From NCBI GenBank assembly GCA_949317995.1, contig OX439037.1:53416080-53480079 (forward strand): 64,000 nucleotides of DNA, read 5' to 3'. Both the position numbers and the translations under genes were made by a program. This stretch comes from Acholoe squamosa (taxonomy: Eukaryota > Annelida > Polychaeta > Phyllodocida > Polynoidae). This document shows, piece by piece, positions 1-64,000 of the stretch. The notes beneath the pieces are model-generated. The model saw nothing but the letters and a program-made list of their open reading frames with translations, was not told the origin of the DNA and ran no database searches. Position 1 is the first letter of the stretch. Every line of letters begins with the position of its first letter.

Positions 1-102
1 ATAAGGCTTCATTCAGCAAACACTAGGTCGACTGACGTAACCTTATGCTCGAATGCATATCCTGTAACTCTATTATTACAGCATTGGGTCAATACCTATA
101 CA

Positions 103-2417
103 CACTGAGAAAATTCTTCCTGACAAAGTGACATGTATACCCATGTCAACTTGATTTGACACAGAGAGCACAGGTCATTGGGACATGTGCACATATGTCA
201 CCATGACAACTGTAGCACACAGTAATCCTCATATGATTTGACATGCCTTAAAATGCCATGTCATCTGTGAGTTGACCAGGGTCACGGCCATGTCGAAGGC
301 ACTTGACATGTGATGGTTTGACATACATAATTGTTCTAGGATATTCCACTAGATGGAGCAAACAACCATTTTGGTACCAGGACTAATCACTACCAAGAAG
401 TACTACCAACACTTGAGACATTTGATGTATCTGTGTCATTTTGTTTTCATGAAGAATAGATCACTAAGGTCTGTAAATACTATCAATAAATGGTAGTGAA
501 TTCTATTTCGTTGTTAAATCTGCATTTGTTATTGAATATCAAAATAGACACCCACCATCCTGAATACTCCAACTGGAGTGGTTAGACACCTTATGTGTGG
601 GTCAGTGAAAATACCAAAGGACTGTATTCTAACCCACAATCTATAATCTCAGTATCTACAGTACAGGGAGACATATGGCATTGCCATGCACCTCCATGCC
701 CTTGTCTTATGGACTGCATAGAGGTCCTCAGTCAAGTAGGAGTTCTGTAGATAGGAAAAAGTGCCTTAGTGTTGCAGGCCTGTGGGACTATGATATCCCC
801 TGCCTTCTATTATAGGCCTCCCTTGATTGAACCATTGGTACATAGTTATTGACTGCTCTTGACCCTTACATAATTGTCTCACAGTATTACCTAGCACTCA
901 GGTGATTGGATCAGAAATATGTGACGTGTCTTTATTACGCATGTCAAATGGAGTTGACAAACCAAATATGAGAGGGTCAACCTCATTTGACATGCCTTCA
1001 TACATGTCATCTGGGAGACAAATTGTGACCTGTGCAGTATGTGTCAAAGCGATCAGTGTTCTTTCCTCTGTGCAATGTTGAGTGCAATATAGGCTATAGT
1101 TCCTGATTGAGGCTGCTATAGAGCTCATTTTGAGATATGTGGTTACATATGGCACGGGAGCATATCTGCTATTCTTCAAATAAATTATTAATATGTATTA
1201 GTCTAAGTTAGACAATCAAAAGTAAAAAGTTTTATTTCAGTATATTATCGATCATCGGCATGATTCCATTATACATTGTTTTGTCACTCATTAGGGAAAC
1301 GAAGATAGATTTATTACATTGAAACCCCCCACTTAACTACAGAAGAAGCGATCGATCTTAACCCGTCCGATAGATACTCAATCTCTCCATCGGAACTATA
1401 GGGTGAACTATTTTCTATCATGTAGATCGTTGTACATGCTGTATCAGCACAGAGGAAAGAACACTGATCGCTTTGACACATACTGCACAGGTCACAATTT
1501 GTCTCCCAGATGACATGTATGAAGGCATGTCAAATGAGGTTGACCCTCTCATATTTGGTTTGTCAACTCCATTTGACATGCGTAATAAAGACACGTCACA
1601 TATTTCTGATCCAATCACCTGAGTGCTAGGTAATACTGTGAGACAATTATGTAAGGGTCAAGAGCAGTCAATAACTATGTACCAATGGTTCAATCAAGGG
1701 AGGCCTATAATAGAAGGCAGGGGATATCATAGTCCCACAGGCCTGCAACACTAAGGCACTTTTTCCTATCTACAGAACTCCTACTTGACTGAGGACCTCT
1801 ATGCAGTCCATAAGACAAGGGCATGGAGGTGCATGGCAATGCCATATGTCTCCCTGTACTGTAGATACTGAGATTATAGATTGTGGGTTAGAATACAGTC
1901 CTTTGGTATTTTCACTGACCCACACATAAGGTGTCTAACCACTCCAGTTGGAGTATTCAGGATGGTGGGTGTCTATTTTGATATTCAATAACAAATGCAG
2001 ATTTAACAACGAAATAGAATTCACTACCATTTATTGATAGTATTTACAGACCTTAGTGATCTATTCTTCATGAAAACAAAATGACACAGATACATCAAAT
2101 GTCTCAAGTGTTGGTAGTACTTCTTGGTAGTGATTAGTCCTGGTACCAAAATGGTTGTTTGCTCCATCTAGTGGAATATCCTAGAACAATTATGTATGTC
2201 AAACCATCACATGTCAAGTGCCTTCGACATGGCCGTGACCCTGGTCAACTCACAGATGACATGGCATTTTAAGGCATGTCAAATCATATGAGGATTACTG
2301 TGTGCTACAGTTGTCATGGTGACATATGTGCACATGTCCCAATGACCTGTGCTCTCTGTGTCAAATCAAGTTGACATGGGTATACATGTCACTTTGTCAG
2401 GAAGAATTTTCTCAGTG
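103..2417. repeat. Giant inverted repeat (fold-back), 971-bp arms
   Basis: Positions 103-1073 are the reverse complement of 1447-2417. Paired positions always sum to 2520, at both the outer and inner ends, so there is no net insertion or deletion across 971 bp. I found no mismatch in the stretches I compared by eye. The 373-bp spacer (1074-1446) is not palindromic. The arms carry clusters of TTGACAT/ATGTCAA motifs near their outer (about 120-330) and inner (about 930-1030) ends, resembling subterminal repeats of a DNA transposon. No long reading frame is present. It may be a fold-back element, the long terminal inverted repeats of a gutted transposon, a recent inverted duplication, or an assembly artefact. 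Confidence 0.93.
1074..1446. other. Unique spacer of the giant inverted repeat
   Basis: AT-rich, non-palindromic 373-bp loop between the two arms. It contains no convincing coding frame. Because the loop is sizeable and unique, a simple read-turnaround chimera, which would normally leave almost no loop, is less likely but not excluded. Confidence 0.7.
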
Positions 2418-2889
2418 AGTGCGATACCACTGAGCTACTTATCAGAGCATGTTGACGCCCAAAGAACAAATGGAGTAAGGCATTATTGCACCATTAGGGA
2501 TAAATTATCATCGAATGCATCTAAATTCTGTAATTGGATGAGAGGATCAACGGTCTCCGTCTAATGATATACTGTAAGCCCCTGGTGTAAGCCTGAACAC
2601 GTCATTCTGGGCTGTTATGGAGAACCTAATCTTGCAGGGATATGTGCCCAACACTTTCATAACAGGGGATGTTTGACGTTTTACATTAACAAAACACTAG
2701 CTGATGTAACAAGGAGTAATACAGTCATTTGGCCAATCATTCTTCAACATGAGTGAGAGCGTACTCACATTCAGTCTTTTGCATAGGCCTATACCTATCA
2801 GGGTAATGCATTTCGATGATATTCAAACTACCATTGCCGGCAGTGAAATAATCTTGTTGATCTTCTGATCCTTTACAGTATCTTTTCTA

Positions 2890-2895
2890 TATGTA

Positions 2896-2967
<72 letters not shown>

Positions 2968-2974
2968 CATACAT
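2890..2974. repeat. (AT)n microsatellite
   Basis: Almost pure alternating AT for about 70 bp, with ATGT/ATAC interruptions at both ends. The Tyr-Ile polypeptides readable on both strands are artefacts of this repeat, not genes. Confidence 0.97.
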
Positions 2975-4108
2975 TTGTTTGCACACATGATATTTACATT
3001 GTGGATATGACATGCATCCGTCCAGATAATGCTCCTTGTATATTCGGTGGTAGTAGGTTGTCCCGAGGGCGCAGCCATTGCTGGAGCTTGTTGCCAGCGA
3101 GTTCTACTGATAAGGCCTTTCAGATGGGTACCAGTTGGCCCCCAAGAGGGCCGCAGTGAATAGTTGGTGTCATTTCATTGGCTGATAATCAAACCAGCTA
3201 AGTCCGTATACCATGTGCACACACTATAGTAATTTATACAAAGCTGCTCTATATGGAAATTTTCTTTGTTCCTGTACCTATACAGTGTGCATTACCCTTC
3301 ATATAGAGAGAACTAAACGACCGTGTACCTGATCCACCCCAAGGGGCCTGTCTCTATGTTAAAATACATATGTCCCTATGTTAAAATATATAAAAATGAT
3401 ACAAAATCATAGCAGATACGGACAATACATACGGACACATACAGACCTCCTTATGTCATATACGGAGGTCCGTATATATGTAACATACGCCACCGGGGGT
3501 GTGGCATACGGCCTTCCAATGCTATCTCTATGGGGCGTTGTTATTCATATGAAATAAATATTATTGATAAACTCCTCTTGGCTTTATTATTCATATACGA
3601 AATTATTTGCCTATAAGCAATTTGACGCAGAGTTTCACCATCTCCAAATATATCAGTGAGGTTCAAGTTTATATTCCTGCTGAGCGAGACCATTACATAA
3701 ACCTCAATGTTTAAAAATGTCGCCTACCAAATTAGCTAGAGTAAGATCCACCCTTAAGTCTTTTGGAAACTTATACAGATGCGTATATATGTATTGCTCT
3801 GATCTTCAAGCTTTGACATGACGATTGAGGTTCGTAATTATAAACAATCACTGGTTCTTCACAATATAAAACTTCACACAGCCACAGCACAATATTGAAC
3901 GGTTTCCACTTGATTGGTCCGCGCATTTTGACTTTTTCCATTTTTAAGTCTACCGCTTCATTAGCACCACATGCACAATTATATATGCATCAACCGTATT
4001 CAGCTCAAGCAACTTTCTATGTCGTTCGCTTGTTTCTTTACCTGTTTCTAGCTTTTTGAAGAATTACTATAGCATAGCTTAAACCTCAGCAACTATTAAT
4101 AATTTGAT

Positions 4109-4140
4109 CTGAAGAAGCCTATCGTATAGGCGAAACGTCG
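4109..4140 (+). repeat. Dispersed-repeat hairpin with hammerhead-like core
   Basis: CTGAAGA is followed by a perfect 6-bp stem (GCCTAT / ATAGGC, loop CGT) and then GAAACGTC. This resembles the conserved core of hammerhead ribozymes (CUGANGA - helix II - GAAA). It has an extra A before helix II and no obvious helix III, so catalysis is doubtful. Motifs of this kind are common in dispersed retroelement-derived repeats of animals. Confidence 0.45.
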
Positions 4141-7100
4141 TGATCATTTGATTCTTATAAAATAAAACTGCCACCTTCTAAACTGATTTCAATTGTTGTG
4201 CAGTTGTGTTGATCATCTTGAAATATAAATTGAGAATAATATTAATAATTTGATCGCCGTGTCGTGTACTAGGTAGTCCTCCCTACCCCTACACAGTATT
4301 TCAGGTTGAAAGCATATATATTCAGAATTCACACATTATCCCTATGCCTTATCGATTGACCCCCCCCCCCCCCTCCCCCACTGACAATAGCATCTTGTTC
4401 TTTGGTTGACACAGGGAGAGGAGAGTAAGTCTCTCTATATGTACTCTGGTTGATATGATGCATAGTAGGACCATATTTTCACAACCACCACTGTACCCCC
4501 GTTTACCCACAACAATATTGACCAATGCAAATTGTGCCTCTGTCTAGACTAGATAGAACCAAAATGGCTGCTGACGTATTTGGGTCTATCCCGGGAGTCT
4601 ATCTCTGCCAACCAAATGGGAGCAGTAGCCGGCATTGGCATGCTGAATGGGCCTTGATTGAGGGATTGGGTGCCCCTCATATTATGTCTCCAGTAGGAAC
4701 CTCCCCAAGGATTCTAATACAGCAGAAAAAGTGCACTAAGGGCGGATAATATCACCAGCCTCTTGTGTTTGGCAGAGTCACACTGGCCCCATCTCGTAGT
4801 CTCACGATTACGTCACTGGTACACAGGCATGCTGGGAGGTATTATTTTTCTCAGCTTGTTGCTGGTGAGTCAAGCTGGCAGATGGATACCAGCAAATGCT
4901 GGTTCCCCCATGCACCCAGTATTGGGGTCAAAGTAGGTCCAACACCAGCGGTGTATGAATACAGCGATTTTTGGTCAAAATGGTAACCTAGGGGAGAAGG
5001 CTTAGTTTGGCCACAAAACTAGGTCGTCGGAGAAGTTGTGGCAGAGTGCCACATGTTTGCACCTAAGAGGCAGTGTTAGAAGGTACAGAAATGGTATATT
5101 CGAAATTATATAGGCGTGTTCTCCCCCAGGGAAAGTTATCTGTTATCTTTTTTTTTTTTTTTGGGGGGGGGGCGGGGGGAAAGATCTTATAGCTACCTGT
5201 CCTCAAGTTGAAATGATTGATCCGGTTACTGAAGGGTGTAGCCTGCAATTCCAGGTCTATGATCAAAGAATTATGGGGCAGATGGCACAACCTTAATAAT
5301 ATAGGGCCACGATACATAGGGGAACTAGTACAGAAGAGAATTTGAAGGGTCTTCATTTTGACGAATTGGGTTGTAGGTTACATATATGTAAGGTGGTGGG
5401 TTTGGGTCCAGACGTTTGATTTCCTGCAGACACATCCATCAGTCTCCAGTGGTCACCATGATGATATTTCTCATTGAACAAGCAGCAAGGGTGGGGTTTT
5501 ATTTGGCGCAGACATGGACTGACAAAATATAGAGAGAGTGTATGGGTATAGGAAAGCGACACGAGTGTGATATATTTTATCGACATACCAACACAGATCA
5601 CTTCTTTACCTCATCTCGTCTCTGATGACAGGTCGTGTGACACCCCATTTCCTCTGTATGCCCACACCTTCTTACTGTCTATAAATAGTGCCGGCCCTTA
5701 TATATGGGCACGAGATTCAGATAAATGATGAAGCATAGGCCTATTATACAAATATTCTACTGAACACCCTGCAATAGGAGATCTAGCTTGATGTAAACTT
5801 AACATAACCATAATCAAATCCCTGACCTTGGTCAAACAGGAGGGCTTCTGTGGTATTATATTAAAGTCACAAGGAAAACTACGAACGAGCTGCTCTTGAA
5901 ATTTGAGCTGCTCTCTTATCTTGTTCACCTAATATTTACTTTGGCAGATTGCTACATCGATCTATATTGGTAGCATTCATAAAAAACGTATCTCTGTGGG
6001 TGTGTCGGTGTCACGCCTGGATATTTCTGGGGGAGTCGGTCCTGAAACAGACCAATTTCATGGCGTTGCCATGTGCAATTCATTGTACCATGTGAGGAAG
6101 GTATTGTTGGTGGATGATGACACCAAGTTGCTATGGCGTGTAATCACAGGGAGGCTGGAGGCGTCAAGCCCATGTCTAATGAGGTGTCTAACTACACGTT
6201 AACACAACACGTGGTGACTCCAGGTGCCGTGGGACCACAGCCAGTAGTGTTCACAGCGACCAGATCTCCCACAGGAGAGGCAGTTAATGATAGGCATGAA
6301 TATGAAGGCCATTTATCACAATACACCCACTGTAATAACTATATTTACTGATCAACCTGTCCCGTGACAGGCCCTAGAGGTTGGAATTCATGAAGATCTA
6401 TTGCAAACATCGCACCCGCAGTCACGTACATCGGGAGGTCTACCTACCGCAGCATGCTGCGATATATGAATTGGATGTAGATATACCTAGAAACGTAGAC
6501 TCCGATATATATGTTATACCATTGGGCCTCTTTGGCCGACTTTTGTGAGGAAATGTATGGCCAAAGGACTATTGGTATTAGGGGGCGTGGTAGGGCATAT
6601 ATAGAGCAGCTCTGCAGATCGGCTGCTAGTACGGCTCCACTTTGCTCATCTCACAGAATACAAAGTTGGCACACTAGTGAATCCTACCCCATAAGCCCCC
6701 CCCCCTCTCACACACAATCCCCAGGCCAATAGGAAGCACTTACATGCATTTGAAGAGTAATGCCTATAGATGTAGGTATTAGAAGGGTGCTATCATCACT
6801 ACCAAGATTGCACTGAAATAGCTACTTAAGGTGGCTGGCTGGGGTAGACTGAAAGTAATTAGATTTTCGCCATATTCTCACCAGAGGCTCAAAATAATAT
6901 GTACCTTCCATATATGCAAAAATAATGGGGGGGGGGGGTCCGGGCATATTTTTGAGATACAAAAGCTTTAATCTTATATAGGAGGAGAGAGACGTGGAGT
7001 ACTAGGGAGGTTTATCGACCACTGTGGGCAATCAAACACAGACGTGCAGCCTACCTACAGCAAGTTTTGGATGATAAAAAAATATAACGACATGGGTAGA

Positions 7101-9014
7101 ATATTGACAGGAAGATCATATATATACTTTATTTTAGTGATCAGCTCACCGGCCACTGTGGCGTATGTGTTATGGCTCTGCCTTCCACTCAGAGGGCCCA
7201 GGATTCAATTACCTGCCATGCCAGGCATACCAGTATTTTGGATATTTCGTTTATCCAGGATGTCAATGTAACAGAGAGACCTGGTGTCTGAACTAACATT
7301 CCCCGCCAGCCACCTTAGGCCCGTAGCGAGAGGGGGGGGGGCTCAGGGTGCTCGACCCCCCCCCCCCAGGAAGCAAATTATGCGGAGTTCCACCCTCCCA
7401 GATTTTGTTTTTGTTTTGTTCTTTTACTGTGACACATTTTTTTCCGAAAGGAGCAAAATTATTGCGATATGGGAGGGTGGAATTTGGACCTGAAAGGGCG
7501 GAACTCATCACAGGCATGAAAGGGGGGAACTAATCACGGGCATGAAAGGGGGGAACTTATCATGGGAAAGTCGAACTAACAGGGGATCGGACCTGTAATC
7601 ATCCATTTTGCGTTTTTTTCCAAAGTTTTTCTAGGGGAGCATGCCCCTGGACCTCCCAGCTTTGTCGCTGTGCTTTGCTTGCAATTTTTGCCACTTCGCC
7701 ACTCGAATATTTCTGTTGAGTTCCACCTAAATTATTAGAGCTCTCCCCCCCCGACAGTGAAGCCAAAACTACAGACGTAACATTGCACATGGTGCGATTC
7801 TAGGCTGTATCGAAACAACCTCCTGAGTCTGAGTCACTGCACCATTTCGGACCTTGAGCCACTCCTACACCTCGTATATAGGGTCTATACAGTACAAAAA
7901 ATATATATATATGTACACTACGGTATATTAGGAACTTGCGAATCGATTTTCAACTCCCTATGTCACCATTGTCGATGTTTTGAACCCCTGTGTCACCACG
8001 CAATGTCGATCTTTGAACCTTCTGCCGCCCGCCCTAAGTCATATACCGGGTAAATTTATACTGAGAGGGGGTCATCGAGGGCGGAAAGGTTGAAGAGGGG
8101 AGGGGCCACGGCCAGCCATATTGATTCTCCTGTCCTCCTCTGATGACAATAACATGCATGTTTCGTTTCATCGCCGGGTAGAGGCGTCTTTGTTTTCACC
8201 TCAGGCCGCTTGGAGACTCTGTTCCGGGCAAGGACTGGTTAAACTTAAAGATAAGCAACTCGTAGGCCTATATTTCAGAACGATTAACGATTACCAAATT
8301 GTCGTACGACCACCACTTTCAGATTCTCTTATATAGGGATTAGGCCTTCTAGACAATCACCAACTGCATGCATCTTATACAAATAATATCGTACAAGCTG
8401 ATTCTATAAATAGACGTATACAATAGTATACGATACCATTACTTATTCTATTGTTGCAGATAGTCGGTGACCTTAATCATGTGATCTGTGTGATTTTGTG
8501 TTGTGGATGAATTTACGCGATCTGTGTCTCTCAGGGTACTGTCTTCATAGGTACAACATGATCCCAGACCCTTCATTAAAAACGTAAGAATTACAGGTGA
8601 ATGTTTGGTTAGTCTTGCTCTTGCCCTGTAAAATTATCAAACAGCTTGCTAAATCCACTATGTAGCATCACAGGGTTTTTCCCTTTACTTTGCTACTGCA
8701 AATCAAGATGGGATAAAAGATTGGATCAAGAAATTGATGGGATCATGAATAGGATTAAGAATTGGCCAGTCTTGTTCTGATCAGCCCAGTTCATATCGAG
8801 CAGTATACATTCACCAAGATCACAAGTCCTTCCTTCTACTCACACCATAGTGTCGGTACTTAAATAGTTTTGTTGGCTAACAGAGTACAGGTGTTTGAAA
8901 ATTGATCAGAGTTTTTATTGGGATGGAGGGGGGGGGCGAGGATTTGAGGGATTTGTTGCCCTAAGCTCAAAGCTGGTGAACATCTTCAAATATCACCATG
9001 CTAGCAGGGCCCAA

Positions 9015-9182
9015 GGGGCCATCCAAAAATGACGTCATGCCTGAGGGGGTGGGGGGTTAGGCCCGGCATGATGGAATTATTTTCCATATACCTTCAGCAT
9101 TGCAAAATTGGCAAAAAAAACATGACGAGGGGGGGGGGTCAAAATGGTCAAATTTTGCATGACGTCATTTATGGATGGCCCC
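9015..9182. mobile_element. MITE with 26-bp TIRs (GGGGCCATCC...)
   Basis: The 168-bp element has near-perfect terminal inverted repeats. The left end reads GGGGCCATCC, then AAAAATGACGTCATGC. The right end is its complement with one or two differences. Each terminus contains the small palindrome TGACGTCA. There is no coding capacity. No clear target duplication is visible. Confidence 0.85.
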
Positions 9183-11719
9183 TCAGGTGCATATTGCCTG
9201 ATATCCCGTGACATTCACTGTCATAACATAACGAGCAGTAATGAGCACTCACTGTTTTCGATCCAATTCATTAAAATAGGTTTGGTTTGGTATCTCCCTC
9301 GACCATTTAGAGCAAATATTATTTCTGGTTGTTTGTCAATTTAAAACAAACTTTACCCTCCCCCCCCCCCCACTGGCCATTAAAGTGGTCAAAAAAGAGT
9401 ACGGGAAGAGGGTTACTACAGTCGATTTTTCCTAACACTTGCATCTACTGATCCCAATAACCACCATATATACAGGGCAAAGAGCCTATACCTGTGGTCT
9501 GAAGTAGGAACATTTACTAAATTATATATCCCTATGGTTAATCATCCAATTATCTTACAGCAAGGAAATTTAAGGTTCTACAACTATCAGACTGCTTCTC
9601 TGTAGTGAGCCATGCATGGGTATGGACTGCTGCTCCTTGCATAAATGGGTACCTCCTAACACAATAGAGAAATGGAGATTTCACTGTAAATATGACAGTA
9701 GGAAGCAGGGATAGGGACATGCCAGCACGCCCTGCACCTAGCTTCCCTGTCCAATTCAGTAAAGGGTCAAACCTGAAAAGTCTTCCGGGAGAGGACAACA
9801 AAGATAGGAAGAAACTCCCTTACACGACCACCCCATCATTCCTTTCGTGTACCATCCTCCCTGTTCCCGTTCTGATGGAGGTTTCCATGACAGTGGGTTG
9901 CTCATCACCCTGACCCTCAATACACAAGCAGCTCTGTCGTGTTAGCTCTCTGTCCACCTCTACCCTTTACATGGATTTTGTAGCACCATCCTCGTCATGC
10001 ATTGGCTAGGTGTGCTCAGTAACTAACATATGGTGTGGTAGTCTTACGCTTAGTCATTTACACTACACTCTCAGTACTGGTTTTGTAGCTACAGCAGCTA
10101 CCACTGTATTCCAGAAATAGAAGCACTCTACTGTAAAACCCTTGTCGCGGTCTGACAGTGTAGTACTACTATAGGGAACAGAGCCATTGCTAGTACCAAA
10201 CAAATTAGCTAGGTGGCTCATGTAGTCGGGGGCTAGATCAGCAGTTGGCCTCTTTGTACAGTTTACTTTGTTTGGCCCTTCCTAATAGTCTATATGAAGC
10301 TATATTCTAAATATCTATACCTTTGGATAGCAAATACTTTAAACGTTAAGCTTTATATAGACTTAGTACTTTAAGTACAAAAGAAATTAAATTTTAAAAG
10401 TTTTCTTAGAGAGCACATGTAATCCAGGCTGAGTAAAACCAAGCCATTGTCTCCCTATCAGGCTAATCCCCTCCATTCACACCTAAAACAATGGACAGGT
10501 ACTTGAGGTGATTAAAATAGAGGCAGGGGTAGCTTATCAGTCTTATGATTCCCATTGTTTTCTGTGGGTGGAGGGCAAGATAAGAGATTACCCACAACCC
10601 TCAGCCAGATCCAAGATGGTCGTCGGGGGCAGATACATAACTAAATTCAAGATGGCCACCTCCATACAGGAATGGCTCTGTTCCCTATATGATTTAATAT
10701 GTATGACACAACTGAATTGATTTGCCATGGGCGTGGACAGCAGGGGGGACAGGGGGGACATATCCCCCCCCCCCCACTTTTGGCCAACTCCTCAAAAGGT
10801 CAAAACTAAAAGTTCAAGCAAAGGGAGGTCAAAATTGGAGAAAACCCCCCTGGTCCTACCCACTCTGAAACTGCTTCCCACGCCCCTGTTTGCTTGTCAG
10901 CAGAAAAAGATATCGAAAACTAATATTATCGAAGAACACCCAGCCACTACCAGTATGCTATGATACATCATCTTTAGGAATCATAGGATAGGAACACAAT
11001 GATAATTTGTAGCACAATACACAGTCCCGTATATCTTGATTATAAAGAGCAATTACACAGTGAGCTGTGCCCAAATGTCAAAAGTAAATGTCAAAAGATG
11101 TATGCGCAGCTATAGGACAAATCTAGTGACATTTATGTAGGAGGAGGTTGTTTTATAGAGGGTTATCTTTGGACTATATCGGCGTGAGTGTGCCTCATAT
11201 GTCCAGCAGCCTTGAATCAAAATCTTGAATGTTTCTGCCTGCTATATATAGGGTGCAGTATTGTAATTACCACTGCAGAATCGTGGGCTCAAGACAGTTT
11301 ACAGTGATGGGATACAATGAACGGTAGATTGGCGATTACAAACACGAATCCGTAGGTCTACTTCTGTGAAATCATGTTCTTTCAACATTGACATATGTGA
11401 CCTATCCTTACACAGTGATACTGAAGTCGCATATTTAGAAGCCAAGTTATGGCCCTTTCAAGTGTCTTTTAGAATCCGTGCTTAATACTGAACTGAATTT
11501 AAGGCCTAACTGACTAAAAGACATAGCTTTAGTTATCATGGTTATATAGAATTACATAGGATTTATATAGATTTCATATATTATTGTATGTCAAATATGT
11601 TAATTATCTGAGTTCAATCATTTACTGCCAGGGGATCTGTAGAGCACAACCTGGTTCAAATATGCAAGTGTTATATACCACTCGAAAGCTCTTGATGGGC
11701 TGTAAATGAAAATGTCAAT
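9183..11719. other. Gene-poor stretch
   Basis: No gene is recognised. The stretch includes poly-C and poly-G tracts (about 9360, 10765). The overlapping short frames on opposite strands near 9550-9913 show no domain, signal or splice context that would favour either. Confidence 0.45.
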
Positions 11720-11727
11720 AATTCAAC

Positions 11728-12129
11728 CCCGGGGGGGGGGGGGTACTCAGTATATGATGGTATCTCCCAACTGCCAAACTACCGACCCTCTAAATCCAGG
11801 CGATATGACCGTTCCTAGATTCCTCAAGGAAGCCACCACCCCCTGATTTTAGGGCATTTGGAGTTACTACCCCTAGTTTTAGGGCATTTGGAAGGACTAC
11901 CTGTGATTTGCAGAAATTTGTGCAGCATGGACGCTGATATGTACAGTAATCTTTTTTTTTGGAGCAGAGCAGATATTTACCACCCCCTACATTAGAGGTA
12001 TACATACAGTTACTGCCCCCTATTTTTGAGGGTTGCACAGTTACCGCCCCCTAAATTTCCATCTGACCGCCTCCGCTTCTGGCGCCCGTTTGGCACTCGG
12101 TAGCATATTCTGACCTGAGTACCCCCGGG
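11728..12129 (-). mobile_element. CCCGGGG-terminal MITE, copy 1
   Basis: The 402-bp element starts CCCGGGGG and ends CCCCCGGG. It is flanked on both sides by the 8-bp direct repeat AATTCAAC (11720-11727 and 12130-12137), a clear target-site duplication. Inside, units resembling 'AAATGCCCTAAAATCAGGGGG' in reverse orientation recur at roughly 30-bp spacing. Copy 2 lies in the opposite orientation at 24764. An 8-bp duplication is the size made by hAT-type transposases, but no transposase is present. Confidence 0.88.
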
Positions 12130-12137
12130 AATTCAAC

Positions 12138-14732
12138 ATTCTCTAGGTGCGACTTCTGAACCATTTTGTAAGGATGGGTCACATATATGATGCGCTAATC
12201 AAGTAACAAAGACAATGATATATTATTTCTGAGGACAATTGGGGTAGAACAGACCACCTTATTTATTACTAAAGGGAAAACACAATATATTCCCTCCTGG
12301 GATCCAAGAACAAAACGGCTATAAGTGAGGTCCTGTGTGTGGAAATGAGGCTGCCCCCAAAAGGTCACAAAGTAGGACACCCCCCCCCCTCACACTCACA
12401 CACAGTGACCAGTTAGGAGAGTACCGTAGTATGTATCAGTACCACTTCCATATATTATCATAATAAATGCGAACATAGATTATAACGCAGATAAACAGCA
12501 TTGAATTCTGATGGCCCACATGTTAAACCATTCTCATAGTTCAGTGCAGCCAGTCGATATACACCATTTGCTGCATTTGTCGGGTAGAATGTCAAACATG
12601 CATCGTTCTTGTACCCTGTGTTTTACAACAACGGCACCTTTACTTGTCCACGCCCTGGTACAAAGGCTACAGGAGGAGGGGCGTGTAGCACCCTGCTCAC
12701 CCTCTGATCAATGCAGGCTGATTGAGGCTCGCCTAGAACAGGGTAATTGGGCCCTGGAGGCACACAGCAGGGAGGCATTGGAGGAGTGCTACTTCGATCC
12801 AGCCCCTCCCCAATCTTCCCCTGTAATAATACCAATACCCATACCAGTGCCAGCCTCATACAGTACCACAGACAGGCTAGACACCCAGCCTGTATATGGT
12901 GGCAGGGTGTGTGACTAGGCATGGCCGGTGTTGCTCCTATAGTAAAAGGAAGAGCAGGCTAAAATGCCCTCGTTTTCAGTCCTTTCTTTTCATGTAGCTA
13001 TAACTTGTCCCTTTTGTTGCTCCCAAGTGGTCATTCAAGTACAGTGCTTAAAAAAGCCGCCTTTGAGTAGATACCTAGTGGGGAGAAGTCAGTTAGTATA
13101 GTACCTACTCAGTGTGAGTTGTGAAGCAGGTAACAGAGGCATCATAAAAGCCCTTGTTACAGTGTGTGAGATTACAAGGTACCTGATAGTGCAGCTCTCT
13201 CTGTTCTAAACAAGGCAGGCGACTTCTGAGACTGATGTGGTGAGTGCAAGTACTTTGGTGAAGCAGTGCATGACTTGTTTAGAAAAGAGGGCACATACTT
13301 ACAGCTCTTTTTACAATAGGAGCAACACCCTCCTGGGACAATACAAGGGCAAATCAAACTTGCCTATCTAGGAGCAGAAGTTCATTTGTATGAGGGGTTT
13401 CCAATGGTTAGATACTTATCTATTTGTCCACGTTCAGAGACACGGACAATGCACCCACATACGACCTACATTGACAATGCACCCACTATCATACATGACA
13501 TAAACGGGAGTGGGTTGGGTTCTTAGAGCCTATTCTACCTTTTATGGTTTGGCCTTTTAGGTTTGACCTTTCTCTGGATGGTGGGACATGTTGCTGACAT
13601 GTTTCCCATGCATCCAATGTTTTTCAATAACACTACTATCATGGTACAACCATAGACTAGTCATAATCAATAACACTGTGGAACATGTATTAGAGGTGAC
13701 CACGCCCACATGCTACCCTTTTACCTGACGTGTCACCAAAGCCAAAAAGGGGTAATCCACGCTTTTTTTTTCATGCCACAGACTACCATACCCAGGGGCG
13801 TAGGAAGAAAAATATTTATTGGGTTTCGGCTGGAGGGCCGACCATACTTTTATATAGGATTATGCAGGGGACCTTACCTGGACCCACCTGCAGGCCCCTC
13901 CGCTCTCCCCAATTTCCTACGCTTTCATATACTTTCTTGTATAGTCTGTGGGCTATCAATGTGAACATCAATCACTTCTTCACTGAACTTCGTATAGAAG
14001 TATATGTACACCAACACAAGTGTCAAAAAATGTTGTTCATACATATATCTCATTCATCAAAGCTGCACGTCATCACCCCATCTCTTGCAATACCAAACAT
14101 CACAACCAAAGATTCCTGGTTACCTGCCTCAAAATATAGACCTACGTGTTTTTATGTTATACAAAGAACCCACGGTACTTTTTATTGTTTACAGCCAGTA
14201 GCAATATACAAAATCTTCTCATTTGGATTCACGCTTATAATAGTTTAAAAATTAGATTGAGGCTTTTGAGTATAGGCCTATATACCATAACTATCCTACC
14301 ATAAAGCATCATAGTAGGACATGTCTACAGACTGCCACCATCTATTGCAATCAAGAAATGCTCAATATGTTTCCAATAGGCCTATATCAGTGTTAATATA
14401 GTGAATGACGTGTAACTATCTGTACTAACATATCTGCTACCGGTTCCTTCCTGAACAGGTTTATTAGTTTTTAGAGAAGAGGCCGGATCTACACAACAAT
14501 GCAGACAAAAGGTTACTGTTCTTACATAAAAAGAGAAGCACGACAATATCGAATTCACATCACATTCACCTATATTCAAACTTAATTGCAATTTTAAATT
14601 CTACACTATTTCATAATTTCTAAACCCACCCTCATAAAACCACAAGTTACATATACTACGTACTCCTTTCTGTTTTACTCCAAGGTACATTATAATCGAC
14701 CCTTCTTAAGCTATAGTCATCCTTTGTCATAA
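12138..14732. other. Mostly non-coding, one weak exon candidate inside
   Basis: Apart from the frame at 12511-12918, nothing coding is supported. A short element at about 13795-13921 begins GGGGCGTAGGAA and ends with the complement TTCCTACGC, as in widespread dispersed repeats beginning with GGGGCGTAGG. Confidence 0.4.
12511..12918 (+). CDS. Candidate exon, unknown protein (weak)
   Basis: This open frame of 135 codons has a protein-like composition in its second half (charged segment around residues 58-95, then a proline/isoleucine-rich stretch). A good splice acceptor (pyrimidine-rich, ending ATGCAG) ends near 12714, and a donor CAGG|GTGTGT lies at 12906/12907, leaving phase 0. That phase matches the acceptor of the candidate exon at 26134. 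A competing frame runs on the other strand. I do not recognise the protein, and no start context singles out the ATG. Transcript evidence would be needed to call a gene. Confidence 0.22.
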   Translation: MAHMLNHSHSSVQPVDIHHLLHLSGRMSNMHRSCTLCFTTTAPLLVHALVQRLQEEGRVAPCSPSDQCRLIEARLEQGNWALEAHSREALEECYFDPAPPQSSPVIIPIPIPVPASYSTTDRLDTQPVYGGRVCD

Positions 14733-15308
14733 GGTGAGGCTCCACTATGCGATTTTTTGGTACAGTCTCATCTAATTTTATCCCTATAGTGCCTAAGGTA
14801 TAGGGTGTTGATATTCCTATATTGTAAACATGAGATTCAAAATTGTAAACATGAGATTTCAGGGGTTATTTTATGGGTGATCTCTCTCCTTGTGTGCCAT
14901 ATTTACCAGCTAACCTGCACCTGCATAGACTCTGTGATTGGGTGGGAGTTCAATATATAAACATCAACACAGCAAAATATAAATAACAACAGAGCAGTCA
15001 CATAGATCACAGGGTCTTGTACTGTAAAAATCAAACCTGTCTAATATTGAGTTGCAGAGAGTCATCAGTGTGAAAGTCTGCAATATTTACATCAGGTCAA
15101 CTTGATTTAGTAAACAAAAACATTTTTTGGCAACAAAAATGTGCCTGCGATTGTACACAAAGCCTTCTCCACATAAACAGAAAGCTCTCTCAATCTTCTA
15201 TTTACACCTTGAAATAATAACAAATACCACTCTATAATCTGTCTTTGTGTCTGCTTTTGTGAGAATAGCTCCGATTTTCAGCAAAAATCGCGTAGTGGAG
15301 CCTCACCT
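14733..15308. mobile_element. AGGTGAGGCTCC MITE, copy 1
   Basis: The 576-bp element has inverted ends: AGGTGAGGCTCCACTATGCG at the left, and its near-complement ending GGAGCCTCACCT at the right. The copy at 36497-37076 is almost identical along its whole length, with few substitutions and about 4 bp length difference, so both moved recently. There is no coding frame. No clean target duplication is visible in this copy. Confidence 0.92.
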
Positions 15309-15690
15309 GAAGACGAGATTCGGGAGCGATTTCAGAAGTTGAACATATCACGTAACACAATTATGGGACTTAGACATTGGTGTCTGTTGGACAACCAAGG
15401 GGCATGCTATCAAGGTTTGAATGTATACTATTTCAACTGCTTCCCCATCATTTAAACCGTTTGTCACGATAATTTGTATTTAATATGGATCCACAGATGG
15501 CTTCAGTAGCATTTTCAAAAGAGAACCTTTTCTCACCTCTTGCCGCTAGAACTTTTCAACATTTAGGGGTAAAAAAGGGGAAGAAATCGATCAAGAAGAA
15601 TTCACCTTAGCACCCATCCCCCGGGTATGTCATGGGTACACACAGTAAATCGTATTACAATTCCGTTTGTAATACTCGGCAAATACTCGG

Positions 15691-15692
<2 letters not shown>

Positions 15693-15737
<45 letters not shown>
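15693..15737. repeat. (AT)n microsatellite
   Basis: About 45 bp of alternating TA. Confidence 0.97.
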
Positions 15738-15739
<2 letters not shown>

Positions 15740-15941
15740 GCCTGCAGTGTGTACTACCATTATCTCTAATGCATACGGACAGAAATATTCTATTAACCTC
15801 CAAAATAACTGAATTACTCCCAATTACTGCTCCTGGATTGTTCCTAATCTGCCAAATTCAGGCCAGCCGTCACTGTCTGGCAGTAAATGCCCTTTAAAGG
15901 TAGCAGTGCCTTAATGCGCCTCACCTATTGTTTCTTTGTCA

Positions 15942-16317
15942 GTACCATGCATGGATGCAGCATTGATGACTTAGTAGTCATACATGCAGTGCTAGATTGT
16001 CATACAATACATCACGACTAACCAGGTGCATGCTTGTACCATGCATGGATGCAGCATTGATGACTTAGTAGTCATACATGCAGTTCTAGATTGTCATACA
16101 ATACATCACGACTAACCAGGTGCATGCTTGTACCATGCATGGATGCAGCATTGATGACTTAGTAGTCATACATGCAGTGCTAGATTGTCATACAATACAT
16201 CACGACTAACCAGGTGCATGCTTGTACCATGCATGGATGCAGCATTGATGACTTAGTAGTCATACATGCAGTGCTAGATTGTCATACAATACATCACGAC
16301 TAACAAGGTGCATGCTT
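15942..16317. repeat. 94-bp tandem repeat, four copies
   Basis: Unit starts are at 15942, 16036, 16130 and 16224, exactly 94 bp apart, and the copies differ at only one or two positions. Each unit holds the palindrome CCATGCATGG and an inverted pair around GACTTAGTAGTC. The near-identity and exact period imply recent expansion by slippage or unequal exchange. Confidence 0.97.
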
Positions 16318-19300
16318 TCTTGAGAGGTAGGCACTGGGGGTAGGCTGTACATCAACAAAATATCTGTAACCAAAAATGTTGTCCCATCTCTCCACACCAC
16401 CCTACTTTTTCATACAAGGCTTACACTTATAGAAATAATGTGCCAAACCCCATTCTTGCGTTTATTATTTTTAAACCTTTACAACGATATAATTATGGCC
16501 TTTCTGTGACTGCCCTGCTGCAATCCTCGTATACATAACTATGATTTAAACACATTGTTAACGATAACAAAATAAAGAAGAAAAGGAAAAGAGAACCCTG
16601 TACCTTGTAATCACCCCCGTAATAGAAGAGGGGATTCCATACCATTTGCATGGACACGTCACTCCCACGTCAGCGGTGGCGTATTTACTACGCCTGACCC
16701 CATGAGGTCAGAGGCTATTGTTAATCTAAGGTGGTTGTCTATTTTTATGTCATCAACATCCTTGTACCAGTGTGAATGTAGGAGTGTTAATATCAGTGAT
16801 GTATTAGCACATTCTTGTGGGGTTTCTCTTTAACAGTGGTAGCTTTTAATACACTGTACTCTGTAAACAAGTCAGCACATCATGTTCCTTTTTCAAACAA
16901 ACCATACATTCCATTTGTACCTTGTGTAGAAGATAAATCATTTTTGCATAGAAATGGCGTATACCATTGAAGATTAATTCCACAGCAAAGACTCACCCCT
17001 TTTTCACACATGTATTCTCAAGTCCTCACATCGTCTAGGTAATAGATTTTAGGATGACTGTCACTCTCTCGATAAAAACAATCATATCATCTCATAAACC
17101 TTAATGACTCAGTAGTTTGTATATTCATAAAACATATACATGTATAGAGATCAGACCAACAGTTTGGCACCATGCCACCGAAGATGGGGTTGGGCCTGAC
17201 TGCTTGTTTAACGATCCAATCGCACCTACCCACCTTGTTGTCTGTCAAACAACGACAAGGATTCATGAACTCGCATTCTGTTAGGTTAGCTATAGTTTCC
17301 AACACGTATTTACATAACGGAACTACGGCTGATCCGGTACCAGGGAAGCCCCATGGCGCTCTCTGGTGGATGGTCATGCAGCCTCCTGTTCTCACAACTT
17401 TAATTTCCATGGCTACATTCCATGCATGCACAGAAGACACTCATAGCTTATTTCTGAGAAACTCCCCGCTTGGTGAACCACCTTATTCTTATTCAAAGGG
17501 ATCAGGGTATCTTGATTACGAACACGGGAAACTCCGTAATTATACCCACTTGGATGGGACTTTCCTTTCTTCCAAATGTAAGTCACTCAAGTTATAAAGG
17601 GAATCAGTAGACTGGGTGCAAATACATTGCTCATAGCATACGCTACCATTCCCTCTGAGGCCAAATGTGTGGCAAAAATATTACCCACCCATTTCCGTGT
17701 AAGTGTTTCAGGAGCAGAGCGTGTGGCTCTCTGCACGCTGAAGTAATGTAATGTGCATTGCTTCACTGGTACAGAGGCCACAATTTTTCGGAAGAAGTAA
17801 CAGTGGTCCAGTGTAACAGGACTAGATCATTATCACATGCCAATGCCCACTGTGGCCCCGACCGTGGCCCGACAGATAAGTGTTAAAACTCAGAGATGTA
17901 CCCCCGGGGAGTCGCTCTGTATTGACATATATGTCATAGATCGCACTGTTTCTTGTTACTGTTTCCACATCCTGCTTGTGTTTGCGATCCCATCCCAGGC
18001 TTCTATTAGGTCTAGTGCTCTTGTCTGGTAACATCAGATATTTCTGGATCCCAAATGTCTCTCCTCTGACTGGTTGTTAGTTACAATATACAATGTATAG
18101 TGACTTCTGGTGAAATAAGGAGGGGCGGGGTGAGGGCGGGTACAGAAAATGCGTCGGACAAATGCCTTGTCTCGAACACCTTATTTTTTTTAGCTATCTA
18201 TGTATACTATAGACCCTCTATTTATGACTACACATACTCAATAATCTTTGCAACAGCTTGAACCCCAAATGCAAGTGCAGGACCAAAAAAAGGTATGTGT
18301 GTTCGACTAAAGATGATTCGACCCTAAATGCCAATGATGATAATGCTTTACCTTTATAATTCCCACAATGTTTCCGTAGCCAGTTAACGGATATAAGATA
18401 TCAGGTATTGTCCCTTATGACCTAAATATATGTGTTAAAGTTTACTCTTTGACAACTGCCTTTACTTGTACCAGAATATTCCATATCCTGGATGTTCATT
18501 ACATGACTGACCTAAGCCAAATAAGGCCGATCTCAGTATTTTTTAAAGATTTGTTTTTTCATATTTTAAGGATTTTTTTTTATATGTTTTCTATTTTCCT
18601 TTTTAGGTTTTAGTATCAGATGACAGAGACAGATGTTAAAAATTTGCAGTCTATTTGTAACATTTCTGGAAATAAACCTTTACGCATCATTAAGTTAAGC
18701 CTGGGGTTGGCCCAAGTAAAAAAAAAAATCAATAAAGAAAAGAAAAAACCGACCTACCAACCTCAACCTTTTGACTATGTTACCGGGAACTTACTTTACT
18801 TTTTTTTTGGCCTTATTCAAAGGTAAACTTATGATTCATAGTTAGAAATCGAATTTAGGGCTATGACGTTTGTTTGTTGCTGTTATTTTTGCATTGTCTA
18901 TTGTCTTATCATTCCTGGAACGGAGGAAGTAATACAGGTAGGGATTATTGCCTCGTAGTCATGACATATCGCTCACTGAAGGAAAAAATATATGGAAGTT
19001 TCCTGGTACTGGATATCAGTGTGGTGCTTCATGAAACCAAGAAAGGTGGTTGCTATAGTAACGGCCCCACACCTATGTATCCTGGAAGATCACCTATATA
19101 CCCCTACCCCCCCCCCCCCCCCACCTCTGACCAATCCCCACATATAACAAAACGAAACTAACTCTAGTGCGCTTTATCCCATTTTCTATTCTTCTTATTT
19201 TTTCATATTATGTGAAAAGCCCCTGAGACTGACTCAGTGTGAGTAAGTATGGATCTCTGACTAGGGTGGGTTGACTATGTATATACATATAAAGTGACGC

Positions 19301-21454
19301 TTGTGTGTTTGGCAGTCATTCAGTGTAGAGTTGAGCAGCTACTGGGGTGTATAAAGGAGTACAAGACATCTTGTCAGCTCCAGGACAGTTTTTCTAGCAC
19401 ACGGGATTAACATTCAACACGACGACGTCCACCTAATCCTACACAGTATTTGTATGTGGAATATAGGACCATCCAACAACTAGATCTCTCCTGCCATAGG
19501 GTGATACTACAGGTAGGGGGGTTTGCTTGTCCCCTTTTTTTCAATTGGCACCATTGAAAAAACACTATGACCAGCGTGGTTGATTGTGATTGCTTCAACC
19601 TTAGTTTCTATTTGCTTTGATATGATACTTCGATCAGTTCGCAACCCCAAGCCATTATCCACACAGGGGCACGTGGACCATGATGAATTTCTTGTCATCT
19701 ACACTAGATGTCAATCATCTATAGAGCCATAAATATCTGCGTAAAGTTGCCCTCATATAGATAAAAAGGCTAAAAACAACAACAAAAAACAAAACAAAAA
19801 ACAATCACCTGATATTGAAAATAAAGCGTGTGCACATTTATATGTATGATTCATCATCAATCACAACCCGCAGTCCTCGCACTAGTTCTACAACTTATCG
19901 TTAGACTACAAGATTCTTCTCCAAGAGGATGTCATGCTTTATATAGTAAATGGTATCTTACAACAACATACATTGTATTTATTCAGAGGATAAAGTCAGG
20001 GATAAACAGGCAAATAATGTAGGAGACAGAACACTGTAGACTCATGTTCAGAAGGTCCCAGTGTATATATAGGCTACTCAAATTCCACTGACATTGTTAG
20101 GGCATGTGTATTTTACGCTATGTAAACATTGCTTTGAATACATCATAATGGGCTGACTTGTATCTATATATGCTCAGTCCGGTTTTTAAACCTTACTGAC
20201 ATGAAAATAATCCGAGGCGATAGTGTGTCCGTGTTAATGTTAAATATACAGGCACAGTAGTCTCTTAGTGTTTACTCTATTTGAAAGTTTTACATATAGA
20301 AAAAGGATGTAAGTATTCGACTTGCACCGTTCACTTTGATATTGATATTTTCATGGATCTTTGCGACCTCAGTGTTGCCTTTCAAGGGTCAGCGCTTGAC
20401 TGACTGCACTATTGTACCACTTGCAAATGGCGCGGGGTCTCACTCTCAGGGACAAATCGTCCGCAGTGATGTTTAATTTCAGCGGTTTCCAACCATACAA
20501 TTAGCTGGTCACCGTCACAAAGTCAGACATATGGTGTGACCTTTGCTTGTAGTAATAGCCCTCTAAGGACACCATGATGCCGCAATGTTTATGTTCATTT
20601 CTGGTCATTATGCAGTCCCCCCGCGCGAGTTACTCGCTAGCATTGCATTGGAGCGGCTCATGGATATACCCTTTAGAACCCTTAACCTGAAGGGTGATTC
20701 ACTCTGGCTACATTCATGCATAATGATGACCCACTGTGATAAAAAAGGGCATTTGCTATATTATGCTTCCCCCCTTAGTCTTATGACTAGAAACAGTTTC
20801 ACCTTAGACTTATAACCCATATATTTAAAAAAAAAAAAAGACAAAGGGAGGGTTCCAATGGTACAAGATACATGTAAGCATGTGTGTCCCGGAAAAGGGA
20901 CATTCTTCTCTGACATGTGCTGAAGTGTTTCCGGGGAGGTTTCCTCGACCTCATCAACTAAACACTAGTCCCAATGGTCCATTGTTAGCCTAAGCCCCAT
21001 TACTACTCATGACTTAAGTGTCACTCCCTATTGTTATCTGGGTTTTAAATCACTTCAACATGGGATTATTTACACAAACATTGAGGGAACATGGTGTATG
21101 TATATATACATCACCATCCATCCAGGGGTGGTCCTAGGTTCATACAGTTGGTACACCCATGCTACACAGGCTGTACATCATCTTGTATTCAGGCTGGTAT
21201 AGACAGGCGTGTATAACTCTTAAACCTTGGTGGGTGAACCTGGGAGTGAACGCTGTCTATATAGCTGAGCTCACTAGATGGGTCAGGTCATCAGAAAGTG
21301 TAAGATTTTGCCCTTGAAGGCCCTTAAAAATTAATTTTCTAACTACTTTATATAACCCTAACAAATTTGTGAAGCTACATCCCCTCAGCTCAGAAAACCA
21401 AAAAATACCAACTTAGGACATCCGGTTCCATTTTTATTGCTTGTTTTGTGTCAT

Positions 21455-21852
21455 GTAACGTCCGGTACCAAAATCATGAAATATGGAGGTAATTAAAGTT
21501 GCTGTCAGTAATATAGAATGTCCCATTATGCATAGTAAACACATGCAATAACAAGGCCAATATGTCTATTATTGACTTCAATTACAAAATGGAACAAAAT
21601 TTGAGTTATGCATGCACAGTAGACTGCCTCTTACATGATGATAAAAGTACCGGACGTTACGTAACGTCCGGTACTTTTATCAGAATTATTTCACGTAAGC
21701 TGCTCTCACATGGAGACAAATGCTGATAGACACACAATTTCTTCACCAAAGTAGGGGATAATAGGTCCCTTTATATAGGTAATAACAAAAATGTTGAAGC
21801 TTTATTTTTTCCATGTAATATAACTGATTTAGATTTAGGTACCAGACGTTAC
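21455..21852. mobile_element. Head-to-tail pair of GTAACGTCCGGTAC elements
   Basis: GTAACGTCCGGTACC begins at 21455. Its complement GTACCGGACGTTAC ends at 21660 and is followed at once by GTAACGTCCGGTAC at 21661. A diverged complement, GGTACCAGACGTTAC, ends at 21852. This reads as two abutting MITE-like units of about 206 and 192 bp with the same termini and no spacer. Confidence 0.75.
21639..21682. repeat. 44-bp perfect palindrome
   Basis: Two 22-nt arms meet with no spacer at 21660/21661. The centre is GGACGTTACGTAACGTCC, and the symmetry extends outward to TGAT/ATCA. It marks the junction between the two abutting MITE-like units and could extrude as a cruciform. Confidence 0.95.
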
Positions 21853-23087
21853 AAATTACAGATTTCCATTTTCAAAGACACATAATGCAAAATTCTCATT
21901 CAGTAACATGTCCAAACCTCATGGAAATGATACCTATAATCATAAACAATATAAAAAATAACTCTGGGATACTCCAGATGTTCTTTATTCAACACAGGAC
22001 ACTTGTAAAAAAATACAAAAAGTCAAAAAAGAACAAATTTGGCCATTTTTTTCACTTTGGCAGGCTACAAGTCTGAGATTTTTTGATGCATGACCACAAA
22101 TTAACATTTTTCTGATAGCCCTAAGTGTCCTCCATCAAATAAGTCTATGTAAGACAAGATTGGTTCACAACTTCTTTCTCCAGAGCCATAAGAGTCCAAA
22201 ATGACCCCCAAAACACAAAATCTACTGCTTTCTGGCGACCTGACCCATTATACATGTACGACCGTGGTTTGGTGTTTGACCTTGAAGTGAGGGGCAAGCT
22301 TACCTCTGATGCACATGTACATCCACAGTAACCAATACACGCCCAGATCCGGTGCTGTGGTTCAAATCCCGTGTCCTTTCGAGATAATCAAGACCAACAC
22401 AACTGCAATACGGCGATATATAAGAGTGAGGTAATTTTGCTTATTTATGTATCTAGGAGACAAGAGTTGAGGCAAACTATAAATCTATTGAGGGTTTAAA
22501 GGTAGGGCTTACATACTAAGTAGTGTGTACACGTTGTCGCGCTTTTATAATACATTTAGTTATAATTTATGAATAAAGATACCTTTATCACCACAACCCA
22601 CTCAACATACGGGCACAAATGATCGACATACACTTCCCAACAAATCACATATATTTATGCATATATAAACTTCATGTCAAACACAACAGAATTGGTTCTA
22701 TACCTTTTATGTCCATATTTGCAACATAAGAGTCCTGAATGAACGGGGGAATCAGGAGCCTCAATCTCAACGATGTCATTATAAGTAATCAAATTAACAT
22801 TATCTATATTACCAATCATACATTTAGAGTGGAAATATGACAACCCCTATTGACCACTTTATCATTCCATGACCGTTTGGTGTATAGTCGCGATTATGTG
22901 ACATTGAGTTAGTTCAATGATGAACTCGATCTTACTTTTAGAGATGATTATCACCATTTAATACATGGGTCATAAAGAATGATTGCGCTCAGCTTACTAC
23001 AAACCCTTTAAGGAGCGCATGTTGCTATAGAGCAGTATGCCCTTCTGTCTTAGTCAGTGCATTCACGGGGCTTGTGGAGCTCGGCAC

Positions 23088-23861
23088 TGAGGCTCTTATC
23101 CGTCAAAGGGCGCCGAACCCTCAAACAGGTTTTCGGTTTGAGGGTTAAGAGCAACCAGGGGGTCTTATCTGTCAAACATACCTCTTATCCCTCAAATGCC
23201 CTCATCCAAAACACTCTAATCTCTCATATCCAGTACAGGTATCTATTATATAGGCATTAGTTCTTAGGGCCTTTCTGCACTAGCCGACACTCAGTGACCA
23301 TCATTCCCGATCAGTCGTGTAGTGGAGGAAGATATGCCCTTATCAAGGCATGAGTCATTTATTCTATAGCCTAAAGTGCTGGAAGAATATAGAGATCGAT
23401 GGAGGGAGGAAAGGTATATAGTATAGAATAAGGGAGTATTGGATTGGCTGAGTAGGGGAATGAGGGAGTGTGTGGGGGTGGAAGGAGTAGGGGAGAGGGG
23501 AGGGAGTACAGAATGGGGACAGAGGGAGTCAAGGAATTCCCCCCCCCCATTCCCCACCATTCTCCGTCAATCCTACCTATCCCCCCTTCCCCGATACTCC
23601 CTCTCCCATATCCTCCCTCACCTCCTATGGGCAAGTGATATGGGCAAGTGATCCGAATAAGGATCGTTATACGGATGGTGAGACCGTCCGGATATCGCTT
23701 CCCCCTCCTACGGTCCTTTCCCCTACTACCTCATTCCCCTTCCTCACCACTCATTAAATTTCCTTTACTCTCTCTGTGTGGATAAGATCTCTTGGTTACT
23801 CCTAGCGCTCAAACGGAAACCTGTTTGAGGGTGGAGAGCTGTTTGAGAGATAAGAGCCTCA
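23088..23861. mobile_element. TIR element TGAGGCTCTTATC
   Basis: The 774-bp unit starts TGAGGCTCTTATC (then CGTCAAA) and ends with the complement TTTGAGAGATAAGAGCCTCA. Near both ends, further CTCTTATC-CTCAAA or GTTTGAGGG motifs recur, like subterminal repeats. The interior contains purine/pyrimidine-biased runs (about 23440-23600) that create spurious long frames on both strands. Confidence 0.72.
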
Positions 23862-24244
23862 CATGACTGCTCGGTGCATATAGTCTATATGGGTCGGCCC
23901 TTATAAAGGGGGTAAACCAATGGTGCACATGGAAGTCAAGGCCCTGAGCTGCTCTGGCCAACCTAGAGGTCGATTGTCTGCTGTATCACATAGTATAAAA
24001 CATAACACAGCTGCTCGCAAAATATAGTCTGTGCGTGATAGTCCAAAAAACAAGACATAATCAAAGAGGTTATGCCACAGTATACCCCATTTGCTGTGTT
24101 TGCAGAAATCTGTGGTCACTCTCTCACGACAGTGGGCCTATCCATGGCTGAGTTTCAGGATCATGGCATGGGAATATCACGTTACTGTCTAGGAAAGGCA
24201 TACTGTGCTCCACTGTGTCGCGGTGGGGTCTGGTAAGGGAGTGC

Positions 24245-24420
24245 TCATTTTTTAAATAACAACAGGAGGGTTGGCTGGTAGGTTTGAGAGGGGGGGTGTG
24301 GAATTTTTTTGACCCCGTGACCAAAATAATTTTACCTGTTTTCAGCAAAAAAGCCTGCGCATTACTATAAAGGTTAAACGGGTGCATTTGCACGTGATTT
24401 TCGGCCCTTCGAGTGGGTCA
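24245..24420. mobile_element. Partial copy of the TTTTTTAACAACAGG element
   Basis: It starts GTGCTCATTTTTTAAATAACAACAGG, with GGTTTGAG and 'GACCCC' segments in the same order as the complete element at 25543. The far terminus is not found, so this looks truncated. Confidence 0.5.
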
Positions 24421-24763
24421 GAAAAATGTATTCGCAACAAAACCTTTCACATTTTTCAGTGGTATATCTGGGTTATGGTGTTCAAAGTTCAATCAAAGTG
24501 CCGCTCTACTATTAAATTTAAAAGTAAATAAATAGTTTTACATGACAATGGGCATTTCTGATTCTCAACCCATGTGTGTAGGTTGAACTGAATGGTAGCA
24601 TGGGTAAAGCAGTTCTATCATATGCTTGACTATCAATTCTATTGATTCAGATTCCAGAGAAACAACATAAAATTGGGCCAACTGTAGGGGTGTGGTGCTG
24701 AAGAAGATGGACCAGAGCTTATGTACTTCAGCCAGTCTAATCATATACATGCAGGCATGTACC

Positions 24764-25163
24764 CCCCGGGGGGGGGGGGCTACTTAGGTAGCCTATACTG
24801 TCAAACAGACCTGCAAAAGCGGAGGCGGTGACGCAGAAATTTAGGAGGCTGTAACTCTCTGTGCACCTTATAAATAGGGGGCAGTAACTCTGAGTGCACC
24901 TAAAAAATTGGGGGCAGTAAATATCTTCTTTGCACCAGAAAAAATACTGTACATATTAAGATCCTTGCTGTAGACATTTCTTCAAATTTTAGGTATTTCT
25001 TTCAAATGCCTTGAAATCAGGGGGCGGTAACTCTAAATGCCTTGAAATTAGGGGGCAGTGGATTACTTCAGTAATCTGGGATGGGTCATATCACCTGGAT
25101 TTAGGGGGTAGGTAGTTTGGCAGTGGGTAAAGACCATCATAATTATAGTGTGTAGCCCCCCGG
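24764..25163 (+). mobile_element. CCCGGGG-terminal MITE, copy 2
   Basis: The 400-bp unit starts CCCCGGGG and ends CCCCCCGG, inverted with respect to the copy at 11728. It shares with that copy the order of AGGGGGCAGTAACT-like units, a poly-A-interrupted middle, and the terminal 'GGATTTAG...GGTAGTTTGGCAGT' block. The flanks CATGTACC and CATACACC match at 6 of 8 positions, consistent with a decayed 8-bp target duplication. Confidence 0.82.
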
Positions 25164-25542
25164 CATACACCTAAGGGTTCTCAAACTGTTAGCAGGAACA
25201 TTAGACAAGGTGTTGACAGGTGATGGACATTAATCAAATTGACTATCGCTCAGCCATCAGTGATCTGTAGTTATCACGTGTGGATACCACGTGTTGACAA
25301 CTTTCACACGAGAGGGGAGGGGTGCACCAAAGGAATTAAGGAAAACCAGGATGGGCTTTGTGTCCCGCTTTGTGTACATCCTAATATGAACCTCAGAGCA
25401 GGGGAGCATACCAGGAGGCTAGAACCTGTGACTATGGTATATGGCTACAAGGTGTTTTGCCAGAAAATGGTAGTTACAAATGAGTGAATGAGAGAGAGAT
25501 TCAATCGCCACCCCCGTACATCAAATAGCCTTTAGGGAGTGA

Positions 25543-25844
25543 TCATTTTTTAACAACAGGGGGGGGGGGGGCTGGTGGGTTTGCGGGCGGATGCGCGAAA
25601 AAAATTTCGGCCCCCCTCTCGAGGGGATAAAATTTTTTCGACCCCCCCATAAGGGACAAAAATTGCGCGCAAACGCCCCCTTTTAGCCTATAGTAATGTG
25701 CGGGGTTTTCCACTGAAAACAGGTGAAATTATTTTGACCCCCCCATCAGAGGTATTGAAAAAATTCTGACCCCCCGGTCAAGGGGTTGAAAAAATTCTGA
25801 CCCCCCCCCCTCAAACCCACCGCCCCCCCTGTTGTTAAAAAATG
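25543..25844. mobile_element. TIR element TCATTTTTTAACAACAGG
   Basis: The 302-bp unit has ends TCATTTTTTAACAACAGG and its complement CCTGTTGTTAAAAAATGA. The interior is unusually rich in poly-C/poly-G with repeated GACCCCCC-AAAATT phrases. It has no coding capacity. Confidence 0.82.
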
Positions 25845-26133
25845 ATTGAGAGTGTAGCCAGTCAATTAATCAACGTGGGTTCTAGTGGCCTGGGCCATAC
25901 TCATGCAGGGGCATAGGAAAAAAAAAAAAGGGGGGGGGTGGCATTTCCAAGCCTTACCACTCTAACTAAACGTTTTGCTAATATCCAGAGATGGGACCGA
26001 AAAGGTCAAGCACAGTCGGCAATGACCCTACAAAGACGTCTATAGCTAGAGCTCAGAAGTGTAAATCCCTTTGAAAATACAGGGGTTGTGATTGGCTACT
26101 GAGTCCTTGTCACTCAACCCCCGCCTTACCCAG

Positions 26134-26336
26134 GGTGACTGCCATCTATCCATAGCCATCCACCAGCCTCCTTCAGACACACAGAGAAGGGGTGCTACAT
26201 CCTGCCCTGCTCCTCCAGTACCTTCAGTAGCAGCTATCAGGGTTACACCAAAAGCTACCTCAGCAGCCTGCACCCGGGAGTCTGCACCTGGTTTTACTGA
26301 AGGAGGAGTGTATAGTGAAAATGGAGTCTTTAAAGT
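26134..26336 (+). CDS. Candidate internal exon, unknown protein (weak)
   Basis: A pyrimidine-rich acceptor (CCGCCTTACCCAG|G) and a strong donor (T|GTGAGT) bound 203 bp of open frame in phase 0-2. The peptide is rich in Pro, Ser, Ala and Thr and has no recognisable domain. The next two pieces continue in compatible phase. I cannot name a family. Confidence 0.27.
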
Positions 26337-26820
26337 GTGAGTAATCAACGTACCCCTCTGTATACGCATTTAAGGGTTTTTGGGTAGATGTTATAGAAAG
26401 GACCTGAGCGAAAGCCACCTGTTTCTTTTCTAACATTGGTATGGAGAGGTCGTTAATAGTCTTTGAATATTGCGTTGCATTATGCCCACTTTTCACGATG
26501 TAGGCCTATGAGCAAATTGCTATCCCTGGACGTGGTCAGTAATTTGCCAGGGCTCCATTCATGTATCATTCCAAACCTAAGGATAACTACACCCCCGAAG
26601 GGTCGACCTGAATCACCAATAAATATGCACATGTTAATTATGAATACATGCTGTATGTCTGTAGCCAAAGGTTAGAACCTCCAGATGAGTCTATCAGTTT
26701 TAGCCAAACCAAGTCTATCAGTTTTAGCCAAACCAAGTCTCAACCCAAAACGATTATGACAAAACTCTTACCACATTGGGCAATACTCCCACCCCCTTCA
26801 GCTTGCCTTGAGAGCTGCAG

Positions 26821-26886
26821 GGGATATTTCCGTGATCCTCTTACTCTGTGGGAAGCATACAAAGATGATCTGCTGTATCTTGCAAG
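26821..26886 (+). CDS. Candidate internal exon, unknown protein (weak)
   Basis: The acceptor GAGAGCTGCAG|G and donor GCAAG|GTATTT delimit 66 bp. Joined in phase with the preceding candidate, it stays open and reads a Trp/Tyr/Asp-rich segment (GYFRDPLTLWEAYKDD). The candidate exon is short, so the match in phase could be chance. Confidence 0.25.
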
Positions 26887-27014
26887 GTATTTATAGAAAA
26901 GCGTGTAGTGTAGTACTGAATATGTACTTTCTGACAAGACACCTTCAGAATTTGGCTGTACTCACTCACCATACCACTCACTGAGTGTCCTCATGTCTCT
27001 TCTCATTTCTACAG

Positions 27015-27069
27015 GCTGACAAGGCCATTATTGATAGGATGGAGGGTAGGGGCAGATTGTGATATGTGA
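27015..27069 (+). CDS. Candidate terminal exon, unknown protein (weak)
   Basis: The acceptor CATTTCTACAG|G is good. In the phase left by the preceding candidate, the frame reads 18 codons to a TGA at 27067. No nearby polyadenylation signal was singled out. It is the end of a purely predicted model. Confidence 0.18.
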
Positions 27070-27252
27070 ACTTTGAAGTGTCTGCAGGCTCATACATATA
27101 GCCTTTCTAGCCTTTGGAAAGAGAGAGTTTGTAGACTGTTGCTTTGACACCTGTGAGGTGCTGTTTAAATCAGAATGATCTACTTTATCACAAATTCTGG
27201 TAGAGGAGAAGGACCCTGCCCACTCAGTAACAACTCCTCTATACTAGTGCAG

Positions 27253-27256
<4 letters not shown>

Positions 27257-27302
<46 letters not shown>
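27257..27302. repeat. (AT)n microsatellite
   Basis: About 46 bp of alternating TA. Confidence 0.97.
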
Positions 27303-27303
<1 letters not shown>

Positions 27304-27444
27304 CAGTGAAACTCAAAATAAGTTAAAACAACTTTATTACATTCAAAGGGCAATGTCTTGGCGCCATAAAAACACCTGACATACGCAGCAACTCTTAGCA
27401 GGTCCGTTTTTATATGCGTTCAAAGATAATCTGTTGTAATTTGT

Positions 27445-29089
27445 GTTACTCCCTGCTCGTAATTCAGAGACCAACTAGACATACCTCTTAACTATATCCT
27501 AATGACTCCTAAACCCATTTACAACATTTACTACTAAGTATGTATCATGATTCCTAAAATGAATATGTTCCTTTAAAAACATTCCGAGATATCGGATATT
27601 GAACTTTTGTCATTGATGGATTTTTCTGAGAATTTTTTTCTAAAACCCTAATTTTCTTCTAGCTTTGTCAAAAGTTGTCAAATAATCACCAAAATTCATC
27701 TATATTAGCTTCAATATGCATACTTTAATATGCAACTACTATCTGTTCCATATCTAGTTTGTGATAAAACTGGTCACAAGTTGGACCACAATTTGACTTT
27801 TTTGAGCAGGGAGTAACATGTCACTCCTGCTCAAAATTAATTCCACCCCCCTAAATTGCACAAAGTGCAAATTATGTACACAAATCTACATAGTTAGGTT
27901 AGGGGACTCCATAACAAGCAAATGAAACAGTAGTAGGTGGAGTTTGATGGATATTCATAAAAAAATTACAACATTTTCCTATCAGGTGTTACTCTCTGCT
28001 CAAAATTCAAATTCCACCATTGATTGGGTTAGTGGGGCTAAATAACTACATGTTGGTAACATATAACACATTTTTTTGAATAAGCGAGAGGTGCATCTAT
28101 CATAAAATCCACAAAAAACATTAATCTTTATGATATTAGGGACATGAGATGTGAAAAAGTGGGATAAATCTTTTGGTCCGATGCAGAATTTTGGAATTTC
28201 TACACTCAAGCAGACACTTAAAGTATTGGGATTATAACCAAATACTCCAGGAAGATGCGAGAGTGTATAATCTATCATTAGGATATCATATGTACACATT
28301 TTGATAACTGAGGGACAGGAAAGTGAGTTTTAACGGCAGAATCTATTTTTGAGCAGGGAGTAACACACATAGGGCCTGGGCAGTCAACATGCTTCAACCC
28401 CATATAAAGCCCAGTCGTTTAGAAATGGTAGCAAAATTCCACCACTCGCTGATGGACAACATTGGCTTTAGTCAAAATAAAAGCATTTGGACCCAAACAA
28501 AGCACATCGGCGTGTGCCCTAGACCTTCATACATCTTATTACGGCAAAATTTCGGCTGATCCCTTACCTTTATTTTGCTGTAGGAATAACAATTGTTGGT
28601 AAAATTGGACGAAAAATGCATCAAACAATAGCCGGAAGTGTCCTTGTTGTGATTTGAAAAGACCCATATGGATGCGCCGTGCGAGGCATGACAGAGATGT
28701 CATCTGGTTTAGCGCCAACAAACTTACAATTTTGAGCAGAGAGTAACACCCGATCATATTTTATGGTCTACAAATGGCACAACGAGTCAATATGGGACCA
28801 ATTTTTGTTCATGATTAATTAGGAGGTGCTAATACACTATGCAAAGCAAAAATTTACTGTATTGAAGCAGTAAAATTTGATTCTTTAACCAAAATGTTAA
28901 ATGTTACTCCCTGCTCAAAATGTGTATGCCAACACTTTAGGGCCAGGAGTGAAATATAATGGGTGTGGCCACAAACTGTTCATACCATATAAAACCCTCA
29001 AATGTCCCTAAAAAAAGTGTAGCATGGATGGTAGAAACAGAATATTTCATTGGTATTTTGAAGAGGTTTATTTTTGAGCAGGGAGTAAC
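27445..29089. repeat. Array of alternating GTTACTCCCTGCTC motifs
   Basis: The motif GTTACTCCCTGCTCAAAA or a one- or two-base variant occurs eight times in 1.65 kb. It is on the + strand at 27445, 27820, 27988 and 28903. It is on the - strand ending at 27817, 28364, 28747 and 29089. Paired as inverted ends it delimits units of 373 bp (27445-27817), 377 bp (27988-28364) and 187 bp (28903-29089). This looks like a cluster of related MITEs or one composite element. No gene is present. Confidence 0.85.
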
Positions 29090-29486
29090 TTAATGCTGCC
29101 TTTATTCAGTATGAAGGGGGAGAAAAAAATTTCACCATGTACATCGGGTTAAAACCCTTTGGATCTCAGAGTTAACCTAAGTATTGAATTCCAAAAGTGA
29201 ATTTTAGGGGTGTTGTACAGTATAAGCAGCATGTGGGGGTGTGTGAAAGTTGTATTTTTTCAGCAAAATACACACTTTTTGGTCTTTTTTCAACTCTGAG
29301 GACACATAACTCAAAAATTCGCTAAAGTTTACACTCATTTGAAAGCTTAGGATGTTTTCTCTTGAATAAAACCAAGTGTGTGTGTGTGTGTACTGGAGGG
29401 TATTGCCAAAAAGAAAACGAGTTTCGCTACTAGCCTGCATAAATTTAAAGGTGTTCATATGAATGTGCTCTCTGGCATGCACGTTT

Positions 29487-29706
29487 AGAGGTTGGTGAAA
29501 ATGTTCTTGGAGAAACCGGGACTGGAACCCGGGGCCCTCCAACTTCGAAGCGGCTGCTCTTCCTCTGAGCTACTTCCCCTTGGCCTGACATTTCCACCTT
29601 CCATCCACACCTGGATCGGTATGATACACACTAGGGGGGGCAGTGATTACCGGGAGACCCGCCCCTGGGGGTCTGCCACCGAGTACAGGGAAATACTGCC
29701 CCTACA
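29487..29706 (-). mobile_element. 220-bp tRNA-containing insertion (SINE-like)
   Basis: It interrupts MITE copy A and is flanked by the direct repeat CACGTTT (29480-29486 and 29707-29713). It contains a complete tRNA-like cloverleaf on the - strand, about 127 nt from the 5' border. Unlike a typical SINE, the tRNA part is near the 3' side and no A-rich tail is visible. A GC-rich segment (29640-29690) upstream could fold back on itself. Confidence 0.82.
29508..29579 (-). tRNA. tRNA-like sequence, probably a pseudogene
   Basis: The 72 nt have exact tRNA spacing. The 7-bp acceptor stem GGGGAAG / TTTCTCC has two G-U pairs. TA precedes the D-arm GCTC-AGAGGAA-GAGC, and the T-arm is CCGGG-TTCCAGT-CCCGG with conserved TTC and A58. 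Internal promoter boxes A and B look intact. The anticodon stem has two mismatches, and the loop TTCGAAG would give anticodon CGA. Serine tRNAs need a long variable arm, which is missing here. It is therefore most likely a tRNA-derived repeat, not a working tRNA gene. Confidence 0.6.
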
Positions 29707-29879
29707 CACGTTTTGATCGTCTTTCTAGAAGCAATACCATATATTCCTGATGGGAAAATGGAAATGTGAGCTGGTGAAAATGTACACGTTTAAAGGAAGG
29801 GGAGGACGAGAATAACTTTTATCAACACGATTCTCTGCACGTTTCTGTATTCCATGTATGTTTGGCTTTTGACCCTCCT

Positions 29880-30135
29880 GGAGGGTCTTTCCAAAAACAA
29901 AACGAGATTGGCTCTTTTATAGCATAAAACGTGTACATACAAACGTGCATGATGGCATGCACGTTCTGATAGTCTTTCCAAAGTATATGCAATGTGTCTC
30001 TATGGAGAATAGCACACGTCTGCTGGTGATAACGTGCACGTTTTATCAAATGGGAAGACGAGAATACCTTTTATCAAAACAATTCTCTGCACGTTTCTCT
30101 ATTCTGAGCTCGTTTTCGTTTTGGCAAGACCCTCC
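29880..30135. mobile_element. GGAGGGT MITE copy B
   Basis: The 256-bp element has ends GGAGGGTCTTTCC and GGCAAGACCCTCC. TIR similarity continues inward through AAAACAAAACGAG / CTCGTTTTCGTTTT. Inside are palindromic GCATGC and CGTGCACGTTTT motifs. It abuts copy A with one T between them, so the two lie head to tail. Confidence 0.9.
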
Positions 30136-31225
30136 AGGGTGCAGATCAGTAGGGCGGCTTCAATATCTGCACGTGAGACAGGTATACCATGCAGTTGTTG
30201 TATTTCACAGGATATCACTGTCGTCCTTACAATACAAGTATGTTGCATATATTCTGTAAACTGTCTGTTGAAAGACAAAGCAGGAAGATATTATAAAACA
30301 GATCGAGGAGAAACTCCCTAACTGCACTGCACAGACAGGTACCTTACTAAGTTACTCTCCTTTTAGTGCTCTTGGTTTGAGTAGCTATCATCTTAATTGT
30401 TAGGTACTTGTACCTGACTGATATGAGCACTTCTGTGCAACACTAAATAAAGGTCAGGACTGAAAAGAACATGACTGCTGCAGGTAAGGCACTTTTTAGG
30501 CAAAACTATCCATTTCCCCTATGTGCAACACCCTCCTGAAGCCAAAAGTAAGTTGCAGAGCGTCCTCTCCGTCCTTGCTGTTTTCTAGTTAAGAATCTAG
30601 ATATATGGGAGTGGGCCCCCTCTCCCAAATCCTGGAGCCGCCACTTAAGTGTATAATCACTTTTATGTAAATTCGTCGTTTGCAGTCTTCCATCATTTAG
30701 TACAATGCTTAGACCTGAAAAGAAGTACTATGGATGAATAATTTAAGTTGTTTAGGAGTCCTTAAATCTACAGTATATCATCGACAAGCAATATATTTAC
30801 CAAAGCATTCGTACATGAGTCTGTGTTCTTTGTACATGATGGGTCTAGACCCCGAATATCGAGAGTGTGACATGATTTTTTTTTCTTAAAATCGACAAAG
30901 GACATGGAGCTTCTAGAGACAAGGACATGGGAACAATAGATAGTGACAGGGGACATGGACCTTTCTTAAAAGCGACATGTGACATAGAGCTTAGTGACAA
31001 GGACAGAGGAAAAAACAAATTTAGTGACATTTGACATGGGCTTTTCTTAAAATCGACAAGGGACATGGGGACCCCCCCCCCCCATCTAGACCCCCTACAT
31101 GCATTAGACAACCTTTCGAGGTTAGAAGGAAGGGATATATATTCGGGTGAAGTAATTGTTTATAATGCATCCCTATGCAGTACATGTATGTGTATTATAA
31201 ACCATGTCTTCCCTGTTTCTCCTAG
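30136..31225. other. Region upstream of the transporter gene
   Basis: No coding feature is supported. The region should contain the start of the transporter transcript or an intron, because a splice acceptor sits at 31225. I could not identify a promoter. Confidence 0.4.
30879..31072. repeat. Degenerate tandem repeat, about 80-bp unit
   Basis: TTTCTTAAAATCGACAAGGG-like strings recur near 30882, 30962 and 31042, each followed by ACATGG/ACATAG and AGTGACA phrases. This makes about two and a half diverged units. Confidence 0.7.
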
Positions 31226-31260
31226 GGGCGAGGCCGGGCTGGGCAGCGTCCAACGACAAG
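31226..31260 (+). other. 5' untranslated part of FLVCR-like exon 1
   Basis: A pyrimidine tract ending CTCCTAG at 31225 has the form of a splice acceptor. The exon therefore probably starts at 31226, with an upstream non-coding exon outside what I can identify. An in-frame ATG at 31204 lies inside that pyrimidine tract and is unlikely to be translated. Confidence 0.6.
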
Positions 31261-31839
31261 ATGGCGTCCAAGCCGGAAGAACGCGCTCCTCTCTCAGGGT
31301 CGCCCTCCAAACACGAGAATGGCTCGGGGCCACCTGGTGGTGGAGAGGAGAAAGACGCCAGCGTGGTGAAAATAGTTCCGCGCGTTTTCTGTCGGCGTTG
31401 GTTCATGGTGTTCCTCTTCGCCACATACTCATTGTCCAACGCCTACCAGTGGATCCATCTCAACATCATCGCTAATGTCATCCAGCGCTACTACAACGAG
31501 AGCCTGCCAGGGGGAGACTACCAACAACAGGTGGCTATAAACTGGCTGTCCATGATCTACATGCTCGCCTACATCCCTCTCATATTCCCCACCACCTGGC
31601 TGTTAGACAAAAAGGGACTGAGGGTGGTCAGCATCCTGGCTACATTGCTGAACGCCCTAGGGGCGTGGATTAAGTGTGCTGCGGTGGGCCCTGAGCGCTT
31701 TGCCCTGCTCATGTTCGGACAAACCGTGTGTGCCATAGCCCAGGTGTTTATCTTAGGGATCCCGGCCCGCCTGGCAGCAGTGTGGTTCGGCCCTAACGAA
31801 GTCTCCACGGCAACCGCCATTGGCGTCTTCGGTAACCAG
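31261..31839 (+). CDS. FLVCR: FLVCR-like coding exon 1
   Basis: 193 codons cover the cytoplasmic N-terminus and helices 1-4, ending after IGVFGNQ in phase 0 at the donor CAG|GTAAGC. The base composition is clearly more GC-rich than the surroundings. The Trp in AYQWI and the Gln in CAIAQ correspond to positions reported as substrate-contacting in FLVCR proteins (from memory of the family). Confidence 0.95.
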
Positions 31840-34800
31840 GTAAGCGTGCTTGGACATTGTTCTTGATCTTTCGTCCTTACCCCAAATTTTACAATGCCCC
31901 CGTTTTGGATCCACCACTGCTATAGGGGCCCTGCCATGTCCGTAAAGATCAAAGGTTGCGGTCAAGCCTTACCGTGTGAAAAGTTATGAGGTATGTATTA
32001 TTAGATTTTATCATTTATCTCACAAGAGGGTAAGATTGAATGCATTATCAGAACTACAATATATGTATACATAGTAAAGGAATATCACCTATTTATCCTC
32101 CAGTGTAGCAGTCAAAGCTTAGTTCCTACAGTTTCACAATTTGAAAGAAACACAATACACTATAATATATCACTGTAAAGTGTAAGTACTTACATCTACA
32201 GCAAAGGTTGCTGGCAACTTTTGTTCCAGTAGATTTTGCTGTACATCTACATCAACTAACTTGCTGTAGATGTACAGCAATATGTGCTGTAATTCAACAG
32301 CAATATGTACTGTTATTCAGCAGCAACACTTGCTGTAACTGAACTGTAGCATCTACTGTAACTTTACAGTAATTATACTGTTACCTTTTAGTGATTCATC
32401 TGTTTTTGTACAGCACGTTCTACTGTTCTTATACAGCAAAGGTTGCTGGCAACCTTTGTTCCACTAGAATTTGCTGTGGATACACAACCATTTTTTAGGC
32501 CTAACCTCCATCGATCTGAAAAGAGCATAGCAAACACATTGAGTAATATTATACGTGTAAATACGTTTCAGGCATCTTGATTATCACAACATAACACTGG
32601 AAACAATATGCAATAGATCAAGGGCACACATTCAGTTTAATTTGCCCAACAATTATGATTGTATATCATGATAACAGACAAGAACCCATCCCTACTCAAA
32701 TCCATGCAAATCAAGTTTCACATTGGATTCTATGAATTGGCTCAGTCCTTGGACTCATTGAGTCGGTCCTTCTATTGACTCAGTCCTATATTACCAATTT
32801 TCAGTGTTACGGTTTAAAGGTTATTGTTACAGGATACTTTCAGATTTCTATATATGTATTTCAATTATTTTTGACCAGGCCCTTTGTCTTGGTTTACCAT
32901 GTTTGCATTGATTCGCGAATACCAGCTCCCTTCTTATGTCAAGCGTAAATGACATTTGTGCTAGGGCTGTGTTAAGGTGGATAGCTACTGTGCCAAACGT
33001 GTCCTCTGCGCATCTTTCTGCACATATGTACCTCTCTATGGTTAGTGAGCGACTGACAAAATCGTAGCAACAGGTAGACATGGGTCAGGGGCAAATTTTC
33101 TGATTAGTCTCCCAGTACACTTACTGGTTAGGCCACTGAGCCATCTGCCTGTGCACCGTATGAGGGTAGTAGCCACTCTGAATGGTAGTGTTTTATTATA
33201 AATTTTTCATAAGATTTTTATTTCAATGTTAAAAAGTGATAGAAAGGTGTCCGGGACCATGTGGTTATAATACATATTTTTAATGCAGAAGGGTACTGAG
33301 AATTTTTGGAGGAAGTTATACAAATATTTAGTTACTCTTCAATGATATTCCATGCATATTATGTTAAAATGCTCTATAACCCTATGGTAGCTGCCTGGAT
33401 GAGTATCTGTGACCAGGCAAGCAAGAACACCCCTCTGCAGGGAAATTTAGTATCAAAGTTCATCTCAAGATCTTTAAAATGAGACATCATTGGCTTAGAT
33501 ATTCCTATTAGTTATGTCAGAACCCCTCCTTGAACATAGGTCACTATTTATATTTGAAATCAATGATTAAGCTCTAAATACATTATAAACCATAATAATG
33601 TCTAAAAACACAATAGATCAGCCTTTTTCATAAAAAATGCATAATAATATAACGGTTTTTATCATAGATTTTGATCAAGAAGGAATTTTCCATTTCTGTT
33701 TTAAGTTTTAGGTTTTTGGTGAGTATCCCCAAAAATTGGCATAACAATCTGCAAATTTTGATTATTGGAACCACTATAACAGACAGGATTATTGGAACCA
33801 CTATAACAGACAGGCTTATAGGATAAAAAAAATGGAGCATTTTAAACGAGACCATTGAATTATGCATAAAAAATTAGCTTAATGTATTTTTATAATAATT
33901 TTAGAGTAATTTTGCCCCTCCAATGCCCCCTGGTGGCCAAATGGGGAATTAAAAACCCCCCGTGGATGGTTGTTCTTCCTCGATGGGTCACTCTAATAAA
34001 CTAGCCTGGGACCCCTATATTTTCGTAGTATTATTGGAGAGAAGATATGATTTCTTGTGGCGAAAATTTGGAGAAAACTTAGCTACTTTTAGCCCATGCA
34101 TGGCGCCATCCACCTTAACTGAAGCTTTCCTTACAAACATGGATCATGCCTTGAACGCTTGGAATAACAAGTGTGAAAACGAAATGGTGTCTGCGGTCGG
34201 AGGATGGAAAACAGATCTTCTGACCACATCCTTAACATTAATAGTGTTTCAGTAGCTCATAATAATTTGTAGATTTTCTTTTTATAGATCCTGCGCAAAG
34301 CAATACATGATTTTCATTACGAGTTTCATGGTGGCCATGCAAAATTTGTAAGAGGGAGAAGCACGTGCAATGCAGGAACCCAGGAACTTGATTGAACAGA
34401 GTCAAGTGGTAAAGAAACAAATGATTAAATATCTAGCTCAGCCGAACCATAAACACGGACAGTGGTTGACATTTTGTTGGGTCCGGTTTTAGTCTGATTG
34501 TCCCTTGTTTGTTGACATTTGTCTGCGATACCATTTACCTCAAACTTTTATAATCACTAAGACGTTTTGTAGAATAATTGGTCTGTAGGCAATCCATGAA
34601 CTTTAATTAAATGATTGTTGTTTGATTGCTGTTTAAAGTATTTGAGACAAAATGTATTTTTTGTCACATTACATATAACTGATATATATTTTCCTCTGTC
34701 AAAAATCAAAGAGTACACATGCAGTATATTGTCCACCTGTATACCGACCTTTGGTCTATACGTAGAGGGGATTCATGGGAAGTCGATGACTCATATGCAC

Positions 34801-37800
34801 ATTTTAAGTAAGGAAATCTGATAATTATGTTAAAGGCTGATGACACCACAGGTTTCCTAAGTGCTCCAAAACTAAGATAATCTTATGGACAAATCTGCTG
34901 CACATAAGCAATGTTTATGTCAGTTTGCATCCATAAATCTAAACATTTCAGTTGAGTCATTTTCACCCCAATTCGGCCAGATTGTATCTCAAGTCGTCCA
35001 CCTCATGCCTAGAAATTGAATGATTATATTGTGGTTTCAATCCATATTTTGCAGTGTTATGTACAAGTATGCCTACAGTGCAATAAAGAAAATGTTTGCA
35101 TTAATATATGATACCAATATAGCATGCAAAATGTATACTGAAAAAAATTCTTGGAGCTGGACCAACACTAAGGTAATGTCGCCAAAATGAGTATGATTTG
35201 AGACTGAGCCTGATCCCGGGGTGATACTCTGGCAGATACTGAGGCTGATCCTGGGGTTATACTCTGGCACTGTCTGAGTATCATCCCAGGTTCAGGCTGT
35301 GTCTCAAATCATACTCATTTTGGCGACATTGCCTGAGTCTGAATCCAGACTCAAGTGAGTAAAGGCCAAATCCCACTATGCGAGAAATAAGCCTAAAATC
35401 TATGTAAATTGAAAAATCAGCAAATCAGTTATTGTCATTATTGTAAATCGTGAGGTGAGCATACTCTCCTTTACTATGCTCGATTCTCACTGGTAGCCGA
35501 TATTGGGTGATACATCTCTGTGAATTTGATTCTCTTGCCAATTTTGAGCAGTAGATCTCAGTGATTTTGATTATATTGCCAAAATTGGGCACTGAATCCT
35601 TATGAATTTGATTTTGTTGCCATTATTGAGCAGTAAACCACTGTTAATTCCACACTTCGGCTGAGAAATCCAGACACTCAAGTAATTTATAGAGATTTTA
35701 AGGGTCTGTGACAAAAAATATCTAATGTTTTGATTTTTACCACTGCACAAAAGACAGCCCTTGGCAAGGCCCATTAGCTGCTATAGGCTGTCCTTAGACA
35801 ATATTTCCCTTCGAATATAGGCTAAGGAGACTTGATACCCAAATCACAAGGATTTCCGGACCACTTTCACATGTAGTGGGTTTTTGGCCTTAAGATTTTT
35901 TTCAGTGATAAGACCTGGCAATGTATAGATTGGTAGTGCATATATCACTTAGTAGTTGGTAGCATTGTGCAGACTATGGGCAGCCTACATATAATGGGAA
36001 TAAGTGGTGGGCAACTAGGGATGAAAATATGGACAACTTGGAGTGATATTGGTATGATTTTTTGCAATCAAACGTCGAATATATCTTTGATTCCTGGACT
36101 AGACACATGCAGGTACCTATCTCACACTACTTGAACCTAATATTTGGGAATGGAATAAGTGCACAAAAGCTCCCATAAAAATTTGCATTTGTGAAATACA
36201 CAAAACATATCAATCAGGGCCACTTCCGTCCAGAAAATTCTTAATATGACCACATCCCGTACTCCTATACTAGGGTTCAGAAGTGGGTACAAAATATACT
36301 TCCCTCAGGAAAGAGGTACTTTATATCATTGCTGTGCTTCTTATAAACCTAGGCATATGATATTTGCACCCAGCTACCCACCATTTCATGAAGATGTGTT
36401 TCATCCATTCACTGCTTCTCATCTATATATACATCATATTCGGGTACGATCGTAAATGCAGTCCTATTCAATGAGCTCACGAATCGGTTTGACTATAGGT
36501 GAGGCTCCACTACGCGATTTTTTGGTACAGTCTCACCTAATTTATCCCTATAGTGCCTAAGGTATAGGGTGTTGACATTCCTATATTGTAAACATGAGAT
36601 TCAAAATTGTAAACATGAGATTTCAGGGATTATTTTATGGGTGATCTCTCTCCTTGTGTGCCATATTTACCAAATAAACTGCACAGGTCTGCATAGACTC
36701 TGTGATTGGGTGGGAGTTCAATATATAAACATCAACACAGCAAAATATAAATAACAACACAGCAGTCACACAGATCGCAGGGTCTTGTACTGTAAAAATC
36801 AAACCTGTCTGATATTGAGTTGCAGAGAGTCATCAGTGTGAAAGTCTGCAATATTTACATTAGGTCAACTTGATTTAGTAAACAAAAACATCTTTTGGCA
36901 ACAAAAATGTGCCTGAGATTGTACACAAAGCCTTCCCCACATAAACAGAAAGCTCTCTCAATCTTATATTTACACCTTGAAATAATAACAAATACCACTC
37001 TATAATCTGTGTTTGTGTCTGCTTTTGTGAGAATAGCTCCGATTTTCAGCGAAAATCGCATAGTGGAGCCTCACCTATGCACAGAGTCCCAAGCAGATTG
37101 TGCCCATGCGCTATTTGTGCACTGTTTATCAGAACTTTGTTTTTTTAACGAGCATCTGCATGGGATTGTGAAGAAGAATGTGACACACTTCAAATGGAAT
37201 GGGACCCCGTGGGTTTTGTGACCTAGAACCCATGTGTAAGACATGGTTTATATATTAGGCCCCACAAAAGGAATAAAAAGGTCGTGGGAAACCCTAACCA
37301 TGAACACAAAGGAATACATGTACTGTGTGTCAAAGGATGTGTGACGAAAAAGACACGTGATGCTGCGAATAACACTCTTATTCTCACGGGATTTTCTGGT
37401 ACACAGGACTTATAATTCTGGGAAATAAGACTGCACAGAAATTCTGGGAAACAGGACAAGTTATTTGGGAAACGGGACTAATTATTTGGGAAGCGGGACC
37501 AGGCAGTTATTTGGGAAACGAGACTAGTTATTTGGGAAACGGGACTACTCATTTGGGAAAACAGGACATTTTTAGCACAGGGATTAATATTTCATTTGGT
37601 TATATTTCAGACAGTTCGATAATCTACCAAATACCCTCAAGCAACATTAAGATTACTGGTTATGGCCCTACCACATATGATATTTGGTCCAGGTATATGT
37701 GATAGGGTCCTCTTACTGTCAGAGGAAATTGATCTACATAAACCTATAGCTTAAATATATTTAAGCATTGAAAAGCCCCAAAAGGTCATGTTGTTGGTTG

Positions 37801-40800
37801 ATAAACCTACGGCCTATGCTGTGGCACTTCTGTGAGTTTCATGATATATGTGAAGTGGCAGGCATCACACAGGAGCCCCGAGCGATTCATTCCAGTCAGT
37901 CCTAATCATGTCACTACCACAGCACATTTTAAGGGCAGCATATGGTACCATATCCACTATACCTTTGGCACTTTGATGCTTAGTGTTGCATCCCTGCAAC
38001 ATAATACTGACCTCAGACAATAGGCTCAAATGTATACAGCAGAGAGAAATTTCGGGTACATATCAATGGAGTGTGAATTTTATGGGTTCATGTGCCATTG
38101 CTGTGTGCGCGTTTCATGAAAAATGAGCATAAGGCCTTGAGGCAAGAGCGGCGGACCCACGGTGGATTTTTGGGGTTCGGACCCTACTTTGAATTTCCTA
38201 GAAAGATATTTTCACGTGTCAGCATGCCCCCCCCCCCACGCCAATACTTCAGCACATTCTGCCAGTAGTACCAGGCTATGATCTCCCATCTGTTCAAATT
38301 CTTTGGTTCACTCCTTGGTATCATGTTATCCATGAGGAGTTATAGAGTTATATCTACTAGCTCAGCAGGCTGTTGCAAAATGATTTGGAAACGATTTTGT
38401 CGGAGGTGGTATTCCCAAAATGGAACTGACTGACCTCAGGGAATCAATTCCCTGTTGGGTTGCCAAAAGATAATTGGTCATAGAAGTAGTTTAGGAGTGG
38501 TCAGGAACTGGTGAATGCTTCCTAATCGTGAACCAATTCCCAGCCAGTTCCTTTCGCTAATTCCATGGCCTTTCGACTATGGGAAGCATTCAGGTGGAAT
38601 TAATCATAGAACTAGTTCCTCAACTTTTTGCAATGCAGTCTAATTCAGAGTAAGTCAATTCCATTACAGTATAAGGTGGGAATTGGTCTCCCTGTGTGGA
38701 GAATCGGGAGGAACTGGAAGATGCATTAGTTACAGTGAGAATTGAATTCCAAATCTTTTTGCAACAGCCTCCAGGTAGGCTGCCAAAAGCAAAGGTCAAT
38801 TCCCGTTAGTCACAAGATGGCTTTGGCCTGTTTAAATCAGTTGGTGATGTATGTAATTATAAAATCGAAATTAATTCTGCATTGGCAATTTTCAAGGCTA
38901 TAGTGATTCAGGAGTGCATCATGCCCAGCCTTGGTGCTCGTCAGCACCTCATTTATACACCTTATCGTCCCTATGGAAGTAGCGTTAGTATGGGGCATGG
39001 AGGTAGTCCCGGCTACATGGACATCATGCATTAATGCATGGTACCCGGTTGTATTGCGCCTGACTGTACCATCTCATGATGTTTTGATGAGTTCTCCCCT
39101 CTTAGCTCTTCACCTAAGAAATGCCTTCACCTACCCTTGCATCATGTCTCCTGGAGGCTATTGCGAAAAGAATCGGAATCAGATACTCATTGACGTAACC
39201 CACTTTCCAGTTCCTGGCTGTTCTGCTGCTCAGAACCAACTTCTTACCTTACGCAGAGAATCAATCCTCTTAATGTGAGTCATACTGGAAAGCATTCCCC
39301 AATTCATGAAAACTTAAGAATCAATTCTATAACCTATTACCTTGCTGCAAAACAGGGGAGAAGTCATTGCTTAGGGGTAGTCAGTTCCCATTTGGGAATA
39401 GCACCTCCGACAGAATTGAATTCCTGTCCTTTCGCAACACCCTCCAGGAATGAGTATACACTCAGTATAGGTTTGATACAAGAATATTTTTTTCAGATGA
39501 ACTTATTATGTCAATAGTATCCTGCCATCAAGTCCAAGTTATCATAGACTGATTTATATTATTATGTTCCAGTTGGGATGTGCTGTTGGCTTCGTACTGC
39601 CTCCACAGATAGTGCCCAACGACCCAGACCTTGACGTGGTGGGATATCGCCTGAGCCTGATGTTCTACGGTGGTGCCGCTATCACAACTCTTCTCTTCGT
39701 TATAGTTCTCATAGGTAGACGAACTTTTTTATATTTCATTTCATGTTGACAACGGGGATCATCACAGTAAAGCATATAAAAAAAAACCGTGTTACACCAG
39801 GTCATGAAGAAACTGGAACCCAGTGCATAATCATGAGGCTGTGGGACTGTGGACCCGGGGGGGGGGAGGTCTACCCCGTCTACCCCCCTGGCTATAGTAT
39901 ACGGCCCTGCTGCAAACTACTTTCACATAGGTCTATCTTGTGATCTCACTGCTGAAAGCTGTCTGAACCCGACGTAAAAGGGCTGTGTTTTTTTTTTACT
40001 TTTACGGTCAGGTAATACAAATGTACCATGAACGATGCCCTTGGTATACATGTACCTTACTTCATGTATTATCTGACTGAAAACATTGATATAGAACCCA
40101 GTACAGAGAAGTCAAACATGATCCCTTGTCTATTTCACCTTACAGTGGTGAAGAAGGGTCCTCCTGTTCCTCCAAGCAAAGCTCAAGCTTCTATTATGGA
40201 GGCCATTCAAGACGAGAACTATGTCGGTTCTCTGAAGAGGCTCTTCGTCAATAAGGGATTTATATTACTCATGATTACATATGGTAAGAGAACAAATTAT
40301 TTATTTGTAGATTTTTTTAGGGTTACATGTATATAGTACAACAAGGTTAGATTTAAAGACTAGATTTATCTTTGTTTCTAGAATGAACCCTTTAATGTTA
40401 TATGAAGCGCAGGACAATACGTCCTAAATCTTCACACATTTATGGACACGTACTTACGTCATGAAATAGCCAATCGTTTAGGCTCCGCGTTGTAGATCTA
40501 ATTTCGAGCCAATACCAATTTTTCTACTTTTATCAACGCATAAAACTACCTTACGTAAACAATTTGTAACCTTTCAGGCATAAATACGGGTTCATATTAC
40601 GCCATAGGAACATTGCTCAACCCTATAGTACTTCATTTCTTCCCGGTAAGTACCCCCTATTCCATAATAAATGACGACATTAATCCACTTCTTAATGAAA
40701 TTAATTATAGCTCACTATCCATTTAACATACATGTGTTTACTTTATCCTACTCTTGTACAAGTAATATACTGCATATACGATCTCCCCTTACAAGATCTT

Positions 40801-43800
40801 CAAATCTAAACAAGTATCGTGCGCGATGATCTATATAGCATTCAGATTACATGAATCAAATTCGCGGCTTAAGCTGCCGTACTTATCCACTATAATTCGT
40901 GCTATATTTCTATCTGCAGGGTGAGGAGGAAAATGCGGGATGGATCGGGCTCACGCTGGTCGTAGCCGGGGTAGCAGGCTCTATCATTGCCGGTGTCTGG
41001 TTGGATAAAACTAAATATTTCAAGTTAGTATATAGCTTAAGAACAATACATTGTATATCATATAGTACAATCACAACACCCAGAGAGGAGTGGATGTATT
41101 TTAGTCAATATGGTATTGGTGACTAGAAGGCAGATAAAGGTACAGCTGGACAATATATCCACCTTCATACCGTGCAGCTACAATGTATCTAGATCTGTGT
41201 TGAGAAATTGTCCACTTCACCTCAGTGATGGTGTGGTGTGATAGCCGCAGGAAATAGACCGAGGCCAGCCTGTGCATCTCATCTTGAAACATGGCTCTAG
41301 CCGCCCTATTGGATATCCAATAAGAATATAAAATAACCGGGACCCTGGGACGCAGGTCAGATCGAGGCAAATGATATTCAGAGGCCGAGTATATTCTCTA
41401 TCTAATTGTTCAAGAAAATAAGTTTTTTTTTGTGACAACATGAGGCCCTGGCGAGTTAACCACCAGGGATGCATTCATGAATCATGATGTACATTGATGT
41501 ATGGTATGTGGTATAGCTGTCCCATCACCTGGTGGTTTGGTGAGTTCTCCCATCATTGTTCTTCACCTCACAAATGCCTTTGCCTACCCCTTAAAATTAT
41601 ATCCCTAAGATTGACTGCAGTCATGATAGTTTTCATAATTAGTATAATTCCCTGTATACAATTTTCCCCTGGCACAGTAGAAATTCTCTTTCTGATTGTT
41701 CAGAAAACTATAAGATAGGGTTTCAAATATTGGTGGCAGAAGTAGGCCTGTATTTAAATTGTTACATTATTAGGAAGGCAGCAGCCTTGGATTCTTTTAG
41801 TTATGGATTGGATAGGTAAGCTGTATTGGCATCTTTGTTGCAATTATTGCACCTTGAATATGTATCTATTTCCAGAGCTACAACAGTGGGTATATACTTC
41901 ATGTCCTTTGTGGGCATGATCATTTTGTCCTTCACTCTCAGGCTGGAGAAGATCTGGTTGGCATTCTTCTGTGGTGGACTCCTTGGGTAAGTACAGAGAC
42001 ATGTATGTACTATACATAAAATCTATGTCATAGGAAACTTGACCAGTGGCGGATTTAGACGGGGATCGATGGGGCGGGTGTCCTCTCCTTTTTGTAACTA
42101 TACTAAAGAGTTTAATTGCATAGTTTTAACCACAGACTTTGCTCCAAATTAGGAGGTGTACCCCCTCCTTTTGGGCCGCGTCCCCTCCTTTTCCATAATG
42201 GATCCGCCACTGACATCGTATCATATCACATGTAAGTTGCAATACACCAGTCAACAGCGTATTTAGTACGCTTCTCAGTGGACACCTTTGCATTTGGCTA
42301 GGCAAACCTAAAACGTGTTGGACGTGGTTGTTCCACATAGACGTCAGGAGGGTCTTGCCAAAAAACAGACGAGAACCAAAAAATAAAACGTGCACGTTTT
42401 CGTATTGCTAAATGATTGTTTAGATAATCGTTTAGGGGAAACGTGCACGTTTTGCTTACAACTCAAAACTTGTTTCCCATATATTGTACAGTAAAATTGT
42501 TTGTCAACACTATAAAACAAGTTAGGCCGTGCACGTTTGCCTCAGTACTCTCTGAGAAAATTTAAAAATGTTCACTCTCATCAACGTTGGGCAAGACCCT
42601 CCAGATGTCGTTGTGTGATCAAAAAGCATAACATCGACAACACAGTGATGGGAAATAAGGGTCTTTGCAGGAACATCCTGCATGCAACTCAGCGCTGGTT
42701 AAATATCAAACTGTCCATTTAATAACTTTCTGATTTGTCAGCTCTTGTCATGTTGCCTGTTAATTGCAGTTGACTGCTAATTGCAGTCCACTTGCAGGGT
42801 GCCTAGATTGGAGGCTGCATTTAAGTGTTGTAAGCATCTCAAAGTGAGCGCTACATTGCCAACTACTACACCTGACATTTAGAGGCAGACCTGGGAGCTC
42901 GAGCAGATGGCTGTATTTTGAGCTGCTCCCCAATCTAATTACATTCATCAGTGTGACATGTGTAGGTGGTAGGAGAAGACTAAAGCCTCATTAAAAACTT
43001 TTCTTTTTCATTTGATATCAGCGTCATTTTTATCACCCTATTTGTAAGAGGTTTCAATATTATTGCAAATTATGATGCTCAAAGCTAGTTAGCTTTCATT
43101 GTATTATTCGAGATCCCACTGTCTATTAGTATACCAACAGGTCAAAGGCTGATTAATAATGTGGCTGACATCTGTTTGTTCATACAGGTTCTTCATGACT
43201 GGGTACCTACCTGTGGGCTTCGAGTTTGCTGCAGAGATCACGTACCCGGAGTCAGAGGGCACGTCCTCCGGCATGCTTAATGCCTCAGCCCAGGTAAGCA
43301 GACTTAGCTCCTCCTGCCCATCCTCCTCCTGAGGGCTATTCACCCGCTGGAAATCCAAAAGCTCTCAACCATGCCATGTATTTGTATTGATGAGTTGATA
43401 AGCAAATGGCACACTATCAGGGCAGTGTTATTTGTATAAGACCAGCGCCTACGGCGCTGTGATCGTGGCGCCTAACATGGTGGGACTGCCTCAATGAGTG
43501 TAAAGGGCGATGTGGAGGTTGAAACTAAACCGAAGATCCACCTGACAAAATACGTTTTTTTATTACTCTCCTCTAAGAGTCAGATTACCATACCCGTTTC
43601 AAACTGACTTAGATGAGGAGAAAGTGAGGATAGACTATTCAACAGTGAAAAAGTAACATAAATTGGGGGCAGAGTTAGGTGGAAAAAGTCACGTCAGTGC
43701 GTGAAAGAAGCAGACAAACAGACAGACTCTAAGGTCCACATCCGTCGGAAGTGGGGGAGGTTTCATAGAAGAAGGAGGTAATAAACGGGGTTCTTTTTAA

Positions 43801-46111
43801 ATCAGAGATTATTTTTGTTCTATCTACATTACATGTACGTTCTCTGCATCTTACATATTGCATTGTCTTTTCCCATAAACAAGCAGATACTTGACGGTTA
43901 GGCATAAGCTAATTGCATGATATATAACTATATCTTTCTCTTCTGGCAGACGTTTGGGATCATCTTCACGCTGGGTATGGGGGCCCTTATGGACCGGTTT
44001 GGGACATTGGCAGCCAACCTGTCTCTGTCCAGTACGTTACTGATCGGCACCATAGGAACCGCACTCATTAAGTCGGACCTTCGCCGACAGGCGGCAGGAC
44101 AGACGGTGAGTATCACATAACGTAGCCCCATACGGTTTCTACCAAATGTGCTGTACCACGACAGCGAGCCACAGATTCTCACATTTAGCATATAATTGAT
44201 CAAATAATTATACCCATTGTAAGTCGCCACATTGTTTAGTATCAAAGAAATATAATAGTGCCAACCTTGTCGCCATATCACCTTTCGTAGTTCTGTACAT
44301 AGTCACAGACTGTTTCATTTAGATACATAGATTTATATCTAAATGTATAACAGTAATTGGTATGTTGTGTCAGCCCTAAGAAATTTCATCGCACGGAATA
44401 TTTGTATAGAAATACATGCATCTGCATTTCATTTTCTCTCTCTAAAAACAGCTCACATTTGAAATCGTAAGTTTTGGCTTGATTAGCCTAAGCATGGTGA
44501 CCAATATATTGAATCTTGTGATCCCATTCTAGGTGTACCATGGACATAATATAACAGCATGCTGTTTGACCTAATACAAATACTCAACGTATTGCAAATG
44601 CTGATACTGTTCCTACTTTCCCATTCATAGTTTTAGAATGCCAGCAAGAATATTATAGGTTCCCTAGGATATGTTACTCCATAGAGTCCTATAGTGCAAG
44701 CCACCCCCCTCTACCGCCCCTTAAAAGTAGGCTACCTGTAAGATAAGGGGGTTTATGGAGATGTCAGGAATTTTTATCAGAGTGATATCAAATGGAAACA
44801 AGGGGCCACCTATACCAAAAAATCCTGCTGAATCCAGAATTTGTGGTCTTGATTCTCAAAATTTGGCCAAAGGTACCTAAAAATGAAGTTTGATGATGAG
44901 AATATTTTAAAAATGTACAAAAGTTACATTGAAAATGATTGGAACTTTTTATAGATGCAACATGCTAATCAAAGTCAGTACCTCAATCTACATATCCCAA
45001 TGTTTGCCTATCCCAACCTGACAAGTACTCTGCCTGCGTATGGCTCTGCCTCTCCCACATACTGCCTATCCCTTAGTCTGCCTATCACTCATACTACCTA
45101 TCCCTTGAAACATCTAGTGGTTAATAAGGTTTTCCCTCAAATGGCTTAAAAAATTTATTAACTGTCCAGTTGGAAACAAATCCATCATTTATATGTAGAT
45201 GTTGGATATTGAAGAGTCCAAATGATGATTTCCCTTTTAATTCATTGTCTCCCCAGGCATATATATAATCTGGTAAGACTGAAGTCTGCATTTTGATGGT
45301 TGGTCTCTGTATATTTGATTCCATCTTTACTTACTCTTTGTAATATATATTTTCACTGTGAATGCAACCATTCATCCAAGAATGATTTTTTTTAAATGCC
45401 CATGCTTGTGCTTCAAAATGGAGATGATTCATTTGTATCATGGATTCATCGGATATTTCGATATCGCTGCATTTTATATTTCATAATTTTGCTATTTTCT
45501 TGCCGAATTCCTTCAAATTCACAATGGCGTATTCAGAGAGGTCTGTTTCAGTAGAAATGCGGGTTTTGCTGAGGACGAGCTCACTGCAGTAACCTGTAAG
45601 ATTAGTATTAGACAACTGTGGATTCGCCTATGAAACTTCTATGCTTCTTCTATAAATGGGTTATCAGTTCCTTAAAAACAGATGGTCGTATATTGCATGC
45701 CCATATACTATGGATCCTCCACAGAAGGATCCAAATTTCTGCACAAGCCAAATAATTTTAATTCCCTTGTCTTTCCCCTTGATATCAGTTGTTTCCAATG
45801 TGCCTGTGTGTACTTCTCGTTAGTTGCCTTAATTGTAATAGCTCCCCATAAAAAAATTGATGTGTTCATAATATCTAAGATAGAGAAGGGATAGACGCTT
45901 TTGGAGGACGACTATAATGTTGCATAAGTCAGTGGTTTTACATAGGCCCTGCAATAAACATGGCAAAATGTCACATATCTGGGTAAAGCCTAACACAAAC
46001 CAACAATAACACTTCTTATTTGTCAATTTTCAGCAGGTGGAACCTGACGAGAGTAAAGAGAGACTCACAGAGGTAGAGAACATGGAGAAACAGGATCTGA
46101 GTCGAGTCTGA
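31261..46111 (+). CDS. FLVCR: FLVCR-family MFS transporter, nine coding exons
   Basis: This gene encodes a 12-helix major-facilitator membrane protein of the FLVCR1/FLVCR2 family, whose animal members carry choline and have been linked to haem export. Exons are 31261-31839, 39573-39714, 40146-40283, 40578-40645, 40920-41023, 41876-41986, 43188-43293, 43950-44105 and 46037-46111. All introns are GT-AG and all phases agree, giving 492 codons (human paralogues about 526-555). The ATG at 31261 has a strong context (ACAAGATGG). Family landmarks include AYQWIHLNI in helix 1, [19 protein letters not shown] in helix 4, [17 protein letters not shown] in helix 7, [17 protein letters not shown] before helix 11, and IKSDLRRQ after helix 12. 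An N-glycosylation sequon (YYNES) lies in the first outer loop. The soluble N-terminus has about 45 residues and the C-terminus is acidic. It looks intact. FLVCR1 versus FLVCR2 orthology is not resolved. Confidence 0.96.
32198..32477. repeat. Direct repeats with TTGCTGTA-rich interior
   Basis: About 45 bp beginning ACAGCAAAGGTTGCTGGCAAC occurs at 32198 and again at 32433. Each copy contains a 9-bp-arm hairpin (AAAGGTTGC / GCAACCTTT). Between them TTGCTGTA, TACAGCAA and ACTGTAA variants recur many times. Confidence 0.75.
33761..33817. repeat. Short tandem duplication
   Basis: A 29-bp unit containing ATTATTGGAACCACTATAAC is present twice in direct tandem. Confidence 0.85.
35172..35333. repeat. 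Inverted repeat, 58-bp arms
   Basis: 35172-35229 is complementary to 35276-35333 with a few mismatches. The longest perfect core reads ATGTCGCCAAAATGAGTATG and onward. The loop repeats the phrase CTGATCC-GGGG-TATACTCTGGCA. This could be a small fold-back element. Confidence 0.88.
35363..35890. mobile_element. AGGCCAAATCCCAC MITE, copy A
   Basis: The 528-bp element has ends AGGCCAAATCCCACTATGCG and CACATGTAGTGGGTTTTTGG-CCT. It is flanked by the 3-bp direct repeat TAA on both sides (35360-35362, 35891-35893). The interior carries GATATTGG, AAATCACAAGGATTTCCGGACCA and similar blocks shared with copy B. A 3-bp target duplication is seen in several transposon superfamilies, PIF/Harbinger among them. 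No transposase is present. Confidence 0.88.
36497..37076. mobile_element. AGGTGAGGCTCC MITE, copy 2
   Basis: The 580-bp element is nearly identical to the copy at 14733 in the same orientation. It has the same ends (AGGTGAGGCTCC ... GGAGCCTCACCT) and lies within intron 1 of the transporter gene. The close match implies recent activity of this family. Confidence 0.92.
37403..37570. repeat. Minisatellite, about 23-bp unit
   Basis: Units close to AGTTATTTGGGAAACGGGAC recur six or seven times with GGGACT / GGGACC endings. The first units are the most diverged. Confidence 0.85.
38367..38770. mobile_element. TIR element AGGCTGTTGC
   Basis: The 404-bp unit is bounded by AGGCTGTTGCAAAA (then TGATTTGGAA) and its complement TTCCAAATC...TTTTGCAACAGCCT. 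The inner parts contain repeated GGAATTG/GGAACTGG phrases. Similar sequence (CGCAACACCCTCCAGG) recurs near 39435, suggesting a second, truncated copy. Confidence 0.7.
39573..39714 (+). CDS. FLVCR: FLVCR-like coding exon 2
   Basis: Begins in phase 0 after TTCCAG and encodes helix 5 ([14 protein letters not shown]), the following loop and helix 6. It ends in phase 1 at the donor ATAG|GTAGAC. Confidence 0.93.
40146..40283 (+). CDS. FLVCR: FLVCR-like coding exon 3
   Basis: Acceptor CACCTTACAG, phase 1 in and phase 1 out, donor ATATG|GTAAGA. It encodes the large middle cytoplasmic loop, with the family's [10 protein letters not shown]-type proline-rich segment, and enters helix 7 ([10 protein letters not shown]). 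Confidence 0.94.
40578..40645 (+). CDS. FLVCR: FLVCR-like coding exon 4
   Basis: This 68-bp exon lies between AACCTTTCAG and CCCG|GTAAGT, phase 1 to 0. It encodes [20 protein letters not shown], the helix 7 segment with the conserved Tyr and Asn residues. Confidence 0.94.
40920..41023 (+). CDS. FLVCR: FLVCR-like coding exon 5
   Basis: Acceptor TATCTGCAG, phase 0 in, phase 2 out at TTCAA|GTTAGT. It starts with the conserved [13 protein letters not shown] and encodes helix 8 ([16 protein letters not shown]). Confidence 0.94.
41876..41986 (+). CDS. FLVCR: FLVCR-like coding exon 6
   Basis: Acceptor TATTTCCAG, donor CTTGG|GTAAGT, phase 2 in and out. It encodes helix 9 and the first part of helix 10 ([11 protein letters not shown]). 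Confidence 0.93.
42044..42212. mobile_element. CAGTGGCGGAT MITE
   Basis: The 169-bp unit starts CAGTGGCGGATTTAGAC and ends GATCCGCCACTG. CAGNGGCG termini are typical of hAT-like non-autonomous elements, but no 8-bp target duplication can be seen here. It lies in intron 6 of the transporter gene. Confidence 0.75.
42347..42602. mobile_element. GGAGGGT MITE copy C
   Basis: The 256-bp element has ends GGAGGGTCTTGCC and GGGCAAGACCCTCC. It has the same length as copy B and the same internal CGTGCACGTTT palindromic motifs. It lies in intron 6 of the transporter gene. Confidence 0.88.
43188..43293 (+). CDS. FLVCR: FLVCR-like coding exon 7
   Basis: Acceptor GTTCATACAG, phase 2 in, phase 0 out at CAG|GTAAGC. 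It encodes [20 protein letters not shown] and [15 protein letters not shown], the most conserved block of the family. Confidence 0.96.
43950..44105 (+). CDS. FLVCR: FLVCR-like coding exon 8
   Basis: Acceptor TTCTGGCAG, phase 0, donor ACG|GTGAGT. It encodes helices 11 and 12 and the family's C-terminal signature [10 protein letters not shown]. Confidence 0.95.
46037..46111 (+). CDS. FLVCR: FLVCR-like coding exon 9 (terminal)
   Basis: It encodes a short charged, acidic cytoplasmic tail ending LSRV and TGA at 46109-46111. The acceptor is TTTTCAGCAG, a tandem NAGNAG site. Using the first AG would start the exon at 46034 and add one glutamine without changing the frame. Confidence 0.85.
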   Translation: MEPDESKERLTEVENMEKQDLSRV

Positions 46112-46598
46112 AGTGATCAGAAGTGAAAGTAATTACAGTGTGAATTATAGATTGGTGTACCTAGGGTTATTGTAGTTCACGTCCCACCAGTCTACTAGGG
46201 GGGCTGTCGTTCCCTACACACTAGCCAAGGATGACTCCATAAATTGGATATTCACTAGGTTTTGCGCATAATATTATCGAGGGATGAAAGCGGATACTTA
46301 CTCTTATCAGTCACGAGAAACTAGTATAATGCGTACAATAATACAGAGACCATGTAAAGTGTAATACATGGGACCGTCAGACCAAATAGCCACACACTTC
46401 AAAGGATATCTGAAAGGTTTCAATTACACTGTTAGTGCAAAAACAGAATCTGTTCCTAGAAGAGACACTGAATTTATTTTCAATGGAGGTAATATTTATG
46501 TTTGAAATAATAAGAGGCATCTAGACTTTAGTATTATGGCATAACTCTGCATTTAGTATCATATTAAATCACTTGAATTGTAGATAAGCGACAGTTAA

Positions 46599-46604
46599 AA
46601 TAAA
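46599..46604 (+). terminator. Candidate polyadenylation signal of FLVCR-like gene
   Basis: AATAAA lies 488 bp after the stop codon. T/GT-containing sequence follows within 30 bp. Other AATAAA-type hexamers occur further downstream (near 48707 and 50043), so the real 3' end is not settled. Confidence 0.4.
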
Positions 46605-47270
46605 GTCTATAAGATGTTCTGTACAACAAATAATGCCATGTGCAATCCAGAACAGGGTTATATGTACGAGATACCTACATCATGTACCTATCGAAGCAGC
46701 TGAATTCATAGGGTTTGATTTCTGTAGATAAATAGGGACCGTAGTATTGAATCGTAATACTGAACCTGTATCTAGTCATAAAGACATTTACCCAGTCAGA
46801 CAGAATGAGAGTATAAGTAGCCAATGTGTGGTATCTACATAATTCTAATACGGCATTGCTATGGCAGCTAACTGTCTGTCCTGATAGGGAGATGCACGCC
46901 TCAAGCTGTTTAATCTCATTAGATACGTTCAAAAATGAAAGGGAGCTTTCGCTCCGCCTCAGCTTGCCAAGACGAGGCATCCAATAACCAACGTAGCACA
47001 AATGTAATACATATATACCTGAACTCCACTGCGGCAAATTCGGTAGGCTAAGCGCTAGTGAAAATCAATTTCCTCAAAAAAGCAAAGAGAAAATATCGCT
47101 GCAGTGGAGTTTAGCCATAACAGGGAATAATGCCATTTCCAAATGGAAGTCATGTAGCTCAGGTTCTTTTTATACACGTAAAAAATACGTGTACAAATCC
47201 TATAGTTATACATATACAGCTGTGTTGAGTTCTTGTGAGTTGAGTTACATATGGATGGATCCTCCCCTCT

Positions 47271-47272
<2 letters not shown>

Positions 47273-47325
<53 letters not shown>

Positions 47326-47342
47326 TATATATAGATATATAC
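47273..47342. repeat. (AT)n microsatellite
   Basis: About 50 bp of alternating TA followed by two GATATATA interruptions. Confidence 0.96.
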
Positions 47343-47672
47343 ACCCCATGTAGTACTTATAAGGTCTGTCTTACCAGACAGAGGCGACAGTTGAAAAAAA
47401 GAGCATGTATCTGCGGAGTGGTATCAAAAGAATCAGAATATCTGCATATCTATTCATAACACATTGGATATAGTCATTAGCTTTGTCTCAAAGAATTTAA
47501 TACTGGTGTCATAGTCAGCTTATTATGAAAGGATACTGTAATCATGCTTGGATAATATCTACGTCTTTAATTCTTAGGTTAACACCCTGAGACAGTCATG
47601 CATCTGTATCCCCTATCAGGATTTTGAGACATAATTGTTATAACATTTCTGATAATGTAAACCAGTCGCTAT

Positions 47673-48326
47673 AGGCCAAATCCCACAATGCGAAAAACGA
47701 CCATATACCCTTGTGATTTAGGAATGCAGTGGTCCTTAGCCGATATTGGAGGGGTAATGTCATCTATGGAAGGCCTATAATGGCTAAGAGGCCTTGTAAA
47801 GGTGTTGTGATTTCAGGAGTGGATCACATCAAAAGACTTTGATATTTTCTCCACAAGAGGCCAGAAATCTTTGTGATTACCGAAATCCCCTGTGATTTAG
47901 AGGAAAACAAGAATTTCTAGTACATCACAAGAGGTCTGTTTTGGATAAACCAGGAACCAAGTTCCACACACTATAGTCATAAGAATGTTCTTCTTGTGGT
48001 TTGTGCATGCATAATTACATGTATTGCACAGTCTATTTATAAATCTAAAGATCTAGACTATTGCAAACATAAGAATTCAGTGATATACAACAGTGCTTTT
48101 TATATCAAACTCTCATTCTCTGTGAATCAAAGTAGCAACTAGTCAGTAGAGTAATATATTTCACAGAGATTTCCCCTCCAATATCGGCTAACCGTGGGAT
48201 TTGGCAAAGGTATGGGTGGTGGTAGGGCAAACCTTGTGATTTAGGATATTGACAAGAGTACAAGGCTGCTGATATCCAAAATCACAAACATTTTAGACCA
48301 ATTTTTCACGTAGTGGGATTTGGCCT
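47673..48326. mobile_element. AGGCCAAATCCCAC MITE, copy B
   Basis: The 654-bp element has ends AGGCCAAATCCCACAATGCG and CACGTAGTGGGATTTGGCCT. It is flanked by the 3-bp direct repeat TAT on both sides (47670-47672, 48327-48329). It shares termini and GATATTGG/ATCACAAG blocks with copy A but is longer and diverged, so the family is not a single recent burst. Confidence 0.88.
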
Positions 48327-50314
48327 TATTGTAGGTTCCTAGTTGACGTTAAGTGGATTCGAATGTCACATATTTACTTAATATAGGTAAATCTAGCCTT
48401 TATTAGTGGCTGTATGAGGACTGATATTCAGTCAAAGGTAAATCATGTACTGCAGTGGCCCTATTTAAGTGCCAGTCTCAAATAGGTAATAGGAATACAG
48501 TTCTATTGAAATTGAAAATGTGCCCTGTTAACTGCACTCGAGCGCTTATACTGGCCACTATAAGATATTCCTTCCAGGTAAGGTGATTTGAACACAAATC
48601 TAGGTAGATTCAAAACCTATACCTAACTTCCGATGATTGATAGAGAATATTTTGTCATGTAATGTGATACTTCATGAATGCCATCCATATCTAAGCATTA
48701 TGTATTTAATAAACTGCTTGTTGTAACGAGGCAGTCTCTAAGTGTTTGCCTTTTCATCTGGCCTGCTTTATGTAAAATGATCGATGTCAATTTTTAAATC
48801 ACAATCGATGCAAATATTTTCTACATGTTGTTTGCTATCTCAAGGTATTCTCTTTTTAAATTTGTATTTTCTTCGCCGCTAGAATACTAAGTCTTTGTGA
48901 TTCTCCAAGCAATGCGTTTCATGTCGATTGCACAATGTATAATTCCCTCTATGATGTGTGTAGAATAGAACAACAGTAGAAGGCAGTTAGTTTTGACACA
49001 CATAAGGCGTGTTGGTCGTGTCCACACGATTTTTACTCTAAATCACGAATGGTAGTCCAGGGTTGAATTTACCAATACTCTGATTATAGTACACCTGGGT
49101 AATGTATTCAGATTCAAACGGAAAAGCTGAATATTCTTTGAGGGGCGTTATAGAGGTCACCCGAGGCTGCATTATCCTTGGTATTGTTTTACTATATATA
49201 GACTACAGAATCTGTATCATACAGTGCATTTCATATAATTCCAATCGTAACTGCATATTCTTGTTAAGCACTACAGCTTTCCATTTGTTGAGTTTGATAC
49301 TGAACATCATTCCCACCTCGCTCTATTATTCATATCATGTTATATTTATGTGCAATACATGAGACATTTTCTGAGTTTATTGTGTCCTCAATATTTCAAA
49401 TTTCAAATGGGTAGTATGGGATCATCATAGCCATACACAATAGATCCTTGCATACAATGTTAAACTTATACCAAAGCATTGTTTTATTGTGGCACCTCTG
49501 AGTTCCTGAAGAGAAATAATTTTTTGTTGTATGTATACACTGTATAGATAACACAATATTATTATGATATCAAGTACATACAGTGGCCCGTTGGAGTTGG
49601 TATACTTTCCCGGGTATACTTTCCAAATAGAGTTCTCCACAGTATGTGGATTGGGCATTTACATAAGGTTGGAGACTAAGGACAGGGTACTAGATCAAGA
49701 GCGAACAGGGTCGTATTTGAAAGACAACAGATACTTCTGACAAAATGCTTAGTGTGCAAATGCATCGGTGCTATTGAGACTGATTTCTTTTGCTATCTGG
49801 GGAAAATACTATTTTACTACTCTACTGTGTAGTTGATAATTTTACAAGTTCTGCTTAGAAGGGTGATAGTTTCCTCTCTACTTACAACTCAATGTTAAGG
49901 ATGTGATTGTATGGTTCAGATTTTGAAATACTGTTAGCACCTGGAGTGGCCACTTTTATATTGTTACAGAAACATATATTATTAAGATTATTATGTATAC
50001 AGTCAATGTACCCCGTATAACTACATGATATAATCCATTATGAAATAAAAACGTTTTGACAGAAACTAGTATACCATTGCTAATTACAAGTCTGTAGATT
50101 ACATAACGCAAAGGAGAAAAGGCCATAGCGCTCCCTTCACTGGTAATCTATCTATCACAGTTGGCATAGATTTTATAGTACTGCACATTAACATCACAGC
50201 AGTTTTGTCACATATTAAAAGATCTATTCCAAATGAAGACTGGCATATACCGGTACAAACATTTTTCGCCTAAGCGGCAATGATGACAATATTAAAAAAA
50301 ATATCCAACTATGT

Positions 50315-50346
<32 letters not shown>

Positions 50347-50362
50347 ACAGACACAGACACAG

Positions 50363-50444
<82 letters not shown>
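50315..50444. repeat. Compound (CA)n-(TA)n microsatellite
   Basis: About 72 bp of AC repeats with CAGA interruptions run directly into about 58 bp of alternating AT. Confidence 0.97.
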
Positions 50445-50448
<4 letters not shown>

Positions 50449-50518
50449 TTCAATATGTAAAACCATTCTGGTCCTGTGACATTCATGTGTTAATCTGTCT
50501 ATGTATGCTATAACAATG

Positions 50519-51442
50519 TCAATAATTCTGTTTAGAGTAAGCCTTCACCCCTGTGATAGAAGGCAGTAAAGTCTCAGAGTTCTCATTCTGATCATTATTC
50601 CTCAGGGTTAGTTTGGCTTGCCCCAAACGCCTTGACCCTTTGAACTTCCGCTTATTATTGGCCCATGTAACCTGTCTCCGCTGTGTGCATCGTAGCCCAC
50701 TCCCCATGTCAAACCCGGCCAGCCTATAGGCAATTCGGTCTACGGCAAGTGGATCTACCTTTGTTCTCCCTTGTGTTATTCCAACACTGTTCCTGGTGCT
50801 GTTAACCTCAGCAGTGTTAAGCTTACCACCCTGCATGCCACTCCTACCTCTCCCCATGTCCAGAAGGGAGACCGTTCTCCGCATATCAATCAACGGTAAA
50901 ATATCTGCTACTGTGACGTGTTCACTGTCTCCTCCGCTGTCGTTTGTTACAGAAACCCCATTGCCATCTTCTGCCACTGCCTCATTGGCAACATGAGGAT
51001 CAGGTAGAGCTGCCACCTCCTGCTCCAGCGCCTGCTGGGTGCCATCATTGACCGTTATATCAGGTAGACTGAAACTGCCGCTCCTCCTCCTAGCTACCAT
51101 CTCACTATTCCTTCTCCTGAACCCTGGCCTCTGCATCAGTCTGGTGTCCCACTGATTCCTGGGCTTGCCCCTCCTGTCGCCATCCAGGTACTTAACGTTC
51201 CTGAGTTCCTCCTGTAGGTTTTGCAGCGTCTGCTTCTCTGTATGCTGCCTCTGATGGCTGGACTTGATGAGGACGTAGTGCTGGGAAGTCAGCTGACCAA
51301 GGTGCTGCGTCTCTGCCTGCAGGAGACGCTTGTTCTGTTTGGACGCCGACAGGAGGTGCACACTGCCCACATATGACGTCACCTCATGGCCCCCACCAAA
51401 CCTTGTCTTGATAAACGCACCTGTACCACGCTCATGGGCCAT
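50519..51442 (-). CDS. Unknown 307-residue protein, single open frame
   Basis: An uninterrupted frame of 307 codons in otherwise stop-rich DNA. Its base composition is higher in GC than the flanks. The ATG context is good (GAGTCATGGCC, purine at -3 and G at +4). A possible splice acceptor (AAACTCAG) lies just upstream, so it may be the last exon of a longer gene. The protein is hydrophilic and lacks a signal peptide or membrane segment. Residues about 30-85 are Gln/Leu/Lys-rich and could form a coiled coil. Residues about 95-125 are Arg-rich with basic phosphosite-like strings (ARRRSGSFSLPD), then an acidic segment, then a basic C-terminal third. I recognise no family. A DIRS retrotransposon begins 219 bp upstream in the same orientation, but the protein does not resemble its products. 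Confidence 0.62.
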   Translation of the reverse strand: MAHERGTGAFIKTRFGGGHEVTSYVGSVHLLSASKQNKRLLQAETQHLGQLTSQHYVLIKSSHQRQHTEKQTLQNLQEELRNVKYLDGDRRGKPRNQWDTRLMQRPGFRRRNSEMVARRRSGSFSLPDITVNDGTQQALEQEVAALPDPHVANEAVAEDGNGVSVTNDSGGDSEHVTVADILPLIDMRRTVSLLDMGRGRSGMQGGKLNTAEVNSTRNSVGITQGRTKVDPLAVDRIAYRLAGFDMGSGLRCTQRRQVTWANNKRKFKGSRRLGQAKLTLRNNDQNENSETLLPSITGVKAYSKQNY

Positions 51443-51660
51443 GACTCTCTGAGTTTGGAAATTAAATTAAAAATGTACAACGGCACATGAAAGGAAAGGG
51501 GAATCTGATATCAGCGGGATTGTTGATTAGAGGAGTATATATATCGCCTTCGACCTATTATAAATTTGTTTACTGAAATCGATCTATTCATGTCTCGGGC
51601 TGCTTCTTTGATCCCTTTTCTTTGACCAGGAAATTCAAATGTATTAGGGGTGATTACTGT

Positions 51661-51775
51661 TAATTGAATATTAAACCTAACAATGTGTAGTTTAATATGA
51701 ATTATTTCTAAGAGTTATGGCATTAAGCCATAGGAGTAGCTATGGTATATAGCAGGACCTTGCTTGCAGGTTGTC
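51661..51775. repeat. DIRS 3'-terminal inverted repeat plus terminal extension
   Basis: 51736-51775 (GTAGCTATGGTATATAGCAG and onward) is inverted with respect to 57541-57580. The outer 75 bp (51661-51735) are unique to this end and are matched only, in complement, by the internal complementary region. This is the asymmetric terminal extension described for DIRS elements. Confidence 0.93.
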
Positions 51776-51850
51776 ATGTATTCGTCTTAGCCGTTTTTGG
51801 GTTAGATTATTCCGTGAAATAGGGCGGGTAGATAGTAAAGCAAACGGGTG

Positions 51851-51965
51851 GGCTACCCTATGGCTTAATGCCATAACTTTTAGGAATAATTCATATTAAA
51901 CTACACATTGTAAGGTTTAATGTTCAATTATTTCACAGAGTGGCATTTAAGCCAGGGGTAGCTAT
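51851..51965. repeat. DIRS internal complementary region
   Basis: 51851-51930 is the reverse complement of the 3' end 51661-51740 with a few changes. 51927-51965 is the reverse complement of the 5' end 57573-57611 with one mismatch. The two halves overlap by ATTA. It therefore spells the junction of the joined ends. In the accepted DIRS replication model this segment templates end-to-end closure of the cDNA into a circle. Confidence 0.94.
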
Positions 51966-52485
51966 TTTGTCTTGTTCGATAATCTAATTCAGGGCGGATA
52001 TCCTAATTGAAGGACCACAAGACATAGATTCATGTTTTAGGTAGACAGGTTTTATTTACACTTTGTAAATCGTCTGCTCAAGCAGAGTAGGTATACATGT
52101 TTGTATGGCTTTTGATCATAAATGCTTTATGCAATATATGTAGATCTCATGTATAGTTTTCAATCTATGTTTGTGGGACACAGTGTTGTCACTGTTGATG
52201 TCTCTCCCTCCCCCCCCCCCTTCTTCAAAAAGAGAGGTGGTCAGGGTCACCTTTGATGGTGGTCCCCCCTCTTCTTCTGTATATGTTAAGTGACGTGCAT
52301 CTGAGAAAGGTGTTAAGGTGTCCATGTTTATTTTAACATGTGTGTCTCTAGCAGTAGAGTGCATAAGTATATGTATTCTGGGATAAATATTTTGATAAGT
52401 ATTATCTCAATATATTTTTAAGACTCATGTTTGATAAGACCACCACTCTCTAGGTATTTATAGTGTGTACTGTCTGGTTGGTGGT

Positions 52486-53560
52486 TTAAGAGTCTGTTTC
52501 ATGCTTCATAATGGCAGTTATGAATTTAGTCTCATGTGAGGTGTCATCTATATCTTCCAGTAGAGGTCTGTTGTAGAACCTGGCGAATGTATTGGTTCTC
52601 GCCCATCCTGTCGAGCTGAGTATGTCATTTATTGGCACATTTAGCCTCTCCGCTGCAATTGTGGCAGCGTGTCTTGTGCTATATGCCCCAAAGTGTTCCT
52701 CAATGCCTGTGTCCTTTAGGGTCACCTTAATGTATCTTGATAAGGTGACAGAGCTGGCTGGGGTGGAAGGCATTTTTATGGTGCAAACACTCTGGGGTGT
52801 GCTCCTTTTGTGTCCTCCCTATCCAGGTAGGCCTTCAGGTGTGAGTAGACACATATACGTGTGTCTTCATGTTTGTCAAACCTGAGTAGTAGTGGGGGAG
52901 TGTGGTTGGACTTTAGTTTTGTGAAGTATTTGATCCTGATAGTATCCTCTGATAGCTTGAGGTCATTTCTTAGCAGGACATAGGCACTCTGTATCCTCTG
53001 ACCTGTTGCTAGCATGAAGAGTAATAGGGTTCTCCTTGTTAGTTTATCCAGATCTAGCTCTTTTATGTCGCTCCACTGTGCCAGTTTGAATATTACTGGT
53101 GCTGGGTCCCAAATGTATTCATAAGGTTCCTGTGGTGGGTTTAGGACTTTTGCCCCTTTTACTAGTTTTGGGGTCATTGCGTGTTCCCCTAGCGGTCTGC
53201 CTTCTATGTAGATGGCCCATGACATAAGGGACCTGGTGGTGGCTACTGATGAGTGACCCACCCCACTGTTGACGATCTCTGTTAGGAAATCTACACATTG
53301 GTGTATGGTGGGGTGGGTAACACTGACATTGTTTTTGCTAATGTGTTTTAGCCACTTCCTTGCTGCTGTTGCATAGCTTGCTATGGTAGATTTAGACCAT
53401 GAGGCCATGAGGAGTTCCCAGGATGCCTTGGATATTCCTATGTGATCACACCAGATGATTTCCAGGGAGTGCTTGTCATTCATAGGGGCGGGCATAGGAG
53501 CCTCATCCTGTTGGCCAAGGGGAAGATTTTCTTCTGGTCTCCTGGCCATTGCAGCATTAA
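52486..53560 (-). pseudogene. DIRS tyrosine recombinase, frameshifted
   Basis: The first part (53560 to 52776, within a longer open frame from 53810) holds the N-terminal core-binding region (ASWSKSTIASYATAARKWL) and the first catalytic Arg (LATGQRIQSAYVLL). A frame change near 52775 precedes the C-terminal part. That part has the second Arg in AYSTRHAATIAAE, the Trp in STGWARTNTFARF and the nucleophile Tyr in FYNR. In the family the residue three before the second Arg is normally His (H-x-x-R); here it is Tyr, from a TAT codon one change from CAT. Together with the frameshift, this copy should be inactive. Confidence 0.88.
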
Positions 53561-55354
53561 TATGTCGACCCTTAGCGTCCATCTGTCCTTGAAGATGGGC
53601 AGTCTCCTGAGGTCGGGGTACCAGGGCTGCGTCTTCCACTCCGGTACAAGTAGTAACCCTCTGGGTCTGTCTTCCTTCAGTTTCCTTAGTGCCCTGCCAA
53701 TGATACCAAAGGGTGGAAATATGAGTACAAACAAGCCTGACCAGGTTATGGAGAATGCATCGGTTGCATGTGTATTGGGGTAATGGTGTAGGCATACAAA
53801 GTGTTGGCATATTGCATTGGAAGGTGAGGCAAATAGGTCAATGTCAGGTTTTGGGAACTTTTTGAATATTTTCTCTTGGCTTTCAGGGATCAGTGTCCAT
53901 TCTCCCGCCGTGGGGAAGGCTCTTGAGGCCCTGTCTGCCTCGACATTGTCTTCTGATGGGACGTATGTGGCTTTAAATGTTATGTTCATTTCCCAGGCCA
54001 ACCTGAATACACTTTCAGTGGCTTTGTTGCACGGAAAAGATTGGCTAGAACCCCTTTTGTTGAGGCAGCTGATGGCTGTTGTGTTGTGTACGTCTTCTTT
54101 GCATGTGGTAAATACTGTAGGTTTTCTCTCAGGGTTGGTTTTATGAACCCTTTAAGGGAAATGAATTTGTCATAATTATCCTGTGTCGTTATTAAGGCCT
54201 GGTTCTTTGCAATGATGAGCTTTTTGGTCAGTACCTTTGCTCTGTCATTCCCAGGTTCTGTGGCTGCTAGGGCTACTAGAACCTGCGAGAACTTCCTTAT
54301 GGTACATATTTGTACCTGAAGGATATCCTCTGCCTGTTTTTTGTCTGGTTTCGTGAGTGTTAGTGTAGGTGAGTGCAGTGTGAAGCCCAGGTACTCAATA
54401 GTTTGCGTTGGCTCTAATACTGATTTGTCAAAGTTGATAGTGAAGCCTGCATTTTGCAGCACCCTGAGTGTGTGTATTGTGGCTGTTCTGACTTCTGCTT
54501 TTGTTTTTGCATAGATTAGTGTTTCATCTATGTAGAAGACAAGGTTTACCCTATGCTTTGTTCTCAGCTGTGCCATGAGTGTCTTCATGATTTTTGGGCC
54601 TGGGTAGTAGCCATTGGGGAGGCAGGTGAACCCATATCTATTGCCATGATGTATTAATTGTAGGAGGTCCCTGTCTCTAGTTTTACCGGTATTGAAAAGT
54701 AAGCCTGGGTTATGTCTATCCTGGTTAGGGAGCTGTCTTTTGGGACTGTATTCATAACCACTGACAGGTGGTCCATTTTGAAATGCTTGTATGATGTCTA
54801 TGCTGGTTAGGGAGCTGTCTTTTGGGACTGTATTCATAACCACTGACAGGTGGTCCATTTTGAAATGCTTGTATGATGTGTATTCATTCAAGCTTGACAA
54901 GTTTAGTATGGGCCTGTATGTTCCGTTAGATTTTTCTTTTAGGAATATGTGTGAGACGAAGGCTCTCGGTGATGGGAAGGCAGATTCTATCATGCCTTGT
55001 GATAGCAGTTTCTTAAGCTGTTCACTCATGATTCCGTCTTTCACTGGATCCAAGCACCTAGAGTCAGGTTGTCTTAGCTGTGTGGGCAGGGAGCATAGGC
55101 TTATGGGTAAGCCTTTTGTACATGTCCAGTACCCATCCTTCTAATGTGTATTGTGACCAAGTGTCCCTGCCCAGACTGCCTGCCTGAAATGTAGGACTTT
55201 TATGTGTGTAGGAGGTAGGTGGACTTACTTTTGTTTTTAGCGCCTGTTGTTGGTGCTGTCTCCGTTGCGTTGGCGTTTGTCTTGCTTCTTTTTGTGTTTT
55301 TTTTGTTATTGTTGTATTGGCCTCCGTTGGTGTGTTGTTTCCTCTTGTCTTCAT
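53480..55354 (-). pseudogene. DIRS reverse transcriptase-RNase H-methyltransferase-like region, broken
   Basis: It opens with a linker segment (FQAGSLGRDTW, EGWVLDMYKRL) in one frame ending near 55064, then continues in another frame from about 55050. RT landmarks are FVSHIFLKEKSNGTYRPILN, a motif-A aspartate (SLTSIDI), and LPNGYYPGPKI. The catalytic box reads YIDE where the family has Y-x-D-D. An 82-bp tandem duplication (54721-54884) and a compensating frame change follow motif A. A further frame change near 54050 leads into RNase H (VPSEDNVEADRASR). A DAM-methyltransferase-like region follows, with DLFASPSN, FPPFGIIGRAL and WKTQPWYPDL. Such a region is known between RNase H and recombinase in DIRS1-like elements. 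Confidence 0.9.
54721..54884. repeat. 82-bp tandem duplication inside the RT region
   Basis: 54721-54802 and 54803-54884 are nearly identical copies, each beginning CTGGTTAGGGAGCTGTC. The unit is not a multiple of three, so it shifts the frame. The frame reached after the duplication happens to agree with the downstream RT frame, because a separate one-base lesion lies just beyond. Confidence 0.96.
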
Positions 55355-56797
55355 ACTTCCCTTGGTGGTTGTTGTTTCTGGTGCTTGTTTTGGTGGTACC
55401 TGTTGTTTTGTTGTTGTTAGTGCCCTCGCTGTTGACCCCGGCCCTGTGCTGGGCCCTTGGTGGAGTTTCCCTGGTTTGTGGGCTTCCTTTTGTCTTTGGG
55501 TTTGATAAAGACTTCCTTAAAGGTGTCATGTAGCTTACTGCGTGTAGTGACTTCCTCCTTCAGGTTGTCACCCGGTAGGTATTGGAAGCCTTGGTTTATT
55601 CTCGACTTGTGTATGCTGTCCAGGTTGTCTGGTCTGGGGTATTTCTCATACAGCGTTGCTGTGTCCGTCTTCCCCAGGGGTGTCTTTTATATGTCGCTAA
55701 TCAGTGTTTTTACATTGGCCCTTACAGGGCCCGTAGTCTTATCCATGGGCTCTTCTTTAGGGATTTTTACTGCTGTTGGTGGTGAATCCAGCACCTCCCC
55801 TTCCTCCAGCTCCCCTGTGTCCATGTCCATTGTGGGCTGAGTGGGCGGGGCTGGTCTGTTGGCTGGGGCTTCGAGTTCAGCTCTGTGTGCCGCTAGGTGG
55901 CAGTTTGGCGCCTCCAGGTGAGGTGGGGCCTGGCCCTGGCATTGATGCTAGGGCGTGCTGTGGGGGCAGGTTATGGTAAGGTGTGTGGTGGTGTGTTCTG
56001 TGTCCACTTGGTATCTAGGAGGCAGGTAGTATTCCATGTCTGCCTCAGGTGATATGGGGTGTGTTGGCCTTCTTGGCCCTTCCTCCTGTACGTTGCTGTG
56101 GTGTGGGACTGGATAGCCACCTCGTCTGTGGTCGAAGGTGATATCCCAATAGCCCCAGAGTGGCATCCTTGTATAGTGGTCCCCAAAGGTAGATCACCTC
56201 AGGTGGTAGGCTACCCTGCCTCTAGGGTCATCTGGCGCTGGGGAGTCGGGTGTGTACCTGGTATACCCCGCTCTAGTGGTGGGGTTGGTGCTTTGTGAGG
56301 TGTAGGTGTCTAGGCCTCTTCCATTGTACTCCAGTGTTTTCTGCTGCAACTCCCACTTCTGTTTCGGCTGGTCTTTTGGTGGAATATCTTGGGTCAGGTT
56401 GCACTTCCTGTGGCCACCTCACCAGTGGTGCACGTTGGAAGTCTATGGGTTCCTGCAGTGGCTACAGTATGGGAATCTCCCTCCCATATTCCCTTAGGAT
56501 TTGTATGTGATCCTCCGGCCGACCTGGCCCGCTGGCACTGGGCTGCTCAGTATCTGGTTCCACCCCGTCCTCAGATATTGAGTCAAATTGTTGTGTTGGG
56601 ATGTTACCCTGAGTGTCAGCGTTAGTGCTATTGTCAGATGTAAAGCTGGATTGGGACATACATGCCCTATTTACAGCTATGATGTCCTCCAGGACGCTCT
56701 GACTAGACTCTGTAGCTTGGATATGGTCCCCCTGGGGGGTACCCTGCCCGCCAGGAATGGTGGAGTCTGAGCTTGGAGTGGTGGCTTGGTGCTCCAT
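55100..56797 (-). pseudogene. DIRS Gag-like ORF1, broken
   Basis: It starts at an ATG at 56797 with a Ser/Thr/Gln-rich, disordered N-terminus of 111 codons. It then continues in shifted frames. The conserved Gag-like block (YEKYPRPDNLD, then a basic C-terminal stretch FIKPKDKRKPTNQ) lies around 55480-55650. It is preceded by an acidic segment (GELEEGEVLDSPP) and an in-frame TAA near 55690. The last part is Asn/Lys/Thr/Gln-rich. DIRS Gag-like proteins bind the element's RNA. Confidence 0.75.
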
Positions 56798-57540
56798 TTT
56801 TGAGAAGTGATGCTGAGTGTCTTTGTGTTCACCTTTTTATACATCTTCTTCACCCCATCCATTGTTTTAATTGGATTCCTCATCCTCCAATCAAGATAAG
56901 TTCTCACATATCTGATCTGATCAGGAGGGGGAGGTGTGGGGCTTCAGGGCGGTGTGATGGGCAGTTTTATGGCCCTTCGCCCAGTATCCTCTGATCCTGG
57001 GATCAGAGGGAGGGGCTCATTTGCTCTGTTGCTCAGAGCGGCAGCTGTTGGTCACGCTTGGGTGCACACACAGTGCATGGAGGCGTTTTATGGCCTCCAG
57101 GCGCTTTGAAGCCGGTCCCCTTGGTCGTAGGGTTGTATAGGGCTAATCCCTATAGTCCAGGTGTATAACGTGGCAATTACCTCTTCTGACCACTACAGTC
57201 CCCCCCTGATCATCGGGCCCAGCCCCTACTGGCCTAGGGCTGTGTAGGTTCCGTTGGGGCTGCCTTGAATGGCCGGCCTCCTGCAAGCTTTATGCCGTGG
57301 AGGGGGAAGTGAGTGAGTAATAGATGTTTAACGCCATTTCGACAGCTAAGGTCATATTCATGGTGAGAACGACATTACACAATTTCACAGGGGAATGTGT
57401 CAGTGCCCGGGCATATGTGCACCACACACATCCCGAGGGGATAGGAAAGAGGAGAAATAGACCCTTTTAAGTGGGCTAGGGAAGCCCCGTGGAGGGGGAA
57501 GGACCCTAGCACCTACCTCCATGGCAGTCGCTGTAAGAAT
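56798..57540 (-). other. DIRS 5' leader region
   Basis: The span between the 5' terminal repeat and the Gag-like ATG is GC-richer than the flanks. It has a small palindrome GATCCTGGGATC near 56994 and no convincing coding. It would hold the element's promoter and leader. Confidence 0.5.
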
Positions 57541-57611
57541 GACAACCTGCAAGCGAGGTCCTGCTATATACCATAGCTACCCCTGGCTAAAATGCCACTC
57601 TGTGAAATAAT
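57541..57611. repeat. DIRS 5'-terminal inverted repeat
   Basis: On the + strand it reads GACAACCTGCAAGCGAGGTC onward to CACTCTGTGAAATAAT. The inner 40 bp are inverted with respect to 51736-51775. The outer 39 bp are matched, inverted, in the internal complementary region. Confidence 0.93.
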
Positions 57612-59817
57612 GATGGTGAGGTAATGTTGACGAGGAAACAAATAATTCTTACTCCTCTTTTGGCATTAATCAAACCAAAACCATCCAGTTTCAGTGATGA
57701 AGACTGCACTGCCAGGTAGGGATAAATGTACCCCCATCTGTCCCTAAATCTAAGAGTTTAAATCAATGTAAGCCTTAGAATAGTAACCGGTAGTGGGTTT
57801 TACAGATATTACTATGTACATCATGCAAACGACGCTCTGTATACACTTATAAAGGGAGCATAATCATGAATAATCATGGTGAGAATTGGTGAGGTCCAAA
57901 TCTTCGGTCTACATTCATGCAAAAGCAAAAGCCATTATATGGTCATGTCCAAATCTATGAACTCACATTGGGACAAAGAATACGTGGTATGTAAAATTAA
58001 CAACCATAGTGATATTATACCTTCAGTCTTTCATATAATCCTCTTCAGTCCTCACCAGGCACTGCAATTATATTCTCACAGCAACTGCTTCCTGTCTTCT
58101 ATTTATCAACTGAGCTACATTTAAACAGTTCAGCATACAACTGTTTTGGTATATCTGTATAACTGGTATGATTGCAGGATAAGTGCGCCTTATCATTTAT
58201 GTTTGGTGTAACGATCACCTCCCCATGTAACAAGTACAATATACTTAGTGACATAATTTATATGAGCTCCTTGAAACTCGAGATAAGCGAGTTTGACATA
58301 GCTGTGTCGTCTAGAAACACCAACTAAAGGGTATGGTTATCGATGTTTATCGATTCTCCTATTGGCTGTTTTAATTTATTCCATAAACAAAGCTATCACA
58401 TTGAGTATTGTTGCAGTATTCATATTTACGGTCACTCTATCGATCAAAAGCAAACTAATTAGAACAGCGACCACATGTTCACTTTCCATACTACAGTATA
58501 GGTATACTGGTACCTCGATACCAATACGTTGCACATTCTAATGCGTGCAAATTGACATAGGGCGGCTACACTATTAGACACACAATGGGATAGAGTAGGG
58601 AGAATATGGAGATAAGATGTCACTGGTAACAAATTCATGGTTGTATCCAGGACCATGCAGTTCAAAACTTCCTGATCAATATAGATTAGTCAAGAATCTC
58701 AGGGAAATCATTTATGGTGGTTCTACAGTCCAGTCTATAAGACCTCCCGTATTACATGGCCAATGTTTGGATGCCCCTCAAGTCACTCTTATACAAGTTA
58801 TTCACATGAATTGATATTGCCTGCAAAGAAGGTAGGAATCCGGTCTAAGATGGTTGGATTTCCTTGGTTATACAGTTCAAAATCCGGGTCGAATCGTCCA
58901 CATCATTAATCTAAGTCATGTATATAATGTATTAGAATAAACAGTGTTGGCCGTGCCTTTCTTTGAATATTACTTGTTATACTGAATGGGAAAGGCTTGG
59001 TGTTGACCCATGGGTGGACTCTGGATAAACATCTGTGCTTAGATACACCCTATACAGGACTGTAGCGGGTATAGCTTTGTCGGCAGTAGATTGATTAATA
59101 TAGGTGTATGATAGATAATATAGAGTGGCGTACCACTGTTTTTACCCTGTTTTCTAATGTTTCCTTTTGGTCTCTGTAGACCCTATGGCGAGGTGCCAGA
59201 CACAAAAAGAATTGGGCGAGCAGGTTATGTTCTTTTCTAATACTACAAAACCCGAGGCACCTTTGCTGGTCCTATTCATAAACTGCTCATATGCCTGCAT
59301 GGGGGGGCAATTAAGATGCATTTGAGACAAAGCATTTTTGCCCCCTCCACTGTAAGTCTTCGTTCAGCAATATGCGACCAGCTCCTCAGATTGCTACATG
59401 TGGTCGAAAAGGCAACATCTGTACTTAACACTCCCTCCATCATTTGTCTAACACAATGACTTACCATCCTTTATATCTATTTGATATTTGTGACATATAT
59501 TCAACATGTATGTCGGAAATAGCCTATGATAAAGGTATTCGGATCATACACATATCATGTCACTTTGTCTCAATTTTGTTATTCACGAAGTGTACGTGTA
59601 CTTATGGTCCTAATCTACTCACTTAGGTATTGCTTTTACTTTAGATAATAGAGCATGTTTTATAAGTAATGATTTTACAAGTAAAGATGGCACCCAACAA
59701 AGGACGATCGCCTCCAGTTCCATCGCTCAATCTATTGAAGTCCCTGGGATTGAAGAATAACATAACGAGTATCTATAAATGCATTACCAGAAGTACTGAT
59801 AACGTTATACATAATAC
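57612..59817. other. Intergenic, nothing recognised
   Basis: AT-rich sequence right of the DIRS element, with no supported coding frame, RNA gene or clear repeat. Confidence 0.5.
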
Positions 59818-60112
59818 TACCGTAATCTCCCGCGTATAAGGCGCGTCTTATACGGGGGGGTTAGTTCTCATTGGATCCACAAAAGGGACACCAAGACCTT
59901 TCTTTTGATATCTTACATGCCCCCTTGGTCATACTAGGACATAAGGGGGCCCAGGAGGGTCCAGGGTGGCCCAAGCTACACATAGGTTTTTGAATTTTGA
60001 AAATCCATTCAGTAGAACCAAAGTTATGAATTTTTCATTTTTTTGAGAATTTTCCAAAAATCTAGCTGCGCCTTATACGCGGGCTGCGCCTTATACGCAG
60101 GAGATTACGGTA
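59818..60112. mobile_element. TACCGTAATCTCC MITE (mariner-like)
   Basis: The 295-bp unit has 27-bp inverted ends with one mismatch (TACCGTAATCTCC, then CGTATAAGGCGC). The outermost TA on each side fits a TA target duplication, as for Tc1/mariner-type non-autonomous elements. GCTGCGCCTTATACGC occurs twice in tandem near the right end. Confidence 0.9.
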
Positions 60113-60250
60113 CAGGTGCTACCGTCCGGGGCTTCAGTATGCTCTTTATGTGCGCATTGCCCATTAATTTTGAGATAGATCAAAGTCTACAGCTTGTGCT
60201 ATCTTGCTGAGATGCACTCAATATATATACATATAGTCCCATATTAAGAA

Positions 60251-60372
60251 AGTAATGAATGGGCTATCGGGCACCGAGTGTATCGTAGGATATCGTAACT
60301 CGTGGCCTACGGCCACTCGTTACGATATCCTACGATACACTGAACGAGGTGCCCGATAGCCCATTCCTTACT
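60251..60372. repeat. Fold-back with 57-62-bp arms and 3-bp loop
   Basis: The left arm runs 60251-60307, the loop is TAC, and the right arm starts at 60311. Long matching blocks include GGGCTATCGGGCACC and TGTATCGTAGGATATCGTAA. A short extra segment (GAACGAG) sits in the right arm. The transcript would form a near-perfect hairpin. Confidence 0.93.
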
Positions 60373-60516
60373 GTCTTTATTACACGATTAATCAATAAAA
60401 AATCAAAAAATAATCAATAGAATATCAATAAAAACAAGTTGAAAACAAAAATCCTTCCCCGGGACTCGAAGCCAGCCATAGTGTGTCACTGTGTGTACAC
60501 AGGTACATCCTCCTCG

Positions 60517-60715
60517 CCCGGCAGCGGACAGCGACAGCGGCACACGGCGAAAAAATATGCGCCCGGACCGGGGCGCGATCCATGTACCTCTCATGGCTGA
60601 GCACGACGTGCTAACCGCTAGACCACCGCATCTCCTCCACCCAAGGCGTCTCGCTGTTATGGTTAATACTAAATACACCTCGTCGCCCGGCAGCGGACAG
60701 CGACAGCGCACACGG
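60517..60715. repeat. CGCCCGGCAGCGGACAGCGA direct repeats
   Basis: A 33-bp GC-rich string occurs at 60517 and again at 60682, about 165 bp apart, on either side of the tRNA-like sequence. This suggests duplication of part of a SINE-like unit. Confidence 0.75.
60556..60632 (-). other. tRNA-like / SINE head, - strand
   Basis: Read on the - strand, GGTGGTCTAGCGGTTAGCA matches a tRNA box A and D-arm. GGATCGCGCCCC about 40 nt downstream approximates box B. The anticodon arm does not fold convincingly, so a tRNA-derived repeat is likelier than a tRNA gene. Confidence 0.4.
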
Positions 60716-60764
60716 CTTTGTATCATATCCAGACGTGGTTCGAACAGAGCGTATCTCATCAGTC

Positions 60765-60830
60765 CCTGTGGCGCAATGCATAGGGAGTTGGATTTGGGAT
60801 GTGAGACTGCAGGTTTGATCCCTACCCTGG
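60765..60830 (+). other. tRNA-like / SINE head, + strand
   Basis: TGGCGCAATGCATAGG resembles box A and GGTTTGATCCC (60812-60822) resembles box B, with spacing suited to an RNA polymerase III promoter. The acceptor and anticodon stems are not convincing, so this is called a tRNA-derived repeat. Confidence 0.42.
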
Positions 60831-60870
60831 CCTGGAATATTGCATGGGTTTTAACATGTGACATATGACA

Positions 60871-60942
60871 TGTAAGGTGTGCTGATATCCATGGATATCA
60901 GGCACTAGTGCCTGTTATCCATGGATATCAGGCACACCTTAC
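60871..60942. repeat. Inverted repeat around TATCCATGGATA
   Basis: Arms beginning TGTAAGGTGTGC and ending GCACACCTTACA enclose two copies of the palindrome ATCCATGGAT, and the centre is CACTAGTG. It is a near-perfect palindrome of about 72 bp. Confidence 0.9.
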
Positions 60943-61036
60943 AAAAGTCATGATGCATGCATCATGGTGTGCAATATCGACAGGTATCAGCATGGGGATA
61001 TCCAGAAAAAGCACCCAAAATCCAAGAAATCGTGTA

Positions 61037-61039
<3 letters not shown>

Positions 61040-61088
<49 letters not shown>
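61040..61088. repeat. (AT)n microsatellite
   Basis: About 49 bp of alternating AT, ending 43 bp before the first codon of the Ngaro-like Gag remains. Confidence 0.96.
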
Positions 61089-61090
<2 letters not shown>

Positions 61091-61130
61091 GACTACATGT
61101 TCGAGGATTTCGAGCGGTGTGAATACTACT

Positions 61131-62198
61131 ATGGTTGAACCGGAGCCACCTACCTCAAATGCTACTTAGGAGATGTTCACCCGTTGACCAGACCATTTTG
61201 GACCTTAAAGACCGTACTACCTGTATAGAGCAACAGTTAGCTGATATTAAGGGTCTGTTGGAGGGGTAGACCTTTAATCGAGGAACTACGACAGTGGCGA
61301 GCAGCGAGTCGAGAGGGGATCGTGCACATGGCAATGTTTGTCAACAGTCTTCCATTGACGCCGTATCCAGGCGAATGGGGGCATGGCCGTCAACGGTCAC
61401 CTGACTACCGTGGGCTCCATAGTAACCAGAGGACGCGATGCCATGTTGGATCCAGCTGGGCAAGTAGTTCCAAATTGACATCTTACCATAGTGTTTCATC
61501 AAGTTCCTTGTCTTCTATTGATTCTATGACCTCTAGGGCGAGTCGTCGACATGGCTATAAGGATAGAGGTATGTTTGATCAGAAGAATTTTCTAAAGAAG
61601 GGTGAGAAACTCGATAGCATTGTAAGAATGATGAAACAGCTTATTGAAGAGGAGGAGGATGTGTTTGCCCTGGTAAAACATATAGAGTAGTTGGTGGAAA
61701 AGTCATCTACAAAAATATACACCCTCAAGGCTTTAGTGGCATATGACTCCTCTGTAAAAACTAGAGCAAATTCTGATGGTGTAGAGGCATTCAGTGATGT
61801 TAGGAGTGAGGATATATTAAGGCATTTGTCTTACGATGGGACAGTACAGGCCCAGAAATCAGGTGCAGCCAAGCCAAAAAGTTTCATGTCGAAACTGTCG
61901 ACTCGCACTTGTTATGCGTTCAATAGGGCTGAAGGTTGCAGGGAGTCAGTGTAGACATCGTCACATTTGTCACATGTCAAACCATGGTAAGGACAAGTGC
62001 CATAAGAATAAAAAAGATTGGGATTTTGTACTTAGGCAGGGTCCTATGTCAGAATCTGAAAATTTGATGCCTGATTTTAATGTAGTACATGTGGTAGATC
62101 CTCCTGAGCCCCCCATTTCTATCATTTCGGGTGAAAATAATAATTATGGTAGCTCTCAGTCTTGTGAAGGTGATAAAAAATCTTTTTATGACCCATAG
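61131..62198 (+). pseudogene. Ngaro-like Gag remains
   Basis: An ATG at 61131 starts a frame that stops at 61167. A coiled-coil-like segment (DLKDRTTCIEQQLADIKGLL) follows in another frame. A Ser-rich segment and a Lys/Glu-rich segment follow at 61322-61687, then an in-frame TAG at 61688. The next part (61691-61954) ends in a Cys/His motif that continues, after a frame change near 61948, up to about 62010. Its spacing is C-x8-C-x4-C-x5-C-x4-H-x4-C, a nucleic-acid-binding zinc knuckle. An acidic Pro/Asn/Ser-rich tail ends at 62198. Confidence 0.72.
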
Positions 62199-62439
62199 TT
62201 GCCCAGTTCAGGACGAATTAGAACCACTATTTTCAGTGGAATGTGTGGGTAGGCCCAGCATTAGGGTCTATGACAGTTGTGTAAATGGTGTATGTAAATG
62301 TGAGCATTTTATTTATGGTCGAAAAGCTCAAATTTTACTTTCAGAGTGGCAAGTTTTCTTAGACAGTCAGACCTCATTAATATAAACCAGATAGAGTCTG
62401 ATTTTCTATGGTGTGTATTTACTGAGGGGTTCAAAATAG

Positions 62440-63960
62440 TTGATCCAGAGTGTGATACAAGCTATATATGATTGTAAAAATTACAAATTAATTGAGGAAG
62501 GTAGATTCTACAATGAAATGTGTGATATTATTCTGGATGAGTTGTCTCAAGGTTTGATAACTGAAACTGCTTTTAAACCTAAGTGTATTCACTCGTTGGG
62601 TGGTGTAGAGAAGTCTAATGGTAAATTGAGACCCATGACTGATTGTAGTATGCCAGCAGATATTTCTATTAACAACTACATGAGTTCAACGTCTAAAAGT
62701 TTCTCATACAATTCTATAAATACGGTAACATGTCAATTGGACAGGAATGACTAAATGAGCATTGTAGATTTGAAATCTGCTTATAGGAATATCAATGTCT
62801 ATGGTCCACATGTTGGTTATCAAGGTTTCAGATGGGATTTTGGTTATGGAAACAAATTTTTTGAAAGCAATCACTTGACTTTCGGTTTAAAATGTGCTCC
62901 ATATATATTTAATAGAATATCTGATTTTTTAACTGTTATAGCTCAGCTATATGGTGTCGATAGGATAGTTAATTATTTAGATGATTTTATTATCATTGCT
63001 AAAACTGAGGGTGAATGTCTACATAAAAGGAATATTCTTATTGAGTGTATGGAGTATATGGGTTTCATTGTGTTGAAGGAAAAGGTGACTGAGCCAAGTC
63101 AGATATGTGTTTTCTTGGGAATAACTATTGACTCTACTAAAATGGAACTATCCCTACCCCAGAAGAAATTAGATAAAATGAATCTAGCACTGGATGAGTG
63201 TCTGGGGAGAAAATTTGTCTCAAGGAAAATCCTTCAAAAAATTGGTAGATTGATGTCCTTTTGCTCACAGGTGGTTTGGGGTGGTAGGACATTCAGTAGA
63301 AGGGTGTTTAATCTCTGTGCCAAGGTTAGAAATAGAGATGTTATTAAGTTCTATAATGAAACCCCAAAAGACTTGATGTGATGGAAGGATTTTTGTAGAG
63401 TTTTCAACTGTAAGAATATCATTCTGAACGACAGTGAGTGTACGCCTATGTCTTCAGATTCCTCAATACAGGGTTGGTTTGGTAAGGATTACCTTTATAG
63501 TACTTGGAATGATACGGATCCAATGCAGAGTGTTTGTAGTCATTTTACCCCGTCTCAAAGGTTAGACAATCTCAAGATTCACCACAGGAATATTAATGTA
63601 TATAAATTATATCCTGTCATGGTGGGTCTGAAGTGCTGGTTGAAATTTTTTAGTAATACCAGAGTTCATTGTATCACAGATAACATGCAAGGTTTGGCTA
63701 GGTTAAATACCGGTAGGTCCAAGAATATGTTGTGCATGGAATGGTTACGTGAGATCTTTTGGTTATGTTTCATTCATAACATCGAAATATACTCCACATA
63801 TATTAGGTCGGAGGACAACATTTTAGCTGACCATTTGTCTAGGTTGAATTACAAAGGTGTCCCAAATAAATGCAGGAAGGTTTTGAGTAAATATAACATG
63901 TGTTGTTGTGATTGCAGACCTCAGGAAGCTGGAGAGGAGAAGGAAAAGATGCTTATATAG
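62440..63960 (+). pseudogene. Ngaro-like reverse transcriptase and RNase H
   Basis: Three consecutive open segments lie in one frame, separated by TAA (62752) and TGA (63379). Segment 1 has the RT N-terminal block (HSLGGVEKSNGKLRPMTDCS). Segment 2 has motif A (SIVDLKSAYRN), the LTFGLKCAPYIFNRIS block and an intact catalytic YLDDF, then FLGITIDS and GGRTFSRRVF. Segment 3 is RNase H with acidic residues in SSDSSIQGW and CITDNMQ, and the C-terminal ADHLSRLN. The stops fall where relatives have aromatic codons, so each may be a single-base nonsense change. The catalytic residues remain but the frame is closed. Confidence 0.9.
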
Positions 63961-64000
63961 GGGTGTGGCTGAGGCTACTCGTAAAACTCAGAGACAGCAA

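Follow-up and report, generated by a model that had tools for sequence, protein, structure and literature searches.

Two opposed insertions of a young, non-coding 970-bp transposon very probably account for a perfect palindrome in the genome of Acholoe squamosa

How does a long piece of DNA come to lie close to its own exact reverse complement? The question is raised by a window of 64,000 nucleotides from the polychaete Acholoe squamosa (C3:53416080-53480079), in which the bases at 103-1073 and 1447-2417 mirror each other. A first, sequence-only reading had described a near-perfect palindrome with 971-bp arms and a 373-bp loop, and exact alignment of the arms confirms this geometry: they are reverse complements at 971/971 bases, separated by a loop of 373 bases (1074-1446). 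The surroundings of the arms, outside 103 and 2417 as well as inside 1073 and 1447, are unrelated to each other. A perfect inverted repeat of this length is not due to chance; the next longest inverted repeat listed in the window measures 128 nt at 80%. One correction is required, namely that the repeat itself is 970 bp long. The 971st base of the arm is the C of a target-site duplication (TSD), outside the element, and the arms looked 971 bases long because both duplications start with the same letter, C, in element orientation. Arm identity ends at the element ends plus this one common letter (Table 1).

The single arm has the ends of a cut-and-paste DNA transposon. Read inverted from 1072, the inner arm end starts with CACAGAGGAAA, in which 9 of 11 bases equal those of the outer end, CACTGAGAAAA, the two forming the terminal inverted repeat (TIR) of such an element. 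The clustering of TTGACAT/ATGTCAA at both ends of the arm, to which the first reading had pointed, is real: allowing one mismatch at most, there are six occurrences of TTGACATG and six of CATGTCAA in the arm, against 0.66 expected for each from the rest of the window. The likeness of the two subterminal regions to each other is weak, its score being reached by 3 of 300 shuffles and by 8 of 500 other pairs of regions in the window. Folded as RNA, a single 970-nt element is more stable than its shuffled versions (z -4.3, with none of 20 shuffles equally stable), as would be expected from inverted subterminal repeats. The element is non-coding and lacks the coding capacity for a transposase. The longest frame overlapping the arms, with ATG, GTG or TTG as the start, spans 93 aa, no stop-to-stop frame of 140 aa or more overlaps them, and a Pfam scan of two arm frames returned only zf-BED, at an E-value of 0.011 and below its cut-off.

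Is the arm found elsewhere? In the genome to which the window belongs (1,481,437,319 bases in 63 contigs), the arm query has at least 41 matches, both arms counted, from a search that gave 2616 first-look candidates of which 40 were scored. Sequence was retrieved for 30 loci, including two around the arms, and every one carries the same two ends and the 970-bp body. An internal 31-mer with the majority base occurs exactly at 1024 places genome-wide, and with the variant base of the arms at 6 more. Other copies and solo arms with the same outer ends, which the first reading had considered worth seeking, are plentiful: the exact 30-mer of the 5' end lies at 354 places, both arms counted, and 95 of the 99 places of the 31-mer on contig C1 have no other such place within 3 kb, a count that detects only neighbours keeping the 31-mer. 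Among 32 exact 5' ends on C1, 31 are accompanied by the 31-mer at the expected place, and the remaining one belongs to a full-length copy at 98.7%. The first 30 places of the 31-mer on this contig gave 25 full-length copies, the other five loci being partial or broken. These copies are 91.6-100% identical to the majority sequence, ten of them with at most one base difference, in a sample that requires an intact 31-mer and so favours young copies. The left copy of the palindrome differs by a single base from each of 28 other top-scoring copies. The family is young and common in this animal genome, and the earlier view of the arms as recent and mobile, with subterminal repeats and transposon ends at their borders, is borne out by the copies elsewhere with the same ends.

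Two members of the family have an unusual arrangement. At C3:55210300-55212700, the first 558 bases of a copy form three tandem repeats that are 100% identical and have a period of 556 bases, a very recent internal tandem duplication and possibly the start of a satellite. At C11:52197000-52203000, two copies (100% and 97.2% to the majority sequence) abut head to tail with 0 bases between them, and their outer flanks differ (TG and TA).

The target-site duplications of the two arms would carry little weight by themselves, since a 2-bp match arises by chance in 1/16 of cases; their weight comes from the family. Matching 2-bp flanks surround 58 of 62 distinct full-length copies and are missing from the other four, in a set that includes the arms and from which duplicates, incomplete matches and copies within 20 bases of a locus edge were removed. 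In the C1 sample they are found in 23 of the 25 full-length copies (TA 12, TG 7, CA 3, AA 1). The duplication is of fixed length, 2 bp at many independent sites. A strict preference for duplications starting with C was rejected as an effect of selection: because the query was 971 bases long, it favoured copies that have a C after the element, and in the C1 sample TA and TG predominate. The first top-scoring sample, biased in this way, is left out of the target preference. A 5-bp match, ATACC, located six bases outside the arms, was also dropped as a candidate duplication, as family copies fix the ends at 103 and 2417.

Since each arm is a complete element with its own duplication (CA/CA on the left, AG/AG on the right), the moving unit is one arm. 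The palindrome very probably consists of two separate cut-and-paste insertions of one very young, MITE-like, non-coding 970-bp family, in opposite orientation and 375 bp apart. No function need be invoked for the exact pairing of the arms, which results from two nearly unmutated copies facing each other.

Table 1. Positions, within the window, of the two transposon copies and their parts.
Feature	Position	Strand	Remark
Left copy (left arm), 970-bp non-autonomous DNA transposon	103..1072	+	ends same as those of copies elsewhere
Right copy (right arm), same element inverted	1448..2417	-	970/970 identical to left copy
TSD CA, left copy, outer side	101..102	.	CA / element / CA
TSD CA, left copy, inner side	1073..1074	.	
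TSD AG, right copy, inner side (CT in element orientation)	1446..1447	.	AG / element / AG on + strand
TSD AG, right copy, outer side	2418..2419	.	
Spacer ("loop"), host DNA with one TSD copy at either end, 375 bases	1073..1447	.	
5' terminal inverted repeat CACTGAGAAAA, left copy	103..113	+	9/11 match to 3' end read inverted
3' terminal inverted repeat CACAGAGGAAA (minus strand), left copy	1062..1072	-	
5' subterminal cluster of TTGACATG/CATGTCAA, left copy	142..310	.	exact at 142, 238 and 303
3' subterminal cluster, left copy	940..994	.	exact at 940 and 987
Rare variant base, element position 804, T for A, left copy	906..906	.	
Rare variant T804, right copy	1614..1614	.	

Why are the two arms identical to the last base? 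In so young a family, many pairs of copies are identical. The arms have, in addition, a rare base in common. Element position 804 is T in both arms and A in 28 of 28 other top-scoring copies, and the T form of the 31-mer occurs at 6 of its 1030 places. Besides the arms, these are two young full-length copies, each of which has one further change, and two old copies at about 94%. Two random young copies would rarely both have T804, so that, beyond the youth of the family, local transposition has probably made the arms siblings, or else they have been converted to each other. Local transposition appears to be the likeliest cause of their common origin, and we favour it with reasonable confidence: during replication, one arm would have given rise to the other by hopping a short distance, and both would then carry T804. 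Chance alone would place 0.27 (N=1030) to 1.7 (N=2616) pairs of copies as close together as the arms, whatever their orientation, in the whole genome. On C1, two pairs lie within 3 kb, one inverted and one direct, against 0.23 expected (P 0.023). However, their members are only 93.7% and 91.7% alike, unlike the identical arms here, and local hopping is therefore not shown as a rule in the family.

Alternatively, the two insertions of the family may have been unrelated, with gene conversion between the arms later removing their differences. This explanation keeps the two-insertion core and departs from the first only in where T804 came from. Inverted repeats that lie close together readily undergo gene conversion, and the presence of the rare T804 in both arms is what such an event would leave. 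Many young copies are already identical, however, so that only one base is left for conversion to explain, and we regard it as possible but rather unlikely.

Could the palindrome be a product of the assembly? Long perfect palindromes are difficult to assemble, but an artefact is very improbable here: flanks and duplications differ between the arms, full-length copies with the same ends occur elsewhere, and both the loop (1074-1446) and the right flank (2418-2890) have one match in the genome, which is themselves.

From the length and perfection of the inverted arms, and from the subterminal repeats at either end of them, the first reading had proposed a possible fold-back transposon of an uncatalogued kind, with 103-2417 moving as one unit. 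This proposal does not survive. Each arm has its own TIRs and 2-bp duplication; no duplication surrounds the palindrome as a whole, the outer flanks being ACA and AGT; the single-copy loop gives no sign of the whole palindrome recurring as a unit in the genome, and the 31-mer on C1 nearly always stands alone within 3 kb. We give a fold-back unit almost no credence. Fold-back transposons (FB, Galileo, Tetris) also have long inverted arms able to fold on themselves, and PMC4079207 describes Tetris as a fold-back-like element whose TIRs contain internal repeats. In the present case, by contrast, each arm taken singly is a whole element and has a separate duplication, and no second pair with the loop was found. 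An inverted duplication of a chromosome segment, via fold-back replication or breakage, could also leave a perfect inverted repeat with a loop, but the ends of the duplicated segment coincide with transposon termini and the two copies have separate TSDs, which makes this origin scarcely credible.

Which transposase would move the family? CACTA ends follow the CMCWR rule, and subterminal repeats are a CACTA trait. The element has CACTG..CTGTG ends and a 2-bp duplication, in agreement with the CA..TG termini and 2-5 bp duplications that excerpts of PMC12730594 give for most of the wider CMCT clade. Non-autonomous elements are classed in Repbase largely by termini and duplication (PMC4455052, in excerpt). 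Judged by termini and duplication length only, the family is putatively CACTA/EnSpm-like (CMC). With animal non-autonomous elements of this group it has in common the CACTG/CACAG termini (5'-CA..TG-3'), the 2-bp duplication, the short TIR and the clustered subterminal repeats in both orientations. Differently from them, the C1 duplications are mostly TA, TG or CA, a preference that the excerpted parts of PMC12730594 do not describe for animal CMC elements. The family would probably be mobilised in trans by a transposase of the CACTA/EnSpm type, which may bind the TIRs and the TTGACATG subterminal repeats.

Four matches to Transposase_21 in the whole genome exceed the cut-off for that domain family. 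None of these loci (3.4-3.5 kb) contains a cluster of the subterminal motif, two having one exact motif each and the other two none. In the 10 kb around one of the matches, the two best enclosing end pairs score 10/13, a value reached in 125 of 200 shuffles. Neither the 32 exact 5' ends on C1 nor the four Transposase_21 loci yielded an autonomous partner or a transposase tied to the family ends. Literature searches by topic, with the element's letters not used as a query, found no published account tied to the 970-bp family.

Some further features were seen in the window. Beside the right copy, on the minus strand of 2418-2460, lies an A-box-like GTAGCTCAGTGG; a tRNA-derived repeat (SINE) at this flank is unsupported, as the pre-insertion sequence, once restored, contains no tRNA according to ARAGORN, and 2418-2890 has no genomic match besides itself. 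An array of four 94-bp tandem units, 98% alike, occupies 15942-16317, and an exon-like frame at 31201-31866 has its matches in FLVCR1 and FLVCR2, transporters of animals, which marks the window as animal DNA. On the minus strand of 52776-55140, reverse transcriptase and tyrosine-recombinase-like frames lie side by side, which we take to be the arrangement of DIRS/Ngaro-type retroelements. A second reverse-transcriptase frame is found at 62755-63381, close to the right edge of the window.

Could two facing copies act on their own family? Mu killer of maize is an inverted duplication of transposon sequence and a proposed source of hairpin RNA, according to PMC3440606. The two loci have inverted transposon sequence in common. 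At the present locus, by contrast, the element is non-coding and the arms are separate insertions. That the inverted pair could, in the manner of Mu killer, naturally silence its own family in trans is conceivable but very improbable, and would depend on a transcript reading through it. Such a transcript would form a perfect RNA hairpin of 970 bp, matched by hundreds of young copies that are possibly active even now.

For the locus itself, a candidate for an uncatalogued fold-back transposon is removed and a plain account takes its place, that of two recent, opposed insertions of one MITE-like family. As a by-product, a young, high-copy 970-bp family with a 2-bp target, mostly TA, TG or CA, has been defined. 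This family was active very recently in this animal and may be active still.
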